From a bacterium (GTDB lineage: Bacteria > Orphanbacterota > Orphanbacteria > Orphanbacterales > Orphanbacteraceae): a stretch of DNA of 64,000 nucleotides. How positions within the stretch are numbered: the first letter of the stretch is position 1; every line of letters begins with the position of its first letter. The notes under the pieces are model-generated. The model did no database searches. It saw only the letters and a program-made list of their open reading frames with translations, and had not been told where the DNA came from. The position numbers and the translations under genes were made by a program. Shown here piece after piece: positions 1 to 64,000 of this stretch. The stretch covers positions 1 to 64,000 of the forward strand of contig JALGYY010000028.1 in the NCBI GenBank assembly GCA_025782575.1, in the 5' to 3' direction.

Positions 1-350
1 GTATAATCAAGGGAGATCGATTGGCCGAAACGATTTACTTCGGCCTGCTGATCTAAGAGAGGGTGTCCTTTAGCTCTCAGGAGAAACTGTCCCATTTTGG
101 CTGACGACATACACGAACAGTATCGCCTTCGGTTTGTTAAAGTCAAAGGCGATCATTCTGCATCAAAGGAATCTTAAACGATTTGTCGTAGTTAACTACA
201 AGTGGAACCTAAGATAAGATTGAATCGCGTTCGGTTCTATTGGGCCCCGTCCGCCAGTATTGTTATGTGGTAGGTGTGTGCAAACAACGTGCCCACACCC
301 CGCAAAGTTGACAAGGTGCAGTTGGTCTATTTGCTGAGGATTGTCGCGGA
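1..350. other. Intergenic region at left edge, nothing recognised
   Basis: No reading frame here has recognisable protein character, and I see no RNA gene or strong promoter. It precedes the plus-strand nuclease gene at 351 and probably holds its promoter, but no good -35/-10 pair stands out. Confidence 0.4.
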
Positions 351-1496
351 ATGCTTCTCTCGAACCTGATTAAGATCTGGCCGCACAATACCGTGGAGCG
401 ACGGGAGGATTTCCTTTCAGAGTGCTTCGCCGAGCTCCTCAGGAACGACGATGAATTTCTCTCCAAATTCCTGAAACTGCTATCGCTTCCTTGTGATACC
501 AGCGAAGACAAGGATTGCCGAATCGACACACAACACAGCTTCAGGAGATCCAGATTCGATTTGTTTCTGGAATACTCGGTGAATAGACAGCCCACTACCG
601 TGGTTCTTGAGAATAAGATCGGTGCCGGGCTAGGAGAATACGAGGATGACGATGTTAGCGGGAGGAAAGTTGATCAGATACAAAAATATTTGAGCTACGG
701 TGAATTGCTTCATGGACTCCACGTGGTCCACATGGGAAAGTTCTTGCTATCGGATTCGGATGGCCGAGACTACGTGAGCAATAACAGACGATTTCATCAG
801 ATAGAATGGGGTCGGATTGCGAGAATGCTTCTCCGCTTTCCAGGCGACCCGGATACCAAGAGGGGTTATCTTCGGAAATCACTCTACAAGCTCTTGGAGG
901 CATTAGGTATGGGTGACCAGCAGTTCACACCAACGGAAATAGTCGGTGCTACCAGGTATTGGCAGTTCAAAATCAAAACACAGCGAATTCTGGGGGCTGC
1001 GAAAGACGCGCTTCCAGTGCGCGATCCATATGACTTCAGTAAGATCAATCAGAGGCAATGGTCCGATTACGAAGGACTTATGGGTTATTGGATGCAACTT
1101 CCACCCCAATCAGACATAAAGCTCTGCATGACTATCCGGTACAGCGAGAATACAGAAGAGCCGGACATCCCCGACCTTCAGTTTCATCTCGAGTCACAAC
1201 CCAGCGATAAATTTAACAAGTTTCTCCGGTCGGGAGACGTACTTGAAACAGTTGAAGCCATGAAACCCTACTGCGCGGCACATCATATTGTGGGGGGACA
1301 AGAACTTCACGCCAAGTGGAGAGTACTGAACTATCGGATGAGCATGAGATATGTACTCGGCGCAGACGACCAGGATCAGGAGATCATCAATTTCTATTCC
1401 GGGCTATACGCGGAGCTGGACAAGCATGGGCTTTGGGATCGAATACTGGCGCACGAAGAGGAAGGGAGCGTGGATGTAGCCAGTGGGGCGGATTGA
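351..1496 (+). CDS. PD-(D/E)XK nuclease family protein
   Basis: A 381-aa protein with the core signature of PD-(D/E)XK nucleases. D70 sits in the strand R-F-D-L-F-L-E, E87-N-K89 in V-V-L-E-N-K-I, and the helix motif Q-I-Q-K-Y-L-S-Y is at 109-116. This is the architecture of the group often annotated as PDDEXK_20-like or 'PD-(D/E)XK nuclease superfamily', common in bacterial defence islands. The ATG at 351 has only a weak upstream GAGGA. It stands alone on the plus strand and converges with the HEPN-motif gene ending at 1538. Fold and catalytic residues are visible in the sequence. Cleavage of DNA is known for the superfamily, while a role in phage defence is inferred from the neighbours. The C-terminal half has no motif I recognise. 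Confidence 0.75.
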   Translation: MLLSNLIKIWPHNTVERREDFLSECFAELLRNDDEFLSKFLKLLSLPCDTSEDKDCRIDTQHSFRRSRFDLFLEYSVNRQPTTVVLENKIGAGLGEYEDDDVSGRKVDQIQKYLSYGELLHGLHVVHMGKFLLSDSDGRDYVSNNRRFHQIEWGRIARMLLRFPGDPDTKRGYLRKSLYKLLEALGMGDQQFTPTEIVGATRYWQFKIKTQRILGAAKDALPVRDPYDFSKINQRQWSDYEGLMGYWMQLPPQSDIKLCMTIRYSENTEEPDIPDLQFHLESQPSDKFNKFLRSGDVLETVEAMKPYCAAHHIVGGQELHAKWRVLNYRMSMRYVLGADDQDQEIINFYSGLYAELDKHGLWDRILAHEEEGSVDVASGAD

Positions 1497-1537
1497 TTTT
1501 GGGCAATGTCAATAACGACTAGCGGAATCTCCCTGAT

Positions 1538-2716
1538 TCAATCCGAGGCAATTTGAAGAGCGACCATGAGCTCGACCAGTTTCCCAAAGCACTGAGGGCT
1601 ACGGTCGCCTATGAGATATTCCTCGATTTCCAGAAGGCTAGAGTGCTTGATCTGTTTCGGTGGATGAGCTGCGGCATTTCGGATAGTTCTTAAACGCTTC
1701 AGCCAGGTCAGGTTTTGGTACACATCCGTAATCCTGCGATTGAAGCAACTCCCCATTGCGGCTTTTTGGAACCCTTGGTCTTCCAGGATCCCGATAGCTT
1801 TGCCTAGGGAGAGTCTTGAGTTCTTGAGATAAGAGTGGATCGCCTCCGCCATAAGAGATGTTTCCCTCGATGGACCTTGTATTGCCTCAATGATTCCAGT
1901 GCAAAGAACTCGTTCAAGCGCACGGGTGTACTGGATGATGGCGCCGCTGCATTCTGGGTTTTTTGCGGTCCCTTTCTCGTGAAGATATTGGAGGTGTTGT
2001 GAGTGCATCCAGCCGTAGGCCAGGAAGAGCCTAGAGTTGTAGTCATGCTCAAGTCGCTTCCACGTTTCAGCGAGATTCTCGCTAGATTGGAGGAGCTGCA
2101 TAGCCGACTTGACGCCTACGGGGAACACCGTCTCTTCAAGCTGGGCAAAAGCAGACAGGCCCAATTTCGATAGAGGCTCTCTATCGTCGAATAACTCGCT
2201 TGCATCTACACTATCAATCCAATCGGGCAGCATTTGACGATCGGACCGGTATGGATCAAAGCCAAGCTTATCCATCAGGTATTTATTTGTCTCTACGGGA
2301 TCGTGTGAAACGACTCGGATATCATCAATCTTAAGCCAGAAACCCCGCTGCTTAATGTGCTCTTTGTAATAACCGGGTACCCTGCTTTGATCGGTGGCTT
2401 GGCGCAGGGCGTCTTCGGATATTGCCCCTGTGATACGGATCGCGTGGATGGAGCTGAAATCGGTGACGAATCCGAGAAGATATTTGTTCAGTTCTCCCTC
2501 AGAGTTGGAATCTAAATATCTGGAGATTCGGCGCCACATTTGCTTGAGATGAGCCTGTTGAGCATCCGTCCCACTCTTAATGATCTTGCCCCAATAGACG
2601 TAGGGATCTTGAGCGCCGTTTTCATAGCACTGTTTCAATATCTCAACATGTTCCCTTATCGTTGCAGGGAGGAAGAAGGGGTTCCAGGCTAGTAGGATGG
2701 CGGGTATATTGCTCAC
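1538..2716 (-). CDS. Uncharacterised protein with C-terminal HEPN-type RNxxxH motif (copy A)
   Basis: A 392-aa protein of unknown function. The N-terminal third has conserved W-N-P, D-P-x-V-x-W, T-D-F, V-P-G-Y-Y and D-I-R-V-V blocks. The C-terminal region is helical and ends with I-R-N-A-A-A-H-P (encoded around 1663-1680), which fits the R-x4-6-H signature of HEPN ribonuclease domains. A clear paralogue lies at 15231-16441, downstream of the Zorya genes, and shares all these blocks. The GTG start overlaps the stop of the upstream RlmJ-like gene by 4 bases (GTGA), so the two are probably translationally coupled. HEPN proteins are frequent toxic RNases in toxin-antitoxin and defence systems; RNase activity here is an inference. 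The N-terminal domain could be PUA- or ASCH-like, but I cannot show that. Confidence 0.6.
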   Translation of the reverse strand: MSNIPAILLAWNPFFLPATIREHVEILKQCYENGAQDPYVYWGKIIKSGTDAQQAHLKQMWRRISRYLDSNSEGELNKYLLGFVTDFSSIHAIRITGAISEDALRQATDQSRVPGYYKEHIKQRGFWLKIDDIRVVSHDPVETNKYLMDKLGFDPYRSDRQMLPDWIDSVDASELFDDREPLSKLGLSAFAQLEETVFPVGVKSAMQLLQSSENLAETWKRLEHDYNSRLFLAYGWMHSQHLQYLHEKGTAKNPECSGAIIQYTRALERVLCTGIIEAIQGPSRETSLMAEAIHSYLKNSRLSLGKAIGILEDQGFQKAAMGSCFNRRITDVYQNLTWLKRLRTIRNAAAHPPKQIKHSSLLEIEEYLIGDRSPQCFGKLVELMVALQIASD

Positions 2717-3648
2717 TTCTGTTCAGTCCCATCGGAAAGGTCGATCGCCAGATTCACCATCGAATCTTCTTTGCGTAAGACGTTCTCAAGTGCCTTCGTG
2801 TATGCAGATAGTGCGCGCTTCAATGGCGATCCCATGTTTGAAATCACCCGGGGGGGCATGCATATGACCACCTCTGCTCCGTAGGTCGATTCTCCCAGAA
2901 TCCCGGTTCCAGAGAGTGGGGGGCAGTATATTGACCACACGTGCTGCAACAGCGCATTTCGCTGGTCTCGATATGTTTGGATTGCTTCAGTATTGTTTGG
3001 GTCGAGCAAGATGAAGAGAACTACAATGCAATTCGAAGCTACATCTCTTATATCCGGGAACACATCTGGTGGGTGATCGGGGAGGAAATCCGCAAAGGGA
3101 TCGATCAAGACGAGGCTGTCAGGTGTGGAGCATTTCAGGAGCGAGTATCCATCGCCTCGGTCGTAGTTTGGCAACTCGATCGGCTGGAGTCCGCACTGCA
3201 CTAGATTTTCCAGGCGATCAGAATTCCGATCCCCTACGTAGACCTCGATAGTAGAATTGAGCTTTTCGCCAACAGCTCTAGCAATGTGACCGCTGCCGAG
3301 ATATCGGTTTTCGATATCGGATTGAGCATCTTGAATCGTGAATCCGTTCAGCGCCTTAACTCGCTGAACGACACGATGGTGTGGAGGGTCCTGCCACGGA
3401 ACACCTCCAAATGGGTCGTAAAAAGAAGGAGTTCCCGGGCCGCTCCTGACCCAGCACGCGAGAATCTCGGAGATGACACCGTGCTTCAGTAGATCCCCGG
3501 CGTTGCCCATGTCGTATGGCAGGGGAGAATTCACTGCATTCCTCCTTGAGGGGTACAGTAAGCCTCTGGGGGCGATCCGCCTAGAAGAAAATTCAGTCAG
3601 CGTGGTTGGGTTGACCGATTGGCGATCGCCCCCGATCCCTAGTTGCAT
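2713..3648 (-). CDS. RlmJ-like methyltransferase-fold protein
   Basis: Resembles the RlmJ/three-Cys-motif-partner group of SAM-dependent methyltransferase folds. The motif G-N-A-G-D-L-L-K-H-G matches the RlmJ 'GNxxDVLKH' block, F-Y-D-P-F-G-G resembles the Y-D-x-x-A-G-x-G block, R-Y-L-G-S-G the Y-P-G-S-P block, and V-L-I-D-P-F-A-D the catalytic-site V-L-I-D-P-P block. The catalytic NPPY/DPPY-type motif has therefore become DPFAD, so methylation is uncertain. The reading frame stays open to a TTG at 3687. I prefer the ATG at 3648, but conserved sequence begins only near the ATG at 3510. It overlaps the following HEPN-motif gene by 4 bases. A modified 'immunity' or sensor role beside a putative RNase is inferred, not shown. 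Confidence 0.5.
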   Translation of the reverse strand: MQLGIGGDRQSVNPTTLTEFSSRRIAPRGLLYPSRRNAVNSPLPYDMGNAGDLLKHGVISEILACWVRSGPGTPSFYDPFGGVPWQDPPHHRVVQRVKALNGFTIQDAQSDIENRYLGSGHIARAVGEKLNSTIEVYVGDRNSDRLENLVQCGLQPIELPNYDRGDGYSLLKCSTPDSLVLIDPFADFLPDHPPDVFPDIRDVASNCIVVLFILLDPNNTEAIQTYRDQRNALLQHVWSIYCPPLSGTGILGESTYGAEVVICMPPRVISNMGSPLKRALSAYTKALENVLRKEDSMVNLAIDLSDGTEQK

Positions 3649-3879
3649 TCCTGTATAGCTTCTTGGCACCGGATCAAAAGCACACAAATCCTACAAAGAT
3701 ATGTTTCGGCTAGAATTTCCCTTTGAGAGACATGGGAATCGTCCTTTGGCTTCAATGGCGAGATTCGGCCCCGCGTACTTCGATTCTATTCCATCTTCGG
3801 ATCGGGTACGGACGTCAGCAGTGGCTTCGTGACACCCTTTTTTGCTGAGTAGTATCTGAACGCGCTCGACACGATATAG

Positions 3880-4512
3880 TTACGATTTATTCGGGGGCAT
3901 CCCCTTGGGGAGCTGGTGCATGAGATCGCGATAAGTCATCTCGATGTCTTGGTAAAATATCTCAAGCGAAACCTCGCCACGGTCAACCGATCGCATGACC
4001 TCTGGATGAATCGTCTCAGCTAACCAACGATTCCAGGTCTCTGTGAAGCGAACAAGCTCGGGGAAGTGCGTGCGTGTTAATTCCGTCGCCAAATGGCCTT
4101 TTTGGTGAAAAAGGTCCAGCATCCTTTTGTAGGCCGGCAAGAGACGCTCCTCGAAAAGCTTACTATTAAACTCACGCTCTCCTGAGAATAGCTTCTCATC
4201 TGAACCGGTTATCCGACCACGATCCTTTACCTGCTGAGCAACATACTCGCCATGCTTCCGCATGACCTCCTCACGGAGTTCGCTGAGAGTGAGGATTTCC
4301 ATTCGTAAGTGGTACATCGGGGAGTAGAATTCCTCGAGGCGCTTGAGAAGAAAACGATACTGCCGCTCTTCCCTGGATTGATCTCTCATGTGCGAGGCCG
4401 AGAGATCTGCCAGCTTTTTGTCAAAGTAGAACTTGAAGAGCAGCGATACTAAGCCGGCCGTGCCGAGTACTTGAACAATGATAGTCAGGGTGGTTGTGAG
4501 CCAGATAGACAT
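3880..4512 (-). CDS. Membrane-anchored coiled-coil protein, unknown function
   Basis: About 210 aa. The frame opens at 4545, but the ATG at 4512 has a GGAG five bases upstream and is the better start. Residues roughly 3-27 form one hydrophobic helix (W-L-T-T-T-L-T-I-I-V-Q-V-L-G), followed by K-F-Y-F-D-K-K, so the charged remainder is probably cytoplasmic. The rest is highly charged and helical, with stretches likely to form coiled coil (E-E-R-Q-Y-R-F-L-L-K-R-L-E-E-F-Y). Small one-TM proteins of this kind are common in defence islands as hypothetical proteins. No enzymatic motif is visible. It is separated by about 330 bases from the HNH gene upstream and about 230 bases from the RlmJ-like gene downstream, so it may be transcribed alone. 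Confidence 0.5.
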   Translation of the reverse strand: MSIWLTTTLTIIVQVLGTAGLVSLLFKFYFDKKLADLSASHMRDQSREERQYRFLLKRLEEFYSPMYHLRMEILTLSELREEVMRKHGEYVAQQVKDRGRITGSDEKLFSGEREFNSKLFEERLLPAYKRMLDLFHQKGHLATELTRTHFPELVRFTETWNRWLAETIHPEVMRSVDRGEVSLEIFYQDIEMTYRDLMHQLPKGMPPNKS

Positions 4513-4846
4513 GCCAACTCCGTATGCGTTTCTTCTCCCCGACACTATACACGATCAGAGGGTGGGGTTTGCCCGGATGCCTCCCCTTTTGAACAATTGT
4601 TTCAAAAAATTGTGTGGCTACTGATGACTCAGTACAAAATGGTCGTGTCTTGGGAGTTCGAGATGACTGTTTGCCCCAACTGCTTGCTGCCTAGTGGGAG
4701 CCGAATACCACAAATTGCAGCCCGTGGGGGATGATGCCTGACTCACCTACCCAGCCCGTAGTGGAAAGGCCCTGCTTAGCTGTAGCCGGATATGGCGAAC
4801 GGAATGGATGGGTACCAGGGGGGAGCGCGGGGAGTAATCCGCAGCC
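4513..4846. other. Intergenic gap between HNH and membrane-protein genes
   Basis: About 330 bases with no supported gene. It probably carries the promoter for the minus-strand gene starting at 4512 and the end of the HNH transcript. I see no clear terminator hairpin, repeat or strong sigma-70 promoter. Confidence 0.35.
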
Positions 4847-5776
4847 CTACCCCACCCGATATCTCCGAAACCGGTCATATCGCTCGGCGAGCCTTTCAGG
4901 ATCCGGCCACTCTTCCCGGTGCCTCGGCTTTACGATTTCACGGCCGTGGCAATCCTGAATGCCGTGCACGAGCATTGGCCCGTCCTTCTCCTTGAGTACG
5001 TCGGTGCGTACCTCGATGCTGTAGTCGGGTCGAATCCCAAGCACACAGCTATCGAAAGCAGCATGGTGGAGTTTGCAAAGGGCGAGGCCGTTGGTGACAA
5101 TGGGCTGCCCGGAAGGATGTTTGTCCTCGATGATGTGGGCAGCGTCCAGCAGCTCTTCGTGGCGGAGACGACAGACAGCGCATGACTTTCGATAGGCGCG
5201 CATCACCCGCTCTCTAAATGAGCGCTGGTGAAGGCGCCGCTGGAAAGTGGTCGTGATGTAGCGCCGGCGCTCGAAAGCACCTTCGCCGACATGTGCCTCG
5301 GCGGGCTCGGAGAGAACGCCAGGATCGTCGACCTGGACCTTGAAGGTGAGACTTGCTGGATCGTCCCCGACAACGAAGACCGGCCACTCCGCGACGTAGT
5401 TGCCAGGGGAGAGCCCATAGAAATATATCAAAGGAGTTTTCCGTTTCAATGCCTCACGTAACCCCACATTCTCGTGATGTCGCGGATCCTCGCCCCTGTA
5501 CTTGTACTCGATGATCCCGTCGCGCCCGATTCTGTCCTCGTAGGGGGCTTGCTTTCCGGGTTTCGGCGGTGCCGTCGTAATGCTAAGCGGAATCTCTGGC
5601 AGGATTCTGGGCTTGAATATCCCCTGAGGCCCCATGAGTTTGATATGCTCGTCGCCGAAGGGGAAGCCTTGCCTAAGAACAGAGGAGGGCAGGACGTCAC
5701 CATGAATGTCCCTCTGCACACCGAGCCAGTCGAAGGCTGCTTGGCGGACTTTGAAATCGAGGGAGTCGTAAGTCAT
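4847..5776 (-). CDS. HNH restriction endonuclease (COG3440-like)
   Basis: About 309 aa from the ATG at 5776 (AAGG upstream; the frame itself opens at 5827). The C-terminal half has the HNH core: C-A-V-C-R, L-D-A-A-H-I-I, N-G-L-A-L-C-K-L-H-H-A-A-F-D. The D-A-A-H, N-G and C-x-x-H-H elements match the bba-metal nuclease site, with zinc-like C-x2-C. The N-terminal half contains F-D-W-L-G-V-Q, P-Q-G-I-F-K-P and I-E-Y-K-Y-R-G-E-D-P blocks typical of the predicted restriction endonucleases of COG3440, where this region reads the DNA. It starts about 10 bases after the end of the 202-aa gene, so it is probably in one operon with that gene and the PD-(D/E)XK gene. Specificity for a modified base is possible for this family but cannot be read from the sequence. 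Confidence 0.8.
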   Translation of the reverse strand: MTYDSLDFKVRQAAFDWLGVQRDIHGDVLPSSVLRQGFPFGDEHIKLMGPQGIFKPRILPEIPLSITTAPPKPGKQAPYEDRIGRDGIIEYKYRGEDPRHHENVGLREALKRKTPLIYFYGLSPGNYVAEWPVFVVGDDPASLTFKVQVDDPGVLSEPAEAHVGEGAFERRRYITTTFQRRLHQRSFRERVMRAYRKSCAVCRLRHEELLDAAHIIEDKHPSGQPIVTNGLALCKLHHAAFDSCVLGIRPDYSIEVRTDVLKEKDGPMLVHGIQDCHGREIVKPRHREEWPDPERLAERYDRFRRYRVG

Positions 5777-5786
5777 CAGATTCGCC

Positions 5787-6395
5787 TTACCCGAGCTTCG
5801 GATTGGCCTTTCGCAATTTCTCCACATACTTCACCAGTGGCAATATCATCTCGACGACGTACTTCACCAGCATCTCGTCATCCTCAAGAATACGCAGAGG
5901 GAGGGGCGAGTCCAGGCTTTGATAGAGAATAGCTCCAGCGTATTCGCGAGGGTCTTCCGCATACTCAAGGTTCTCGGTCAGGGAGTCGGGTTTTTCGCAT
6001 ATTTCTCGAAGCGCCTTACACCATTTCTGTCTTTTGGGAAATCTCTTTCGGCGATCGTATTCGGAAACGAGAGCGATCCAGGATCGGTAGTCCCGGTCAG
6101 CAGTCAGGAGCTGACTTGCCTCCAGTCCTCCGAACTCAATATAAGCTTGGTCGGGCAACCTACCCGCGACTATCCAGCTTTTGGGCCGGGCATGGATATA
6201 AATCCCTTCATCGGAGACATCAACCAGTTTAACTTCCCAATCCCTTGGAAAACTTCGAGATTCCCGTAAGGCAAGCTGAATGCGCGGTGCCAGACTCGCA
6301 AGGTATCGGTTAATCTCTTCTTCAACGAGCTGCATTTCTTCATATGTGCGCCAGTGGTTAACGAGATAGGATTCTACTTCTGAGATCTGCTTCAT
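5787..6395 (-). CDS. Hypothetical protein between two nuclease genes
   Basis: 202 aa, ATG at 6395 with AAGGA eight bases upstream. I do not recognise a family. The sequence is helical at both ends, with a central strand-rich segment (W-E-V-K-L-V-D-V-S-D-E-G-I-Y-I-H-A-R-P-K-S-W) and a tail of hydrophobic and charged helices. No signal peptide, transmembrane segment or metal motif is visible. It lies between the PD-(D/E)XK gene (13-base gap) and the HNH gene (about 10-base gap), which makes a three-gene operon likely. The central region resembles segments seen in other defence-island hypothetical proteins paired with PD-(D/E)XK nucleases, but that is only an impression. Confidence 0.55.
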   Translation of the reverse strand: MKQISEVESYLVNHWRTYEEMQLVEEEINRYLASLAPRIQLALRESRSFPRDWEVKLVDVSDEGIYIHARPKSWIVAGRLPDQAYIEFGGLEASQLLTADRDYRSWIALVSEYDRRKRFPKRQKWCKALREICEKPDSLTENLEYAEDPREYAGAILYQSLDSPLPLRILEDDEMLVKYVVEMILPLVKYVEKLRKANPKLG

Positions 6396-6408
6396 TCCAA
6401 AATCCTTT

Positions 6409-7188
6409 TCATTGTCGGGCTATAATATTCTGAATCGTACCGATATAGTCGCGAACAAGTCGGCGGATGAATTTTGAGCTACACCTGTCGGACATGGCAG
6501 TAGCCCAAAGATGAGCTACAAGGTTGGGATAGCTCAAAGCAACAAACCTGGCCTCTGTCAGAGTATCGCTGTCCGGCAGAGTCTCGGGAAGACGACCATC
6601 GGGAGTGAGGAACACGAGGACACGTCCTTCGGGCGGCACGTTCCATCGCCCCGGGCGTGACCAGTGGGATAGAGAGGCGTATTCCCGGGACAGTTGTTGG
6701 TGGCCCTCTCCCGCGTCGATCTTGTTTTCAATATAGATCGCGAACCGATTCTGGGAGTGGATGGAAATGTCGATTCGGTCCGGGCGCTCTCGCCAGACTT
6801 CATAGGGCTCTTCAGTAAATTGTTGGGGCATGTCTATGGCTTGCAGGAAGGATTGAAGGAAAATGGAGCCCTGAAGGTGCGTCTCTTCTCCGTCCATCAA
6901 CCAGGCAAGGAATCGACTGTGCCGCACCTCATCTGGACCCAGTCTGAGGATATTAAATATGTTCGCAAAGGGAGCCTCCGCCCTGTGGCGATCGATGTAA
7001 TCGGTTTGAAGGTCTGAAAACTTTCTCGTAAATTCCGTAACGTCTTCAAGAACCGGCGGTCTTCTGCGATCGGGTAGGTTCTTTTTGAATTGCTCAAAGC
7101 TCGCTGGGTCAATTACTCGGAGCAATACAGGGTTGATGCTCGGCCACGCCCGGACGCACGAGCGGATTCTTGGGAGGTTCGGCTTCAT
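6409..7188 (-). CDS. PD-(D/E)XK nuclease (PDDEXK_20-like)
   Basis: 259 aa from the ATG at 7188, which has GGGAG eight bases upstream (the frame opens at 7266). The N-terminal block N-I-F-N-I-L-R-L-G-P-D-E-V-R-H-S-R-F-L-A, followed by W-L-M-D, is the typical lead of the PDDEXK_20 group. The catalytic core is D140 (R-I-D-I-S-I), E154-N-K156 (I-Y-I-E-N-K-I-D) and Q-Q-L-S-R-E-Y at 164-170. It is the first gene of a minus-strand run with the 202-aa protein and the HNH nuclease. It is not closely similar to the PD-(D/E)XK gene at 351-1496, although both share the E-N-K-I-x-A-G core. A nuclease role in defence is inferred from family and context. Confidence 0.75.
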   Translation of the reverse strand: MKPNLPRIRSCVRAWPSINPVLLRVIDPASFEQFKKNLPDRRRPPVLEDVTEFTRKFSDLQTDYIDRHRAEAPFANIFNILRLGPDEVRHSRFLAWLMDGEETHLQGSIFLQSFLQAIDMPQQFTEEPYEVWRERPDRIDISIHSQNRFAIYIENKIDAGEGHQQLSREYASLSHWSRPGRWNVPPEGRVLVFLTPDGRLPETLPDSDTLTEARFVALSYPNLVAHLWATAMSDRCSSKFIRRLVRDYIGTIQNIIARQ

Positions 7189-7584
7189 GTAGTGGCTCCC
7201 TTCGTCTGGCGCGTTAGTAGAGCTTGCAGTGCGCCAAGAATACAAGACCGGCCGGGCTTTGCCCATCGCCCAATGAGTGCGGTCACAGTTAGGCCAGCCT
7301 ATTTGTATAAATCCAATAATACTGCACTAGTTTCTGTCTCGCTTACCAACAAGCACCAGCGAGCGCCTATATGAGCAACGATCCTTGTCCGATCGAGGTT
7401 TCTCCGCTAAACTGTTTCCTACCCCGGCTACTGCCGCATGTTCCTCCACCAGTTGAGGATTTATCTTGTCAAAACCTGCAACGAACTGTATCAAGCCCCA
7501 GCCAAGTCTACTTTCTTCTTGCCTCTCCAGCTCGGAGGCGACCATCCGTTGCGATAATCTCCTGACCACGGGACAAGTCGATTA
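7189..7584. promoter_or_regulatory. Divergent promoter region between nuclease operon and Zorya operon
   Basis: About 396 bases without a gene, between the minus-strand start at 7188 and zorA at 7585. A plausible but weak plus-strand promoter is TTGTCA at 7466-7471, 17 bases, TATCAA at 7489-7494, giving a leader of roughly 90 bases to zorA. The minus-strand promoter was not identified. Confidence 0.3.
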
Positions 7585-9760
7585 GTGTTTGAGTTCCTGT
7601 CCAGTAAGGGAGACCTCCCCGGTTTCGCAATCAAGTTCTTCCGGGGACTATGGAATAAGGCCCAGGCAGGAGACACCCAAAGTCTTGTCACGCTGATTTT
7701 CATTAGTATTATCGTTGTCCTGTTTCTGCTCGCAGTATCCCTATATCTCCCTCCTCTCTGGTCTCTGAAACGACGCATGGTTCGTGCACGAAAAATCGTA
7801 CAAAAAGCTATCAATGGTAGCGATGATTTGAACCAAGCTCGCATCAAAACCGCAGAGGGTGTCTTCCGCAATCGTGATGATGCCCGCCGGTGGAAACGGT
7901 TCAGGGATGCATGGGACGCTTCCTGCGCGAAGAACCAGGAATCAGGCTCGGTCGAGATTCAGGGCTACTTCGGGGCTGCCGAAATCATTACCAGCACAGC
8001 TCGAATTCGATTGCTCCAGGCGATGCCTGGGGCGCTGTTGTCACTCGGAATCCTCGGTACGTTCGTAGGATTGACAATGGGCCTAACCGGAATTTCCTCG
8101 ATAGATATTACGGACAGCAAGCTACTTCTCGAAAATGTTCAGGGCCTCATCAGAGGGCTGAACATTGCTTTCTTAACATCGGTATTCGGCATTTTCTTCT
8201 CAATAGTCTTCCTTTTTTGGGAGCGATTTACCTACTCAGGAGCAATGCGCTCTATCCTGAATTTCCATGCCGAAGTTGAAGCCGCATTCCCCGTTACGAG
8301 TCCGGGGGAGTTGATTTCCAGGATCTGGCAAAACGGCGACCAACAACTTCAAGTTCTAAAGACCCTAGGGCAGGATATTGCATCTTCGATCAGTGATTCG
8401 ATCGGGGGTTCCATTCAAAAGACACTGGGCCCGGCCTTGGAAGACCTGAAGGAAGCGATCGTCGAAATGAAGGAGAGTGCCGGCCAGGCCCAGGTCGAAA
8501 GCATGAATAAGCTGGTCACTCATTTCGTCGACCAAATGAACACTTCCCTTGGGAATCAGTTCGACCAACTTGGTGACACCGTGGGAGGCCTCACGAAAGA
8601 TCTCTCCACGCTGAGCGAGAGACTCACTGCCTCGGCCGAGGCCCAAGAAGAGCTCCTGGAGAAAACGCGGAGTGTGACCGAGGTGGTCGCTGTTCAGCTG
8701 CCAGCGATGCTCGAGTTCGGTTCTGGGATGAAAGGAGTGAGCCAGGCGCTGTCCGGGGCAATTGAAAAAGTGGAGGTCTTGCGCACCGCGCTAAGCGAGC
8801 AGGTGGATATATCCGCCAGAGCCCAGGAGAAAGCTGCGGCTGCCATCAATGAGGCATCTTCGGGTATTGCCGAGTCAGCGAATCGGATGGAGGGGGCGAG
8901 CAAGGAGCTCGGATCACTTGCCCAAGCCATTGAGGGTGCATTGAGCAAGGGCATGGAACAGTTTGAAGAGAATATTAGGGGTGGGGTAACTGACATTCTC
9001 CAGGCATTCGACTCCCAGCTGAGCGACATTCTCGGGAGATTCAGCGGGACGCTATCGGATGCCCGGGAGAGCATCGAGGGTCTTGCGGAGCATAGCCGTA
9101 CTGTGGCGAACGTCATTGGCGAACGTCATTGGGCCAGCATCTGAGAAGCTAGGTGTCCATGTGAAGGAACTCGCGGATCACACCTCGAGTCAGGCGGGAA
9201 TATGGGATCAGATCATCAAGTCTCTCGATGGGTTCAATACCGGGGCAAAGACGCTAGAGTCGGGAATTGCGTCTAGTATTACGGAGCAGGTGGCGGCGCT
9301 AAAGAGACAGCAGAAATCCATGACAGATATTTTGAGTCGCACAGAGACCATGGCGGGAGATCTTACGGAGCACGGCAATGCTCTTGGTAAGCGGTTTGAG
9401 CAGCTCGAGGATAGTCTAAGAACAAACATCGCTTCATTCGTCAGTGGCGCTGAAAGACTGGGAAGCCTTGGAAGTAATCTCGCGCAAGTGGATACGCAGA
9501 GTCGATACACGAGGAAACCAGAGGAAACTGGCGCCGGATCAAGATTGTTTCCATTGAAACCAGGTTCGGATGGGGGCGATGGCGATGGGGATGGTGACCG
9601 GAACCAGCTCCCTGGGGGCCACGAGCTCCCCAGCGCCGTTCCTGTCGATGAGACTCCCCCCGCTCCTCGTGACCCAGGATCACCACCGCCAACCCAATCG
9701 TCTAAGCCAGGTTCTCCAAAGAAGCCCAATTTTATTGCCCGACTTTTAGGAAAGAAATAG
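7585..9760 (+). pseudogene. zorA: zorA, Zorya MotA-like channel subunit, frame broken by 13-bp duplication
   Basis: ZorA is the proton-channel subunit of the Zorya anti-phage system, a MotA relative with a long cytoplasmic tail. Membrane helices are at about 35-55, 148-167 and 191-212, with the MotA-like P-G-A-L-L-S-L-G-I-L-G-T-F-V-G-L block at 148-163. A very long helical tail follows, then a proline-rich linker and a basic C-terminus ending L-L-G-K-K. The frame from the GTG at 7585 stops at 9144. Bases 9105-9117 are repeated exactly at 9118-9130, and removing one copy gives V-A-N-V-I-G-P-A-S-E-K and one continuous 720-aa protein to 9760. zorB starts six bases later. The start is GTG with a poor Shine-Dalgarno. 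Either a real inactivating or switchable duplication or an assembly error. Confidence 0.85.
9105..9130 (+). repeat. 13-bp tandem duplication inside zorA
   Basis: GGCGAACGTCATT occurs twice back to back (9105-9117 and 9118-9130). The extra 13 bases shift the zorA frame and cause a stop at 9142-9144. Deleting either copy restores the full-length protein. Confidence 0.95.
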
Positions 9761-9766
9761 TCACCC

Positions 9767-10498
9767 ATGTGGCACCAGTCCAACATTCAGCTGCAAGAGG
9801 ACACCACTAGCTCCGAGTTCTGGATTCCATACAGCGACCTAATGGCCGGTCTTCTGGGAGTATTCGCGCTGCTACTCGTAACCACTCTCCATAGTCTTGG
9901 GGAGAGGATATCGAATGTTCGCGACATCTTGGAGGAACGGAAGCAGGTGGTGGAGCAGCTCAAGTTGAAATTCAAGAATGATGCGCGGGTGGAGTTAGAT
10001 ACAACAACCGGAACAATTCGTTTCCGTGGGGACATCCTCTTTGACAGGAATCAGTGGGATCTTCGGCCCGAAGGGAAGTCTGTGTTGAGCGAAGTGATGC
10101 CTCGCTATTTTGATGTCCTCTTCGGAGAGGAAGACCTGATCAGTCAGATTGAGCAAGTTGTGGTCGTCGGGCATGCTGATCGAACATTCAATCGCCGTCA
10201 GTATGGCGACCCCGAAATGGCCTACAAGCACAATCTTGACCTGTCGCAGAAGAGAGCGTTCAGTGTAATGGAATACCTCCTTGATGACCCACTGATCACG
10301 AATCATAGAGATCGATTGAAAGAGCTGGGGACTGCTACGGGGCGATCATTTATGGATCCGGTGATTGACGATGAGACAGGAATCGAGGACGAAGATCGAT
10401 CACGAAGAATTGAAATCCGCTTCCGCCTGAAGGACCATGAACTCCTCGAGCAGGTGCTGAAAGCCGTCTTTGCCGACACCGAAACGACTCGGGAGTAA
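9767..10498 (+). CDS. zorB: ZorB, Zorya MotB-like/OmpA-domain subunit
   Basis: 243 aa. A single N-terminal membrane helix carries the proton-binding aspartate: P-Y-S-D24-L-M-A-G-L-L-G-V-F-A, equivalent to the essential Asp of MotB and ZorB. A coiled segment (I-L-E-E-R-K-Q-V-V-E-Q-L-K) follows, then an OmpA-like peptidoglycan-binding domain with I-L-F-D-R-N-Q-W-D-L-R-P-E-G near 90-103, V-V-G-H-A-D-R near 128-134 and L-S-Q-K-R-A-F-S-V near 153-161. ZorA and ZorB form the membrane motor that senses phage-induced envelope disturbance and signals to ZorC and ZorD. The ATG is six bases after the zorA stop and the next gene starts three bases after its end, so it is in an operon. All family landmarks are intact. 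Confidence 0.92.
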   Translation: MWHQSNIQLQEDTTSSEFWIPYSDLMAGLLGVFALLLVTTLHSLGERISNVRDILEERKQVVEQLKLKFKNDARVELDTTTGTIRFRGDILFDRNQWDLRPEGKSVLSEVMPRYFDVLFGEEDLISQIEQVVVVGHADRTFNRRQYGDPEMAYKHNLDLSQKRAFSVMEYLLDDPLITNHRDRLKELGTATGRSFMDPVIDDETGIEDEDRSRRIEIRFRLKDHELLEQVLKAVFADTETTRE

Positions 10499-10501
10499 GT
10501 T

Positions 10502-11659
10502 ATGCGACTCTCCTTCCAATTTGTTCGCCTCGCGAAGACAGCCGAGGTAGTGCTTCGCGATCACCCGACTGCAGAAGAGCTCGTCTACGCGGACCTCGAC
10601 GATTTGATTCATCGGATTCTGGCTCTTGTATCCGAGACGCCCTTGGAGTTGCTCCCAGCGATCGCTCGCAGTTTCAACCGAAAAGAACGGCTAGCTTCTC
10701 TAGATGCTTATGTTGCTGCCAATGGGGCCGAGCTCAGGAGGAAGATGGAGATTGTCCTTACTGCCGTCCCAAGGAAAGAACATATACGGCCGGCGTGGCG
10801 CTGCTGTGTGCATCATTGCACTGTCCCCGGGTTCTTGAAAACGATTTCGGCAATCGCCGATGGAGTGAAGAAGAAATTCGAAAATCCCACTGACCCTCGC
10901 TACGCATTGATGCTCGACCGATTCGCAACGGAAGACCTGTATGGGCGAGTTATACAGGAACTGGAAGAGATGGCCAGCACGCTTGAGGATTGGGTGGTCA
11001 GGGAGACTGTACAAGGTACCAAGATTCCGCTGGATTCGACGCTGGCAAAACAGCTTCGCCGTGCTGTATTGACCAGAGCATCTGGGAAGTTGCTCCTACA
11101 TCATGGTACTACGTGGCTACGCTCATCGGGAGAAGAGCTGAGGGATAAAGATTATCAAGAGTTTGGAGCTCACTATCTGTCCGAGGTAGCGCCGAACCAA
11201 TGGGCTGATTCGATCAGTGATGACATAATCGATAAGTATGAACTGCCTGCCGGTGGACACTCGTTCTGGAAAAAGGTCCCCAAGTCGGTTCGGGATATTT
11301 TTCAGAAGCGGATGGCAGAAAAGAAACTCAAGGAGTTTTTCAAAGATCTGTATGACCCAGACAATCGCTTTGCCTTCTGGAGAGAGCACATTGTGCATTT
11401 TGTTGATGTAAAGTTCCCGATTGGACGAGAGCAGCTCTTCATAGCATTTAAGAGGTTCGGCGTTGTTGAGTTCCGAGACACGGGCAACGCCGCCTACTTC
11501 TATGAGAAGGATCACTTTCCCTGGGTGATGTCTCAAATTGGGGAAAAGAATGAATTTCTTAAAGACCAGTACAAGGCGTTCCATCGCCTGATCCATTCCG
11601 GCAATTGGGAGCGAAAGATGAACATGATCTTGGACGGATTTTTCAAGGGACATATTTAG
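10502..11659 (+). CDS. zorC: ZorC, Zorya type I protein with EH-signature domain
   Basis: 385 aa, ATG three bases after zorB. The protein has no membrane segments and is helical. The C-terminal half contains the block around F-W-R-E-H-I-V-H-F-V that corresponds to the EH-signature domain of ZorC, followed by R-E-Q-L-F-I-A-F-K-R-F-G and A-Y-F-Y-E-K. ZorC is the DNA-binding effector partner that works with ZorD in type I and II systems. Its position between zorB and a SNF2-type zorD supports the call more strongly than any single motif. The next gene starts 26 bases downstream. Confidence 0.85.
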   Translation: MRLSFQFVRLAKTAEVVLRDHPTAEELVYADLDDLIHRILALVSETPLELLPAIARSFNRKERLASLDAYVAANGAELRRKMEIVLTAVPRKEHIRPAWRCCVHHCTVPGFLKTISAIADGVKKKFENPTDPRYALMLDRFATEDLYGRVIQELEEMASTLEDWVVRETVQGTKIPLDSTLAKQLRRAVLTRASGKLLLHHGTTWLRSSGEELRDKDYQEFGAHYLSEVAPNQWADSISDDIIDKYELPAGGHSFWKKVPKSVRDIFQKRMAEKKLKEFFKDLYDPDNRFAFWREHIVHFVDVKFPIGREQLFIAFKRFGVVEFRDTGNAAYFYEKDHFPWVMSQIGEKNEFLKDQYKAFHRLIHSGNWERKMNMILDGFFKGHI

Positions 11660-11685
11660 TACAATATCTCGCACACTGCTGAAGA

Positions 11686-14511
11686 GTGAGGCGTTGCCAA
11701 TTGCAATCGATTCGGATCGCAACAAACTTCCAGGATGATCGCATTCGATTCCAGGCCTACCAGGAATCGGACCCGTGCCCGATTAGCCTCCCTATCTACA
11801 AGTTATCGGCTGAGCACCGGAGGGCTCTGGACGCATCGGCTTTCAGTCTCCTAAGCGCGATCGAAGAGCTTCTTCTAGAAGAGATAATCTCTGAGGACGG
11901 GCCTGGCACATGGTCGATGGATCACGGGAGTATTTACGATGCCTGGGAGCAGGCGCCTGATTCTGCAAGGGCCCTCGGCTTCCCCAAAGCTTCTCGGGTA
12001 GAAACACATCTCCGCTCAGTGGGAGTTCCAAGAAGTGCCGATTTCAAAATGGAGGTGGATGTAAAGAGCCAGAATCATGGAGTTCTCTCAGGCCGATTCC
12101 CGCGCCACGGCGGAATCTATCAGTTGGGTGAATCTGAGAACCTTCTCGTTCCGAGAGAGGTCTTCGCATTGCTGCGACAGGCCGAAAATGGGCTTGCCAA
12201 GACGGATACGGACCCCGCAGCGGCCTCCATCTATGTCGCTGAATCAATTCGAATGGCCAAGGATGCAGGATCGACACTGGAAGGATGGTTGGAGAACGAG
12301 GATTATGTCTTTCCCGAAAGCATCGGAATCGGCATCGACCAGACTGGTGAAAATGAGATTCGCCTTGCTCCACGGGCCGAGGGCATCGAATCTGAAAAAC
12401 TCCAGGAAGTTCTCCGGCAGTCCATGGGGCGAAAGAGAATTGTCTGGTCTGCTGAGGGGAGAGCCCGGAAGAGAATGATCCTCTCGGAGGATCAAAAGCA
12501 GACCCTGGCGGACTTTGATGGTCCCCATAAGACGCTTAGCGGCGTGGACATTCCCCGATTCCTTGAGACTCCTGAAGCCTTTCTGCCCGAGGGGGTGGAC
12601 CTTTCCCAATTCTCCGAGCGCGTAAGAGGGATCAAGATTCGTGTCTACCACTCCCAGCCCTATGTAACGGTTAACAAAACAAAATATGACTGGTTCCCGG
12701 AAACGGGCGTCGATTTCGAAGAAGTGGACCTGGGAGCGTCGAGCGATAGCAAGGTTTCAGACGAACCCTCTACTTCCCTGCCCCCACCCGCCATACCCAC
12801 CGATGCTTATGAAGAGCTTGTTAAAAGGTCGCTCCGGGACAAGACGCCATTTGTCGAATACGAAGGGGCATTCATTCGAATCGACCCCCGAGAAGCTGAG
12901 GGATATCTGAAGGCTCGAGATCTTGAAAGACAGTACAACCCGGCGGACGGTAATTCATTGCCCAAAGGGGCGACGCTCGAAATTTTCCAGAACCTGGATG
13001 CTATCGAATTCAGACATCCCGGTTTCTCCCTGGAGGGGGAGGAATCTATCAAACCGGAGAAAGATCGTTCTGTAGAGTTCTTCGATGTGCCTTCGCTTCT
13101 CCACGGAACCCTGATGCCCCATCAGAATTTTGGTTACCGGTGGCTTAGAACTCTCAACAAGCGGGCGAAGGGCGGATTGCTGGCAGATGACATGGGCCTT
13201 GGGAAGACCGTGCAGGTTATTGCGCTCCTGGCAGCCAGAAAGGAGGCAGGTACCGTATCACCATCTCTTGTTGTAGTGAGGAAGAGCCTGATTGAGAATT
13301 GGTTTCGGGAGCTCAAGACTTTTTGTCCCGAGCTGAAGACACTTCCGGTAATGACAAGCCCCTTCCCGCCAGAATCGTTCCTTACGCAATTCGATGTAGT
13401 GCTGCTGAGCTATGACACGCTGAGGCGGAACATCATTGCACTCGGCCGGATGGACTGGAAAGTAGTCTGCTGCGACGAAGCGCAGGACATCAAGAATCCT
13501 ACGACGGGACGTACTGATGCCGCCAAGGCGCTCAAATCCGAAATCCGTATTGCCATGACCGGAACGCCAGTGGAAAATGGACTGAGTGAACTCTGGTGCA
13601 TCATGGATTTTGTTCAATCGGGCCTTCTTGGTTCGCTGAAAGAGTTCCGCACAAAATATGAAAAGCCGATTGTTCGAGCAGAAAACAAGGAAAATCGAGA
13701 CGCTGCGTCACGCGCTTTGCTCAACCAGATTCTAGACCACTATCTTCGCAGGAATAAGGAGGAGGTATTGCACGACCTGCCTCCCAAAGAGATTCATCCT
13801 CTTCATACTCCTCTCAGTGGATCCCAGAAGGATCGCTATGTGCAACTCGTCCGAGAAGGTAAAGGGAGCGGAAGGGGGGGGATGCTAAGCGCTTTGCAGA
13901 AACTGCTGCTCCTCTGTGCCTATCCCTGGGGCGATCAACCTCCTGAGTCAATCAACTTCGATGAGGCGGCCGTCCAACAATGTCCAAAGCTGGAGGCTGT
14001 TTTCGAGGTGCTGGATGGGGTTCGCGGGGCTGGGGAGAAAGCACTCATCTTTGCCGATCGAAAAATAGTCCATCGGTTTCTGCAAAAGGCGATCTGGAGT
14101 CGGTACGGAATTACACCCAGTATCATCAACGGGGATATGACTGAAGGACGACAGCAGGTGGTCGACTACTTTAATGATTCACACGGTTTTAACGTCCTTA
14201 TCCTCTCACCACGCGTTGGTGGTGCCGGTTTGAATATCACATCGGCGAACCACGTGATTCACTACATGAGGCCTTGGAATCCAGCAGTGGAAAACCAGGC
14301 GACCGATCGGACCCACCGAATCGGCCAGAAAAAGGTTGTGCACGTCTATTACCCCATTGCAACTCATGATGAATTCCAGACCGTTGAACAGGTTCTTAAT
14401 CAGCTGCTTGAGGACAAGCGTCAACTTGCCACCGATGTTCTGGTTCCTTCCATGAATCTGAGGGCGGACGAGAAAGAGATGATGGAGAGAGTGTTTCAGG
14501 CGAGCGCATGA
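11686..14511 (+). CDS. zorD: ZorD, SNF2-type helicase/nuclease of type I Zorya
   Basis: 941 aa from a GTG at 11686. The C-terminal half is a SNF2-family ATPase: Walker A A-D-D-M-G-L-G-K-T-V-Q near residues 498-508, motif II C-D-E-A-Q-D near 596-601 (DEAQ rather than DEAH), A-M-T-G-T-P-V-E-N-G motif III region, and the second RecA lobe with P-R-V-G-G-A-G-L-N and D-R-T-H-R-I-G-Q near 873-880. The N-terminal 450 residues are the ZorD-specific region. A large SNF2 ZorD downstream of zorC marks this as type I Zorya. The predicted role is degradation or translocation of invading DNA after the ZorAB signal. The frame is intact, so only zorA is damaged among the four core genes. Confidence 0.9.
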   Translation: MRRCQLQSIRIATNFQDDRIRFQAYQESDPCPISLPIYKLSAEHRRALDASAFSLLSAIEELLLEEIISEDGPGTWSMDHGSIYDAWEQAPDSARALGFPKASRVETHLRSVGVPRSADFKMEVDVKSQNHGVLSGRFPRHGGIYQLGESENLLVPREVFALLRQAENGLAKTDTDPAAASIYVAESIRMAKDAGSTLEGWLENEDYVFPESIGIGIDQTGENEIRLAPRAEGIESEKLQEVLRQSMGRKRIVWSAEGRARKRMILSEDQKQTLADFDGPHKTLSGVDIPRFLETPEAFLPEGVDLSQFSERVRGIKIRVYHSQPYVTVNKTKYDWFPETGVDFEEVDLGASSDSKVSDEPSTSLPPPAIPTDAYEELVKRSLRDKTPFVEYEGAFIRIDPREAEGYLKARDLERQYNPADGNSLPKGATLEIFQNLDAIEFRHPGFSLEGEESIKPEKDRSVEFFDVPSLLHGTLMPHQNFGYRWLRTLNKRAKGGLLADDMGLGKTVQVIALLAARKEAGTVSPSLVVVRKSLIENWFRELKTFCPELKTLPVMTSPFPPESFLTQFDVVLLSYDTLRRNIIALGRMDWKVVCCDEAQDIKNPTTGRTDAAKALKSEIRIAMTGTPVENGLSELWCIMDFVQSGLLGSLKEFRTKYEKPIVRAENKENRDAASRALLNQILDHYLRRNKEEVLHDLPPKEIHPLHTPLSGSQKDRYVQLVREGKGSGRGGMLSALQKLLLLCAYPWGDQPPESINFDEAAVQQCPKLEAVFEVLDGVRGAGEKALIFADRKIVHRFLQKAIWSRYGITPSIINGDMTEGRQQVVDYFNDSHGFNVLILSPRVGGAGLNITSANHVIHYMRPWNPAVENQATDRTHRIGQKKVVHVYYPIATHDEFQTVEQVLNQLLEDKRQLATDVLVPSMNLRADEKEMMERVFQASA

Positions 14512-14568
14512 TATTGAGAGACACCGGTGACTTATCTTGCTGCGAGCCCTCACTAAGGGGAAGACACT

Positions 14569-15186
14569 GTGAGTGAATTCATTACTGCCACAACTGACAC
14601 TGTTCCCGGCTATCAAATAGATTCGATTCTGGGGATCGTGACAGCCGCAACGGAGGAATCCATCGGGGATACGGAAGATGACCTGGATACGACGGTTGCC
14701 TGGGCAAAGTCAGCATTGTTGGGAGAGCTGGAGAAGAAGGCGACCATTCTGAAGGGGCGAGGTGTCATCGACATTCAAATGGATTTTGAATTTGTCAAAA
14801 CGAAGCCGGGAGTTAAGTTATTTGCCGTTGCAGTAGGTACCGTTGTCCGATTGAAACCAGTTAAGCACAAGAAGGAGAAGCGGAAGCGCAGATCGCTGTC
14901 TCCCCAAGTGGACGACAATTCAAGTTGGGACGCTGAGCAGCTCCCAGATCCTCGCGGTGCGTGGCCCGAATTGGTACTAGACTCGATAAAGGGGTTGGCA
15001 GAATGGCTTGGGAGAAAAGAGTTTTCGCGGACGGAGCTTCTTGCCCACGTGGTAGCGGATGTCCAAAAGAAACTCGGGAGCTCTTCCAAAAACGCAGAGG
15101 CTTCATTCGGAAATGCCATCAGCAAGCTAATAAAAGAGGGCAAGATTAAAAGATTGGAGAGGGGTAAGTATCAACTGATCGACTGA
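14569..15186 (+). CDS. YbjQ-like domain fused to winged helix, fifth gene of Zorya operon
   Basis: 205 aa from a GTG preceded by AAGGGGAAG. Residues about 5-100 resemble the YbjQ/UPF0145 fold (PF01906): T-x5-P-G-Y-Q-I-D-S-I-L-G-I-V-T-A, A-x3-A-L-L-G-E-L-E-K-K-A, and V-G-T-V-V-R-L. A lysine/arginine-rich linker follows (K-H-K-K-E-K-R-K-R-R). Residues about 130-205 look like a winged helix (F-S-R-T-E-L-L-A-H-V...I-S-K-L-I-K-E-G-K-I-K-R-L-E-R-G-K-Y-Q), a form that usually binds nucleic acid. It lies 57 bases after zorD and 45 bases before the HEPN-motif gene on the same strand, so it is probably cotranscribed. A regulatory or DNA-binding accessory role is inferred; the domain calls rest on motif resemblance. 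Confidence 0.6.
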   Translation: MSEFITATTDTVPGYQIDSILGIVTAATEESIGDTEDDLDTTVAWAKSALLGELEKKATILKGRGVIDIQMDFEFVKTKPGVKLFAVAVGTVVRLKPVKHKKEKRKRRSLSPQVDDNSSWDAEQLPDPRGAWPELVLDSIKGLAEWLGRKEFSRTELLAHVVADVQKKLGSSSKNAEASFGNAISKLIKEGKIKRLERGKYQLID

Positions 15187-15230
15187 TAAGTACCCCGGTG
15201 CCAGCATCCTCCAACCCCATGGAGCCCAAA

Positions 15231-16441
15231 ATGCCCTCAACCCACATCCTGAATGTCTGGAACCCGTCATACACGACGAACACCATGGACTCCCACCTAA
15301 AAATCCTGCTGGATGGCGCGCGGAAGAGCAAGACCAGCAAAGGTGGTGTGGGGGGCTCCAGGAATACGAACGCGGCCGGCTCCCACGCCGATCCCCATGT
15401 CTGGTGGGCGAAGCTTCGCTCTCCCCGGCGCCGGGATGACAATCTTCCTCACATGGAATCGATTCTGAAGATACAGAAGCAGATCGAGCAGGGTACTGAA
15501 ACGCATCTCTACCTCACGGACTTTCAGTCGCTTTATGTCGGCTGGCTCGATCGCATTACCAGTGACGATCTTCTGGTCGACAAGAGTGAAATGCCATTCG
15601 TTCCGGGCTACTACAGAAACAAGAATTGGTCGGTCGATCTCTGGTTCCGGCTCCGTGATATCCGGCTTGTGATCACTGACGATACGCTCGGCACGATCGA
15701 CCAGCTTAAGAGTCTCAAGAATATTGCTTACGACAACAAGCCCGTTTCCATATATGGCGGGATTGTCGATCCCCCGGTTCTCGTGGAGAGGGAGACAGAG
15801 GAGCTCTGGTTCGGAAGCCGGGAAGCGCTCATCGGGGATCGCCTGTGGCGGAGTACGACGCCTCACTGCGCGGGGAGACGGCGCGAATCGCGAAGGAATT
15901 GAGGGACAACCTGTTCGGCCGGGAGGTCTGGGGCGCTCTGGAAATCTCGAGCCGGAATTTTCTTGCTTCGGGTGAGGCGATCTTTCGATCCCGAAAGGAT
16001 GATCCGAGGTTTGATTTCTCTTCTGTGGTCATGGAGTACGCCAAGGCGATCAAGGTCGAGTTGAATGTGCTCCTCTGGAGACGATTCCGAGTGTGTCTCG
16101 GCGATCTTCCGCCGAAGGATACGGTCACGCAGCTCCATAATCGAGCCGCCAAGACCGATCTGAAATCCTGCAGCGAGCATTTGTCGCTTAATGTATTGCT
16201 CGCCAATATCAAGAATAACAAGGAAGTCAAAGCTTGTGTTGAGTATGCCTTTTCGAATCCCGGATGGCTGCTTCATAGGATGCCGAAACGGCTCCGAGAG
16301 CTCACCGATCTTCGAAACCCGAGCGTGCATAAGATTGAGCTGAGCCGGGAGAGGGTCGACGAGATCCGAAACGGGCTGCTCGGAATCGGATGTCAGGGGC
16401 TGCTCAGCGAAATGGTTGAGCGCAAGATGGGGAGAGATTAG
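15231..16441 (+). pseudogene. Protein with C-terminal HEPN-type RNxxxH motif (copy B), one-base frameshift
   Basis: Paralogue of the protein at 1538-2716. Shared blocks are V-W-N-P, D-P-H-V-W-W, L-T-D-F, F-V-P-G-Y-Y, W-F-R-L-R-D-I-R-L-V, and a C-terminal L-T-D-L-R-N-P-S-V-H with the HEPN R-x4-6-H spacing. The first part runs in one frame to a stop at 15902. The second part continues one base back, recognisable from about 15836. Adding one G to the run GGGG at 15834-15837 would join them as I-G-G-S-P-V-A-E-Y-D. The frame opens at a GTG at 15198, but the ATG at 15231 has GGAG six bases upstream and aligns with the start of copy A. No RlmJ-like gene accompanies this copy; it follows the Zorya operon. 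Assembly error or genuine pseudogene. Confidence 0.65.
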
Positions 16442-16483
16442 GGGAGGTGCGCGACATACGCGGGCTCAGATCGCGCTTGCACC

Positions 16484-16525
16484 TGACCTCCACAACTGGT
16501 AATTTATGTCCAGTTCTGGAGGTCA
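16484..16525. promoter_or_regulatory. Large inverted repeat upstream of abiEi (operator)
   Basis: Two 16-base arms, 16484-16499 (TGACCTCCACAACTGG) and 16510-16525, are complementary at 15 of 16 positions around a 10-base AT-rich loop. The right arm contains the GGAGG at 16518-16522 that serves abiEi at 16532. AbiEi antitoxins bind inverted repeats in their own promoter, so this is a likely operator; an RNA hairpin here would also hide the ribosome binding site. Confidence 0.75.
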
Positions 16526-16531
16526 AACGCC

Positions 16532-17317
16532 ATGTCACCTGATCAATTCCTGGCTACCCACCGGGTCTTCACCCGGGCGGAGCTGCTCGCCGCCCTCGGC
16601 GGGCGGTCCGCGGCCACCATGGATCGAACCCTGGCCCGCTGGCGGCAGCGGGGGCGGATCGAGCCGGTCAAGCGGGGCCTCTTCGTGCGCGTGAGGTCGG
16701 GGGAGGCGCTGCCGGACTATGCCGCTCTGGCGGCGCGCATGGCCCCCGATGCGGCCGCCGCCTATCACACGGCGCTCGAGGTGCACGGCTGTGCCCAGAG
16801 CCTGTTCGAACGCTTCCACTTCGTGACCTGGACCGGGGTCAAGGCGGCCACGTACCGCGGAAGGGATCTGGTACCGGTCCGGCCGAGGGCGCGGCTCGCC
16901 GCCGGCGGTGGTGATGGCGGCGAGGGCTGGATCGAGACCACCGAACGCGACGGCCTGGAGCTTCGCGTGACCAGCCTGGAGCGCACCGCCGTCGATGTGC
17001 TGGATCGCCCCAACCTGGCCGGAGGCGTGGAAGAGGTCTGGCGCTCGCTCGCCGGCCTGCCCGCTATCGATCCGGTCGCGCTACTCGATTACGTGCTCGT
17101 CTTGGAGAGCGCTCGCGTGGCGGCACGGGTGGGGTTCTTTCTGGAGACGCGGCGCGAAGAGCTGGCCGTGCCCGCATCCACACTTACGGCGCTCCAAAAA
17201 ATGTTGCCCAGACACCCTGTCCATATGGAGCGCGCCCTGGGGGGACGGTTGAATCGACGCTGGTGCGTGATCGTACCCGCGGAGCTGGCAGGGCCACCCG
17301 AGGAGGGCGGGGCATGA
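16532..17317 (+). CDS. abiEi: AbiEi antitoxin of type IV toxin-antitoxin module
   Basis: 261 aa, ATG with GGAGG nine bases upstream. The N-terminus is a winged helix (F-T-R-A-E-L-L-A-A-L, R-T-L-A-R-W-R-Q-R-G-R-I-E-P-V-K-R-G-L-F-V) typical of AbiEi regulators. The C-terminal domain has the AbiEi_1-like L-R-V-T-S-L-E-R-T-A-V-D-V-L-D-R-P block. AbiEi represses its own operon and neutralises AbiEii without direct protein contact. The stop overlaps the start of the toxin gene by four bases (ATGA at 17314). Local GC content is clearly higher than in the Zorya genes just upstream, suggesting a separate acquisition. Confidence 0.88.
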   Translation: MSPDQFLATHRVFTRAELLAALGGRSAATMDRTLARWRQRGRIEPVKRGLFVRVRSGEALPDYAALAARMAPDAAAAYHTALEVHGCAQSLFERFHFVTWTGVKAATYRGRDLVPVRPRARLAAGGGDGGEGWIETTERDGLELRVTSLERTAVDVLDRPNLAGGVEEVWRSLAGLPAIDPVALLDYVLVLESARVAARVGFFLETRREELAVPASTLTALQKMLPRHPVHMERALGGRLNRRWCVIVPAELAGPPEEGGA

Positions 17318-18278
17318 TCACTCGTACCCGGCTGGAGACTGTGGCCAGGGAGAGCGGGTTCCGTCCCGTCGTTGTCGAAAAGGTGATGCGGCTTTGCCGC
17401 GTTCTGCGCCGGCTCGATTCCCATCCGACCACCGAGGGCGCCTGGCTGCTGAAGAGTGGCACGGCCCTGAATCTGCTGCACCTGGATGTACCGCGCATGT
17501 CGGTCGATATCGACCTCAACTATATCGGTGCGGTGGATCGTGAGGGCATGGTGGCCGCGCGGCCCGGGTTCGAAGCGGCGCTTGTCTCCATCTGCGAGCG
17601 AGAGGGCTGCACGGTCAAACGCGTACCCGGCGAACACGCGGGGGGCAAGTTCCGCCTGCGATTCGTGAGCGTCTTCGGCGGCTCTCAGAATCTGGAAGTC
17701 GATGTCAGCTATGTGGCACGCGTGCCGCTCCTGGGCACCGAACGACGGACGACTCGCTTCCCAGAGGACGATGCCGTCGAGGTCAAACCTTGCCGCTGTT
17801 GGAACTGGCTGCCGGCAAGTTCACGGCTCTCTTGCAGCGATCGGTGGCCCGCGACGCGTTCGACGCCGCCAACCTGCTGCGGCGAACCCCGGACCTGTTG
17901 GAACAAGCGGACTTCCGCCTGGCTTTCGTCTGCTCCGTGGCGGGCGGCCGCCACGATCCGCGCGAGCTGACCCCCACGGACCCACAGCCGACCGGGCTGG
18001 CGGTAGGGCAACAGCTGATTCCCATGTTGCAGGAGCGGGAATCCCTCGACCCGGAGGCCAGGAGCAAACAATTGCAGGAGGCTCTGGAAGGGGTCGCCGC
18101 ACGCTTGCTTCGCTGGTCGCCGGCCGAACGGGAGTTTCTAGACCGACTGCATGAGGAGGGCGAGCTGGACGCCGTCATCCTGCACTCCGATCCGAAGGTC
18201 CAGCGGCGGATCGAGACCCAGCCGATGCTGCTATGGAAAGCGCAGAACGTTCGCCGCCACCTCAAGGGAGACCGATAA
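17314..18278 (+). pseudogene. abiEii: AbiEii toxin nucleotidyltransferase, one-base frameshift
   Basis: Nucleotidyltransferase-like toxin of the AbiEii family. W-L-L-K-S-G-T-A-L at 44-52 and M-S-V-D-I-D-L at 62-68 form the G-S/T and D-x-D active-site motifs. The frame runs in register to about 17785, then the coding pattern moves back one base: L-P-L-L-E-L-A-A-G-K-F-T-A-L-L continues from 17790 to the stop at 18278. One extra A in the run at 17785-17787 would restore V-K-T-L-P-L-L-E. As read, the toxin loses its C-terminal helices. That fits an inactivated module, an assembly error at a homopolymer, or (less likely) programmed slippage. AbiEi upstream is intact. Confidence 0.85.
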
Positions 18279-18329
18279 CCCATGGCCCTCAACCCGATTG
18301 TCTACACCGAGAAGGTCGTCCGCATCTTC

Positions 18330-19352
18330 CTAAAACACACCCTCCCTTACCTGGTCCTTCTTGAAGTTCTTTCGGATTACTTGAATCTCTTCCAGAGTGA
18401 CGGATTCGTTATCAGGCAGAGGGAAGTCCCCTTTATCGCGACCCATCTCGGTTACCGACTTCATTGCGCCCAGCTTCTTCGCCCCCTTGAGGGCCTTGGC
18501 ATTGTCGTCGTAGTAATCGAACCAGGGGAGGCCAGCCTCGATGTATTCTTTTGCCGTGGGGGGAGTGGTCGGTGGGTTCTCTTTGGTGATCGCCCGCCAG
18601 GTCATGGAGTTCGCGATGTGCAGGAAACATCGGCTCGTCTTCTCGAGGTCCCAGTCGTCCAGGTTGAAGGGGTCGTCGTAGATTTCCTGGCGCATGCGTC
18701 CGCCTGGAGCCAGACCCATGGCAGGTGCGACGGAGTAGAGTGCCATATCCTCTGGCTGCCCGTATCGCTCCCTCTGGTCAATCTTCGGGAAGCGTCGCTC
18801 GAAGACCTTCCGTTTCATGGGAATGGCAGCGATCTGGAGGCCGCCGTGGGCCGCCTTGCCGGTCAGTTGTTCTTCGGCCGTGTAGCCGGCGCCGAGAGGC
18901 ATGGCGACGAACTGCCGAATGAACCCTTTTTCGACGCAGTACCCGTCAAGCCACGGCTGTTCGGGCGCCACCACATAATCCTGAGGATCCCTGTGAAGCC
19001 CGGCTTTCCAATGTTCACCGGTAACCGTATTCATTTTTCCTGTGGCGATTTTGATGGCGAAGGGGTACTGGGTATCCCGGTCCTCGATCCATTGGGGCGA
19101 GAAGCTCAGCCACATCGCCTCCGATTGGTACATCGGGAGCATGACACCTCCGTGGCTGATCCAGAGCGGCGGCACGCGCTCAGCGAAGTCGTCCACATGC
19201 CGGAGCGGAATGCGGCCGAGGCCGGCGGGCAGGGGATAGTCCCGGCCATCGTCCGGGATACGGAGCGTTCGCTGGAAATCGATGGACATGTGTGCGTCCG
19301 GATGGACGTCCGGAAATGAAAAATGGAGTGCGTCTTCTTTCAGTTCAATCAT
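18330..19352 (-). CDS. Conserved hypothetical protein paired with XRE regulator
   Basis: 340 aa, ATG at 19352, thirteen bases after the regulator gene ends. Blocks such as P-L-W-I-S-H-G-G-V-M-L-P-M-Y-Q-S-E-A-M-W and Q-P-W-L-D-G-Y-C, F-I-R-Q-F-V-A-M-P-L-G-A-G-Y-T and H-G-G-L-Q-I belong to a widespread family of unknown function, also found in actinobacteria. No signal peptide or transmembrane helix is visible, so it is probably cytoplasmic. A small XRE repressor with its own strong promoter directly upstream suggests a regulated two-gene unit, possibly a toxin-antitoxin-like or stress module, but no catalytic residue is recognisable. Confidence 0.65.
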   Translation of the reverse strand: MIELKEDALHFSFPDVHPDAHMSIDFQRTLRIPDDGRDYPLPAGLGRIPLRHVDDFAERVPPLWISHGGVMLPMYQSEAMWLSFSPQWIEDRDTQYPFAIKIATGKMNTVTGEHWKAGLHRDPQDYVVAPEQPWLDGYCVEKGFIRQFVAMPLGAGYTAEEQLTGKAAHGGLQIAAIPMKRKVFERRFPKIDQRERYGQPEDMALYSVAPAMGLAPGGRMRQEIYDDPFNLDDWDLEKTSRCFLHIANSMTWRAITKENPPTTPPTAKEYIEAGLPWFDYYDDNAKALKGAKKLGAMKSVTEMGRDKGDFPLPDNESVTLEEIQVIRKNFKKDQVREGVF

Positions 19353-19364
19353 GGCTTGCTCTCT

Positions 19365-19697
19365 TTACCAGTCCCCGTCCCGCACCTCGCGAACGAGGCG
19401 AAGAACAGCATGATCCGGGAGATCCTTCAGCTCTCGAATGAGCTGGGCGAATAGCTGGGGGCGTCGACGGATCACCTCCGTGAGATCGTTCGATACTTTT
19501 CCGTGGAGCGCCAGGAGCAGATCCGCGTCCAGGTCCAATTCTCCGGCGAGGGCCACGACCTTTCCCTCCGAAAGATAGACCGGATCCCCGCGCTCCAGTT
19601 TGCTGAGATAGGACGGCTCCACCCCGATCCGCATGGCCACCTGTCGCTGCGAATACCGGGGATCCCCTTTCCGAAGCTCCTCCCGCCTGGTTTTCAC
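19365..19697 (-). CDS. XRE-family HTH transcriptional regulator
   Basis: 110 aa from a GTG at 19697. The helix-turn-helix is Y-S-Q-R-Q-V-A-M-R-I-G-V-E-P-S-Y-L-S-K-L with E-R-G-D after it, typical of Cro/C1 (XRE) repressors. The reading frame is open upstream with family-like residues (S-D-T-F-G-D-F-V-K-T), so translation may begin earlier at a non-standard codon; an AAAGAGG lies about 40 bases upstream of the GTG. It heads a two-gene minus-strand operon with the 340-aa protein. A consensus sigma-70 promoter with overlapping TACTA-type repeats lies upstream and is probably its own target. Confidence 0.8.
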   Translation of the reverse strand: MKTRREELRKGDPRYSQRQVAMRIGVEPSYLSKLERGDPVYLSEGKVVALAGELDLDADLLLALHGKVSNDLTEVIRRRPQLFAQLIRELKDLPDHAVLRLVREVRDGDW

Positions 19698-19756
19698 GAA
19701 ATCGCCAAATGTGTCTGAGATGAGCTGCCGCCTCTTTAGAGTGGGTGGGACTGTGT

Positions 19757-19785
19757 AGTATATAGTACATAGTAGTGTTTGTCAA
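19757..19785 (-). promoter_or_regulatory. Consensus sigma-70 promoter for the XRE operon
   Basis: On the minus strand TTGACA (19785-19780), a 17-base spacer, and TATACT (19762-19757). The spacer and -10 contain repeated TACTA/TAGTA sequences (TACTATGTACTATATACTA), a likely operator for the XRE protein encoded 60 bases downstream. Confidence 0.75.
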
Positions 19786-19906
19786 GGGTGCGGCGCCAGA
19801 ATTGTGGTGGGAGGGGTGGGGGTGCTTTGGGGTAACTGTTGGTGGGGCTTGATCTTGAATTATTTGTAGGGCCTAAGCCCACATACCAAGTACGGCTCAC
19901 GCGCCT

Positions 19907-20536
19907 CTATTTTTGGTCGCAGGCGAATGCCGCGATGGCATCGGCCCAGAGGAATATATTTGCACCTGGCTGGACGGAAAGCTCCTTCGACCCGATTTCG
20001 GCGATCTGCCTGAGACTTGGTTCAAGATTGCAGTACTCGCTATTCCAGAGTTCATAGCGTACTTCGGGACCACTGGAACCAGTTCGCCACCCCTCTGCCC
20101 GCTTGTTCGCCTCGATGGTATCGAAGCCTTCCTGAACCCAGAGATGAGCCCACACCGTCTTGGCATTTACGACCCAGAAGCGGTCAGGATGCAGCATCAT
20201 TGCCATCTCAGAACCGACGCTGATGGCAAGGTAAGCCACGCGGTTTCTCTCGCAAACGATGGAAGGGATTTCCTCGGGGTTTGTGCAGGCATCCAGCGCC
20301 CTGGCAAGCGCAACGACTTCGGAAAGAGAAGTCATGCTGTCCACGATCATAGGCCCGAGACCGTGGGCGTCGGCGCTGTAATTGCCCGTCCCACGTGGCT
20401 CAACGCCGAGGGCGGCGTATACGTATTCTTCCATTTTCTCATCCTGGAATAACCGCTTGAGGTTTTGCGACATTTCGACGCGACCTTCGTAGTGGTCGCG
20501 GATCAACTGCGGGTCAAGTTGGCTGAGGATCCCCAT
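19907..20536 (-). CDS. Hypothetical protein
   Basis: 209 aa from the ATG at 20536, which has GGAG seven bases upstream (the frame opens earlier at 20746, without supporting start signals). I do not recognise the family. Residues include M-G-I-L-S-Q-L-D-P-Q-L-I-R-D-H-Y at the start and a mixed helical/strand middle part (H-P-D-R-F-W-V-V-N-A-K-T-V-W-A-H). No signal peptide, membrane helix or metal site is apparent. It is divergent from the AbiEi-like gene at 20767 and shares the 230-base promoter region with it. Confidence 0.5.
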   Translation of the reverse strand: MGILSQLDPQLIRDHYEGRVEMSQNLKRLFQDEKMEEYVYAALGVEPRGTGNYSADAHGLGPMIVDSMTSLSEVVALARALDACTNPEEIPSIVCERNRVAYLAISVGSEMAMMLHPDRFWVVNAKTVWAHLWVQEGFDTIEANKRAEGWRTGSSGPEVRYELWNSEYCNLEPSLRQIAEIGSKELSVQPGANIFLWADAIAAFACDQK

Positions 20537-20692
20537 TCGACGTTCTCCAGATTTTCGGTGACATTCGCTCCTGTCCGGATGATAGCACTGGGTCATCAGG
20601 CTCGTCCGATCGAGATAATGGGGTAGCGAAGAGCTGAAGGGGTAATTTGGACCTATAAGAGGTCCTGGGGCTCCAAAGAGGATCACGTTGCC

Positions 20693-20736
20693 TTGCGACT
20701 GCAGTATTGACTTGCAGATACAATATTGCCTTGCAA
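20693..20736 (+). repeat. 19-base iterated repeats upstream of the 353-aa gene
   Basis: TTGC occurs at 20693, 20712 and 20731, exactly 19 bases apart. The two full units share the pattern CTTGC-n-gA-n-T-n-CA-n-TATTG. Such phased repeats just before a regulator gene are likely binding sites. Confidence 0.55.
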
Positions 20737-20759
20737 GTAAGGTCATTTACAGCTATGAT
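20731..20759 (+). promoter_or_regulatory. Promoter giving a probably leaderless transcript
   Basis: TTGCAA at 20731-20736, 17-base spacer, TATGAT at 20754-20759. The expected transcription start, about seven bases later, coincides with the ATG at 20767. Confidence 0.55.
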
Positions 20760-20766
20760 ATAGAAT

Positions 20767-21828
20767 ATGAACAGCGACCCAGGAGAACGAGTGCGAGTCA
20801 CGTATACCCCTGATTTTGAAACAGATACAGCTATTGGGGAGTTAAAGAAAGGTCTGTCCGCCAACAGAGCTGTTCGGGACACCCTTGTCCAGATCGTCAA
20901 AGGGCTCGTCCACCGTCAGCACAAGACCGCCTACCTCGTTCTAATCAATCCACGCATTACGGTCGCCTCACTGGTAGAAGAGCTCCAGGAATTCAAGGCA
21001 GCGATGCGTCCGGAAATCGCGGATCGGCTCCATCTGGTCATCGTTAACGATCGGGAGATCGAAAACCTCCCCGCCGATATCTCCCCGTCAGACCTGGCTG
21101 TCTTGAAGAAGCAGATTGATTCGGTAGCTGCCTCTCAGTCTCCGCTCCCACGCGCGGACATGCAGTCGGAAGTCTTGCGAGTCGTGCTTCACCAATGGTT
21201 CCGGGGCGGGGGACCAATGACATTTCACTGGGTTTCGAAAACGGTGGGCTGCACCTATCGGACAGTGGCTGCCATGATCGAAAAACTGGGGCCGGCAATC
21301 GAACGCCAGGAGGACCGTCGTATTAAGCTGAAGTACTTTCCAAAAGTAGTATGGGGGAGGTTTCTGGCCGTATCTACGAGCGCGCGAGCTACCGTCAACT
21401 ACGTCGATCGATCCGATCAGCCCCGATCTCCCGAGTCACTTGTACGGCGACTGAAAGAACTTGGTCGAACCGACATAGCAGTCGGTGGAGTCATGGGAGC
21501 GAAGTATCATTTTCCAGAACTGAACATAGTAAGTGCACCTCGTTTGGATCTCTGTATCCATGCCGACGGAAAGCACGCAAATCTGGAATTCATGGAGCAG
21601 CTGGATCCAGCGCTGGCGCCTGCGAACGCTTCAGATGTTCGCGCACGCGTGGCACTTCACTTTGTACGACGAAGGAAGCCATTGTTCAGTCTCGACGAAC
21701 ACGGAAACGTATGGGCCGATCCGGTAGAGTGCCTGGCCGACTTGTTCGAGGCAAACCTGGACGATCAGGCATCCGAGCTTCAGTCCTACATGACAGAGCG
21801 AGGGGAGAGGCTAAGTGGCCGAGGCTGA
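20767..21828 (+). CDS. Putative AbiEi-like/HTH antitoxin or regulator
   Basis: 353 aa. A winged-helix-like segment lies near residues 150-195 (F-H-W-V-S-K-T-V-G-C-T-Y-R-T-V-A-A-M-I-E-K-L). The C-terminal part has W-A-D-P-V-E-C-L-A-D-L-F-E-A and E-L-Q-S-Y, like the end of AbiEi-type and related transcriptional antitoxins. It overlaps the start of a truncated nucleotidyltransferase gene by about 14 bases, the usual order of antitoxin then toxin in AbiE/MNT-type modules. No Shine-Dalgarno precedes the ATG, consistent with the leaderless promoter proposed here. The N-terminal 120 residues have no clear family. The antitoxin role is inferred from context and the C-terminal motif. Confidence 0.55.
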   Translation: MNSDPGERVRVTYTPDFETDTAIGELKKGLSANRAVRDTLVQIVKGLVHRQHKTAYLVLINPRITVASLVEELQEFKAAMRPEIADRLHLVIVNDREIENLPADISPSDLAVLKKQIDSVAASQSPLPRADMQSEVLRVVLHQWFRGGGPMTFHWVSKTVGCTYRTVAAMIEKLGPAIERQEDRRIKLKYFPKVVWGRFLAVSTSARATVNYVDRSDQPRSPESLVRRLKELGRTDIAVGGVMGAKYHFPELNIVSAPRLDLCIHADGKHANLEFMEQLDPALAPANASDVRARVALHFVRRRKPLFSLDEHGNVWADPVECLADLFEANLDDQASELQSYMTERGERLSGRG

Positions 21829-22045
21829 CAACGCGCTGAAGCCGATTTCACCGGCGAAAGTTCTTCGCGAGATAGCCGATGCCGTTCCCGAAGCCTGTCG
21901 CGACCGAATCATCATCATCGGCAGTCTAGCGGTTGGGTATCACTATTTCGGTACCCAGGCGGAGATGGTAGTCCGTACGAAGGATGCTGACTGCCTGCTC
22001 TCTCCGCGTGGAGGGGGTGTGATTTCAGCTGCAAGCTCTTGTTAA
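21815..22045 (+). pseudogene. Truncated nucleotidyltransferase toxin fragment
   Basis: 76 aa. R-I-I-I-I-G-S-L-A-V-G-Y-H-Y-F-G and V-R-T-K-D-A-D-C-L-L-S-P-R are the G-S and D-x-D motifs of MNT/AbiEii-like nucleotidyltransferases. The remaining C-terminal part expected of this family is missing. After about 22005 the sequence turns into unrelated residues and stops at 22045, which abuts the end of the minus-strand XRE gene at 22042. A recombination or deletion junction near 22005-22045 is the simplest explanation. The partner gene at 20767 remains intact. Confidence 0.6.
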
Positions 22046-22308
22046 GCTGCATGTTCGGCGTCGATTTCCCAGCCGGGGAAGACGAGCACCGCAGGATGAC
22101 AGCGCAACGCTCGCGCCAGGACCTTTGCGCGTTCCACACCGAGATTCACACGGTCATTCTCAATAGCCGAGATTGTCGACTGCGGGATTCCAGAGAGTCC
22201 GGCCAATTGGTTCTGGCTCAACTCCTGCAACTCCCGAATGATTCGGACAGATTCGCCCACCGAAACCTCGATATTCTTCTTTGCTCTTCTGAATCCTTTG
22301 CGCACCAT
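22042..22308 (-). CDS. XRE-family antitoxin
   Basis: 88 aa, ATG at 22308 with GGAGG eight bases upstream. The helix-turn-helix is L-S-Q-N-Q-L-A-G-L-S-G-I-P-Q-S-T-I-S-A-I-E-N. The tail P-A-V-L-V-F-P-G-W-E is common in antitoxins paired with RelE/YafQ-like toxins. It starts three bases after the end of a shortened RelE-like gene, the toxin-first order seen in HigBA-like operons. The antitoxin itself appears intact. Confidence 0.8.
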   Translation of the reverse strand: MVRKGFRRAKKNIEVSVGESVRIIRELQELSQNQLAGLSGIPQSTISAIENDRVNLGVERAKVLARALRCHPAVLVFPGWEIDAEHAA

Positions 22309-22311
22309 GAC

Positions 22312-22494
22312 CTATTTCCTCCGATAATCATGGGCCGTCAGGTCAAGTACGTATACTAGGACCTCTTCGGCTTCGACCTCGTAGATAACGCGATATTGCT
22401 GCCCGAGGCGAGACGACCGATGGCCTTTCCACTCGCCACGCAAGGCCTCGTCATGAAATTTCTTTTTCGACCAGTAACTCCCGACCTTCTGCAC
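22312..22494 (-). pseudogene. RelE/YafQ-like toxin remnant, N-terminus missing
   Basis: 60 aa from a GTG at 22494 with an in-frame TAG immediately upstream (22503-22501). F-H-D-E-A-L-R-G-E-W-K-G-H-R-S-S-R-L and Q-Y-R-V-I-Y-E-V...L-T-A-H-D-Y-R are the central and C-terminal blocks of RelE-superfamily mRNA interferases, which are normally about 90-100 aa long. The first ~30-35 residues, containing the N-terminal helices, are missing. It precedes the XRE antitoxin gene. Probably a decayed toxin whose antitoxin persists; a very short functional version cannot be excluded. Confidence 0.6.
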
Positions 22495-22606
22495 AAGAGC
22501 AGGCTATCGACAAGGTGTATTGGGGTGGGTATTTCCGGCCTCGGAAAACGACATCATATTTCGTCGATTTTCATGCTCGCGCTCGATGGTTTCAGGTATT
22601 GCCATG

Positions 22607-22948
22607 CTACGCCGGCTCGAGTTTGCGTTTGATCGAAACGAAGCGGATTTCGACACGCTTGTTGAGGGCGGCAGCGATTCGCCGGAGCATGGCGAGCGAG
22701 TGTCCTTCGTAGTCGTCATCTTCAAGGCGCGAGATCACCGAGCGGCTCGTCCCGACAAGCTTGGCGAGCGCAGCCTGCGTGAGCCCAGCCCTCTTGCGGA
22801 GAGCATAGATTTTACGGGCAACTTCAGCGCTAGCTCGGGCCTCCTCCAGGTCAGAGCGGTCTTTTACGTTTCGCACATAACGACGGCGGAGAATCTCGGC
22901 CGCATCCGTTGTCTTTCGCTTTCTCGTTTTCTTCTTTGGACTCGGCAT
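22607..22948 (-). CDS. higA: HigA-family XRE antitoxin
   Basis: 113 aa with a lysine/arginine-rich start (P-S-P-K-K-K-T-R-K-R-K). The C-terminal helix-turn-helix is L-T-Q-A-A-L-A-K-L-V-G-T-S-R-S-V-I-S-R-L-E-D with R-I-A-A-A-L-N-K-R-V-E-I. It starts directly after the toxin gene stop at 22949. It neutralises the RelE-fold toxin encoded upstream and probably represses the operon. Confidence 0.85.
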   Translation of the reverse strand: MPSPKKKTRKRKTTDAAEILRRRYVRNVKDRSDLEEARASAEVARKIYALRKRAGLTQAALAKLVGTSRSVISRLEDDDYEGHSLAMLRRIAAALNKRVEIRFVSIKRKLEPA

Positions 22949-23320
22949 CTAAATCACCTCGTGCGTGTGCTTTTTGGGGTTTGCGGCAAAAGCCTCTTTT
23001 CGTCTGATCGCTTCGTCGATTTCCCGCGCCGGCACCTTGGCTCGCTGCTTCGAGAAGCCATGAGAGAGAACAATCGGTGTTTTCCCGTGGAAGAAGTAGA
23101 GCACCCGGTAATTGACACCCGCCTCCTTTGTGCGGAGCTCGTAGATGTCGTCTCTCAAATAGTCGGCTTCCGGCCTCCTGAGTTCATGTCCAAGTTCTTT
23201 CAGCCGCTCAATGCGCACCAAGCACTTGAGGCGCGCCTTCTGGGGAAGGCTATCGAGCCAATCAAGCAGGGGTGCGCTCTTGTCCATCTCCTGGTACAGC
23301 ACTACTCTTGTTATCGGCAC
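22949..23320 (-). CDS. higB: HigB/RelE-family (Gp49-like) toxin
   Basis: 123 aa. M-x7-Y-Q-E-M, L-D-W-L-D-S-L-P-Q-K-A-R, L-K-E-L-G-H-E-L-R-R-P and I-Y-E-L-R-T-K-E-A-G-V-N-Y-R-V-L-Y-F-F are the hallmarks of the phage-derived Gp49-like/HigB-1 group (PF05973) of ribosome-dependent mRNA interferases. The following F-S-K-Q-R-A-K-V-P-A-R-E-I-D helix is also typical. The length is normal and the frame intact, unlike the neighbouring RelE remnant. It is the first gene of a two-gene toxin-antitoxin operon with the XRE protein at 22607-22948. Confidence 0.87.
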   Translation of the reverse strand: MPITRVVLYQEMDKSAPLLDWLDSLPQKARLKCLVRIERLKELGHELRRPEADYLRDDIYELRTKEAGVNYRVLYFFHGKTPIVLSHGFSKQRAKVPAREIDEAIRRKEAFAANPKKHTHEVI

Positions 23321-23529
23321 TGAACCTCCTATAGTGTCGCAAATTTGCGACCCCGCGTCAAGCTATTAGCGCTCATTTCCGCGTAAACTCCCGCCGAATC
23401 TGTGGTTATCAATCTGCGCGCGCCAGGCCAATTCCACAAGGGGAAGGCTACCGGACTCCCCCCCCAGGCCCGCCACTCCTGGCGAATCACGTCCCGCTGA
23501 AGCCCGCGCCACTGACCACTACCACGATC

Positions 23530-24486
23530 ATGGTATGCACTCTTGCGAGCGTTATTGCTTATCTGATCGATAGCAGGTTTATCCCGGGTGCATTCAGCGA
23601 ATCTATGATGAGCAGTCCGTATAGTGTCTGGGGCGGTGCCTACTGGATCCTGCTCGCTGCGCCGTTCGTCCATCTTGATCCGTTTCACCTGCTGTTCAAC
23701 ATGTACTTCTTCTGGCGGATCGGGAGGGTGGTGGAGGGGGAGGTCGGTCGGCTTCGCTGGCTTGCCTTTGCATTGGGGACTGCCGTAGTTACATCGGCCG
23801 CGGAACTCACTTCTTCCGGAGACACAGTGTACGGCTGGTCCGGCCCCTTGTTTGCGTTCGTAGGCTTCGTTTGGATCGCCCGAATGAAGGTACCGCCGTT
23901 TGGTAAATTAATGACCCGCGGTTTCTCCTGGATCCTCGCGGCCAGTCTGGTCATGGGGCTGATGACGATCCTCACCCCTGAAGGACTCGGTCGATTTGAA
24001 AGTGTCGTTCGGAGCTGCAACAAGGTGCTCCGCCTTGATCCGGACTACTATTTCGCGCGCCTTCAAAGAGGGTATGCTCTTGCCGAGTTGGGCGATTCCG
24101 CGGAGGCCATGCGAGACCTTGATGAGGTAGCCGCCCTTCGGCCCGATGATCCGGCAGTTCACCAGTTTCTCGGACAATCGCTTCTTGTACTAGGTCAGCC
24201 ACACGAGGCGATCAAGCAGTTTGACCTGGTGGTGGAGTTGGACGCCAGCGGCGCTATTGGGTATGGATCCAGGGGAGAAGCCAAGTGGAATGTTGGTGAT
24301 CTGGAGGGAGTAAAGGTGGACTTTGAACGGGTTAGGGAAATCGAAAGGGAACTAGGGATCGATTTCGCGCCACACGAGGCTTCCGAGGCGACACGTGTTA
24401 CCAGGTATCTGGAGTACGGATGGAGCCAGATTCGCCTCAGCCGGGGGCCGGCGTTTCCGGGGAAAGGCGTTTGGAGTGCGAAGTAG
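23530..24486 (+). CDS. Rhomboid-like membrane protein fused to TPR repeats, catalytic His missing
   Basis: 318 aa from the first ATG, but family-like sequence continues upstream in frame (P-L-T-T-T-T-I-M-V-C-T-L), so the true start may be a non-standard codon near 23479-23500. The rhomboid landmarks H-L-D-P-F-H-L-L-F-N-M-Y-F-F-W and the catalytic-serine block G-W-S-G-P-L-F-A-F-V-G-F are present. The later helix that should supply the catalytic histidine (N/A-x-x-H-L-G-G) is absent. After M-G-L-M-T-I-L-T-P the protein passes straight into TPR repeats (A-R-L-Q-R-G-Y-A-L-A-E-L-G-D-S-A-E-A). An in-frame deletion of the end of the rhomboid domain is likely, leaving either a pseudoprotease or a non-functional gene. 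Confidence 0.7.
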   Translation: MVCTLASVIAYLIDSRFIPGAFSESMMSSPYSVWGGAYWILLAAPFVHLDPFHLLFNMYFFWRIGRVVEGEVGRLRWLAFALGTAVVTSAAELTSSGDTVYGWSGPLFAFVGFVWIARMKVPPFGKLMTRGFSWILAASLVMGLMTILTPEGLGRFESVVRSCNKVLRLDPDYYFARLQRGYALAELGDSAEAMRDLDEVAALRPDDPAVHQFLGQSLLVLGQPHEAIKQFDLVVELDASGAIGYGSRGEAKWNVGDLEGVKVDFERVREIERELGIDFAPHEASEATRVTRYLEYGWSQIRLSRGPAFPGKGVWSAK

Positions 24487-24544
24487 GTCAAAGGGGCGCT
24501 AGAGGGTCGGGGAAATGTCGACCTCTTAATGACGGAGGCAACAA

Positions 24545-25126
24545 ATGGACGAAGCAGGCAAAACCTGGGTTAACGGCCTGAAGCAATTCGAAGCCAACTG
24601 CCGAAAGCGAAGTCCCCTTCCATCGAGAGATGATCTTTCGCCGCTTGAAGCGCAGCAATGCCGGATCCTCGGTGGATCATGGCTCGCCTGGTTAAAGCAC
24701 CACGCCCCCGGCATGCTGGAGGAGCGGGCGGTGCTGCACAAAGCGATGCATGTGGATCCGGAACCAGTGGTCGTTTTCCTGTCCATCGCGCCCGGCCTGA
24801 TCGCGGCCCATAAGATTTTCGGTGACCGGGCTCCCGATGGGATCGTTTGTCTCAAAGAAGATCAGTTCAAAAGGTGGCCTAGGAAATCCCCGGACCGCTC
24901 GATGAGCTGGCACGCGTACTGTATGCAGACGTTCCGCAAAGTGACCGACCATGAGCTTGGCGAGCATTACAGGGCTCAGTCGATTCCCGAGGACTGTGAA
25001 GCATGGCTACACATCGACGAGACGCTCTAGGGCCTATTGGCTGGGGAACATACCGAGCACATTTGGAAGTGGGACGGGAAATCGTTCGACCTGGTGAAGG
25101 AGGCATACGACATGTGGATCGCCTGA
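24545..25126 (+). pseudogene. Hypothetical protein interrupted by in-frame TAG
   Basis: ATG at 24545 with GGAGG seven bases upstream. The first 161 codons end in an in-frame TAG at 25028-25030. Reading on in the same frame gives 31 further codons with strong protein character (L-A-G-E-H-T-E-H-I-W-K-W-D-G-K-S-F-D-L-V) and a TGA at 25124-25126. A CAG-to-TAG change would explain the interruption. No family is recognised; W-x-A-W-L-K-H-H-A and H-x-A-Y-C-M-Q blocks are seen, without membrane or signal features. A truncated but functional 161-aa protein remains possible. Confidence 0.5.
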
Positions 25127-25236
25127 TTGGGAAATGACTCGCCCCCCCTTAAATTCTTTGCACACTCCCCGATTTCCCCCCGTCTATCAGTCAGGAAGAC
25201 TACCCCTCTTTTCTGACCACCCCTCGGTGCGAAATC

Positions 25237-25839
25237 GTGTCACTTGCCACTTCTACAATCTCTTACCGGATCCGGGGGAAGAGGAGAGGGTGGGTCTTCT
25301 CGCCTAAAGATTTCCTCGATATTGCCCCGAGAACGACGGTGGAGAAGACGCTTTCGCGGCTTGTCGGGGTGGGAATGATCCGGCGGCTTCGTCAGGGAAT
25401 CTACGAGTACCCAAGGAAAGACCGGGAGCAGGGCGGGTTGATGGCCCCGGACTATGACCGGGTGGCCAAGGCGATTGCGCGGAAGAACGGTTGGAGGATT
25501 CATGCTGACGGGGCGATGGCGGCGAACCTGCTCGGGCTGACACCGGATGCTCCTGCTCAGACCATCTATCTCACCGATGGCCCGTCGTCCAGCATCGCAA
25601 TCGCAGACCAGACCATCCACTTCAAACACGCGGCCCCCCGCAAGATGCGCGTCAAGAATCGGCGTCGCGCTCTCGTCCTTCAGGCAATCCGTCATCTTGG
25701 CCGGGAGGGAGTCGACGATGAAACCATCGAGGCTGTGCGCCAGCATCTCACTCCCAAGGACCGCCGCCGCCTGCTGAAAGAGGCAAGGTACGCTATCGAC
25801 TGGATCTATGAGGTGGTGCGGAGGATCGCGGAGCTGTAG
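25237..25839 (+). CDS. DUF6088-like (AbiEi-related) protein, orphan antitoxin
   Basis: 200 aa from a GTG at 25237. The N-terminus is a winged helix (G-W-V-F-S-P-K-D-F-L-D-I-A, V-E-K-T-L-S-R-L, G-M-I-R-R-L-R-Q-G-I-Y-E-Y-P). Then comes H-A-D-G-A-M-A-A-N-L-L-G-L, the layout of the DUF6088/AbiEi-related antitoxin family. Members usually precede a nucleotidyltransferase toxin of the AbiEii type. Here the next gene (25899) is a convergent helicase, so no toxin partner is present. It could be an orphan antitoxin that protects against a related element. Confidence 0.7.
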   Translation: MSLATSTISYRIRGKRRGWVFSPKDFLDIAPRTTVEKTLSRLVGVGMIRRLRQGIYEYPRKDREQGGLMAPDYDRVAKAIARKNGWRIHADGAMAANLLGLTPDAPAQTIYLTDGPSSSIAIADQTIHFKHAAPRKMRVKNRRRALVLQAIRHLGREGVDDETIEAVRQHLTPKDRRRLLKEARYAIDWIYEVVRRIAEL

Positions 25840-25898
25840 GGGTCGGGTTCTGCGTACAGAGCCAGAAATATTCTCAATCAATCGAGGCTGGAGAGCTC

Positions 25899-28800
25899 CT
25901 ACCGCCCCTCCTCCACTACCCGGCAAAACAGATTCACCAACTCCATCTGCACGATCGAGCTGCAGATGGTCTCCGTGAGATTTTGATGTCCGACCACAAT
26001 GGCGAGGCTCATCGCGCGCGAGATGGCCACATTGAGGCGGTTCTTGTTGAAGAGGAATTCGATTCCTCGGGGCGAAGTGTCGCCGGCACTGGCGCACATG
26101 GAGACGATAACTACCGGCGCTTCCTGGCCCTGGAATTTGTCGATCGTGCCGATTCGGGCATTGGTGCCGAGGGTGTTCTTCAATAGTCGAATCTGCAGGT
26201 TGTAAGGGGCGACGATGAGGATGTCTTCAAGAGACAGGGGACCAAGGTTCTTGCCGTCGAGGTCGGTGTGGTCGAGTTTTTGGAGGGCGCGGACGATTCG
26301 GTTGATGGCTTCCGCTTCTTCTTCGCTGCCCTGGACGTTTCCCGAATGCTCGACGGGGATGTAGCAAATACCCGCTTCGCGGAGGAGGGCGGCTTCGCCT
26401 TTTAGTGTGGCGGCGGTTTTGGTGGGCAGCATGATCTTCCGGGCGCCGGTCTTGCCCTCCGGCTTCAGCCGGCCTTCGTAAACTGCTTCTGATATGAAGC
26501 TGCAGAGCTCGGGGTGGAGGCGCCATGTGGTGCCGAGAAAGATTCCGAGATCGTCAGGGATGGTGGGGTGGTCCTGGAGCAGGTACTGGAGTGTTGAGAG
26601 GCCGCTTTCTCCGGGGTGAACGCCGCGTGTCGGCTGGCCGAGCTGCATTTGGTCGCCAAGGAGAATGATGTTTTTGGTGCTCGGGACCATGCCGGTGAGA
26701 TTGGCGATGCAGACCTGGCCGGCCTCGTCGACGAACAGGTAGTCGAGGGCGTTCGCGGCGGCCGGGTTGCTGAATGCCCACGCGGTACCGCCGATGAGAG
26801 GGTACGCACCCGCGGCATTCTTCATGGACGCCTCCCGCACCACCCCGGTGTGTTTGAAGAGCGGGTCGTCCTTATCGCCCCCTACTTTTGCCGCCGAGAG
26901 CGGCACGTCTCGCTCCTCCGCGAATTCGGCGACTTTTATCATCAGATTGCAGATCGCCTTGTGGCTGTTGGCGCATACGCCGATCCGCTTGCCGTCGCCG
27001 ATGAGCCCGAGGATCAGGTGTGCCGCGGTGTGGGTCTTGCCGGAGCCGGGCGGGCCCTGGATGCAGAGAGTGGTCTCCTTCATTCGGCGGGCCACATCGA
27101 GTGTCCCTTCGAGGATGTCCTCGCCCTCTCTGAGGATCGACCCCCTGGACCGGCCACGAATGCGCGGACGTCGCCGCATGAGAAAATCATCGAGCGCCGA
27201 TGGAAGCTCGCCTGACTCATCATAAGCGTGGGCAACTCGCTCGATGGAGGAGGCGATTGTCGCGGCCGACACGTACTCGTCGGGGACCAGGCTCAGGCGG
27301 TCGGGCAGATCGCCACCAGATTCGGAGAGTTGATTCATGAATGTCGGACCCGCCTTGAGAACGGCGATGCCTTCGTTCAGATCGATTTCGGCGACGTTGA
27401 TGTTGCCCCAGTCCATGTGGCCGGCAATCGTGCACTGTGGCTTGCTCTCGGAGATCTTGGTGTCCTGCGCCGGGTCAAAGCGATACTCGAAACCTGTAGA
27501 GCGCTTGATAGGGAACGGCGGCTTGTTTGTGCGCTCGAGCCCGGACAGACAATCGGCGTCATCCCAGAGTTCTTCCTCAGTCATTGCGTGTCGTTCGAAG
27601 AACGCCCACCACATCGGCTTTTCCTCTCGACGGTGAAAAGTGAGTAGCCAGCTGAGCAGCTCTCGAACTCGCCACTTGTCTTCCTCGCGCGTCTCATCGT
27701 CGGGGATCGAGTCGAGCAGGCTTCGCGCCAGAATCTCACTGGTGCTGGGATCCCGCTCCGCCTCCTCCGGGGTGATCTCCGCCCCTTGTCGGTGGTACTC
27801 GATATTGCTTTCCTGCTGCCGCGCCCGAAGCCACTCGATGAGCATCCAGGTCGAATCGCAATCCTCGCGATTGTATTCACGGATCTCGCGGAGGATGTCG
27901 GATGTCTCCCAGGTGGGACCGTCCTGCGTTTCGAGCCATTTCTGGTAGTAAACGATCGAATCAGCCGCCCCCACGACCTCCGCCTCGCGCCCTTCGAGAT
28001 AGAACGCCTCGACTTTCTTGAGCGAGTAGCTCGGGATGCCCATGCGAATGCCCTGGCGAACCACGCGGTAAAGATCGACGAACGTCCCGGCGCGAAGGAG
28101 TCTGTCGACCTCGTTTTCGCGCGTGGCGTACTTGGTCATCAGCCGGCGGGCGGCGGTCACTTCGTACTGGGCGTAGTGGTAGATGTGCATTGTCGGGTCG
28201 CGCTGCCACCGGTCGAATACCCAGTCGATAAATGCCTCGAAGGAGCGCTTCTCTTCTCGATCGTCATGGGCCCACCAGTCGCTGAACTGGAGCTTGCCGG
28301 TGTTGCCGGTGGTCGTGCCGAGCAGGTATTCGAGCCCACCATCGGCGAGTGGATAACCCTCGATATCGAAAGCAACGTCGAGCTTGGAGGCGGGCGGCAG
28401 GAGCGCGAGCCCGCGGGTGGGTTCGTCCGGATCGGGGGGGATGATCTCGTAGGCCGGTTTGTCGAGGCTTCTCGACTCGACCTGGAGGCGCGCCTGCTGA
28501 CAGAGCTTGTCGAACGTCTCGGCGCGCATCTTGGGTACTTTAACGCCCGCCGATTTGGCGAGCTTCACGACCGTGTCGATACCTGCCGCGCGGAGCCGCT
28601 CGATCTGGTGACTCGTGATTCCTGCGACGAGGCTGAGGTGATCGTGCTTGGTGAGCCAGGCCTTCGCGACCGACTCCCAGCGGCCGTTCTTGCCCTCGGC
28701 CTGCGGCTCGGGCGGCTGCGAGGGATCGAAAGATCGTTGCTGCTCCAGGAAACCCCGTTTCAGGAATAGGTAATAGTAGAAGAAGTCGGCGGTTCGAAAC

Positions 28801-29327
28801 GATTTGCTTGAACCGTCGCCGAGAACGACACCAATCGTCTCGGGCCGAAAGCCCTGGAGCTCCTCGAGGATCTCAGCGTAGCAGCAGAGCTGGATGATGA
28901 AGTACGGCTTTGCTTTCAGCGATAGCTTGGTGTCCCAGACTTCGTAGGAGTAGTCTCCAAGCTTCGACGGCCTGTCGGAGCGAATCAGGAAATCCGCGTA
29001 GCCTGCGAAGTTATCGTTCTGCAGGGCGGCCTGGTAGATGATCTCATTTCCGGCCGAGAGCGCATCGAGCGTGAGATCCACCCGGTCGTCGCCCCGATCG
29101 GGGATCTCACAGACATCGCGCCCTTCCTTCTTGAGTGATTCCAGGTAGAGACGTTCGTGCTCGAGCCCCTTTGCGAACACCATCTCGAGCTGGGTGTCGG
29201 CTTTGTCCGGCTCGAGAGTGCCCGGCTGCTCGAGATGCAGCCGATCCATCCACGTGACATACGGATTCTGCAGGAACCTGGTAAGATCGCTCGGTGAGAA
29301 AAGAAGTGAGGAGTCGGTTTTTCGCAT
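25899..29327 (-). CDS. TM0106-family RecB-like nuclease fused to SF1 helicase
   Basis: 1,142 aa. The N-terminal part has the RecB-like PD-(D/E)XK region of the TM0106 family (L-F-S-P-S-D-L-T-R-F-L-Q-N-P start, then Y-A-D-F-L and Y-E-V-W-D-T-K-L-S-L-K-A). A predicted RNase H-like exonuclease segment follows (A-F-D-I-E-G-Y-P, E-Y-N-R-E-D-C). The C-terminal 450 residues are an SF1 DNA2/UPF1-type helicase: Walker A G-P-P-G-S-G-K-T, D-E-A-G-Q, G-D-Q-M-Q-L, T-I-D-K-F-Q-G-Q-E and R-L-N-V-A-I-S-R-A. Such fusions occur widely and are thought to process nucleic acids in repair or defence. The gene stands alone between orphan and toxin-antitoxin genes and is intact. Confidence 0.87.
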   Translation of the reverse strand: MRKTDSSLLFSPSDLTRFLQNPYVTWMDRLHLEQPGTLEPDKADTQLEMVFAKGLEHERLYLESLKKEGRDVCEIPDRGDDRVDLTLDALSAGNEIIYQAALQNDNFAGYADFLIRSDRPSKLGDYSYEVWDTKLSLKAKPYFIIQLCCYAEILEELQGFRPETIGVVLGDGSSKSFRTADFFYYYLFLKRGFLEQQRSFDPSQPPEPQAEGKNGRWESVAKAWLTKHDHLSLVAGITSHQIERLRAAGIDTVVKLAKSAGVKVPKMRAETFDKLCQQARLQVESRSLDKPAYEIIPPDPDEPTRGLALLPPASKLDVAFDIEGYPLADGGLEYLLGTTTGNTGKLQFSDWWAHDDREEKRSFEAFIDWVFDRWQRDPTMHIYHYAQYEVTAARRLMTKYATRENEVDRLLRAGTFVDLYRVVRQGIRMGIPSYSLKKVEAFYLEGREAEVVGAADSIVYYQKWLETQDGPTWETSDILREIREYNREDCDSTWMLIEWLRARQQESNIEYHRQGAEITPEEAERDPSTSEILARSLLDSIPDDETREEDKWRVRELLSWLLTFHRREEKPMWWAFFERHAMTEEELWDDADCLSGLERTNKPPFPIKRSTGFEYRFDPAQDTKISESKPQCTIAGHMDWGNINVAEIDLNEGIAVLKAGPTFMNQLSESGGDLPDRLSLVPDEYVSAATIASSIERVAHAYDESGELPSALDDFLMRRRPRIRGRSRGSILREGEDILEGTLDVARRMKETTLCIQGPPGSGKTHTAAHLILGLIGDGKRIGVCANSHKAICNLMIKVAEFAEERDVPLSAAKVGGDKDDPLFKHTGVVREASMKNAAGAYPLIGGTAWAFSNPAAANALDYLFVDEAGQVCIANLTGMVPSTKNIILLGDQMQLGQPTRGVHPGESGLSTLQYLLQDHPTIPDDLGIFLGTTWRLHPELCSFISEAVYEGRLKPEGKTGARKIMLPTKTAATLKGEAALLREAGICYIPVEHSGNVQGSEEEAEAINRIVRALQKLDHTDLDGKNLGPLSLEDILIVAPYNLQIRLLKNTLGTNARIGTIDKFQGQEAPVVIVSMCASAGDTSPRGIEFLFNKNRLNVAISRAMSLAIVVGHQNLTETICSSIVQMELVNLFCRVVEEGR

Positions 29328-29637
29328 TGCTCTCGGGCGCGATTGGGAATTCGGTGCGTGCCTGCCGCGCCGGGTACGAATTCTTACTTTATTATCATTC
29401 CCAAAGTAGATTTACCAGTGAAATGCGACATCAGACTCTTCAGCGTCCTGTGATACTGGATCTATTGGGTTGTGCGAAGGATCACAGAGGTGGAGGTGTA
29501 ATACCAAAACAGTTCGTGTACCCCAGGCGGATGTCATTTCTCTCTTTGTCTCCTCGGGTCCACGTTATACTGTCCCGGTCGACCCCGCGGCTTTTTCGTT
29601 CGAACCCTCCCTGATCATCGACCACGAATTCTAGAAA
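29328..29637. other. Intergenic region, nothing recognised
   Basis: About 310 bases between the divergent helicase gene and the higBA control region. I see no open frame with protein character, no RNA gene and no repeat. The helicase promoter presumably lies in its left part. Confidence 0.4.
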
Positions 29638-29654
29638 GTTCCCACAATGGGAAC
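29638..29654. promoter_or_regulatory. Palindromic operator of the HigB/HigA-ImmA operon
   Basis: Perfect inverted repeat GTTCCCA-CAA-TGGGAAC, 7-base arms with a 3-base spacer. A further GGGAAC half-site lies between the -35 and -10 boxes downstream. Likely binding site of the HigA domain encoded at 29991. Confidence 0.7.
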
Positions 29655-29661
29655 CTTCTGA

Positions 29662-29690
29662 TTGACAGAATCTCGGGAACCGACTATACT
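29662..29690 (+). promoter_or_regulatory. Consensus sigma-70 promoter abutting the higB start
   Basis: TTGACA at 29662-29667, 17-base spacer, TATACT at 29685-29690. The proposed GTG of the toxin gene begins at the very next base, so transcription would start inside its first codons. Confidence 0.7.
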
Positions 29691-29990
29691 GTGCATGTAA
29701 TCAAGCGCAAGACCTTGATCGAGTTTTTTGAGCAGCAAGGGTACCAGGACGCCAAGGGGTCCCTGGAGGCGTGGTACTACGAAGCGAACCATGCGGTATG
29801 GGCATCCCCGGCTGATGTGAAAGATCAGTATCGGTCTGCCAGCATTCTCAAGAACAGCCGTGTGGTATTCAATATCGCCGGTAACAAGTATCGGTTTGTA
29901 GTCAGGATAAACTACGACTCTAAAACAGTCTTCATACGCTTTATTGGAACGCACCGAGAGTATGACGGAATCGATGCGGAGGTGATCTAG
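29691..29990 (+). CDS. higB: HigB-type mRNA interferase toxin
   Basis: 99 aa. M-H-V-I-K-R-K-T-L-I-E-F-F-E matches the usual start of the HigB toxin family (PF09907), followed by W-Y-Y-E-A-N-H-A-V-W-A-S-P-A-D-V-K, N-S-R-V-V-F-N-I-A-G-N-K-Y-R-F-V and F-I-R-F-I-G-T-H-R-E-Y-D. These are the core strands of this RelE-fold RNase. The start codon is GTG with no Shine-Dalgarno and lies right after a consensus -10 box, so it may not be the codon used from that promoter. The stop is directly followed by the ATG of the antitoxin. A ribosome-dependent toxin role follows from the family. Confidence 0.9.
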   Translation: MHVIKRKTLIEFFEQQGYQDAKGSLEAWYYEANHAVWASPADVKDQYRSASILKNSRVVFNIAGNKYRFVVRINYDSKTVFIRFIGTHREYDGIDAEVI

Positions 29991-31220
29991 ATGATCAAGC
30001 GGCTGATCAAGTGTGAGGAAGACCATGACCTGGCGCTGTCACGCATCAATGAACTTATGGGTGCCAAGCGGGGCACCTCCGCCATGGATGAGCTGGAATT
30101 GCTGACGGCACTTGTCGAAATGTATGAAGAACGACATTTCCCCATTGCCCCTCCCGGTCCAATTGACGCGATCAGGTTCCGCATGGATCAACTCGGGTTG
30201 GGCCAGAAAGACATGATCCCTTTCTTAGGCACGAAGGGGAGGGTTTCTGAAATTCTTAATGGGAAGCGAACGCTTACCCTGGCCATGATGCGAGCACTGA
30301 ACCAGGGCCTTGGCATATCTGCGGAGGTGCTTCTGAAGGAACCGGGCGCCCGGTTTCCGGACGAAGTGAAGAACGTGGAATGGTCCCGATTTCCTGTTGC
30401 TGAAATGATTGAACGCTGCTGGATTCCGAAAGTGGATTCTCCAGGGGATAGAGTCGAAGAGGTAATGCGCGGTTTTATTGCCCGGTCGGGTGGTCTGGGC
30501 ACCGTCCAGGCCGCACTCCTACGCCAGGGAAGCCGGGGAAGGCATAACCCGAAGATGGACCCGTATGCACTCACCGCGTGGTGCCTTCGCGTGCTGGCAT
30601 TTACTGAAATGCACCCCCTGAACTCTCCCTATGTTAAGGGCTCCATCAAGAGAAGCACTTTGCGGGAAGTGGCGCGGTTGAGTTATTTTGACAACGGCCC
30701 CCTGCTCGCAAGAGAATTCCTTGAAAAGCATGGGATCCATCTGATTGTGGTTCCCCACCTTCCCCGGACGTATCTTGACGGTGCCGCGATCATGACGAAG
30801 GGGGGTACCCCCGTCATCGGGTTAACACTTCGCTATGATCGAATTGATAATTTCTGGTATTGCCTGCTTCATGAACTGGCCCATGTCTCGAAGCATCTGT
30901 CGTCATCCGATCGGTTGATCGTTGACGATCTGGACCTCCATGGAAAAGGGGGTGGAACAGAGGATCGGATTGAAAAGGAAGCGGATGAAATGACCCGCGA
31001 AGGACTGATCCCCCAAAAGGTATGGGATAAGTGGTCGATTGAGGGGAAGGGAACTACGGCAGCAGTTTATGAGCTGGCGGCAAGGCTAAAGATTCACCCC
31101 GCGATTATTGCTGGAAGAATTCGCTACGAGCAGAATAACTATAGATTGTTGTCGAGGCACGTGGGCACTCGAGGGATCCGAAAGCACTTCTCCGAGCAAT
31201 TTACTGCAGGTCTGTTGTAG
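29991..31220 (+). CDS. higA: HigA antitoxin fused to ImmA/IrrE metallopeptidase
   Basis: 409 aa, ATG immediately after the toxin stop. Residues about 55-120 form the HigA-type domain with M-D-Q-L-G-L-G-Q-K-D-M-I-P-F-L-G and the HTH helix K-G-R-V-S-E-I-L-N-G-K-R. Residues about 215-400 are an ImmA/IrrE (DUF955) peptidase with the zinc motif L-L-H-E-L-A-H near 289-295. ImmA/IrrE peptidases cut XRE repressors in several mobile elements. This arrangement therefore places the repressor and a protease of its kind in one chain, beside the toxin. It could provide damage-inducible release of the toxin, which is inference. The zinc ligands look intact. Confidence 0.88.
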   Translation: MIKRLIKCEEDHDLALSRINELMGAKRGTSAMDELELLTALVEMYEERHFPIAPPGPIDAIRFRMDQLGLGQKDMIPFLGTKGRVSEILNGKRTLTLAMMRALNQGLGISAEVLLKEPGARFPDEVKNVEWSRFPVAEMIERCWIPKVDSPGDRVEEVMRGFIARSGGLGTVQAALLRQGSRGRHNPKMDPYALTAWCLRVLAFTEMHPLNSPYVKGSIKRSTLREVARLSYFDNGPLLAREFLEKHGIHLIVVPHLPRTYLDGAAIMTKGGTPVIGLTLRYDRIDNFWYCLLHELAHVSKHLSSSDRLIVDDLDLHGKGGGTEDRIEKEADEMTREGLIPQKVWDKWSIEGKGTTAAVYELAARLKIHPAIIAGRIRYEQNNYRLLSRHVGTRGIRKHFSEQFTAGLL

Positions 31221-31316
31221 AAACGAGGCAAGTGGCCTGCAGGTTGCTGCAAGATAAAGTGAGCCGCAGGAGGCGAGTCTCTCGGAGGCAAGAATCTCCC
31301 CGACCATCTACTCACG

Positions 31317-31327
31317 CCCCCCCCCCC
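31317..31327 (+). repeat. Poly-C tract (11 C) in possible terminator
   Basis: Eleven consecutive C, followed about 14 bases later by GCCGGGGGG, could form a G-C-rich hairpin after the higBA stop at 31220. The homopolymer is also a likely site of length error. Confidence 0.4.
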
Positions 31328-31405
31328 GACTCAAAGGAAAGCCGGGGGGAACCGGAGCCCTGTCAGAGCCCGGCCCCCCGCCTGGAAGTCACCTATGATG
31401 TACTG

Positions 31406-34081
31406 CTATCTCAGGAGCACCATCTTTCGAGAGACGATGTCTCCTCTGGATTCCAGTTGGTAGAAGTACATGCCGGAGGCAATCTCTCGGCCAAGATCAT
31501 CGAGACCTGTCCAGGTAACACGGTGCGTCCCCGCTTCCCGGATTTCGTGATCGACAAGTGTCCTGATCAAGGCGCCGCGGAGATCGTAGACTCGCAGTGT
31601 CACCTCGGTTCGCTCCGGAGCCTCGAACACGATCGTGGTGGTCGCATTGAATGGGTTCGGCTCGTTCCGCAGATCGAAACCGGTGCGCGGAGGTACCGAC
31701 GAGTCATCGATTCCGGTGCTGATCGGATCAAAGATATTCGTGAACTCGACGATCTCGCTCGACGAGTTTCCGTTCAGGGTCCAGTTGCTTTCGATCTCGA
31801 GGATCAGGAAGGGTGTGTCCGGAGTAATGCCGGTCTCGAAATCGAGCATGAACTGCATAGGGCTCTCTGGAGTTATATTTGCGCCACCCACAGGGATCTT
31901 GGGCAGGCTGCTCAGGAATGGATCACAGGGGCTCAGGTTTTCCAGAGGGACAAAGACCGGTGATGCTCGGTAGGACACGTTCACATGTACTGTATCGTTC
32001 CAGTTCCCCGTCGAATCCCGCCCGCCGATTTTTCCGCCGATCGTTTCGTTCACGGCTCCCACTGAGACAAGAAGGCCGCCAATGGTCGGGCAGATTCCGC
32101 TGTTAGTAGATGGCAACCAATCGTCGGTGCTCGGTGGCTGTAGATCCTCTCGGAGCCAGCTCGCTCGAAGATTACCGAGCACCCACGTGGACTCGGGTTG
32201 ACAGCGGCCGGTATGTACCCGGGTTCCGGGCGAGACAATTTCCGATGGTCCAAAAATATCGACTGACGTCTCGTCAGATGTGAGGTTGTATGACACGTTG
32301 TGGAATATCTCGGGGATGGGAACCAGAACGCAATCCAGGCTATCGACAATGGCCCCGAAGTTCTGAGCCTCCGGGCAGTCACCGATGTAAATCATCTGAA
32401 TCCCGCGTTTGACTTCCGGGGTTTTGTTCTCGGCATAGAGTTGCTTGTACTTGCTGAAACACCAGAATGGGTAGTCCTCGACTTCGCCGAACTGGGCCGC
32501 GCCTTCTGTATTGAGCAATGTCCCGTCGACATTGGCAGCCGCTCCGACGTCCTCCCCCCAGTCGAGTCGAGCACGAAGCCAGACCGGGCGCGAAGGGCTG
32601 GGAACTGCAGGGGGTAGTGGGATCGCACCTCCGATAATTCGGAGTCCGGGGACTGGACCCGGAGGAGGAGGAGCCACACTACCATGGATGAATCTCTCCC
32701 CCGGCGTCACCCACACGCAGTCCTGGTTCAAGTCGAGCCACACGCTGAGCCAGAGCGGGTCTCCCCCTGGCGCAACATAGTCATGGCTTGCTCCATCCGC
32801 GTCTTCGGCGTAGCGAATCCAACCGGTGACGATCATCGGTTTTCCCCATAGCGGCGGGTTCGGAAAGAACGTGACACCGTCGTCGAATAGATCGAGATCG
32901 ATCTGATTGCTTTCGCATTCACCATCGATATTGTCTGTACCGCCCGGCACCCCGAGCCACTCGTAGGTGTAGTTTCGTGCTTGCCGGGGGGCAATGCTAA
33001 ACAGGTGTTCGGCCCCTGTAGCGGGAGCGTCGAGCTGCCGACCATTCAGTAAGCGTCCGGCTCCCGGATCGTGGACAAGGGAGGGATAGAAACCCATGAA
33101 CCCCGCCCATAAATCTTCGGCGTCTCCGAGATCCGGTGTGTACAGGAAGTTGCACGCGTCACGATCCGAGTTCTCGAGCGTCTGGTTGAAGTTGTTGCCA
33201 CCAAATGCGGGGCAGATGAAGGCGTGAAGTGTAGGAGTGCTGCCATCCGCCGGATCAGCTACAGGGGGATCCGCAAACACCGGATGGGCGATGCCGATAA
33301 AATGGCCGATTTCATGGGCGGCTACTCCCTGCAGGTTGAACTGGCCCGCTCCGGCGCATACGTTTGTATTCGGGTTGACGAGCCAGGTCTGAGTCGGACT
33401 GAAAACCACATCGGACTCCACAATGACTCCGGTGGAATTAGTAAAGAATAGCCCGGTCAGCCCGAGAGCCCCGCCCACAGCACCTTGATTATTGGCGACG
33501 GACTCCGCAGTTCCGTTCCCTCCATCTACAATATTGGCGCCTACAACGAGATCGTCACCTTGGGGCTGCGTTTCGAGTAGCCCATTCACACCAGGAGCGA
33601 CGACGACACCACCGATGCCCGGTGGCCCCCCGACTATCGCGAACTGGATGTCGTCCAGGGCACCATCGCCAAAGTTCATTGTATTGAAACCGTCGAGGGC
33701 AAGACCGTTGGCCGGAGCTGCTCCGGCATCGACGAAACTGATCAGGGAAGGGGCGACTGCGGTCCAGGAGGCGAAAGCCGCCGTGAATGCCGCATTGGCA
33801 AGCGCACGGTCAAGAGCGGTGTTGGCCACTCCGGAGCTGTCGAGGTCCGGCACCGCCCCGGCACCCAGGCCCCAGGGGACGATGCATAGAGGGAACTCAC
33901 GGAGATCCCAGTGCAGGAAACGACTCTCAATGTTGAGAGATACGTTTTGGACGAAATCGTTCGCCGGGTTCGGGTCAGGTGCCAGCAGTTGCGGAATGGG
34001 CTGGGAGATTGCTGAAGAGGGGAATCCTGTCGTGAGTGCCAGAAAAAACAAGAAGACGCCTATGATTGAGGTCCGTTTCAT
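31406..34081 (-). CDS. Secreted matrixin-like zinc metalloprotease with FlgD-Ig C-terminus
   Basis: About 891 aa from the ATG at 34081 (AGGT upstream; one base after the stop of the preceding gene). The N-terminal signal peptide is K-R-T-S-I-I-G-V-F-L-F-F-L-A-L ending near A-I-S-Q. A metzincin zinc site H-E-I-G-H-F-I-G-I-A-H is present, with all three histidines. Large Ig/beta-sandwich-like regions follow. The last ~85 residues have N-P-F-N-A-T-T-T-I-V-F, V-Y-D-L-R-G, G-M-Y-F-Y-Q-L and M-V-L-L-R, the FlgD-Ig / T9SS-type sorting-like domain used by FCB-group bacteria for export or surface anchoring. It is paired with the exported protein at 34083-34634. Substrate unknown. Confidence 0.8.
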   Translation of the reverse strand: MKRTSIIGVFLFFLALTTGFPSSAISQPIPQLLAPDPNPANDFVQNVSLNIESRFLHWDLREFPLCIVPWGLGAGAVPDLDSSGVANTALDRALANAAFTAAFASWTAVAPSLISFVDAGAAPANGLALDGFNTMNFGDGALDDIQFAIVGGPPGIGGVVVAPGVNGLLETQPQGDDLVVGANIVDGGNGTAESVANNQGAVGGALGLTGLFFTNSTGVIVESDVVFSPTQTWLVNPNTNVCAGAGQFNLQGVAAHEIGHFIGIAHPVFADPPVADPADGSTPTLHAFICPAFGGNNFNQTLENSDRDACNFLYTPDLGDAEDLWAGFMGFYPSLVHDPGAGRLLNGRQLDAPATGAEHLFSIAPRQARNYTYEWLGVPGGTDNIDGECESNQIDLDLFDDGVTFFPNPPLWGKPMIVTGWIRYAEDADGASHDYVAPGGDPLWLSVWLDLNQDCVWVTPGERFIHGSVAPPPPGPVPGLRIIGGAIPLPPAVPSPSRPVWLRARLDWGEDVGAAANVDGTLLNTEGAAQFGEVEDYPFWCFSKYKQLYAENKTPEVKRGIQMIYIGDCPEAQNFGAIVDSLDCVLVPIPEIFHNVSYNLTSDETSVDIFGPSEIVSPGTRVHTGRCQPESTWVLGNLRASWLREDLQPPSTDDWLPSTNSGICPTIGGLLVSVGAVNETIGGKIGGRDSTGNWNDTVHVNVSYRASPVFVPLENLSPCDPFLSSLPKIPVGGANITPESPMQFMLDFETGITPDTPFLILEIESNWTLNGNSSSEIVEFTNIFDPISTGIDDSSVPPRTGFDLRNEPNPFNATTTIVFEAPERTEVTLRVYDLRGALIRTLVDHEIREAGTHRVTWTGLDDLGREIASGMYFYQLESRGDIVSRKMVLLR

Positions 34082-34082
34082 A

Positions 34083-34634
34083 TCACTTACCTCCCACCGG
34101 CAACACGATTCGAGCGATAGCCTGGACTGTCTCCTCGCGATCAAAGTTCTGATGGTGCCCGATCAGGACAGGGCGCCCCGTAGCTGCATCAACCGAGACG
34201 GCGAGCTTTCCCTCAATGCCACCGACAAACGGTACGTCACGGACATCGAAGTTCGGGCGCAGAAATAGAAAGACATCCTCGCCCTCTTGAAATGTTGGCT
34301 GCTCAAGTACGGCAAGAGTCATGTCCCCAACAGTACCGCCAAGATAGCGAAGTGTGAGAACATCTGAAGATGTCTCTCCCTTGTGAACAGTCACAACATC
34401 CACTTCGATGTATGTGTAAATGCGCGCCCCGGCAGGATCCCACTCGCTCCGGAGGGAAGCGATCTGTCCCTCCAGGATCAAGGCTGAATTTCGGGTGAGA
34501 ATATCTGTCCCGTAATTCCCCAGGCGATGAGCGAATGAGGGAACTGTGAATGAGGCGAGCGCAATTCCCGCGATCAGCAGGAAACCAAGCGGGTTGAACT
34601 GTTTGAGGCCGGGGCGGGGGTAGGGGGTAGACAT
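34083..34634 (-). CDS. Exported protein upstream of metalloprotease
   Basis: 183 aa from the ATG at 34634, which has GAGGAG eight bases upstream (the frame opens at 34703). A hydrophobic N-terminal segment (L-G-F-L-L-I-A-G-I-A-L-A-S-F-T-V) ending with S-F-A-H looks like a signal peptide. The rest is strand-rich, with E-V-D-V-V-T-V-H-K-G and G-E-D-V-F-L-F-L-R-P blocks reminiscent of small secreted beta-sandwich proteins. Its stop (TGA, 34085-34083) is separated by one base from the ATG of the matrixin-like protease, so the two are coupled. It may be a partner or inhibitor of the protease; that is a guess from the gene order only. Confidence 0.65.
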   Translation of the reverse strand: MSTPYPRPGLKQFNPLGFLLIAGIALASFTVPSFAHRLGNYGTDILTRNSALILEGQIASLRSEWDPAGARIYTYIEVDVVTVHKGETSSDVLTLRYLGGTVGDMTLAVLEQPTFQEGEDVFLFLRPNFDVRDVPFVGGIEGKLAVSVDAATGRPVLIGHHQNFDREETVQAIARIVLPVGGK

Positions 34635-35051
34635 GAGAGTTTCTCCTCTGAGTGTTGTGTGGATGATTAAGACTTCTCCTTCGGAACTGGCTCTTTCAAA
34701 CATGGCAAGTCAAAAGCTACGAATCGCCTGCTTTCGAAATTCTTGCCCTGTGAAAGTGGGAGGTGCGACTCGGCGGCGCTGGTGGAAGGGAGAGAGTACA
34801 AATGGTCGCATGTGTTAGGAAAAGCAGGCAGACATTCTTCGACATAGACCCCCCCGATTGCAAGCAGTACGGTGTACGCTCGGGAGTCGATGGAGGGACG
34901 GGTCTTATTGACAGACGAGCGATCAAGTTGCTTAGACAATGCGAAAATCCGCACAGGTCAACTTATAACAATCGAGACTCAATATGTCAAGATCATTAGC
35001 GATGTGAGTGTGAAGCGCGGGCCTCCCCTGATTCCGGGCGCGCTGAGCTAT
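34635..35051. other. Intergenic region, nothing recognised
   Basis: About 417 bases upstream of the exported-protein gene and downstream of the phosphoesterase gene. No supported reading frame, RNA gene, repeat or strong promoter was found. It should contain the promoter of the protease operon. Confidence 0.4.
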
Positions 35052-35849
35052 CTACCCGATCTCCAGAACATCCTGAATCGCTGGCCTTCTGTATTCCGCC
35101 GCGCCGGTTCGTACCAATAGATTCGGAAGAATCTCACATGTTCCCGCGCCGTGGGTATGCCCGCAGAGGACGGTCAGGTTCGCCTGCTTATTTTCGCGCA
35201 TCGTTTCGAGGATCAGATCACCCACGGCTTCGCACGAAAAGAACGGGAGCCAGTCATCGCCCGAGATTTTCCCCTCGTGCCAGGTGGCCTCACGGAAAGG
35301 GGGGACGTGGGTGAGCAGTAGAATCTCCTCGTGCTCCTGGAGCGCGTCGGGAAGTACGCGGCCCAGGTGCTGAACTGCCTTGTCTGCGAGAGATTGCATT
35401 TTCTGAAGCCGCTCTGCTTGACTCAGGCGGGAGAGTTCCTGAATGCAATGGAAGTCGTTCAGCTCGACGTTGCTGCTTTCGAAGTTTCCGTAGCGGCCAT
35501 CCGCCCATGAATCGTGTCCGATCAGCGCGGTCTTTGGACTGAGCGATACGACGTCAGAATTGCTCAACCATCGCAGATGGTTCGATTCGTCGGAGAGAGC
35601 GATGACTTGCGATTGAATTCCATCAATCCCACCCTGATAATAATCATGATTACCGAGTACGAAATAGATCGGGCGGGAGAGAACCTTCTCCATCTCTCTC
35701 AGACAGGAGACCAGGATGTTCGCATTCCCGATATCCCCTCCGACCAGAACAATGTCGGCCTCTTGAGCGCTCAGATGGCGAAGAAAGCGATCGATTCCAT
35801 TTGAGTCCAGGAATTCCAGATGAATGTCAGTGAGCCATAATGCTTTCAA
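35052..35849 (-). CDS. Calcineurin-like metallophosphoesterase
   Basis: 265 aa. All motifs of the metallophosphoesterase superfamily are present in order: L-T-D-I-H at 6-10, V-G-G-D-I-G-N near 36-42, L-G-N-H-D-Y near 65-70, L-L-T-H-V-P-P near 178-184 and L-C-G-H-T-H-G-A-G near 229-237. These bind two metal ions and hydrolyse phosphomono- or diesters. No signal peptide, so it acts in the cytoplasm. The specific substrate cannot be told. It stands alone, with gaps of several hundred bases on both sides. Confidence 0.9.
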   Translation of the reverse strand: MKALWLTDIHLEFLDSNGIDRFLRHLSAQEADIVLVGGDIGNANILVSCLREMEKVLSRPIYFVLGNHDYYQGGIDGIQSQVIALSDESNHLRWLSNSDVVSLSPKTALIGHDSWADGRYGNFESSNVELNDFHCIQELSRLSQAERLQKMQSLADKAVQHLGRVLPDALQEHEEILLLTHVPPFREATWHEGKISGDDWLPFFSCEAVGDLILETMRENKQANLTVLCGHTHGAGTCEILPNLLVRTGAAEYRRPAIQDVLEIG

Positions 35850-36080
35850 CTGGCACCTACCTTTCCGATCAATTCTTAACCGATCATAGGATGCGCCACC
35901 ACACCTGCCAGAAGGTGCCCCAGATTATGTAAACCTGACTCCCATGGTGGGAGTGAATTCCAAGGTGGGTGGAAACCTGAACTGGGCTTCGTGCTGACCA
36001 TTCTCGGCAGTATCGTAGAATGGTCATGACTATCTTACGATGGATCGTGGTCTGGTCGGGATAGCAGCCGAAGCGGCACC

Positions 36081-36103
36081 AATTACGTATTGTGTCCCCA
36101 GAA
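36081..36103 (+). repeat. REP element copy 1
   Basis: AATTACGTATTGTGTCCCCA followed by GAA, in the 3'-ward orientation, 23 bases before the kinase start at 36127. Same family as the repeats around the transposase at 51960. Confidence 0.85.
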
Positions 36104-36126
36104 TACCGGTCTGGTAGTATCTCCGT

Positions 36127-38364
36127 ATGACTCCCCCCGAGAATCCCCACGACGATCCGGATCGCACAATTCCCTCGGATCCGCGCACGGCGCCCCCGAG
36201 TGGTGGGTCGTCCCCGGCCCCTCGAACAAATACACCGACATCCATCGGCAGCTACAAAATCCTTGGCAAGCTAGGCGAGGGGGGAATGGGCGTTGTCTAC
36301 GAGGCGGAGCAACAGAACCCGAAGCGGACAGTTGCTGTGAAGGTGGTTCGTGGCGGGCACTTTGTTGACGAACTGTCGGTGAAGTTGTTCCAGCGGGAGG
36401 TGGAGACATTGGGCCGCCTCAAGCACCCGGGTATCGGGGCCATCTATGAATCGGGCCGTACGGACGAGGGTCAGCACTTCTTCGCCATGGAGCTGGTGCG
36501 GGGGGAGCATCTCGACACCCATATAATAGGTAAGCAAACGGCTGTCAGCGAGCGCCTCACTCTCTTCCGCAAGATCTGTGATGCGGTCAACTACGCTCAT
36601 CAGCGTGGTGTGATCCACCGCGACCTGAAACCGACGAACATTTTAATCGGCGATGACGGCGAACCTAAGATCCTCGATTTCGGCCTTGCCCGCATTACGG
36701 ATACTGACACGCAAGCCGCCAGTATGGTCAGCGAAGTCGGTGCGATAAAAGGGACATTCCCGTACATGAGTCCCGAGCAGGCGCGAGGCAATCCGGATGA
36801 GATCGATCTGAGGTCGGACGTTTATTCGCTCGGCGTCATCTTGTATGAGCTGTTGTCGGGCACGCTTCCGTATGACACAGCGGCCGGCTCGATCGTGGAA
36901 GCGGTCCGCGTGATCACCGAGGAATCTCCAGCACCACTCAAGTCGATCAAGAGCGAACTCGAAACGATCACACGGAAGGCGCTTGAGAAAGACCCCGACC
37001 GCCGTTACCAGAGCGCGTCCGCTCTCTCTGACGACATCGAGCGCCACCTTGCGAATCAACCGATTCTCGCGCGCCCGCCAAGCACGATCTACCAGCTTAA
37101 AAAACTCATCGTGCGCAACAAACTTCCGTTCGCATTCGCCGCGTCACTGATCGTGCTTCTCATCGGCTTCGGTATCTGGATGAGCGTCCTCTTTGCCCGC
37201 GCCGAAACCGCCCGGCAGGAATCGGAAGCGGTCACCGATTTTCTGTCCAACATGCTCGCTGCGGTCGACCCGGGGGAGAAGGGACGTGACGTCACCGTAC
37301 GGGAGGTGCTGGACGAAGCATCGAAAACGATCGATGAAGAGCTGAAGGAGCAACCACTCGTTCAGGCCAGGTTGATGAATACGATGGGCTCTGTCTATCA
37401 CAGCCTCGGACTCTATGAGGAGGAACTGCCGCTCGTGGAGCGGGCGCTCGAAATCCGCATAGCCGCCGAAGGTCCTGAGCACGCGAATGTGGCGCTTGCA
37501 TTGAACAATCTGGCAATCTTGAAAGCCGAACAATGGAAGCTGGACGAGGCGCGCGAGTTGTATGAACGCGCTCTCAGGATCTCAGAGAAGGCATATGGTA
37601 AAGACAGCCCCAAAATCACAAAGTATCTGAACAACCTGGCGAATCTTCTGGGGAATATCGGGGACATCGAAGGAGCCAGAATTCTGTTCGAACGTGATAT
37701 TGCTATCCGGGAGAGAGAGTTCGGGGAGGACCACGCGAAGACGGCAAGCAGCGTAAACAACCTGGCGATCCTGCTCAAACGATCGGGAGAGTACGATGAA
37801 GCTCAACCACTATACGAGCGCGCTTTAGCGATCCGCGAGAGTACGCTCGGACCGGATCATCCCGAGGTTGCACAAGGCCTCAACAATCTAGCAGCCCTCC
37901 TCGTCACCATGGAATCTTATGATGAGGCGCGACCAATGTTGGAGCGAGCTCTTGCCATCCGCGAGAAAGCGCTTGGCCCCAATCATCCACGGCTGGTCGG
38001 TACTCTGCATAATCTGGCATCCCTGCTCCGAAGAATCGGGGACTATGAGGCCTCGCGGCCGATGTTCGAGCGCTCCCTCGCGATCGCGGAGGAGACACTT
38101 GGCCCGGACCATCCCCATTTTGCAGCAAGTTTGAATGGTATGGCGTGCCTTCTGGGGGAGACCGGAGACTTTGAAGGGGCAAGGAAGCTTTTTGAGCGAG
38201 CGCTGCGAATTGATGAAGAAGCCTATGGCCCTGAACATGCCTACATTCTGGGGGATCTGGCGGGTCTTGCGGCGACCCTGCGAGAACTCGGAGAAACAGG
38301 GGAAGCGGAAGTGCTTGAGGATAGATTGAAACGAATTGAGCAGAACCTGGAGAGCGATCAGTGA
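36127..38364 (+). CDS. Eukaryotic-type Ser/Thr protein kinase with TPR repeats
   Basis: 745 aa. The N-terminal 40 residues are proline-rich. The kinase domain has the glycine loop G-K-L-G-E-G-G-M-G-V-V-Y near 46-57, V-A-V-K-V-V, catalytic H-R-D-L-K-P-T-N and D-F-G-L-A, followed by P-Y-M-S-P-E-Q. One membrane helix (F-A-F-A-A-S-L-I-V-L-L-I-G-F-G-I-W) near 333-352 places the kinase inside the cell and the C-terminal part outside or in the periplasm. From about 400 to the end lie at least seven kinesin-light-chain-like TPR units (L-N-N-L-A-x-L...L-Y-E-R-A-L-A-I-R-E). Likely a sensor kinase reading protein-protein contacts outside the membrane. A REP element lies just upstream and an inverted REP pair just after the stop. 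Confidence 0.9.
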   Translation: MTPPENPHDDPDRTIPSDPRTAPPSGGSSPAPRTNTPTSIGSYKILGKLGEGGMGVVYEAEQQNPKRTVAVKVVRGGHFVDELSVKLFQREVETLGRLKHPGIGAIYESGRTDEGQHFFAMELVRGEHLDTHIIGKQTAVSERLTLFRKICDAVNYAHQRGVIHRDLKPTNILIGDDGEPKILDFGLARITDTDTQAASMVSEVGAIKGTFPYMSPEQARGNPDEIDLRSDVYSLGVILYELLSGTLPYDTAAGSIVEAVRVITEESPAPLKSIKSELETITRKALEKDPDRRYQSASALSDDIERHLANQPILARPPSTIYQLKKLIVRNKLPFAFAASLIVLLIGFGIWMSVLFARAETARQESEAVTDFLSNMLAAVDPGEKGRDVTVREVLDEASKTIDEELKEQPLVQARLMNTMGSVYHSLGLYEEELPLVERALEIRIAAEGPEHANVALALNNLAILKAEQWKLDEARELYERALRISEKAYGKDSPKITKYLNNLANLLGNIGDIEGARILFERDIAIREREFGEDHAKTASSVNNLAILLKRSGEYDEAQPLYERALAIRESTLGPDHPEVAQGLNNLAALLVTMESYDEARPMLERALAIREKALGPNHPRLVGTLHNLASLLRRIGDYEASRPMFERSLAIAEETLGPDHPHFAASLNGMACLLGETGDFEGARKLFERALRIDEEAYGPEHAYILGDLAGLAATLRELGETGEAEVLEDRLKRIEQNLESDQ

Positions 38365-38380
38365 TCGGCGCGGAAAAGAT

Positions 38381-38454
38381 CCGGGGACACAATACGCAAC
38401 TTGGACGACCCCGCCAATCGCATCAGCTGCGAATTACGTATTGTGTCCCCAGAA
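38381..38454. repeat. Inverted pair of REP elements (copies 2 and 3)
   Basis: CCGGGGACACAATACGCAAC (38381-38400) and GAATTACGTATTGTGTCCCC (38431-38450, then AGAA) face each other across about 30 bases, so RNA or single-stranded DNA could fold into a hairpin. It lies 17 bases after the kinase stop codon and may act as a transcription or mRNA end. Confidence 0.9.
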
Positions 38455-38495
38455 CGCACGAATTGCCCCGCCTTCGGCCTGCCTGAAATTGTTCG

Positions 38496-38508
38496 CCCCC
38501 CCCCCCCC
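38496..38508 (+). repeat. Poly-C tract (13 C)
   Basis: Thirteen consecutive C about 110 bases upstream of the ATG at 38621. Possible hypermutable tract or length error; no coding frame depends on it. Confidence 0.6.
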
Positions 38509-38620
38509 AAATCGCGTAATATTCAGGCGAGGCCCGCTGGGTGCACACCAGCTCACGCCCCCGGCCCGCTCATCGGAGCGACCGCCTCAAGCAACATCAT
38601 TCAACCCGGAGGGTGAAACA

Positions 38621-38905
38621 ATGTCGTACATGTTCATCAAGCACAAAGTGAAAGACTATTCGGCCTGGAAGACAGCATTCGATGAATTCATTGATACCAG
38701 GCGTGCGAGCGGAGAGAAGGGCTTCCAGATCATGCACCCGGAAGATGATTCCAACAATCTTCATTTGCTCTTCGAGTGGGACAATCTGGACAATGCCCGC
38801 GCATTCATGGCGAACCCGATACTGAAAGAGACAATGGAGAAAGCGGGGGTTGTGGAACCTCCACATGTCTCATTCTTTGAGGAGCATGACCGGGGCACGA
38901 TCTAA
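38621..38905 (+). CDS. Small alpha/beta-barrel-like protein (ABM-like)
   Basis: 94 aa from the ATG at 38621, which has GGAGGG seven bases upstream. The longer open frame upstream contains no recognisable domain. Residues such as I-K-H-K-V-K-D-Y-S-A-W-K, F-D-E-F-I-D-T-R-R-A-S-G-E-K-G-F-Q-I-M and A-R-A-F-M-A-N-P-I-L resemble small ferredoxin-like dimeric proteins related to antibiotic-biosynthesis monooxygenases and cyclases. No cofactor site is visible, so the reaction is unknown. The DUF1569 gene starts 25 bases after its stop. Confidence 0.65.
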   Translation: MSYMFIKHKVKDYSAWKTAFDEFIDTRRASGEKGFQIMHPEDDSNNLHLLFEWDNLDNARAFMANPILKETMEKAGVVEPPHVSFFEEHDRGTI

Positions 38906-38930
38906 AGTCGCCCGGCTCAAACTGATCAAC

Positions 38931-39389
38931 ATGCAAACACGAAGCAGTCTTCATACTCAAAAAGTATACGCGAACTGTGTGGAACGACTCGGCCGGATGA
39001 CGGCCGAGTCGCGCCCTCAGTGGGGAACGATGAGCGCCGCACAGATGATGGCTCACTGCGCAGAGGTTCAGGAAGTATCCAACGGCAAAGCCCTGGAGAA
39101 TACGCCTCTGGTGGTCAAGCTGCTGGGTGGCGTGATTCGCAAAATGGTCTTCAGCGACAAGCCGTTCCCGAAGAACACCAGGACTCATCCGCAATACAGG
39201 CAAACGGGGTCGCGTGATTTTGCTACAGAGAAGAAGCGTCTTATCGAGGCGCTTGATCAGTTTGTAAGCGCGGACGGGAAGTCAGGCGAGCTAAATCCAC
39301 ATCCCCTTTTCGGCAAGGTCAGCGAAGAGGAGGGGGGGTGGGGTATGTACAAGCACCTTGACCACCACCTGAAGCAGTTCGGGGTCTAA
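38931..39389 (+). CDS. DUF1569 (DinB-like) protein
   Basis: 152 aa from the ATG at 38931; the frame opens upstream at 38850, but that segment overlaps the preceding gene and lacks family character. R-P-Q-W-G-T-M-S-A-A-Q-M-M-A-H-C-A-E-V and H-P-L-F-G-K-V-S-E-E-E, and the final Y-K-H-L-D-H-H-L-K-Q-F-G, are the signatures of DUF1569. This family belongs to the DinB/YfiT-like four-helix bundle group, where histidines bind a metal: here H in M-A-H and H-x2-H-H. Function is unknown for the family. Confidence 0.8.
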   Translation: MQTRSSLHTQKVYANCVERLGRMTAESRPQWGTMSAAQMMAHCAEVQEVSNGKALENTPLVVKLLGGVIRKMVFSDKPFPKNTRTHPQYRQTGSRDFATEKKRLIEALDQFVSADGKSGELNPHPLFGKVSEEEGGWGMYKHLDHHLKQFGV

Positions 39390-39409
39390 CGCGGTAGTTT
39401 GCCGAGCTG

Positions 39410-40585
39410 TTAGAGCATCTCGCCGTTCCAGAGAGCCGCGCAGAAATCACGCCACGGGAGAATCTCGATACCGTCTTCTGTTCGGCGTGGCCTCGTCACG
39501 CGGGACACGACAATCCTCCGCCGTGCAGTCACTTCCTCGGCCAGGACCCTCAGCCCCTTCAAATCGCCGGCACGCACCTCTCGAGTTGACTTGCATTCCA
39601 TAGCCAGGTCCATGTTCCCGATGATCAGATCCACTTCAAAACCGGAACTCGTCCGCCAATAGCTGATCGGATGATCCAGGCGATTGTAGGAGAGATAGGC
39701 CCGGACATCATTCAGTATGAAGTGTTCGAAGGCCCTGCCGAATCGATCGGATCCGTCGGCGACAATTGCCCCCTCGGGGTGAAGGTGATTGGCAACCCCG
39801 ATGTCGAACAGATAGAACTTGGCCGTTTCGACCAGGCGGCGCTTCTTCCGCCTCCGCCAGGGTTCGAGTGTGAAGCCTAGAAGCGTATCCTCCAGGATCT
39901 GGAAGTAGTTTCGTACGGTACTGGCCGAGACACCCGTTTCGCGCGCGAAGTTGGCGTAATTGACCTGCTGGCCATGGCAGAGGCCCGCAATCTGGAGAAA
40001 GCGCGAAAACGCCGGGATGTTCCGCGTGGCGGACTCATCGATAATTTCGGCCTTGATGTAGTTGTGCACGTAGGCTTTCAGTAATGGGGCGGGCTCATCG
40101 ATGAGGTAGTGAGCCGGAAGCGCTCCGTGCTGAAGAAGTCGGTGCAAATCGATGTCACCGATCTCATGGGATGTGAGCGGCAACATGTGGAAGTCGACCG
40201 CTCGTCCGCCGAGGAGATTGCGGGACCGCCGCCTCAGCTTGCGTGCACTTGAACCGCAGAGAATGAAATGGGTGGGCGTGTTCTCGAGTAGCCAGTGTAC
40301 CTCCTCCAGGAGGGGGGGCACGTTCTGGACCTCATCGATAATGACAAGCGGGGGGCGCTCCGCAAGCACCTCTTCGCGTAACAAGTGGGGGCGAACACTG
40401 AGCTCGGCACTCAGCGTCGTGTCGAGAAGGTCATACAACCTAGCATCAGGATAGCGCTCGCCCAGAAAGGTTGTCTTTCCGGTCTGCCGCGCTCCCCACA
40501 GGAATAGAGCGGCTGAACCTGTCGTGGGGTTGGGGAGCCAGGATAACTCCAGGTTGCGATTGAACTTATGGATTCGTGCGCCCAT
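39410..40585 (-). CDS. AAA+ ATPase with DUF4143 C-terminal domain
   Basis: 391 aa. Walker A W-G-A-R-Q-T-G-K-T-T at 30-39, Walker B L-V-I-I-D-E-V-Q near 90-97, and the sensor block F-I-L-C-G-S-S-A-R-K-L. The second half is the DUF4143 domain with W-R-T-S-S-G-F-E-V-D-L-I-I-G near 320-333 and the following M-E-C-K-S-T, a pattern close to the PD-(D/E)XK core (E-V-D...E-C-K). Proteins of this family are common and often found next to toxin-antitoxin or defence genes. The DUF4143 segment might therefore be a nuclease-like domain. The gene is intact and isolated. Confidence 0.88.
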   Translation of the reverse strand: MGARIHKFNRNLELSWLPNPTTGSAALFLWGARQTGKTTFLGERYPDARLYDLLDTTLSAELSVRPHLLREEVLAERPPLVIIDEVQNVPPLLEEVHWLLENTPTHFILCGSSARKLRRRSRNLLGGRAVDFHMLPLTSHEIGDIDLHRLLQHGALPAHYLIDEPAPLLKAYVHNYIKAEIIDESATRNIPAFSRFLQIAGLCHGQQVNYANFARETGVSASTVRNYFQILEDTLLGFTLEPWRRRKKRRLVETAKFYLFDIGVANHLHPEGAIVADGSDRFGRAFEHFILNDVRAYLSYNRLDHPISYWRTSSGFEVDLIIGNMDLAMECKSTREVRAGDLKGLRVLAEEVTARRRIVVSRVTRPRRTEDGIEILPWRDFCAALWNGEML

Positions 40586-40687
40586 GTGCTGATTTTCGCG
40601 AAAATCAGGAATTTAGTCAATGATTTTCTCGAGCTAGTCGCCGTCCGCGATGCGAGTCCGCAGCAGAATAATGGTGAGACGTCCGGT

Positions 40688-41335
40688 CTAGAGAAACATC
40701 TCGGATCCGACGCTCTCTTCGATCTCCTGAATAAGTTTTAACAGGGCGGCAGCGTAGGTCGGTTGGCCGTTCCATGTAGAAGATTCAGCAGGATCGAGGT
40801 CGTTGGACGGGTCGAGAATATCCGCTTCGGCCTGCGCCATCGCCAGGTCGTCACCGCCCCGCCTGAAGTAGGCTTGCGCCAGGATGAGATGGAGGTCTAA
40901 CTGATCGACGCCGGTCGCATGGGCGAATGACCAGGCGTCGCCGAGATCGAGTGCTTCGGACGCATGAGTGATCGCGCCGTCTGTGTCACCGCGAGCGAGC
41001 AGGACGGCGCTCAAACCGGCGCGCGAGTCGACCAGGTCGGAGTCGCGGCCGATGGCGGTTTCAAATTGCTCCTTTGCGGAACCGAGCTCACCGGAATAAG
41101 CGAAAGCCCAGCCGAGACCGTTACGGGCATCGTTTTCTTCGGAGTCTTCCGCAAGCACCTCATTGAAGATGCTGATCGCCCCGGCATAGTCTCCCGATTC
41201 GAACTTGCGCCAGCCATCGTCTACTGTTGCCGGCTCGGGTGGGGTGCTTTCGCTGTCACCACATCCGGCAAGAAGCGCAGCGGCGGAGAGGCCGGCGAGC
41301 AACAAGACCAGTAATTGTAATCGTCTCTTCATCAT
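40688..41335 (-). CDS. TPR-containing lipoprotein
   Basis: 215 aa. The N-terminus has a lipoprotein signal (L-L-V-L-L-L-A-G-L-S-A-A-A-L-L-A-G-C) with the lipobox L-A-G-C, so the mature protein starts with the lipid-modified Cys near residue 25. The rest contains three or four TPR-like helices: G-W-R-K-F-E-S-G-D-Y-A-G-A, A-R-N-G-L-G-W-A-F-A-Y-S-G-E-L-G-S-A, A-Y-F-R-R-G-G-D-D-L-A. It probably serves as an envelope scaffold. It follows the 1,736-aa secreted protein gene on the same strand by four bases and is likely cotranscribed with it. Confidence 0.85.
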   Translation of the reverse strand: MMKRRLQLLVLLLAGLSAAALLAGCGDSESTPPEPATVDDGWRKFESGDYAGAISIFNEVLAEDSEENDARNGLGWAFAYSGELGSAKEQFETAIGRDSDLVDSRAGLSAVLLARGDTDGAITHASEALDLGDAWSFAHATGVDQLDLHLILAQAYFRRGGDDLAMAQAEADILDPSNDLDPAESSTWNGQPTYAAALLKLIQEIEESVGSEMFL

Positions 41336-41339
41336 CTTC

Positions 41340-44300
41340 CTATTTCAGCAGAACCATTCGTTTCGTCTGCGCAAATCCGTCGGTCTGTATGCGATAGAGA
41401 TAGACGCCGGATACTATTTCACGATCGTTCCGGTCGTGCCCGTTCCAGGTAACGGTATGGCGGCCGGCATCACGGGGCTCGTCGAGCAGGAGCACAACGC
41501 GCTGCCCCAGAATATTGAATATCTGGAGTTTCACATGCTGTTTTTCGGGCAGGGCAAATGTGATCGATGTCGTCGCGTTGAACGGATTGGGCGTGTTCTG
41601 CATGAGGAGAGGCGAGCGGGGGAGTTCGCCCCTGGCTCCCATGCGAACCTGATACGCGCCGAGACGATCGATCTCACTGACCAGCATGCCGGTCGCGTCA
41701 TCAAAAACAGTAGGCAATGACACCCATGCCCCGCCCGGCTCCCGGCGGGCGATGACAAGCCGGTCGAGCCGGCTCTTTGCAGTCTCTCCTGCATCGATTC
41801 GCAGTTCAGCCGAGCGAGCAAGCCGGAGTGAAGAGGGCTTTAGATCATAGACGGGCTCGCCATTATCCCGTTCGGTAAAGAGCAGCAGATGATGATCACG
41901 ATCGAGCGCACCCTTCGGGATGTTGAGTTGAAGGTGACCATCGCCGGCGTTCCAGAAGGCGCCCGACTTTCCGGCGGGGAAACTCTCGAACGTTTCCATC
42001 GCTTCCGTGACGTTCAGAGCGAGATCGGTGGTCACAGCGCGGAGCGTTACCGATTCGGCACCATTCAGCTCGTACTTCGCCGAATAAGTCGGTGCCGTGC
42101 CGTCGGCTGTCGATTCGATCACGAGCCCGACATCATTCGCAGTCAAGACAGGCAGATCAACGAGCGGTTCATCGACGAGTACAAACAGATCCAGATAGGA
42201 CGGGAGGAGCGGGTTCTGCAGAACGCCGATCGTCGTGGCAGGGGGTATGACGTCGGCATCGGTTGTGAATGCCGCAAAGAGACCGGCCGTCTCCGCGGTT
42301 ACCGTAACTTCGTTGATTACCGTATCGACAGTGCCACCGACCATTTCCCATTCGGACGTGCCATCGCTCCATTGAAAGATGCGGATCGTAAGTTCGTTGC
42401 CATAGATACCGGCGCCGTCCGCAACATCGCTGTCAGCGTAATAGATCGTCACGAAATAGCCCTCTTCGGGATCCGAATCGGAATCAACAGAGAGCGCCTG
42501 ACTTCGCCCGGCGTGCTCGGATCCCGCGTCGAGACCTGAACGCAGTACCGGATAATCCGTTGAGCTGAGGAGGGCGCGGTCGACCGTCAGGTCACCCCAG
42601 GAAAACGAGGCGTCACCCCCCTGTGAAGTAATGCGATAGATGGTGATGGTATCTTCGAACTCGGCGTTCGTGTAGTCCACATCGAAAAAGAAGGGGTCGA
42701 GCGAATCGTCGACAGCCCATACGGTAAAGAAACCTCCGAGATCCGGATCGTCGCTGATCGTTGCGGTGTAAACCGTTCCCGCTGAACTGAAATCGTCGGA
42801 ATAAAGCGCGCCGTCCAGAGTGTTCGTCTCCACGGTCGGATCCTCGAGAAACAGGTTGCTTCCGCTCAGCGTCAGCTGAATGCCGGCCCCTGAAAGATCC
42901 GCATGGGCAATCAGCGGATACGACCCGGCCACCTGATTCAGCTCGACGGTCAGATCTCCATCGCCCCCGTCCAGTTCGAGGGTCGCGGAGTACCAGATCG
43001 CGTCTTCAGCGCCGGAGCCGACGGACTCTCTCTTATTGTCTGTAAAGAAACCGCCGCCGGCGACCTGGAGAATGTCGGCCTGGGCAACGCCGAGCAGCAC
43101 GATCCGGCCGTCGTCTGCCGTCCGTCCCTGTTTGACATACCGTCTTGCGGGGCTGGTAATCACCTGTCGCACGCGCACTCCTGGCAGCGGCTTAAGCTTG
43201 ATGAAGTCCCTTGTGATCGCGAGCCGGTTCTTTCTCGTCTGTGCGGGAATCGTCCCCGTAAACTCGACGAGCGCGCCGACATCGAACGCGATCGCCACGC
43301 CCCCCTGATTGGGGCCTTCAAAGAAATCGACAAGCGGGCCAAGGTTTCGCTCATCCGGTTTGATGATGGGAGCGAGAATACCGTCATATACACGCTCTTC
43401 GCTGGTCTCGAAAAAATCCCAGCATGAGGCGTTGTGCTGATCGTACTGTCTGGAATTTCGACAGGAGCCGTCGCTGTATTGGCGGGACCAGGACATTTCG
43501 GTCGTCGACTCCATTCTGCGTGCCGATTCATTGGTTCTTACGTAGTAGCTCTCCATGAAGCCGTACCATGTCATCAGGGAGCGGCAGCGACCGGTAAACC
43601 CCGCATACTGATATTCATCGAGAAAGCCCATGCCGAGATGGCCGAATTCATGGGCGAGCATACGGTAGTTGGTCACAGCCGCCGGATTCAACGGCTGTTC
43701 GGTCACGCTCATGTTTCGGCCGAGGTCGGAATTGCCGTACCATCGGCGGGGAGTGCGCATGGCGGCCGATCGGAGGGGGGGACCAAAGAGCAGACCCCAG
43801 CGTGTGGCCTCGGACTCGTATGTGTTGTCGGCGAGAACCTGAATGTCCGCATGAACCCAGTCGGCCTTCTCATCCACAATCGATATCGTGTCGAAACGGA
43901 CCTGCCCGTCACATACGTCATACATGTAGTTCGCCATGTTGCGGAATCCCTGCTTCAGGCTGTCCAGGTAGGCGAGGCTGACGTCCCACTCGATGGAGAC
44001 GAACAGATTGTAAGCGAGAGTGGTGTGATCCAGTTTGATCTTCTGGACCTGCGTGGAATCGAACTCGTCGTAATTCATGTGGAACAGCAACGAATCAAAG
44101 TGAGCGTTGTCCAGATGGATCGAGTAGGCCGCCCCGAACTTTCCATGCAGCTTCTTCGTCGGCACACGGTGCAGCATCCGGTAGACCTTGATCGAGTCCC
44201 CTTTTACAATCTCGCCGCCCCGGATGGGGGCGAGCCCCTCGGCATCGGTCATGATCGTATCGACAAGCGTTTCGGTCATGGTCGGCCGATCGTTCCTGAT

Positions 44301-46550
44301 CTTGTAGAGCAGAAATTCCTTGTTCGGAATCGGTTGGTCATTGGCGTCCACTATTTCGAGAAATTTGCTCGGCCAGCAGCGGGAGAATTCCGATGTGCTG
44401 CCGTCGTTGTCGGTAGCGGTGGCGGTGATCAACTGATTCTCGCCGAGTGGGGCTGTGAGAGGAGTATCAAAGCTCATACAGGTAGAGCCGTTCATGTTGA
44501 CGACCGTTGACGCTATGGAGCGCTTCCCCTCGCCAAACCCGAGCGTATCGCAGTCGTTGTTAATGAACAGCTCAACCAGCCAGACAGTCTGGGGGTCTCC
44601 GAACATCGTACCCCAGACGCGGGGGTTTGAATCGGGCCCGGTGGTCGAGTCAATCACAGGATAGTTGGCAAGGCTGTTCGGCCCGGTATCAAGATCGGCC
44701 GAGTCGTTCAGCGTGACACCCTCGGGGGCGAGATCGATGCCGAGCCCGCCATTGCCGACGATCGTGTTACGCCGGATGGTGTTGCCGACTACATTGCCGG
44801 TGACGAATACGCCGGCACCCTTGTTGTACGCAATGAGATTTCGGAAAGAGAAAAACGAGTCCCCGATTCTGCTGTGGGATGAGGCGGTGATCAAAATTCC
44901 GTGGCCGCCGTTTCCCACTTCGTCGCTCGAGTCAGGGGTTGATCCGATAATCATTCTGTACACTTCTGTCGAGTCGCTGTTCTGAATCACGAGGCCGTTA
45001 CCGCTGAACCGATTGATTACGAGCCCCTCGATCCGGCAGTTGTCCGCCGTGACTATCAGGCCGTCCCCTTCAGCCAGGGATGGCTTGGCACTACCTAGCG
45101 ATGCGCCGCTTATTTCTACATGGCCCCCCGACTGGGATGTGCCGTCGATAGTCACTTCTTCTGTTATGGATGGCAGGGTGGACAACGGCGAGATCGTCGG
45201 CATTCCGGCCGAAGGGATGTTGAAGAAGATGGTGTCCAGGCCGGCGGTTGCGTTGGCGTGTTCGATGGCGGCGCGCAGTGTGCACTCCGGATCGCCGCCA
45301 CTGACTGTATTTCCGGTAGAGCATTCGCCGTCGCCCAGGTCGCTGTCCCCATCGTCACCGACAGAGTTGACGACGATGCCCCTCTTGATGACCACACGCC
45401 GATACAGGTTGTAAACGAATCCGAACTCCGACTGGGTCAGTATGTCGCCCTTGTTGTTGATGGCGATCGCCCTTCTTGAATCGAGAAAATTGCCTGTTTC
45501 ATTTTCATATTTGGGCGTCGCGATCAGGCTGTCGAGCCAGTACGTGGTGCCATCCTCCCAGAGAAAGACGCCGACCGCATCGCGGTTGATCGGATTCTCA
45601 TAGTTGCCGGCTACTTGCCCTGAGTCATTGATCGATACGGCGACGGAGCGAGACCCGTGGATTACCCGATTGAGGTCCGTGTACTGTCCATCGCGCCATA
45701 AGTATGCGTGGGGGGTGGAAAACTCACCGACAGGAACGGGAAAAAGAGCGGAGCCGACGATCCAACCGTTCGAGTTGATCGCGTGCGGGCGGCCTCCAGC
45801 TCCCCCGCTCGCTATTCCGAGTTCGGTGGGGGAGTTTCCCTGCCACATGACCTGCGTACTGCTCGGAAGCCCATCCATCGGGTCGGTGGGAGTCTGACAG
45901 AATCCCACCGCCGTACCTGCGTTATTGATTGCGTAGGCATAGCTGTCCCGGTAACCGGCAACAATTTCAAGGTGCGTGCCCGGTCCGCCGCCCGACCATT
46001 TCGCGGCACGATCGGGAGTCCAGAAGTCCGGTTGGTCGAAAAGAGGTCCCCGCCATGTACTGCGCCCCACGACCGTGCCGGTGCTGTTAACATCGAAAGC
46101 TTCACAGTTCTCGAAGCCGATCCCGTCTATGTCGCCACTGTTGATGGGGAGCAGCTGACTGACGCTCGAGCCGCTGGACAGGAATCCGATCGAGCTCAAA
46201 TCGGTTGAGGCATTCCGAGGGAACTTCGCCATCGCCCCACAGACTTGACCGGTATTGTTGAATGCGGCTGCAAAATGGACTGTCCAGCCATCGAAGCCGT
46301 CGAGCGAGTCATAGTCAAAGAAGTCGACAAATTGACTGTCGGCCGTAACGATGATCGGCGCATTGTCGTCGCTACTGCCGGGGGATGTGAGTACCCATCC
46401 CGAGTCGTTGAAATCAGAAGGATGAATACCCAGAGCGTTGATCCTGAATACCTTGTAGGCGGGTTGAGAAAAAGCAAGGGATGGTGCGAGCGTAGTTGTA
46501 CAAGCGAGAAAGGCAAGAATCTGGATGAGCTGAATTCCGGGGTGTCTCAT
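41340..46550 (-). CDS. Large secreted mosaic protein with metzincin-like site and FlgD-Ig C-terminus
   Basis: About 1,736 aa from the ATG at 46550 (the frame opens at 46667). The signal peptide is L-I-Q-I-L-A-F-L-A-C...A-F-S-Q. The first part has HAF-like repeats (A-Y-A-I-N-N-A-G-T-A-V-G, A-I-N-S-N-G-W-I-V-G). Next comes a CSLREA-like segment (C-T-L-R-A-A-I-E-H-A-N) with a right-handed beta-helix pattern. Then comes a metalloprotease region with H-E-F-G-H-L-G-M-G-F-L-D-E-Y. Ig-like segments follow, and the last ~90 residues are the FlgD-Ig sorting-like domain (N-P-F-N-A-T-T-S-I-T-F, G-V-Y-L-Y-R-I-Q-T-D-G, R-M-V-L-L-K). It is likely exported to the surface or released. The target is unknown. 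No Shine-Dalgarno precedes the start, as in some FCB bacteria. Confidence 0.8.
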   Translation of the reverse strand: MRHPGIQLIQILAFLACTTTLAPSLAFSQPAYKVFRINALGIHPSDFNDSGWVLTSPGSSDDNAPIIVTADSQFVDFFDYDSLDGFDGWTVHFAAAFNNTGQVCGAMAKFPRNASTDLSSIGFLSSGSSVSQLLPINSGDIDGIGFENCEAFDVNSTGTVVGRSTWRGPLFDQPDFWTPDRAAKWSGGGPGTHLEIVAGYRDSYAYAINNAGTAVGFCQTPTDPMDGLPSSTQVMWQGNSPTELGIASGGAGGRPHAINSNGWIVGSALFPVPVGEFSTPHAYLWRDGQYTDLNRVIHGSRSVAVSINDSGQVAGNYENPINRDAVGVFLWEDGTTYWLDSLIATPKYENETGNFLDSRRAIAINNKGDILTQSEFGFVYNLYRRVVIKRGIVVNSVGDDGDSDLGDGECSTGNTVSGGDPECTLRAAIEHANATAGLDTIFFNIPSAGMPTISPLSTLPSITEEVTIDGTSQSGGHVEISGASLGSAKPSLAEGDGLIVTADNCRIEGLVINRFSGNGLVIQNSDSTEVYRMIIGSTPDSSDEVGNGGHGILITASSHSRIGDSFFSFRNLIAYNKGAGVFVTGNVVGNTIRRNTIVGNGGLGIDLAPEGVTLNDSADLDTGPNSLANYPVIDSTTGPDSNPRVWGTMFGDPQTVWLVELFINNDCDTLGFGEGKRSIASTVVNMNGSTCMSFDTPLTAPLGENQLITATATDNDGSTSEFSRCWPSKFLEIVDANDQPIPNKEFLLYKIRNDRPTMTETLVDTIMTDAEGLAPIRGGEIVKGDSIKVYRMLHRVPTKKLHGKFGAAYSIHLDNAHFDSLLFHMNYDEFDSTQVQKIKLDHTTLAYNLFVSIEWDVSLAYLDSLKQGFRNMANYMYDVCDGQVRFDTISIVDEKADWVHADIQVLADNTYESEATRWGLLFGPPLRSAAMRTPRRWYGNSDLGRNMSVTEQPLNPAAVTNYRMLAHEFGHLGMGFLDEYQYAGFTGRCRSLMTWYGFMESYYVRTNESARRMESTTEMSWSRQYSDGSCRNSRQYDQHNASCWDFFETSEERVYDGILAPIIKPDERNLGPLVDFFEGPNQGGVAIAFDVGALVEFTGTIPAQTRKNRLAITRDFIKLKPLPGVRVRQVITSPARRYVKQGRTADDGRIVLLGVAQADILQVAGGGFFTDNKRESVGSGAEDAIWYSATLELDGGDGDLTVELNQVAGSYPLIAHADLSGAGIQLTLSGSNLFLEDPTVETNTLDGALYSDDFSSAGTVYTATISDDPDLGGFFTVWAVDDSLDPFFFDVDYTNAEFEDTITIYRITSQGGDASFSWGDLTVDRALLSSTDYPVLRSGLDAGSEHAGRSQALSVDSDSDPEEGYFVTIYYADSDVADGAGIYGNELTIRIFQWSDGTSEWEMVGGTVDTVINEVTVTAETAGLFAAFTTDADVIPPATTIGVLQNPLLPSYLDLFVLVDEPLVDLPVLTANDVGLVIESTADGTAPTYSAKYELNGAESVTLRAVTTDLALNVTEAMETFESFPAGKSGAFWNAGDGHLQLNIPKGALDRDHHLLLFTERDNGEPVYDLKPSSLRLARSAELRIDAGETAKSRLDRLVIARREPGGAWVSLPTVFDDATGMLVSEIDRLGAYQVRMGARGELPRSPLLMQNTPNPFNATTSITFALPEKQHVKLQIFNILGQRVVLLLDEPRDAGRHTVTWNGHDRNDREIVSGVYLYRIQTDGFAQTKRMVLLK

Positions 46551-46766
46551 CACGTTTAGATGTAAGCATATATGGGCCTGCTGAATCAAGCGGTATCTGG
46601 ATGCGCGGGGCGTCCAAATCGGATATGGGGGAGGTTTTTCTTTATTGTTCGACAGCACTTGTGCCAAGGACTCTGAACTCGTACAATTAAATCGCTACTT
46701 TACCACTTCGCCGCTTCGCGAAGTACGTAAGTGGCGTGTGCATCTTCTACCCGGAGGAAGCCATCC

Positions 46767-47270
46767 ATGCGAAAAGCAATCCTTGTCGCGATCCCCATCC
46801 TGATCCTTCTGATCCCTCTCGCCGCCGATGCACAGCAACAGAACGGATGTCCTTTCGGAGAGTTCACTCTCGATGGATGTGTTCTCTGTCTCCCCGGTTA
46901 CGCTCTGGTCTCGACCGGCAACACCGGTAACGGCGGAGCAGCATGTTTTACATGTGCCAAGTTTGATACGACGCAGGCTCCCCCTGCGCCCGGATCCCCG
47001 GTTGATGATTGCGGATTCCTTGTGGAAGACGGCGACCAGTGCCTGTATTTGGACTCTCAGAATTCAGGCCCCCTTCTTCTCGGAAACTATGGCGCGTTCG
47101 GTGCCGGTGATTTCGTTCACGTCGTCGGTGTGTCCGGTGGTCCGTGCGCCGATCCGTGTCTTGGCGGGTGCTTCATCGTCGGTGTTTGCGTAGACGGGAA
47201 CTCGATCGAACTCTGCACGACGGGGAGTGAGGAGGAAACCTGGGGGAGGGTGAAGACTCTCTTCAGGTAA
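46767..47270 (+). CDS. Small secreted cysteine-rich protein
   Basis: 167 aa from the ATG at 46767, which has GGAGGAAG upstream. The N-terminal signal peptide is K-A-I-L-V-A-I-P-I-L-I-L-L-I-P-L-A-A-D-A. The mature part has many Cys, spaced like small disulfide-rich modules (N-G-C-P-F-G, D-G-C-V-L-C-L-P-G-Y-A-L, C-F-T-C-A, G-G-P-C-A-D-P-C-L-G-G-C). It does not match a family I can name. The C-P-x-G-x-F and C-x-x-C-x-P-G-Y pattern is reminiscent of EGF- or TNFR-like repeats. Confidence 0.65.
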   Translation: MRKAILVAIPILILLIPLAADAQQQNGCPFGEFTLDGCVLCLPGYALVSTGNTGNGGAACFTCAKFDTTQAPPAPGSPVDDCGFLVEDGDQCLYLDSQNSGPLLLGNYGAFGAGDFVHVVGVSGGPCADPCLGGCFIVGVCVDGNSIELCTTGSEEETWGRVKTLFR

Positions 47271-47357
47271 GGTCGCCTGTCGGTGCCGGGAGATCGCCTG
47301 ATTCCGCCAAACAGACCTTCTGAACCGATAAACGTGGAATCAGGAGGTTTCCCGGCC

Positions 47358-49790
47358 ATGACGCATCATCATTCAATCGCAATCATTATTATTATTCTGA
47401 GCGCGCTCGTCACCGGATGTGGTGACGATTCCGGAGGGCTGGAGCCCGATACGAGCCCTCAGGCACTCACCGTTACCCCGGTGGCGGGCGCTCCCGGCAC
47501 TCTTCTCGAAATCGAAGGGCTCGATTCCGAGGGGCTCGATCCCTCTTCGCTCTCGATTGAAATCGGGGGACTGCCGGCGCCGGTCACGATCGGAAGCAGC
47601 GGCAATCTACTGAGCGCCGTTCCTCTGTTCTCGGATGACAAGAACAAGCAGACCGTGCCGTCCGAGCCGGTCGACGTGGTCGTCTTTGTGTCCGGTGATG
47701 TCGCGGGCGAGGCGATCGGCGCGGTGCGCGTACTCGAACTGCCGGCGGCCGATGGATCGGCTGAGATCGTATTCGATGAACTCTGTCGGATTGCGGAGAA
47801 GTTGAGTGCCGTTTCGAATCGGCTCTCTCCTGAACCGGGGACGGAAGCGCAGTATACATTTGCCGTCGATGAGGCGCTGACGGAGCTTCTCGAAGGAGAC
47901 GGCGAGCATTCTCTCCGCTCGGCGCTCGATGATCTCGCGTCGAACGATCCCGATGCACTTGCTCTCCTGGACGCTATTTTTTCTTCATCGGGAATGACCG
48001 ATCTCGCTGCCGGATATGGCGATGCGCTGGAGTCCGTGGAAGAGGGTCTGGATGAAGATCCGCCCGGCAAAACCAGCGACGTAAACATCGACGATACTGC
48101 GCTTGCGAAGAAGATGCAGTTCTATACGATCGCCAAGCTTTTCGGCGAGGAGGTTATTCATCCGACCGCCAATACGTTCGCCGAAACATTCGGGACCGCG
48201 GCCGGCGCGGCAGGCCTGATCGTCAACGTTCCCTTCGCCTCGCAGGTGAGCGCGATTGTTGCACTCATCGACTTCGTCACCAACAAGATCGCTATCGGCC
48301 TTCTTCCCGCCAAGCTGACAGGTTTTGAACTGGAGATACCTGTCACCAATCTCTCGCCGGGAGAAGAGGTGAGCGCTCTGCTTCGCATCAAGGCGAAGAA
48401 CGATCCGCCCCCGACGAGTCTCCAGGACATGGTCGGCCTCACGCTCAATCTTCTCGGGGTTGCAGGAGGAGGGCAGGCGGAATCGTTCAAGGAAGTCCTC
48501 GAGAACACGGCGGCATTTTTCCTGGCCACTATGCAGCAAGGGCTTGCCAGCTATTCCGAGCAGAACGAGGGACTCAATCTGGACACCAACCTTTTTACAA
48601 TTGTATCGAACATGGAATGGGAGGCGCTCGTCGACAATCCCAAGCTCGTTGACCTCATCTCCTTTTCCCCTGAAATCGTTTACGCGCTGACCGATGAGGT
48701 CGACTGGAAGACAGCCGACAATCAGATCGGCTCCGCGTCGATCTGGGCGAAGACTGCCGGGAACGACGCGTTTCTGCTGACTCTTCCGCCCGGGTTCATT
48801 TACGGGGCCGGCGCATTCGGTGAGTCTGTCCTCGCCACACCGACGAAGCAGGTGACGGTCTCGTCCGAACTGCTGCTGGAACTCGATTTCGCTCCCACGA
48901 TTGAGGAAACGGGTATCAATGCGCTCGAGGCGCGGGCCGGCTATGAGGGCACGGACGGCAATACCATATGGACGCCCGGCATCGACATTCATCTCAGTCT
49001 TGATGGCGGAACTGCTCAGGAGGAGACCGGCGTTACAGATGAAGACGGTCAGTTCATCACTCTCATCCAGCACCAGATCGGATTTAACCAGGTAATTGTG
49101 TCCGTGACGGCGAGTGACCAGTTCGGGCAGCAGGTAGTCAAGAGCGTAACAGCAACACTCGGTGTGGGTGGGTACGTAACCATCGTGCGGGGTCGGGTTC
49201 AGATGGCCGGGAGCGTATCGATGACCGTGGGTGAATACGGCCCCGGGTACGCTCCCGAAAGCACGAGCGATAACGGTATTGAGGACCATATGATCGAAGA
49301 GCCCGGTAGCCATATCTATTCGATCGCTCTCCAGCGATCGCTCAGCCATGCACCGACGGGCGAAAGCGCGAACGCAAGCACGAACGCCGCTTTCGATCTC
49401 CATATCTCAGAAGGGGGAGGCCCGGGTATGACAATCAACGGGAACGCCGATCTCAGTTCGTCTGCCACCTTTTCCGGGAGCTCTGACGGGGGTGCCGGCG
49501 GGAACTCCAACGTCAATATGTACGTGAACTTCCAGATCCACGACGCGCCGCTCTCTTATGCGTTCACCGGGAGCTTTAACGGGAGCCCCCGGCTTGTCGA
49601 TCTCTTCGGCGAGTTCTATCATGCAACATTGACGGACGGCGAAATACCCGGCTCCGTGACCTTAAGCGGGTCTCTCTCACCTGGCGAGTATCAGTTGCGG
49701 ATCGGTCAGGTTTCGGCGAGCGCAAGCGATCCGGGCGGGTCATCGTCGGCAGAAACAGACTGGAACTTCTCGTTGCAGCTGGGCGAGTGA
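47358..49790 (+). CDS. Secreted lipoprotein with IPT/TIG-like N-terminal domain
   Basis: 810 aa from the ATG at 47358 with GGAGG upstream. The lipoprotein signal is H-S-I-A-I-I-I-I-I-L-S-A-L-V-T-G-C, with the Cys at residue 21. The first ~100 mature residues look like an IPT/TIG fold (L-T-V-T-P-V-A-G-A-P-G-T-L-L-E-I). The rest is long and alternates helices and beta-rich Ser/Gly stretches near the C-terminus (G-S-S-D-G-G-A-G-G-N-S-N-V). No catalytic motif is visible. It is probably on the outer membrane or periplasmic side. It lies downstream of the Cys-rich protein and upstream of the selenoprotein, on the same strand. Confidence 0.75.
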   Translation: MTHHHSIAIIIIILSALVTGCGDDSGGLEPDTSPQALTVTPVAGAPGTLLEIEGLDSEGLDPSSLSIEIGGLPAPVTIGSSGNLLSAVPLFSDDKNKQTVPSEPVDVVVFVSGDVAGEAIGAVRVLELPAADGSAEIVFDELCRIAEKLSAVSNRLSPEPGTEAQYTFAVDEALTELLEGDGEHSLRSALDDLASNDPDALALLDAIFSSSGMTDLAAGYGDALESVEEGLDEDPPGKTSDVNIDDTALAKKMQFYTIAKLFGEEVIHPTANTFAETFGTAAGAAGLIVNVPFASQVSAIVALIDFVTNKIAIGLLPAKLTGFELEIPVTNLSPGEEVSALLRIKAKNDPPPTSLQDMVGLTLNLLGVAGGGQAESFKEVLENTAAFFLATMQQGLASYSEQNEGLNLDTNLFTIVSNMEWEALVDNPKLVDLISFSPEIVYALTDEVDWKTADNQIGSASIWAKTAGNDAFLLTLPPGFIYGAGAFGESVLATPTKQVTVSSELLLELDFAPTIEETGINALEARAGYEGTDGNTIWTPGIDIHLSLDGGTAQEETGVTDEDGQFITLIQHQIGFNQVIVSVTASDQFGQQVVKSVTATLGVGGYVTIVRGRVQMAGSVSMTVGEYGPGYAPESTSDNGIEDHMIEEPGSHIYSIALQRSLSHAPTGESANASTNAAFDLHISEGGGPGMTINGNADLSSSATFSGSSDGGAGGNSNVNMYVNFQIHDAPLSYAFTGSFNGSPRLVDLFGEFYHATLTDGEIPGSVTLSGSLSPGEYQLRIGQVSASASDPGGSSSAETDWNFSLQLGE

Positions 49791-49870
49791 CGTGGGATTC
49801 CGATAGTGATATATTTCGGTGTCGTACCCGGAGTAACCGGATAACCACGCCGAATATCGGGAGTCCGGAA

Positions 49871-51883
49871 TTGAATAGAGAGATTACCGCCCCATCGGTT
49901 TTGCTGTTGCTTCTTCTTGTCGTTGTGATGAGCGCCGGTGGGTGCTTTCGGAATGGAGAGGGTCCGTCGGACGGGAGCGATCGGCCGCCGAACTTTTCCT
50001 GGCTTTACGATCTCGATGAGGCGCGCGAGCTCGCCGCCGCCGAAGACAAACCACTGCTTGTCGTCTTTCGATGTGAGCCGTGAATTGATTGCAGGCTGTT
50101 TGACGGGCAGGTTGTCCGTCCTCCGAAAGAATTCATTGTCGCCGCTGAGAACTATGTGTGTGTGCGGATCACCAACGTCAATGACTACGATCTGAATCTC
50201 TATACGTTTGATTACGATCTCACCATGGCCATTCTTCTCGCCAACGCCGACGGCACGGTCTATCACCGCTATGCCGGTCGCGATGAAGTGTCGCCCATGA
50301 ACATGGAAACGCTGATCGAGGTCATGAACGAGGGGTTGGCGACTCACCTGGCGTATCTGGAAAGACCGGCTCCTCCGGAAGTGCTTCCGCCGCTCAGGGT
50401 GAGCGCCTTGGTTGAAGATTTGCTGAAGGGTCGGTCGAACCCGGTTTACGGATGTTATCACTGTCATTATGTGCGCGAGGCGAAACAGTATCAGGCAGTG
50501 AAGTCGCGCGCCTGGACTCCTGATCGGTTCTGGATCTGGCCGACAACAAAACGACTCGGTCTCGTGATGAATCAGAAGAAGCAGTATCTGGTCGATCGGG
50601 TCATCCCGGAATCGCCCGCCCTGGTGTCGGGAATCAGTGAAGGGGACGAGCTGCAGACTCTTGCCGGCAGGCGAGTCCTGACCAAGTATGACGTTCAGGC
50701 GGTTTTGGAAGAGAGCTCGACGTCAGACACTTCTCTTGGGTTTACCCTGCTGCGGATGGGCAATGTCGTCAGCGGGACACTGGATCTGGCGGACGGTTGG
50801 AAAGTTGGCGATCCGGAAGACTATCGATGGAGAGTGGGGAACGTTTACACGGAGCATATGCGCAGTTTTCTGCCGACTCCCGGTTTTATCGGAAAGATCC
50901 CCACGAGAGAGAAGCTCGATGATTGGGGCCTTGCTGGTGGGAGCTTTGCGCTCGAAGTGAGCCTTCTGAACTATGGCACTCACCTGGCGGGAATCCGTAT
51001 GGGTGACATCATCACAGGGGCGGGCGGCAAGTCGGACTTCCGAAATTCTCGGGATTTCTATCACTGGTGCGAGATGATGCGCCGCTCCAACAGAGACCTG
51101 ACCATGGAGCTGGTAAGACAAGGCTCCCCGATGAAACTGGTGATCAGTTCGAATCACTTGAATTACGCGAACGTCGAAGAGTCGCCTGAGGTGATGCTCG
51201 GTTTCACGCCGCAGGAACTGGGCGGGGGGGGTGGGATGCGTGTCGGGCTAGTTGTCGATGGGAGCAGCGCCGAAAGAGCCGGTCTTAAGCATGGGGATTT
51301 TCTCGATTTCGTGGATGGAGAGAGGCTCGACACGTCAGAAGATATGAAGGGGATTCTCGCCGGGAAAATGCCGGGCGACATGCTGACCGTAAAAGTGCGG
51401 CGCGCCAAAGAAGACCTTCTCTTCGCTTATGTTCTGGTCGACAAAGAGGGGAAGAAGAGTTCGCTTGCGAAGCTGAGCCGAAAAGTGGTGGAGGCGGGGC
51501 AGGAGATCGACTGCGATGTCCTTATCAAGCTACCGGAAAACAAGCATATTTACAGCGTCAACAAAGAGGGTTTCGGCGTGCAGACGCGACTGGATTTCAG
51601 GGGGAGCGGCTACAAGCTTCTCGGGCCGGTAGTTGAGCCCGAGGCCAGAAGGATCGTGCAAGCAGGTTATGAGGATATGTGGGTTCTCGGCGGGGAAGTG
51701 CGCCTGACTCAGAGGATCGAGGTGACCGATGCCGGTAAATTTCGCCTGCTGGTAAGAGCATATGCACAGGTTTGCGACGAACATAACTGTCATGAGTTTC
51801 GGGCGATTGTGGTCAACAAAGGGCTAGGCAAAGATTTCTCGGAGTTCCGCGGCCGCTTCGAATCCGAACCGGAAGTGAATTGA
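49871..51883 (+). CDS. Trx7/PDZ-type selenoprotein lipoprotein (in-frame TGA as Sec)
   Basis: 670 aa when TGA 50081-50083 is read as selenocysteine 71. The TTG at 49871 has GGGAG seven bases upstream and begins a lipoprotein signal (L-L-L-L-L-L-V-V-V-M-S-A-G-G-C). The thioredoxin-like domain reads P-L-L-V-V-F-R-C-E-P-U-I-D-C-R-L-F, so U71 forms a U-x-x-C redox pair with C74. The frame is continuous on both sides of the TGA. Later features are C-Y-H-C-H at 195-199 (a CxxCH heme-c site), three PDZ-like domains, and a C-terminal domain like the DsbD N-terminus with C-D-E-H-N-C. This matches the family known as Trx7/PDZ domain-containing (seleno)protein. A nonsense mutation of TGC/TGT would look similar, but the hairpin at 50102-50120 favours selenocysteine. 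Periplasmic redox function inferred. Confidence 0.82.
50102..50120 (+). promoter_or_regulatory. SECIS-like hairpin downstream of the TGA
   Basis: A 7-base-pair stem (GACGGGC, 50102-50108; GTCCGTC is 50114-50120 read with one G-U pair) closes a five-base loop AGGTT. The loop's GGT resembles the apical loop of the E. coli fdhF SECIS. It begins 18 bases after the TGA and its loop GG lies about 26 bases after it, inside the window expected for bacterial SECIS elements. Confidence 0.75.
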
Positions 51884-51895
51884 GGAGTTCTCGAG

Positions 51896-51920
51896 TTCTG
51901 GGGACACAATACGGAACTCG
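51896..51920 (-). repeat. REP element copy 4, left side of the transposase
   Basis: TTCTGGGGACACAATACGGA followed by ACTCG; it lies 12 bases after the selenoprotein stop and about 40 bases before the transposase gene end. Inverted relative to copy 1. Confidence 0.85.
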
Positions 51921-51959
51921 GTCTCTTGCAGCAAGGCTTCGCGGATTCCGGGTAGTTTT

Positions 51960-52625
51960 TTAGATTTTCTTCTTTGGCTTTGGGCCGGGTTTTTGAGGGC
52001 GTAGAGTTCGACGAAGTCGGTCTTCCAGCCGATCGATGAAGTCCTTGTCACCGAGAGGCCTACCGGTTCGAATATGAGATCGGATTTTCTCAACAAGCTC
52101 GTCCTGGTTTCCACCGTGGATGAATTGTTTCCAGTCGGGAACCATCTCCAAAAGGGGCCGGGCTTTGACGAGCGCATCGTCTTGACCTAGCAGGTGCGCT
52201 GTTGCACTACTCCACGGATAGTCTTCCGGTCGCGCGCAGAGACCAGCCTGAACCGGGTTTCGTTCAACATATCTAGCACAGGCGAGTAGATAAGTCTCAT
52301 TCATGGGGAAGGAGGCGAAGCGTCCCTGCCAAAGGTATCCGCGCCAATCTTCTCTAAAGTTAATGAGGCGGGTGTATTTCCGGTGGGCTTCGCCGAAAGC
52401 TTTTCGGAGCGAATCAGGTGTCTCGGGAACGGCGATGTGGTGGGCATGATTGGGCATCAGGCAGTAAGCCCAGATCTCGACTCCTGATCGTTCACACGAT
52501 TCTGCGAGGAGTTCGCGATAGAGGTTGTAATCGCTGGTGCAGAAGAAGGTCTTCTGCTTTCGGTTCCCCCGTTGAGTAATGTGGTGGGGGATATTGGGGA
52601 TGACGGCTCTCGGTATTCGGGGCAT
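51960..52625 (-). mobile_element. REP-associated tyrosine transposase (RAYT, Y1_Tnp family)
   Basis: 221 aa. P-H-H-I-T-Q-R-G-N-R, C-L-M-P-N-H-A-H-H-I (HUH-type metal motif H-x-H), W-Q-G-R-F-A-S-F and the likely nucleophile region A-R-Y-V-E-R-N-P are the signatures of the IS200-like single-strand transposases associated with REP sequences. The basic tail K-P-G-P-K-P-K-K-K-I is common. GTATTGTGTCCCC-type REPs flank the gene on both sides (51896-51920 and 52808-52921), so it probably acts on them. It is not an IS element with its own left and right ends; in this family the enzyme is domesticated to process REPs. Confidence 0.92.
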
Positions 52626-52807
52626 GGCTATCCTCTCTAGATGAACAGGAGGGCAAGTTCCGTGCTCTATCGGTGGATCAGTTCGTTGGTGGAGAATCGC
52701 CGACAGGGCGTCAATTTGTAGACGCGAGTCGCTGTGGTGGTATGGGAGCTGTCAACATCGTGGTCATGAGAGCGATTCGGCGTGGTCGTTTTGAAAGCTC
52801 ACAGGGA

Positions 52808-52921
52808 GTTCTGGGGACACAATACGCAACTCGCAGCTTCACAGGCGCCTGGAATTAAGTACTGTGTCCCCGGAACTCCTGATTAAGCTGGATTTGAATT
52901 AAGTATTGTGTCCCCGGAATT
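52808..52921. repeat. Cluster of three REP elements (copies 5-7)
   Basis: Copy 5 (GTTCTGGGGACACAATACGC, 52808-52827) is followed by copy 6 (GAATTAAGTACTGTGTCCCC, 52852-52871) in inverted orientation, making a hairpin unit, and copy 7 (GAATTAAGTATTGTGTCCCC, 52896-52915). Copy 6 differs from the consensus by one base. The cluster lies between the transposase start and the end of the kinase gene. Confidence 0.9.
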
Positions 52922-52922
52922 A

Positions 52923-55148
52923 TTATCGAGACAATCCGATTTTTTCGAGGAATAGCGGCCAGCGTGGGTCGGAATGTAGATTCGCGAGAAGAGGGTGCAC
53001 GGCCGTTAGCGGAACTCCCGCATCATGTAACTCGACAGATCTGTTCAGCCATTCGAACGCTTTGTCGTTTTCTTTTCGTGTCGAATAGACCGCGGCGAAC
53101 TGATACGCCCACTCATTTCCGGCTGTGAGCAGGATTTCAAGTGCGCGGTCCGCCTCTTCCGTGTTGCCAAGGAGGTGGTGTGCAATCGCAATCCCGCAAT
53201 CTCTGTATCCAGCAGACTCTTCTTTCTGTGCCATTGACAATGCTTCGTCGAGCTTTCCTTGAGACTGATAGATCCAGCTCAGGATCAGATGAGCGCTTGT
53301 AATGCCGGGGCTGAGTTCAAGGGCGTGCTGTATTGAGGAGGCAGCTTCATCGAGATGAGTCGCCCAATATGAGATTCTTCCACGGTGGAGAAACGCTTCC
53401 GGGTCGAGAGGGTCGAGCTCCGTCGCCCGCTTAGCCAAATCAATCGCTTCGTCAAAATTTCCCATGACGCCTTCATAGATGGCTACGCCGGTTAATATTC
53501 GACTGTTGTTCGGTGCTAGAGCCCGTGCTAGTCGAAAGGCAATCCCCGCTTCCTCGAACTGATATTCAATCGCGATATTGATCATGCCGAGAATGGTGTA
53601 CGCCTCCGCCAGTTCACTGTCGAGCTCCAGCGCCTGGTGGGCTGATTCTTTCGCCTGGCGGATTGCGGCGGCAACATCGGCATGGCCATAGAAGGACTGG
53701 TTCAAATGGGCCCGCGCCTTGCCCGCCCACGCGGGTGCATTGTTCTGATCCAGGGCGATTGCCTTGTCGTACAATTCCGCTGCGGCGGCAAGCCCCGACT
53801 TGCTCATCTGGTTGGCCCATTGATTGGCGCGGAGCACGAGAGCATAACTTTCAGGAACGCTTGTCTGAACTGATGCCGATTTTCCGAGCAAAGTGACGTT
53901 CATGGCGGCCGCCACCGCCTGGGCGATATCGTCCTGTACGGCAAAGATATCTTCCAGCACGCGATCATACGTTTCCGACCAGAGATGAAAGCCATCATCT
54001 GTATTGACAAGCTGAGCGGTAATACGGAGGCGGTTCCCCGCTTTCCGAACACTCCCTTCCAACAGAGTGCCGACACCCAGCTTCTTCCCGATCTCGCGCA
54101 AATCCTCCTGCTTTCCCTTGAACGCAAACGAGGAGGTGCGTCCCGTGACTTTCAGTTCCGGATTCCGGGCGAGGACGTTCAGTAGTTCTTCGGTCAGGCC
54201 GTCGGCGAAGTACTCGTTTTCAGGGTCCGCGCTCATGTTCGTAAATGGGAGAACGGCGATGGATGGCTGTGATGCTGATCCCGCGCCGGCGGACTTGCGC
54301 CCCGCCTGCCGGAGGTCGGCGATCAGATCAGCCGCCGATTGGTAACGCTCTTCCGGTTGCTTCGAAAGGCACTTGGATACAATACGCTGGAGCTCGGAAG
54401 GAACATCGGCTTTGTATCGCGCCAAGGGTTCCGGTTCGTCCGAGGTGATGGCATGCAATGTCGCGGGGATGTTATCACGTTGGAACGGTGTGCGTCCGCA
54501 GATCAGCTCGTAGAGGACAGCGCCGAGTGAGAAAAGGTCTGATCGATGATCGGCTTCGATACCTTGCGCCTGTTCGGGCGACATGTAGGGGGCGGTACCG
54601 AGAGTGGATCCCGCCTGGGTGAGCATCTCGCCCCCTTGAACGGCCGCGAGTCCAAAGTCCAGAATGACAGGGCGGAACTCGCTATCGACCATGATGTTCG
54701 CCGACTTGATATCACGATGAACAATGCCCTCCGCGTGAGCATGAGCGAGACCCTCCGCGATCTGCACGGTGAGACCGATGATCTTGGGGATGGGGAGAGG
54801 CTCTTCGTTGCAATAGTGCCGGAGCGTTCGTCCCTCGACATATCGCATGGCAATAAATGGCCGGTCATTATGTTCGCTCACATCGTAGATGGTGACGATA
54901 TGGGGATGGTGGAGGCGGGCCGCGGCTTGTGCTTCGCGTCTGAATCGGGCGCGAATGTCTTTGTCGGCAGCCATGTGGGCGGGCAGGAACTTGAGTGCTA
55001 CCTGGCGACCTAGCCTGGAGTCTTCCGCCAGATAGACCTCGCCCATTCCCCCGGCGCCGATTTTGCGGACGATCCGATAGTGGGAAACTTCGGTTCCCGG
55101 GGAGAGTACGGTGTGGCTTATTGTTTTGTCGTTGTCGTCTTCTGTCAT
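52923..55148 (-). CDS. Eukaryotic-type Ser/Thr protein kinase with TolB-like and TPR modules
   Basis: 741 aa. The kinase domain has K-I-G-A-G-G-M-G-E-V-Y-L near 29-40, V-A-L-K-F-L, H-R-D-I-K-S-A-N and D-F-G-L-A, then P-Y-M-S-P-E-Q. After about 290 residues comes a FlgO/TolB-like segment (I-A-V-L-P-F-T-N-M-S-A-D-P, L-L-E-G-S-V-R-K-A-G-N-R-L-R-I-T-A-Q-L) as in many adenylate-cyclase/kinase receptor fusions. The rest is a row of TPR units (A-x3-G-R-I-S-Y-W-A, A-L-E-L-S-P-G). No membrane helix is visible, unlike the kinase at 36127. It follows the lipoprotein gene by 13 bases. Upstream signal unknown; likely a cytosolic regulator. Confidence 0.9.
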   Translation of the reverse strand: MTEDDNDKTISHTVLSPGTEVSHYRIVRKIGAGGMGEVYLAEDSRLGRQVALKFLPAHMAADKDIRARFRREAQAAARLHHPHIVTIYDVSEHNDRPFIAMRYVEGRTLRHYCNEEPLPIPKIIGLTVQIAEGLAHAHAEGIVHRDIKSANIMVDSEFRPVILDFGLAAVQGGEMLTQAGSTLGTAPYMSPEQAQGIEADHRSDLFSLGAVLYELICGRTPFQRDNIPATLHAITSDEPEPLARYKADVPSELQRIVSKCLSKQPEERYQSAADLIADLRQAGRKSAGAGSASQPSIAVLPFTNMSADPENEYFADGLTEELLNVLARNPELKVTGRTSSFAFKGKQEDLREIGKKLGVGTLLEGSVRKAGNRLRITAQLVNTDDGFHLWSETYDRVLEDIFAVQDDIAQAVAAAMNVTLLGKSASVQTSVPESYALVLRANQWANQMSKSGLAAAAELYDKAIALDQNNAPAWAGKARAHLNQSFYGHADVAAAIRQAKESAHQALELDSELAEAYTILGMINIAIEYQFEEAGIAFRLARALAPNNSRILTGVAIYEGVMGNFDEAIDLAKRATELDPLDPEAFLHRGRISYWATHLDEAASSIQHALELSPGITSAHLILSWIYQSQGKLDEALSMAQKEESAGYRDCGIAIAHHLLGNTEEADRALEILLTAGNEWAYQFAAVYSTRKENDKAFEWLNRSVELHDAGVPLTAVHPLLANLHSDPRWPLFLEKIGLSR

Positions 55149-55161
55149 GGTTTCAGTTCGC

Positions 55162-55992
55162 TCACAGCCCCAGGCTGAATTGGAGTGTTCGAGCGAGCCC
55201 GTCGAGCTCCCCGGCCACGTTGTTCCGATTCCCGCTCACGTGCCAGATGTCGGGAATTCCTCGTCCGCCGGCTCTCGATGTGAACTTTCGAAACTGGTCG
55301 AGTGTGGCGATCGCGTTGTCATCTGCGCCGGACTCGTAGTTGCGCCTGGCGGTTTCCAGCCGGCTGTCCAGTTCGGCAAACACTTCGGCGGAGATTGCCG
55401 CCTTAGCAGACTCGAACGCAGCAATGAGCAGAGTAAATTTTTGCTCCACCACACTATTGATCGGTCTCAGATCGGATGCGACTACGAACTCGGAGAAAGA
55501 TCCGCCTGATCCATGAACACGGAAACTTCCCGGTTCAATTGCCTCTGTGATGCCGGAGAAAGCGCCCCCATCCGCCGCCTTGAACAGCCGGTAGGGAGAG
55601 TGGGAACTGTATTCCAGATTTTCGGTCACCAGTTCGAGGGACCACAGGCCTTTAAACGAGAGGAAATCCGATTTCGGGTTTATCCCGATCAGTACGGGAA
55701 ACCTTGAGGGGAGAAAAACACCGGCGGGTAGACGGTTGATCTTGGCGAGGTCGCCCGGGTCGATCAGTTCCGCCGTTATGTCGAGGCTCTGCCCGTCTAG
55801 CGTTACGGAGGGTTGGTCGATGGAGACCGTCAATGTGGCCGACACGCCCCCCCCGGGGGTCAGTTCAACGGTGTAGTCTCCCTCTACTCCGGGATCAACG
55901 ACTGCATCCTGGTCGTCGTCATCACCGCACCCCAGAATCAAGATCCCGGCGACCGACAATAGTCCGAGCCGCCACAACGATAATGATCTCAA
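55162..55992 (-). CDS. Lipoprotein upstream of Ser/Thr kinase
   Basis: 276 aa from a TTG at 55992 (no other good start fits the signal). The lipoprotein signal is L-W-R-L-G-L-L-S-V-A-G-I-L-I-L-G-C, with the Cys at residue 22. The mature N-terminus is acidic (D-D-D-D-Q-D). The rest is a mixed beta domain, then a helical region (L-L-I-A-A-F-E-S-A-K-A-A-I-S-A-E-V). No family recognised. The kinase gene starts 13 bases after its stop, so the two are in one transcript and the lipoprotein may be a periplasmic partner. Confidence 0.7.
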   Translation of the reverse strand: MRSLSLWRLGLLSVAGILILGCGDDDDQDAVVDPGVEGDYTVELTPGGGVSATLTVSIDQPSVTLDGQSLDITAELIDPGDLAKINRLPAGVFLPSRFPVLIGINPKSDFLSFKGLWSLELVTENLEYSSHSPYRLFKAADGGAFSGITEAIEPGSFRVHGSGGSFSEFVVASDLRPINSVVEQKFTLLIAAFESAKAAISAEVFAELDSRLETARRNYESGADDNAIATLDQFRKFTSRAGGRGIPDIWHVSGNRNNVAGELDGLARTLQFSLGL

Positions 55993-56030
55993 AGGATTCT
56001 CACTTGCAAGCTCCCGCAGGCCTTTGGGCT

Positions 56031-56055
56031 GAATTAAGTATTGTGTCCCCGGAAT
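56031..56055 (+). repeat. REP element copy 8
   Basis: GAATTAAGTATTGTGTCCCC followed by GGAAT, identical to copy 7 over its length. It lies in the divergent region between the lipoprotein gene and the glycan operon. Confidence 0.9.
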
Positions 56056-56258
56056 AGAGAAAGCACATCAGGTGTTAGTATAGTGTGAATTTACCATAAG
56101 TCCTCTTCGATAGCCCGTCCGGGCTCTTTAACGCCTCTTTTCGGCCCAAATCTCACAAATGAACCTAACCTTCGACAATCTATCTAAGGGAAAACCCAAA
56201 TCCGGCCGATTCTTGGAGAGGATGAGTATCGGTACGCTTGTTGAAAGGCGATTCAGCC

Positions 56259-57185
56259 ATGATCTGGGAAAAGCTTGGCCGTGTATTCGAGGCACCTGCA
56301 GGTCTTCCCTGGTGGAAGAGCCATTGTATGGCGCCGTCCGCCGTACTGATCAACGACGATGCGATTCGGGTTTTTGTTGGTGGATGGGACGAGATGGGAA
56401 TCTCGAGGATCGGTTATGTCGACCTGGATGCCGGCAACCCGCTCAACGTACTCGGCCATTCGGAGCAGTACGTTCTGGGTCTCGGCGACCCGGGCATGTT
56501 CGATGATAACGGTGTCTTTCCGGGGCATGCATCTATCATAGGAGGTCGCGTCTACCTCTATTACACCGGCTTTCAGCAACAGACGAAGATCCCGTTTACC
56601 AATTTCGGCGGGCTTGCGATTTCGGACCCGGGCAATCCGGATCGATTCGAGAGGGTGAGCCGCACACCGGTACTCGACAGGTCGGACGAAGGGACATGCG
56701 TCCGATCGGGCCAGACCGTGATGCAGGAAGATGGCATATGGAAGACATGGTATTCGGCAGGAACGGAATGGGAAGAAGTAGGGGGCAAGCCGAGACAGAC
56801 GTATGACGTCTATTACACAGAGTCGAATGACGGGACCTCTTTCCCGCGTAAGGGGGAACTCTGTTTGCGGCGCGACAGCTCGATCGAACATGGCCTCGGC
56901 CGGCCGCAGGTGATCCGGGTGAACGGCGGTTACGCCATGTTTTATACACGGCGCATTCTCGACATGAAATACACGATCGGCTACGCGGTCTCAGCCGATG
57001 GAAAGCAGTGGGACCGGAGGGAAAATGAGATCGGAATCGAGCACTCGCAAAGCGGCTGGGATTCGGAAATGGTCTATTTCCCCAGCGTGCTGGCGGTCGG
57101 CGGTGACCACTATCTCTTCTACACGGGCAATAACTTCGGCGAAACCGGATTCGGCGTCGCACGGCTCCGGAGCTGGGACTCATGA
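56259..57185 (+). CDS. Five-bladed beta-propeller glycosidase-like protein (GH43-type fold)
   Basis: 308 aa from the ATG at 56259 (AAGG upstream). Repeated strand motifs (I-R-V-F-V-G-G-W-D, V-Y-L-Y-Y-T-G-F, W-K-T-W-Y-S-A-G, Y-A-M-F-Y-T-R-R, H-Y-L-F-Y-T-G-N-N) with W/Y-Y-T-G turns are typical of GH43/62/32/68-like propellers. Acidic residues at blade positions (G-V-F-P-G-H-A, Y-Y-T-E-S-N-D) could be catalytic or structural. No signal peptide is visible, so it may act in the cytoplasm. It overlaps the FemAB gene by four bases, the first pair in a row of overlapping or close genes. The actual sugar bond is unknown. Confidence 0.65.
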   Translation: MIWEKLGRVFEAPAGLPWWKSHCMAPSAVLINDDAIRVFVGGWDEMGISRIGYVDLDAGNPLNVLGHSEQYVLGLGDPGMFDDNGVFPGHASIIGGRVYLYYTGFQQQTKIPFTNFGGLAISDPGNPDRFERVSRTPVLDRSDEGTCVRSGQTVMQEDGIWKTWYSAGTEWEEVGGKPRQTYDVYYTESNDGTSFPRKGELCLRRDSSIEHGLGRPQVIRVNGGYAMFYTRRILDMKYTIGYAVSADGKQWDRRENEIGIEHSQSGWDSEMVYFPSVLAVGGDHYLFYTGNNFGETGFGVARLRSWDS

Positions 57186-58114
57186 TCCGGTTTGAGCGAT
57201 ACACACCCGAGCGAGAGGATGAATGGAACAGCTTCGTCAGTGAAAGCCTGAACGGGACGTTCCTCTTTCATCGGAATTACATGGACTACCATGCCGACCG
57301 TTTCGAGGATTGTTCTCTCATGGTCATGCGGAGGGGGAAACTGATTTCGCTTATCGCAGCGAATGTCGATAACGGAGTTTTTCATTCCCACGGCGGGTTG
57401 TCGTACGGCGGTTTCATTGTGGACAGGAAGATGGGCGCTTCCCGAATGATGGAAATGTTCGACGGTTTTCTGGAATACCTACAGGCCGGCGAGTTCAGCG
57501 AAGTGATCTACAAGCCGGTGCCGATCCTGTTTCATGGGTCGCCCTGTGAATTCGATCTCTATGCACTCTTCCGAAACGACTTCGATCTGTCGCGGCGCGA
57601 AATCTCGACACTCATCAACATACCGAACGCCCGTTTCAAACAGAACAGAAAGAGCGGCTATAACTTCGCAGTGAAGAACAACGTCAAGCTGATAGAGACA
57701 GACGATTACGACACCTTTATCGGGATTGCCAACGAGCGGCTCGAATCCAAATACGCAGTGCGCGCTGTGCACACGGCCGATGAACTCCGCCTGCTCAAAA
57801 CGGCGTTCCCCGAAAACATACGACTGTTCGGCGCATTCCGCGAGGGCAGGATGCTGGGCGGTTCTCTTCTCTATCTCATCAACAGAACGGTACACGCGCA
57901 GTATCTCTATTGTAATGACGAAGGTCGCGAATTCAGGGGGCTCGACTTCATGATCGTCAGCCTGCTCCGTGAGAATTACAGCTCCTACGACTGGTTCGAC
58001 TTCGGAAAATCGACGGAGGATGGCGGCCATTATCTCAATCAGGCGCTCATCAAGACGAAAGAGGAGTTCGGTGGAACATCGATCTGCTACGACACCTACA
58101 GCGCCTCGATCTGA
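57182..58114 (+). CDS. FemAB-like GNAT-fold acyltransferase
   Basis: 310 aa. L-N-G-T-F-L-F-H-R-N-Y-M-D-Y-H, G-K-L-I-S-L-I-A-A-N, G-L-S-Y-G-G-F-I-V and R-L-F-G-A-F-R-E-G-R-M-L-G-G-S-L are the marks of the FemAB/GNAT family found in bacterial glycan clusters, where it transfers an amino acid or acyl group to a sugar or peptide. The C-terminal W-F-D-F-G-K-S-T-E-D-G-G-H-Y-L-N motif is common to this subgroup. It overlaps both neighbours (ATGA with the propeller gene; about 44 bases with the methyltransferase gene). Confidence 0.8.
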   Translation: MIRFERYTPEREDEWNSFVSESLNGTFLFHRNYMDYHADRFEDCSLMVMRRGKLISLIAANVDNGVFHSHGGLSYGGFIVDRKMGASRMMEMFDGFLEYLQAGEFSEVIYKPVPILFHGSPCEFDLYALFRNDFDLSRREISTLINIPNARFKQNRKSGYNFAVKNNVKLIETDDYDTFIGIANERLESKYAVRAVHTADELRLLKTAFPENIRLFGAFREGRMLGGSLLYLINRTVHAQYLYCNDEGREFRGLDFMIVSLLRENYSSYDWFDFGKSTEDGGHYLNQALIKTKEEFGGTSICYDTYSASI

Positions 58115-58808
58115 CGAGGCGCCGATCGACCGGCTCTACACGAAGTTCTATTGCGGAAACGATCCCGCAAAGAGCTGGCCGGGCGAATACATTGTACGGA
58201 TCTTCCTCGGGAACTATCCGAGGCTCCGGCTTGACGGAGAGTACGCGGGGAAGTCGCTGCTCGACATGGGAATGGGAGACGGAAGAAATCTTCGCTTTCT
58301 GGCCGGTCTCGGATTCGAGGCACATGGTGTGGAAGTGACCGACTCGATCTGCCGCCAGGTAAAGGAGAGTTTCGATGGCGCCGGTCTTCCTGCGAACTTC
58401 CGGGCGGGGAAGAACGGCGATATTCCTTACGGGGATGAACGGTTCCACTATCTCGTCTCATGGAACAGCAGTCACTATCTTGGCGAAAATGCAGGCGCGG
58501 AAAGATACGGAGAGCATGTCGAAGAGTTTGCCCGTGTGCTGAAGCAAGGTGGGCGGCTCGTTCTGGCAGCACCGATGAACTCAAATTTTACATTTGAAGG
58601 GAGCGAGGCGGCTGGTCCGGGAGCTCGGCGGATTGTCAGCGATCCCTACGGAATCCGGGACGGTCAGGTTTTCAGGTGTTTTTCCGCCGCCGGCGATTTT
58701 CTGGCCGAGTTCGAAGGTCTCTTCAAGAATCTATCGTACGCGGCTCTGGTGGATGACTGTTTCGGCCAGAAGAATCACTATCATATTGTAGTCGGTGAGA
58801 AACGATGA
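58071..58808 (+). CDS. SAM-dependent methyltransferase
   Basis: 245 aa from the GTG at 58071 with GAGGAG upstream (the frame opens at 57969 inside the preceding gene). Motif I is L-L-D-M-G-M-G-D-G-R-N near 63-73, followed by the post-I block G-F-E-A-H-G-V-E-V-T. The later part G-G-R-L-V-L-A-A-P-M is motif III-like. Class I Rossmann methyltransferases like this are frequent in glycan clusters and modify a sugar or lipid carrier. The acceptor cannot be read from the sequence. Confidence 0.85.
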   Translation: MEHRSATTPTAPRSDEAPIDRLYTKFYCGNDPAKSWPGEYIVRIFLGNYPRLRLDGEYAGKSLLDMGMGDGRNLRFLAGLGFEAHGVEVTDSICRQVKESFDGAGLPANFRAGKNGDIPYGDERFHYLVSWNSSHYLGENAGAERYGEHVEEFARVLKQGGRLVLAAPMNSNFTFEGSEAAGPGARRIVSDPYGIRDGQVFRCFSAAGDFLAEFEGLFKNLSYAALVDDCFGQKNHYHIVVGEKR

Positions 58809-59278
58809 ACGTCAAGGGAACATTGGAGCGGCGGGGGGAGACTCGGGCGGGTGTGACCGGCCCCGAGGAGAAGAACGTTCCTCGCATCATCAAGCTTCCC
58901 AAGATACATGATCCTCGGGGCAATCTTACTTTTCTCGAGGGAGGGGACCACATCCCCTTTCGAGTGAAGCGGGCGTTCTGGGTTTACGACGTTCCGGGGG
59001 GCGAGACTCGCGGTGGCCACGCAAAACGGCGAATGGAAGAGTTCATCATCGCCCTTACCGGCAGTTTCGATGTGCTGGTCGACGATGGCGCAACGAAGGT
59101 GACTTACACACTGAACCGGTCATACTACGGGCTATACGTTCCCAATCTTGTCTGGCGGGAGACGCTCAATTTCTCAACGAATTCGGTGGCGCTCTTCCTT
59201 GCATCGAGACCGTACGAGCCGGAAGATTACATCTATCATTACGAAGACTATCTGAGGGAAAAACGTGAAGAGCAGTGA
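58805..59278 (+). CDS. FdtA/QdtA-type sugar isomerase-like cupin (first copy)
   Basis: 157 aa, ATG overlapping the preceding stop (ATGA). The cupin core F-W-V-Y-D-V-P-G-G-E-T-R-G-G-H-A-K-R is typical of FdtA/QdtA (WxcM-like) TDP-4-keto-6-deoxyglucose isomerases. In the family the two histidines of G-G-H-A-H are needed for catalysis; this copy has H-A-K, so the second is lost. The following strands (S-F-D-V-L-V-D-D-G) are normal. It may be inactive, structural or specific to another substrate. It overlaps the second copy by 14 bases. Confidence 0.85.
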   Translation: MNVKGTLERRGETRAGVTGPEEKNVPRIIKLPKIHDPRGNLTFLEGGDHIPFRVKRAFWVYDVPGGETRGGHAKRRMEEFIIALTGSFDVLVDDGATKVTYTLNRSYYGLYVPNLVWRETLNFSTNSVALFLASRPYEPEDYIYHYEDYLREKREEQ

Positions 59279-59708
59279 AACAAGTCTGGGTGATTGCCGG
59301 ATCATCGAGCTCCCTAAAACAGAAAACGTGAAGGGAAACCTGACCGCGGTACACGGTTCCGGGGAAATACCGTTTGACGTGAAGAGGGTGTATTACCTTT
59401 ATGATGTGCCTGGAGGCGAAACGCGCGGCGGCCATGCGCATAAGGACCTTCGGCAATTGATCGTCTGTGTTTCCGGGAGCTTTGATGTGCTGCTGGACGA
59501 CGGTGCAGCCCGGCGCACATTCAGTCTGAATCGGCCCTGGCAGGGTCTCTATATTCCGCGGATGATCTGGCGTGAAATCGTCAATTTTTCGACCGGCGGA
59601 ATCTGCCTGTCGCTCGCATCACTCTCCTATGATCGGGATGAGTATCTTTACGAGTATGATGAGTTCCGAGCGTTGAAGCGGGGTCTCGGTCTGGCGGAGG
59701 CGCGATGA
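59265..59708 (+). CDS. FdtA/QdtA-type sugar 3,4-ketoisomerase (second copy)
   Basis: 147 aa. Y-Y-L-Y-D-V-P-G-G-E-T-R-G-G-H-A-H-K has both histidines expected of FdtA/QdtA active sites, and S-F-D-V-L-L-D-D-G, L-Y-I-P-R-M-I-W-R-E complete the cupin. These enzymes isomerise TDP-4-keto-6-deoxyglucose to the 3-keto sugar, a step towards N-acylated 3-amino-6-deoxy sugars of surface glycans. With the aberrant first copy it forms a tandem duplication with divergence. Confidence 0.88.
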   Translation: MKSSETSLGDCRIIELPKTENVKGNLTAVHGSGEIPFDVKRVYYLYDVPGGETRGGHAHKDLRQLIVCVSGSFDVLLDDGAARRTFSLNRPWQGLYIPRMIWREIVNFSTGGICLSLASLSYDRDEYLYEYDEFRALKRGLGLAEAR

Positions 59709-60688
59709 CCGGGCGCGGCGATTCGGGTCTCCCTCTCGTGTCCGTGTTCTGTCCGACCTACAATCACCAGAACTACGTTCAAGAGACTCTCGAAAGCGTT
59801 CTCGCGCAGGATTATCGGAATCTCGAACTGATCGTGATCGATGACGCCTCGACAGACGGAACCGCCGATGTGGCGGAGACGGTCGCCTCGACCGATCCTG
59901 CACGGGTTCGGTTCAATCGAGGCAAGACCAATCGAGGCACGGCCGCCCGTTGGAACGAAATGCTCGACATGGTTTCCGGAGAGTTTCTGGTGGCCATCGG
60001 TTCCGATGATATTCTGCCGCCCGGAGCAATCCGGAAGCGGGTCGAGTATCTGCTCGATCATGAGAAGGTCGACTTTTTGCTTACCGGTTTCGACGTGCTT
60101 ACGGCGGATGACCGGCTCTTGCGGGGGCGCGACAAACTGGAGGTGGTTCCGCAGTTCGCGAAGTATTATGAGCCGGGTGCTTTCGACCGACTCTACTCTG
60201 AGCTGCTCGAAGGGAATTTCGTTCATCCCGGCGCTGCATGCTATCGACTCGCCACTCTACCGTCACCGGTTATGTCGCTCGATGAGAACTGTCCCAACCT
60301 GCATGACTACGGTCAAATGCTGGCAATTGCCGGCGACTACACAGTGGCCTATCTCGAAGAATCTACTTACGTCTACCGGTGGCACGAGCGGAATCTTTCG
60401 GCGGCACCCGGAAAAGATCTGCTTTCCGTTTCGGCGGAGATGAGCCTCATTCTCTCGAAGCAGCTGCTAAGAAAACAGACGCCCATCGATCGGATCAGGA
60501 CGCTTAAGACTCTATATGACAGCTTGTACGGCTTGAAACTGGAGGGGGCGGAACGGGGGAGCGCAGCTGCAAAAATCCTTATGAGTCGCGGTCAATTCGT
60601 TGAAGCAGAAGAGTATTGGCAGGCTCTCTTGGAGCTCGATCCGAACAACGTCGATGCAATGAACCATCTCTCCGCGATTGCACGCTGA
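59705..60688 (+). CDS. GT2-family glycosyltransferase
   Basis: 327 aa. P-L-V-S-V-F-C-P-T-Y-N-H near 10-21, I-V-I-D-D-A-S-T-D-G-T near 43-53 and G-S-D-D-I-L-P near 98-104 form the nucleotide-sugar and D-x-D sites of GT-A family 2 transferases. The C-terminal region adds about 80 residues including a TPR-like pair near the end. The ATG overlaps the cupin stop by four bases (ATGA). It is the last gene of the plus-strand glycan operon and converges with the molybdoenzyme-desulfurase fusion. Confidence 0.92.
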   Translation: MTGRGDSGLPLVSVFCPTYNHQNYVQETLESVLAQDYRNLELIVIDDASTDGTADVAETVASTDPARVRFNRGKTNRGTAARWNEMLDMVSGEFLVAIGSDDILPPGAIRKRVEYLLDHEKVDFLLTGFDVLTADDRLLRGRDKLEVVPQFAKYYEPGAFDRLYSELLEGNFVHPGAACYRLATLPSPVMSLDENCPNLHDYGQMLAIAGDYTVAYLEESTYVYRWHERNLSAAPGKDLLSVSAEMSLILSKQLLRKQTPIDRIRTLKTLYDSLYGLKLEGAERGSAAAKILMSRGQFVEAEEYWQALLELDPNNVDAMNHLSAIAR

Positions 60689-60689
60689 T

Positions 60690-63600
60690 CTATTTACAGG
60701 GAAGAAACCGCACGGTCGTCTCCAGTTCCTCCAGAACCTTGTCGAGAGCGGAGATGGTCTCTTCCACATCTCGAGCAGTGGTCTCGGTGGAGAGCGAGAG
60801 ACGGATCGAGCAGTGTGCTTCGGGATCGGTGCGGCCCATCGCTTTCAATACGTGCGTCGGATCGGGGGAACCCGACTTGCATGCTGAGCCTGATGAGAGG
60901 GAGACTCCATAGCGGTCGAGCGCCATCACCAGCGATTCTCCTCGAAGCGCGGGGAGAGTGAGGTTCAGCGTATTCGGCAGGCGGCGGTCGCGGTGACCGT
61001 TCAGCATGGCCCCCGGTACGAGATTGCGGATTCCTTCTTCGAGCCGGTCCCGTAGCCGGCCCATTTCGCCGGCTTGCCCCAGCGCTTGGAGCGCCAGCTC
61101 GGACGCCTTTCCAAAACCGACAATCCCGGCGATGTTCTCCGTACTCGCTCGAAGACCCCCTTCCTGCTTCCCGCCATGAATAAGCGGTTCAAGTTCGACC
61201 CCTTTCCGAACGTAGAGGGCGCCGATCCCTTTTGGTGCGTGCAGTTTGTGACCGGATAGACTGAGCAGGTCGACATCGAGCGCTTCCACATCCACCGGGA
61301 TTTTCCCGGCCGCCTGCACAGCGTCGGTGTGGAACAGCGCACCACTTTCGCGGGCCAGTCGACAGAGTTCTCTGATCGGCTGAATCGTGCCCACCTCGTT
61401 GTTCGCCATCATGATGGAAACGAGCGCGGTCTCTTGGGTGAGCGATTCGGCGAGCGCGTCCGGTGATGCAAGGCCGTCGGCATCGACAGTGAGATAGGTG
61501 ACCCGGAAACCGGATCGCTCCAGAAACGCGCAGGCCTGCAACACGGCCGGGTGTTCCATTGTAGTCGTAATCAGATGCCCCCCCGGGTGCCGAAACATCA
61601 CGCCCTTGATGGCGAGATTGTCAGCTTCGGAGCCACTACCCGTGAAAAAGACCCGGCGGGGCCGGGCGCCGATCAGCCGGGCGACCTGGCGGCGGGCGGT
61701 CTCCATTGCCGAGCGTGCATCGCGGCCTGTGGAGTGAATGCTCGACGGGTTTCCGAACTGGCCGTCAAGAAACGGGATCATCGCATCGCGAACGGCGCCG
61801 GCGACTCTTGTAGTCGCGTTATTGTCCAGGTAGATCGGGCGAGGTTGAGTCGGAACTTTCGTGCGCGCGAGAGACGAGGCCGGGGGGGTATCGGCGGCCG
61901 TCCGCTTGACCTGCACAGGTACGGGCGCTCCCTTGCCGTCTTCCAACCGGATAACTTCACATAGCAGGCTTTTGTATACCGGGAAACCGGAGATCTCATC
62001 TGCATTGGAAAGATCGGTAAGCTCGTTCACATTCCATTTCTGCCATGACTTCGGGCCGACTGGCGTTCCGCCGCCCATGTTCGCTTCGATCGCTCCCTGT
62101 ACGATGTCGGCCGTTACCCGAGCGCGGAACGGCACGGTACCCCGCGGTGTGCGCACCTCGACGAGATCGCCGTCATGAATCCCGCGCGCGGCCGCATCGT
62201 CTTCGTTCAGCTCGACGCTCGGTTCAGGATTTTCCCGGGCAAGTTTCTTGATCCCGTGGTGCTGCGATCGAAAATCGCTCTGCGGCCGGGCGCCGGAGTT
62301 AAAAACGAGCGGGTACGACGCGAATAGTTCGGGGGATCCGAGCGGTCCTTCCGTCGGCTCGGTGTAACGGGGGAGTTTTTCATAGCCGTAGTCATCGAGA
62401 GTGGAAGACGCGATCTCGAACTTTCCGCTCGGCGTTTCGAAACCGGGTTTGCCGTCCGATCGCAAGCGACCCTTTTTCCATTTTTCATATTCCATCATAG
62501 GTGACGGCAGTTTCACGCTTCCACCTGCGGCCCGGACTTGATCCGGATTGTAGCCGGAGCCTTCAAGCACGAAGCGGAGCAACTCTTCTTCGCTTTGGGG
62601 AAAGAGCTCCCCATAACCGAGACGATTGGCAAGCTCTGCCATGATCAGGTAATCGTTTCGGGCCTCACCGACCGGTTCGATCATCTTCTCGCGGATTCGA
62701 AAAATCGGTCCGTAGACCATGTATGATTCAATTTCAAACATCGTCGTCGCCGGCAGAATGATGTCGGCGTATGCGGAATCGGCGGTAAGCTGCCGGTCGA
62801 TGGTTACGATGAAGTCAAGCTTCTCCAGCGTTTTCCGCCAGACCGGTGTCTGAGGCCACGATGTCAAAATGGATGCGCCGTGGATGATCAGTCCTCGAAT
62901 CGAGTACGGATCCCCCTCGAGCACCGCATTTACAAGACCGCTTGCGTGCGATTCACCCCTGTACATGCTGTACAAGGGAAAAGTATCCCGCGCGACGGCG
63001 CGATCGAGGTCGGGGTTCGGGACATTGCATGAGCGGTTGATGGGAAAATGCGTGTCCGGCATGGCGAGGCCGATTCCGCCCGGAACGTCGAGTTGGCCGG
63101 CAAGCGCAAAAAGGGTGAGCACTCCGCGAATCGCCTGCAATCCGGAGTTGGAATACTCGAGGCCGGTGTACATCATCGGCGCGGCGCCCGTGGCCCCTGC
63201 GATCCGGCGGGCGAGATCGCGGATCGTCTCCGCGGGAATGCCGGTGATCGTTTCAGTCACTTCAGGAGTGAAGTGCTGCACGTATGTGGCGAGCTCGTCG
63301 AAGCCGAGGCACCAGTTGTCGGCGAAGTCCTCGTCGTAAATGTCTTCATCGATCATGACCTGGATCATGCTGAGTGCGAGGGCTCCGTCGGTGCCCGGCC
63401 GGATCGGTACCCACTGGGCGCCGGTGCGTGTGACGGTTTCTGTTCGACGGGGGTCGATCACGACGATTTGCGCGCCCCGCTGCGAGGCTGCTTCGAGCCG
63501 GTGCATGTCGAGCGGCGGCGAGTCGGTCGCCGGATTTGCCCCCCAGATGACGAGCATCTCGGCGCTCTCAATGTCGGTGAACATGTCCGTAAGGCGGCGG

Positions 63601-64000
63601 CCGAGCGTCAGGTCCGGTGCCATCATGGCGAACGATACGTAACAGAGGGCACCGACGCCCATTGTGTTGGGGGACCCGAAGGGGAAGAGCACATTGGATG
63701 CGGAGGAGACCGAGACTCCCGCCGGTTGATAGATATCACAAAGGGAATGCTCGAATGCGCCCCGGCCGGTATAGATCGCTACCGCCTCCGGCCCGGACTC
63801 CTTCTTGATCAACTGCAGTCGTTCGACGATCTCGTTGTATGCCTCGTCCCAGGTAATCGGCTCGAATTCCAGGCTTCCCTTCGGGCCGGTTCGGCGCATG
63901 GGTGTACGGAGCCGATGCTCGGAGTGGACGATCTCGGGGGCATGGGCGCCTCGCCGGCAGATCATCCCGAGGGGATGGCCGTCATCGGCTTCAATTGATA
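60690..64000 (-). CDS. Molybdopterin oxidoreductase fused to NifS-type cysteine desulfurase (5' partial)
   Basis: At least 1,103 aa; the frame is open at the window edge and its N-terminus lies outside. Residues before the fusion have MopB-type features (G-M-I-C-R-R-G, I-T-W-D-E-A, W-G-A-N-P-A, I-D-P-R-R-T-E-T), a Cys in G-A-L-C-Y-V-S-F at the usual metal-ligand position, and a C-terminal molydopterin-dinucleotide-binding domain. After a Pro-rich linker of about 25 residues, near base 61845, comes a complete NifS/IscS-type desulfurase: Y-L-D-N-N-A-T-T, M-E-H-P-A-V, the PLP lysine in S-G-H-K-L-H and the catalytic Cys in S-S-G-S-A-C-K-S-G. Desulfurases supply sulfur needed to activate molybdenum enzymes such as formate dehydrogenase. 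The fusion suggests delivery of sulfur to its own cofactor. Confidence 0.9.
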   Translation of the reverse strand, partial: SIEADDGHPLGMICRRGAHAPEIVHSEHRLRTPMRRTGPKGSLEFEPITWDEAYNEIVERLQLIKKESGPEAVAIYTGRGAFEHSLCDIYQPAGVSVSSASNVLFPFGSPNTMGVGALCYVSFAMMAPDLTLGRRLTDMFTDIESAEMLVIWGANPATDSPPLDMHRLEAASQRGAQIVVIDPRRTETVTRTGAQWVPIRPGTDGALALSMIQVMIDEDIYDEDFADNWCLGFDELATYVQHFTPEVTETITGIPAETIRDLARRIAGATGAAPMMYTGLEYSNSGLQAIRGVLTLFALAGQLDVPGGIGLAMPDTHFPINRSCNVPNPDLDRAVARDTFPLYSMYRGESHASGLVNAVLEGDPYSIRGLIIHGASILTSWPQTPVWRKTLEKLDFIVTIDRQLTADSAYADIILPATTMFEIESYMVYGPIFRIREKMIEPVGEARNDYLIMAELANRLGYGELFPQSEEELLRFVLEGSGYNPDQVRAAGGSVKLPSPMMEYEKWKKGRLRSDGKPGFETPSGKFEIASSTLDDYGYEKLPRYTEPTEGPLGSPELFASYPLVFNSGARPQSDFRSQHHGIKKLARENPEPSVELNEDDAAARGIHDGDLVEVRTPRGTVPFRARVTADIVQGAIEANMGGGTPVGPKSWQKWNVNELTDLSNADEISGFPVYKSLLCEVIRLEDGKGAPVPVQVKRTAADTPPASSLARTKVPTQPRPIYLDNNATTRVAGAVRDAMIPFLDGQFGNPSSIHSTGRDARSAMETARRQVARLIGARPRRVFFTGSGSEADNLAIKGVMFRHPGGHLITTTMEHPAVLQACAFLERSGFRVTYLTVDADGLASPDALAESLTQETALVSIMMANNEVGTIQPIRELCRLARESGALFHTDAVQAAGKIPVDVEALDVDLLSLSGHKLHAPKGIGALYVRKGVELEPLIHGGKQEGGLRASTENIAGIVGFGKASELALQALGQAGEMGRLRDRLEEGIRNLVPGAMLNGHRDRRLPNTLNLTLPALRGESLVMALDRYGVSLSSGSACKSGSPDPTHVLKAMGRTDPEAHCSIRLSLSTETTARDVEETISALDKVLEELETTVRFLPCK

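Follow-up and report, generated by a model that had tools for sequence, protein, structure and literature searches.

We found that an RlmJ-like methylase gene (gene A) is translationally coupled to a gene for a protein with a Pua-like N-terminus and a probable HEPN C-terminus (gene B) inside a bacterial defence island, and that the methylase family recurs beside other HEPN- or nuclease-like genes in other genomes. The analysis covered 64,000 nucleotides of one contig (hereafter the window), and genes A and B lie near the contig start on the minus strand (host assembly 4.9 Mb, 49 contigs). We tentatively propose that the pair is a mobile RNA-directed modify-and-cut defence or toxin module.

Organization of the Two-Gene Unit

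Gene A (2713-3534, minus strand, 273 aa) was identified as an RlmJ-family methyltransferase from its open reading frame (ORF), an alignment of 8-11 family members, an AlphaFold (AF2) model, and a fold match. Judging from the sequence, its start is almost certainly the GTG at 3532-3534 rather than the upstream TTG at 3687 of the mechanically called ORF, because a ribosome-binding site, GGAGG (complement of 3541-3545), precedes this GTG by 6 nt and all relatives start a few residues before the block LPYDxGNAGDLLKHG. Gene B (1538-2716, minus strand, 392 aa), defined by its ORF and homologues, starts with the GTG at 2714-2716, and thus its start overlaps the stop of gene A by 4 nt (GTGA, 2713-2716, minus strand). 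The first-pass annotation had described a translationally coupled unit at 1538-3648; both ORFs and the stop/start overlap are present, but the corrected start of gene A reduces the extent of the unit to 1538-3534.

Gene A Retains the Catalytic Lysine and Aspartate of RlmJ but Not Its Substrate-Site Residues

Gene A had no convincing match among Pfam, NCBIfam, or PADLOC families. Its AF2 model, built on an alignment of eight homologues, reached a mean pLDDT of 89.6, and among solved structures Escherichia coli RlmJ and its counterpart from Legionella came closest, with a Foldseek E of 2e-10 and VIA Z scores of 21.7-23.5. The E. coli enzyme matched the model with a Z of 23.5 over 240 residues, compared with 13.1 for the next different fold, and the RlmJ-like methyltransferase fold assigned earlier from the sequence was thereby supported.

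In a profile alignment to RlmJ and a joint alignment, the RlmJ residues N12, D15, K18, D143, D164, and P165 corresponded to invariant positions in the intact family members. The equivalents of N12, D15, and the catalytic K18 lie in the NAGDLLKH block (RlmJ motif X; 3481-3504, minus strand), and D164-P165 is kept in motif IV, DPFADF (3085-3102, minus strand). In RlmJ, the K18A and D164A substitutions each destroy activity (PMC3814359); Y4 and H6 are likewise essential, and W195 faces the target base. In the joint alignment, Y4, H6, and W195 were all replaced in the gene A family, and DPPY had become DP-[FY]. The DPFAD motif had been noted as an altered active site; the second proline is indeed lost, but this is no local oddity, since DP-[FY]-x-x-F is conserved across the methylase family, and from the alignments the change does not look like a sign of lost catalysis. 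We infer that gene A may encode a SAM-dependent amino-methylase that is still active but whose substrate site has changed.

Two other identities were considered and rejected: an inactive methylase does not fit the invariant catalytic lysine and aspartate, and the cell's own RlmJ does not fit the changed key substrate residues. With Y4 and H6 replaced and the second proline of DPP[YF] missing, gene A is not an orthologue of the m6A2030 enzyme; nor is it a housekeeping duplicate, because a profile search found no ordinary RlmJ (PF04378) in the host genome. Since the residues that are needed for or line the substrate site of RlmJ (Y4, H6, and W195) are not conserved, the substrate of gene A may not be an RNA adenine. 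Compared with RlmJ (YhiR), the 23S rRNA m6A2030 methyltransferase, gene A thus has the same fold, the N12/D15/K18 block, D143, and D164-P165; however, the identity is only about 17%, Y4, H6, and W195 are absent, DP-F stands for DPPY, the helical subdomain (insert) is shorter, PF04378 does not recognise the protein, and the gene sits in defence loci with nuclease genes adjacent.

Gene B Carries a Pua-Like Domain and a Probable HEPN Region

The N-terminal domain of gene B (2267-2701, minus strand), with its WNP, VYWGKI, TD, VPGYY, and WLKIDDIR blocks, had been left without a name. We found that the first ~145 residues resemble two named families: Pfam Pua-like (PF24405) at E 2e-5, just under the cut-off, and the NCBIfam HP0729 family (NF041917) at E 2e-10, the latter match scoring 40.6 bits against a cut-off of 250 and covering only residues 7-142. 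A very weak similarity to the anti-phage phosphoesterase DS9_1 (NF053862) was also seen for the Pua-like N-termini encoded at 1538-2716 and 15198-15902, so that one type of sensor may be joined to effectors of several kinds.

The C-terminal region (1541-2134, minus strand) is predicted to be helical and HEPN-like from a conserved YxxAxE helix and an R-x4-H motif. This motif, RNAAAH (residues 346-351; 1664-1681, minus strand), had been placed at the very end of the protein; it is present, but about 40 residues before the C-terminus. The C-terminal ~200 residues aligned with four relatives: P0004, the window paralogue of gene B, L014 (from the related genome G003, intact and of the HP0729 family), and L018 (a fragmentary Bradyrhizobium plasmid protein). 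R346 and H351 were invariant, R-x4-H being found in all five proteins (RNAAAH, RKDASH, RNPAAH, RNPSVH, and RNPAAH) and a YxxAxE-type helix in most of them. The motif alone is weak, as 19 of 144 long ORFs carry R[NHQKD]xxxH among their final 100 residues (chance level, about 13%), a frequency that rules it out as proof of HEPN by itself; its weight comes from the invariance in five homologues. Sub-threshold matches to HEPN families fell at the same spot, namely DUF4145 in gene B (E 0.04) and Ymh in L018 (E 0.2), and DUF4145 is established as HEPN (PMC3710099). The AlphaFold model of gene B (two-sequence alignment; pLDDT 44) returned only coiled-coil or helical noise in Foldseek and was too poor for use. 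On these sequence features, the C-terminus of gene B is a probable HEPN domain. Gene B has the N-terminal domain in common with the HP0729 family/Pua-like PF24405, and its YAKAxE and R-x4-H blocks align with two members of that family, the window paralogue and L014, but methylase coupling is found in gene B alone.

The Pair Resides in a Defence Island

As had been claimed, the pair lies inside a defence island, in which we found ZorA, ZorB, ZorC, ZorD, AbiEi, a PD-Lambda-2_B homologue, and genes of the PD-(D/E)XK/PDC-S26-like and HNH types. The PD-Lambda-2_B homologue (29991-31220) is a full-length protein of the HTH plus ImmA/IrrE-like type (PADLOC E 3e-145). PADLOC 2023 profiles gave no match to gene A or B at E 1 or better, nor to P0003 at E 0.1 or better. 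The gene B paralogue reported to follow the Zorya operon is real (15237-16426, plus strand; HP0729 family; motif RNPSVH), but it is broken by a frameshift and has no RlmJ-like partner; it shares 42-45% identity with L014. Directly upstream of it, at 14569-15186, a YbjQ-like domain is fused to an AbiEi-type winged helix, possibly forming a pair of its own with the paralogue. ZorA is seemingly split into two overlapping frames (7585-9144 and 9059-9760), the frameshift of the paralogue lies at 15848-15866, and a multi-frame ORF pattern follows AbiEi (17263-18278); these breaks suggest that the assembly has frameshifts here or that the island is decaying.

Recurrence of the Pair and Exchange of Nuclease-Like Partners

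Both genes recurred at a locus (L006) of genome G006, from the same family, with the same 4-nt overlap (L006/L004) and identities of 39% (A) and 29-31% (B). There, the pair lies 18-27 bp downstream of hmaC on the same strand (PADLOC HmaC E 3e-71), and the neighbours of the window copy are different, indicating that the pair travels as one unit. The pairing is therefore not unique to the host genome, and the methylase family also recurs beside other HEPN- or nuclease-like genes. The family is rare: only eight methylase loci were found in the 84,980 species genomes scanned, an order-level search added two, and phylum samples of Acidobacteriota (396 genomes) and Pseudomonadota (398 genomes) gave the methylase profile nothing beyond its seeds. 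The gene B profile in Pseudomonadota and NF041917 in Acidobacteriota likewise gave no hits, but both also stayed silent in all control genomes, so that these two results say little about absence. No relatives of A or B were found in plasmids, phages, or viral contigs; a search with L014 gave a single relative, matching at the C-terminus and encoded on a plasmid of Bradyrhizobium. Near the methylase in the otherwise unrelated loci L006 and L030, proteins resembling ADP-ribosylglycohydrolases are encoded (L006:4055-4903 and L030:2719-4293; 31% mutual identity, E 5e-22).

The partner of the methylase follows its clade: the window and L006 have a Pua-like-HEPN protein, L009 and L010 have DUF429, and L007, L008, L011, L030, and L031 have a second HEPN-type family, unrelated to the first, that we call HEPN2. 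DUF429, a predicted nuclease, is encoded tail-to-tail with the methylase in L009 and fused to it in L010. The fusion, in a Pseudomonadales MAG (L010:7983-9659; PF04250 E 3e-43), has a HEC-07-like gene upstream. No partner is visible in L005, in which the contig ends near the methylase gene.

HEPN2 is a protein of ~235 aa with the motif VR[NHQ]QIVHG, in which R and H are invariant, and its gene stands tail-to-tail with the methylase in all five intact Vicinamibacterial loci (in L007 it is split over two frames). Except for the syntenic L007 and L008, the flanks of these loci are unrelated, indicating that methylase and HEPN2 were retained or moved together. Among 149 Vicinamibacterales genomes, six carried the methylase and the same six carried a close HEPN2; simple sampling gives this coincidence a probability of 7e-11, a figure that is overstated because the genomes are related. 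The C-terminus of gene B had no similarity to HEPN2 in hhalign, and the two types were therefore treated as unrelated. Distant HEPN2 relatives on alphaproteobacterial plasmids are annotated "HEPN domain-containing protein" in RefSeq; the five inspected (L034-L038) have no methylase and stand next to nuclease, helicase, or transfer genes, often beside a TM0106 RecB-like nuclease, SbcCD-like, WYL, or transfer genes. They are probably solo HEPN defence genes.

HEPN-Type Genes without a Methylase and Alternative Explanations

HEPN-type genes also occur without an intact methylase. G013 holds one methylase copy that is spread over three frames and has no HEPN2 adjacent; at another of its loci, HEPN2 is intact whereas the neighbouring methylase is reduced to about 27 residues, and a further HEPN2 copy has no methylase nearby. 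Sequencing errors could account for the frame breaks. The HP0729-type relatives of gene B (L014 in G003 and the window paralogue) likewise stand without a methylase. This persistence weakens a strict toxin-antitoxin reading and argues against an obligatory methylase guard for HEPN-type genes, and a strict antitoxin role for gene A was rejected on account of G013, with its intact HEPN2 and broken methylases. A toxin-antitoxin pair in which A holds B in check, either by binding it or by modifying it much as MNT nucleotidyltransferases AMPylate HEPN toxins, and in which RNA methylation is beside the point, is unlikely in our view. In its favour, type II toxin-antitoxin operons typically show this gene order, with A first and overlapping by 4 nt, the pairing is kept while partners are exchanged, and HEPN-MNT is a known toxin-antitoxin system with an enzymatic antitoxin (PMC11586414). 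However, HEPN2 genes remain intact in G013 beside a remnant or with no methylase nearby, the tail-to-tail layout of the Vicinamibacterial loci is unusual for such systems, and conservation of the SAM and catalytic residues implies that A acts as an enzyme.

By analogy with the YTH-like domains of CoCoNuTs, A might instead methylate RNA of the cell or the phage, with the Pua-like domain of B reading the mark and switching the HEPN nuclease on or off. EVE and YTH domains are modified-base readers that co-occur with HEPN in CoCoNuTs (PMC11090510; PMC7641849), and the Pfam Pua-like match of the gene B N-terminus would fit such a reader. We nevertheless regard this as quite improbable: the PUA-like fold of B is putative, HEPN2 partners pair with the same methylase although they have no Pua-like domain, and HP0729-type proteins have the domain but no methylase. 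Chance neighbourhood, in which defence islands commonly carry RlmJ-like genes and, independently, HEPN genes, would explain why both HEPN families are also found without the methylase and why L005 and one G013 locus have a methylase with no visible HEPN partner. It is hard to reconcile with a 4-nt overlap conserved across 29-39% identity, with the constant tail-to-tail arrangement and the shared occurrence in the same 6 of 149 genomes among Vicinamibacterales, or with the methylase fusion in L010; we consider it the least probable of these alternatives and largely refuted.

Relation to Known Systems and a Proposed Mechanism

Several described systems resemble the pair in part. HEPN-MNT toxin-antitoxin (type VII) likewise couples a HEPN-type effector to an enzyme gene, but the partner here is a SAM methylase of the RlmJ type and no nucleotidyltransferase, and the HEPN gene can persist alone. 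CoCoNuT type IV restriction is similar in its predicted RNA targeting by HEPN and modified-base-reading domains (PMC11090510); in contrast, the present unit has two genes only and no McrB-like GTPase, McrC, or coiled coils, and a scan of the closest neighbouring genes, both in the window and in L006, found no McrB-like protein. As for the BREX-related systems centred on Hma/DUF499, the L006 pair follows hmaC on the same strand, but next to the window copy and the other examined members Hma genes were absent; the pair looks like cargo rather than core of Hma systems. The searched passages of the 2013 HEPN survey mention no such methylase, and the 2026 BREX survey discusses HEPN fused to DUF499 ATPases and HEPN as auxiliary effectors, with neither RlmJ nor HP0729 in its text. 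The pair had not been recognised as a described system from its sequence, and we likewise found no description of a methylase plus HEPN pair in the open-licence literature. The pairing therefore appears undescribed, its parts being known families in a new combination; the term is provisional, because the search covered open-licence papers only.

Under the modify-and-cut proposal, gene A would be an RlmJ-descended, SAM-dependent RNA adenine methylase that marks a host RNA, with an rRNA or tRNA stem-loop as the likeliest target, and gene B would be a HEPN ribonuclease effector with an RNA- or modification-sensing Pua-like N-terminus. The mark would spare host RNA from B or keep B silent; infection would upset this balance, and B would then cleave RNA and arrest phage growth. 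The parts have precedents: m6A placed by RlmF/RlmJ affects phage T5 (PMC11619597), HEPN toxins have enzymatic antitoxins in HEPN-MNT (PMC11586414), and HEPN occurs with modified-base readers in CoCoNuTs (PMC11090510). A full RNA-level modification-restriction system, in which the RlmJ-derived methylase marks self RNA, the HEPN RNase cuts only unmarked RNA, and the nuclease partner (Pua-like-HEPN, HEPN2, or DUF429) is exchanged between lineages, is a more doubtful possibility.

If the modify-and-cut reading is right, RlmJ-type methylation would have a function beyond ribosome maturation. Few RNA-cutting effectors of bacterial immunity are as common as HEPN RNases, and, to our knowledge, little has been learned about how cells shield their own RNA. 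A rare family of RNA methylases with several unrelated nuclease-like genes as lasting neighbours would allow the marking of self and non-self at the RNA level to be tested directly.

Follow-up and report, generated by a model that had tools for sequence, protein, structure and literature searches.

The main finding of this study is that a gene of 670 codons, located at positions 49871 to 51883 on the plus strand of the 64,000-nucleotide window analysed here, almost certainly reads an in-frame TGA (50081-50083) as selenocysteine, as judged from sequence comparison, and that this gene is an additional member of the already catalogued Trx7/PDZ (seleno)protein family. We estimate a probability of about 0.96 for the joint reading, in which selenocysteine is inserted via a downstream hairpin into an exported Trx7/PDZ oxidoreductase. 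This reading builds on the open frame, the homology, a conserved TGA/Cys column, a covarying hairpin and the selenocysteine machinery of the source genome. The window lies on contig C5 of a draft assembly of 49 contigs (genome G000). The TGA at 50081-50083 is the sole internal stop of a frame that runs from a TTG at 49871 to a TGA at 51881-51883. The TTG is likely to be the start codon, given a GGAG (49860-49863) located 7 nt upstream of it, and an alternative in-frame start, GTG, is present at 49787. When the internal TGA is read through, the surrounding peptide is KPLLVVFRCEPUIDCRLFDGQVV. Under translation table 11 the gene instead breaks into two open reading frames, the first ending at 50083 and the second restarting at 50156, so the case shows how the standard code splits selenoprotein genes. 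The original prediction that the frame continues unbroken on both sides of the TGA for more than 600 codons, and that gene callers would divide it in two, is borne out in both parts, and all the coordinates it gave for the TGA, the stem, the loop and the spacing are accurate.

The selenocysteine assigned to this codon, Sec71, is the second redox residue of a thioredoxin CxxC motif, here C68-E-P-U71 (50072-50083). A scan of GTDB species genomes identifies the closest homologue in the Planctomycetota MAG OFTM357, which shares 56-59% identity with the protein and is represented by two loci of the same sequence, L022 and L094. This separate record carries a TGA at the same codon, followed by an identical hairpin, with the local peptide FRCEPUIDN. 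Searches in three other phyla, one of them that of this homologue, extend the set to more than 100 members, of which 111 distinct sequences are aligned. All 111 have Cys or Sec, and no other residue, at both positions of the motif, although these homologues were chosen by a Cys/Sec motif pattern, which missed 6 of about 125 loci that were left out. Within the alignment the in-frame TGA falls opposite the Cys of 26 distinct CxxC homologues. The motif had originally been described as C-E-P-U-I-D-C; the Cys and Sec of CxxU are indeed kept, but the last Cys is found in 102 of the 111 sequences and is replaced by Asn in L022. Because this last Cys is not strictly conserved, we consider the redox pair to be CxxU. 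These comparisons also bear on two other explanations for the TGA. One is a sequencing or assembly error at an ordinary Cys codon, to which a draft assembly of 49 contigs would be open; however, the TGA occurs in independent assemblies and is accompanied by a hairpin that is absent from the Cys homologues, which makes such an error highly improbable. The other is that TGA encodes a different amino acid genome-wide, as it does in codes 4 or 25, with Trp or Gly as examples. The frame is open when TGA is read through, as this explanation would have it, but the TGA column pairs with Cys rather than with Trp or Gly, and, of the six long genes in this neighbourhood, two end in TGA, leaving genome-wide recoding with a vanishingly small probability. 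The two genes are the selenoprotein gene itself and its upstream neighbour, so TGA normally acts as a stop in this genome and its recoding is local.

The second line of evidence comes from the hairpin that follows the TGA. As the original prediction stated, a 7-bp stem with an AGGTT loop begins 18 nt past the TGA (50102-50120, plus strand). The arms GACGGGC (50102-50108) and GTCCGTC (50114-50120) form seven pairs, one of them G-U, and enclose the loop at 50109-50113. Both its position shortly after the UGA and the presence of G in the loop are as expected of a bacterial SECIS. Taken as a single sequence, the hairpin is weak evidence and becomes persuasive only through comparison. Its fold is ordinary against dinucleotide shuffles (z from 0.29 to -0.6), and a perfect stem of 7/7 pairs arises by chance with P=0.016 when synonymous codons are drawn from the gene's own usage. 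A search with Rfam at the gathering score gives no match in the window. The SECIS stem of E. coli fdhF has a bulged U; no bulged U is evident in the stem described here. The comparison across homologues, in contrast, backs a bacterial SECIS. In an ungapped stem alignment counted from the TGA, with standard pairs scored as paired, 88.9% of stem cells are paired in the 85 distinct Sec homologues, versus 25.8% at the same columns in the 26 Cys homologues. Sliding one arm by 1-3 nt lowers the pairing in the Sec homologues to 26-48%, and the mean MFE is -10.8 kcal/mol in the Sec homologues versus -2.7 kcal/mol in the Cys homologues. The loop AGGTT is found in 52 of the 85 Sec sequences. The stem also shows repeated compensatory changes. 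Pair 5, for instance, occurs as G-C in 43 sequences, A-U in 17, C-G in 13 and U-A in 3, and mapping on the protein tree gives about 17-18 changes for either side of the pair. When whole 3' arms are dealt among the sequences in 1000 trials, the mean pairing is 80.1% and the maximum 82.5%, and some of the excess of the observed pairing over this shuffle reflects relatedness among the sequences. Neither the contrast with the Cys homologues nor the recurrence of compensatory changes depends on this shuffle. The family supplies 85 distinct SECIS elements, all at the same position, alongside Cys counterparts that lack the hairpin, and offers a good training set for models of bacterial SECIS elements.

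The source genome encodes the complete machinery for selenocysteine, which the original prediction had asked for in the same genome. Profile searches detect selA (524.6 bits), selB (378.6 bits) and selD (379.1 bits), together with a tRNA-Sec (72.7 bits) whose anticodon is TCA, and selA also occurs in four of the phylum's six remaining genomes. Across the family, selA lies above the cut-off in 21 of 24 genomes with a Sec form versus 5 of 30 in which just the Cys form was found (Fisher P=2.5e-7), a comparison over 54 genomes that leaves out G198, is uncorrected for shared ancestry and includes many Cys genomes from just two families. The selD gene of the source genome has an in-frame TGA of its own near the N-terminus (L011, 1531-1533, contig C46 of G000; FATKAGUAAKHP), followed by a strong hairpin; on the basis of this pattern, selD is likely to be a second selenoprotein of the genome. 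Together, the TGA/Cys column, the covarying hairpin and the sel genes uphold the proposal of a probable selenoprotein that makes use of selenium. The same evidence bears on the possibility that the gene is a pseudogene, in which an active-site TGC or TGT has mutated to a stop and the hairpin is coincidental. The ordinary single-sequence fold, a transposase adjoining the gene and the presence of relatives without the gene would all fit decay. However, the 670 codons contain a single internal stop, the TGA and the hairpin are shared with a homologue of 56-59% identity and occur in 85 distinct sequences in total, the stem covaries and the set of sel genes is complete. We consider a pseudogene very unlikely and dropped this explanation, since a conserved TGA with a covarying hairpin speaks decisively against it. 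The reading as a selenoprotein gene adds a well-supported case to a sparsely sampled phylum, represented here by seven genomes.

The protein also has the layout expected of the family. Its translation begins with a predicted lipoprotein signal peptide (49871-49945), consisting of a hydrophobic run and a lipobox-like SAGG-C25, followed by a Thioredoxin_7 domain (PF13899; 50000-50212; 41.9 bits, cut-off 27). A first PDZ-like domain at 50543-50767 is assigned by an HtrA-family profile match over residues 253-327 of the translation P0001 and by tandem-PDZ fold matches, a second at 50933-51145 by a DegQ alignment over P0001 residues 383-544, and a third PDZ domain (PF13180) at 51197-51421 scores 53.6 bits (cut-off 27). 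The family model NF041199, Trx7/PDZ domain-containing (seleno)protein, matches with 324.7 bits on the protein and 300.1 bits in the genome search, against a cut-off of 300. The order of the domains is that of NF041199, Thioredoxin_7 and then PDZ, both above their Pfam cut-offs, and the CxxU motif with a SECIS just downstream is likewise shared. The match to the model stops at P0001 residue 453, however, and the protein runs about 245 residues beyond it, over the third PDZ domain and a C-terminal domain with a Cys pair. In an AlphaFold model C68 and U71 sit between a strand (62-67) and a helix (72-82), which is where thioredoxins usually have their active site. Because confidence in this model is no more than moderate (mean pLDDT 67.8, pTM 0.44, 12 sequences), whole-chain fold matches are taken as support for the PDZ and thioredoxin folds only. 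The tandem PDZ domains are held in common with HtrA/DegP/MucD serine proteases, but the protein here has an N-terminal thioredoxin domain in place of the protease domain, and a Pfam scan of the protein gives no trypsin-like protease domain. The thioredoxin region has weak similarity to the VPGUxxT-family models NF041382 and NF041383, far under their cut-offs (20.2 versus 275 and 16.6 versus 350). That a Trx7/PDZ selenoprotein family exists and that the gene fits its layout are both confirmed by the NF041199 score and by the literature. The first report of the family, in 2008, drew on Global Ocean Sampling and labelled the CxxU protein a 'putative secreted serine protease MucD' (PMC2398784), and a 2026 review names NF041199 with CxxU and one Sec (PMC13188914). 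As far as the citation given in the review goes, the two entries describe the same family, and the gene is therefore a new member of a family that these sources already catalogue.

Sequence comparison within the family reveals a further pattern at the redox motif. Most Sec homologues have two in-frame TGA codons nine bases apart, giving UxxU in place of CxxU (L060-L078, L107, L111, L113, L117, L134-L193). Counted by locus, 65 have UxxU, 27 CxxU and 27 CxxC. This differs from the family entry of the review, which describes CxxU with one Sec only (PMC13188914). A single hairpin apparently serves both TGA codons of the UxxU homologues. On the tree, about 17 switches between the two residues fall at the first position and about 4 at the second. 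With the first position often exchanging Cys and Sec while the second is mostly Sec, the value of the second selenium is directly testable. In several genomes (G406, G200, G199, G622 and G457) the family is present in two to five copies, and Cys and Sec forms occur together in some of them, such as G406 and G200.

Two features outside the thioredoxin and PDZ domains may be relevant to function. The C-terminal domain (51494-51790, plus strand, in the C-terminal stretch 51401-51880) is all-beta, with strands in the AlphaFold model, and contains a Cys pair, C-x4-C (51773-51775 and 51788-51790), that is kept in L022. It is weakly similar to DsbD_N (PF11412; E=0.041, 14.4 against a cut-off of 25, and so below it), and comparison with PDB sequences gives no convincing match. 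Among the loci seen, the third PDZ domain together with this C-terminal domain occurs elsewhere only in L022/L094. The Trx-like fold resembles PDB 3f9u, a domain of an exported cytochrome c biogenesis-related protein (TMt 0.60), and no DsbD membrane domain is present among the Pfam matches of the protein. The second feature is a CxxCH motif, C195-Y-H-C198-H199 (50453-50467), present in 110 of 111 homologues, the available sequence of the remaining one ending before the motif. A Pfam search of this stretch gives no cytochrome match and no domain covering the motif; the motif itself makes a covalent haem-c site possible. The predominance of UxxU, the invariant CxxCH and the long C-terminal form go beyond the two published entries as these describe the family, and may be recorded elsewhere.

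A working model can be proposed from these features. If the gene is expressed, SelB with Sec-tRNA(Sec) would bind the hairpin 18 nt past the UGA at 50081, selenocysteine would be incorporated at the second redox position of the CxxU active site, and the UGA at 51881 would be read as an ordinary stop. The product would be a thioredoxin-like oxidoreductase that carries three PDZ domains and is exported and probably held by a lipid anchor. The CxxU pair would most likely carry out thiol/selenol-disulfide exchange, with envelope proteins held by the PDZ domains as the presumed substrates. As for the electron donor, the CxxCH motif hints at haem and the Cys pair near the C-terminus at a DsbD-like relay. 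More tentatively, we speculate that members of the family may act as haem-coupled selenothiol oxidoreductases, in which electrons would pass between CxxU or UxxU and a haem at the invariant CxxCH while the PDZ domains hold the substrate, and in which, among UxxU members, one hairpin would serve a pair of UGA codons separated by 9 nt, the first UGA having been gained or lost many times. We regard this fuller scheme as rather unlikely to hold in all its parts.

The distribution of the gene bears on its history. The phylum's six other genomes lack the gene, and a search of PLSDB plasmids finds no homologue. In the protein tree its nearest neighbour is L022, with Planctomycetota sequences around the two, and its G+C content of 55.7% is close to the 56.1% of the window. 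Judged by this placement and composition, the gene was most likely acquired from a Planctomycetota-like donor at a time remote enough for it to have blended in; loss from the other genomes of the phylum is the alternative and is not favoured over acquisition. Directly downstream of the selenoprotein gene, an IS200-like (Y1_Tnp) transposase occupies 51960-52625 on the minus strand, and a serine/threonine protein kinase fused to TPR repeats is located at 52923-55148 on the same strand.
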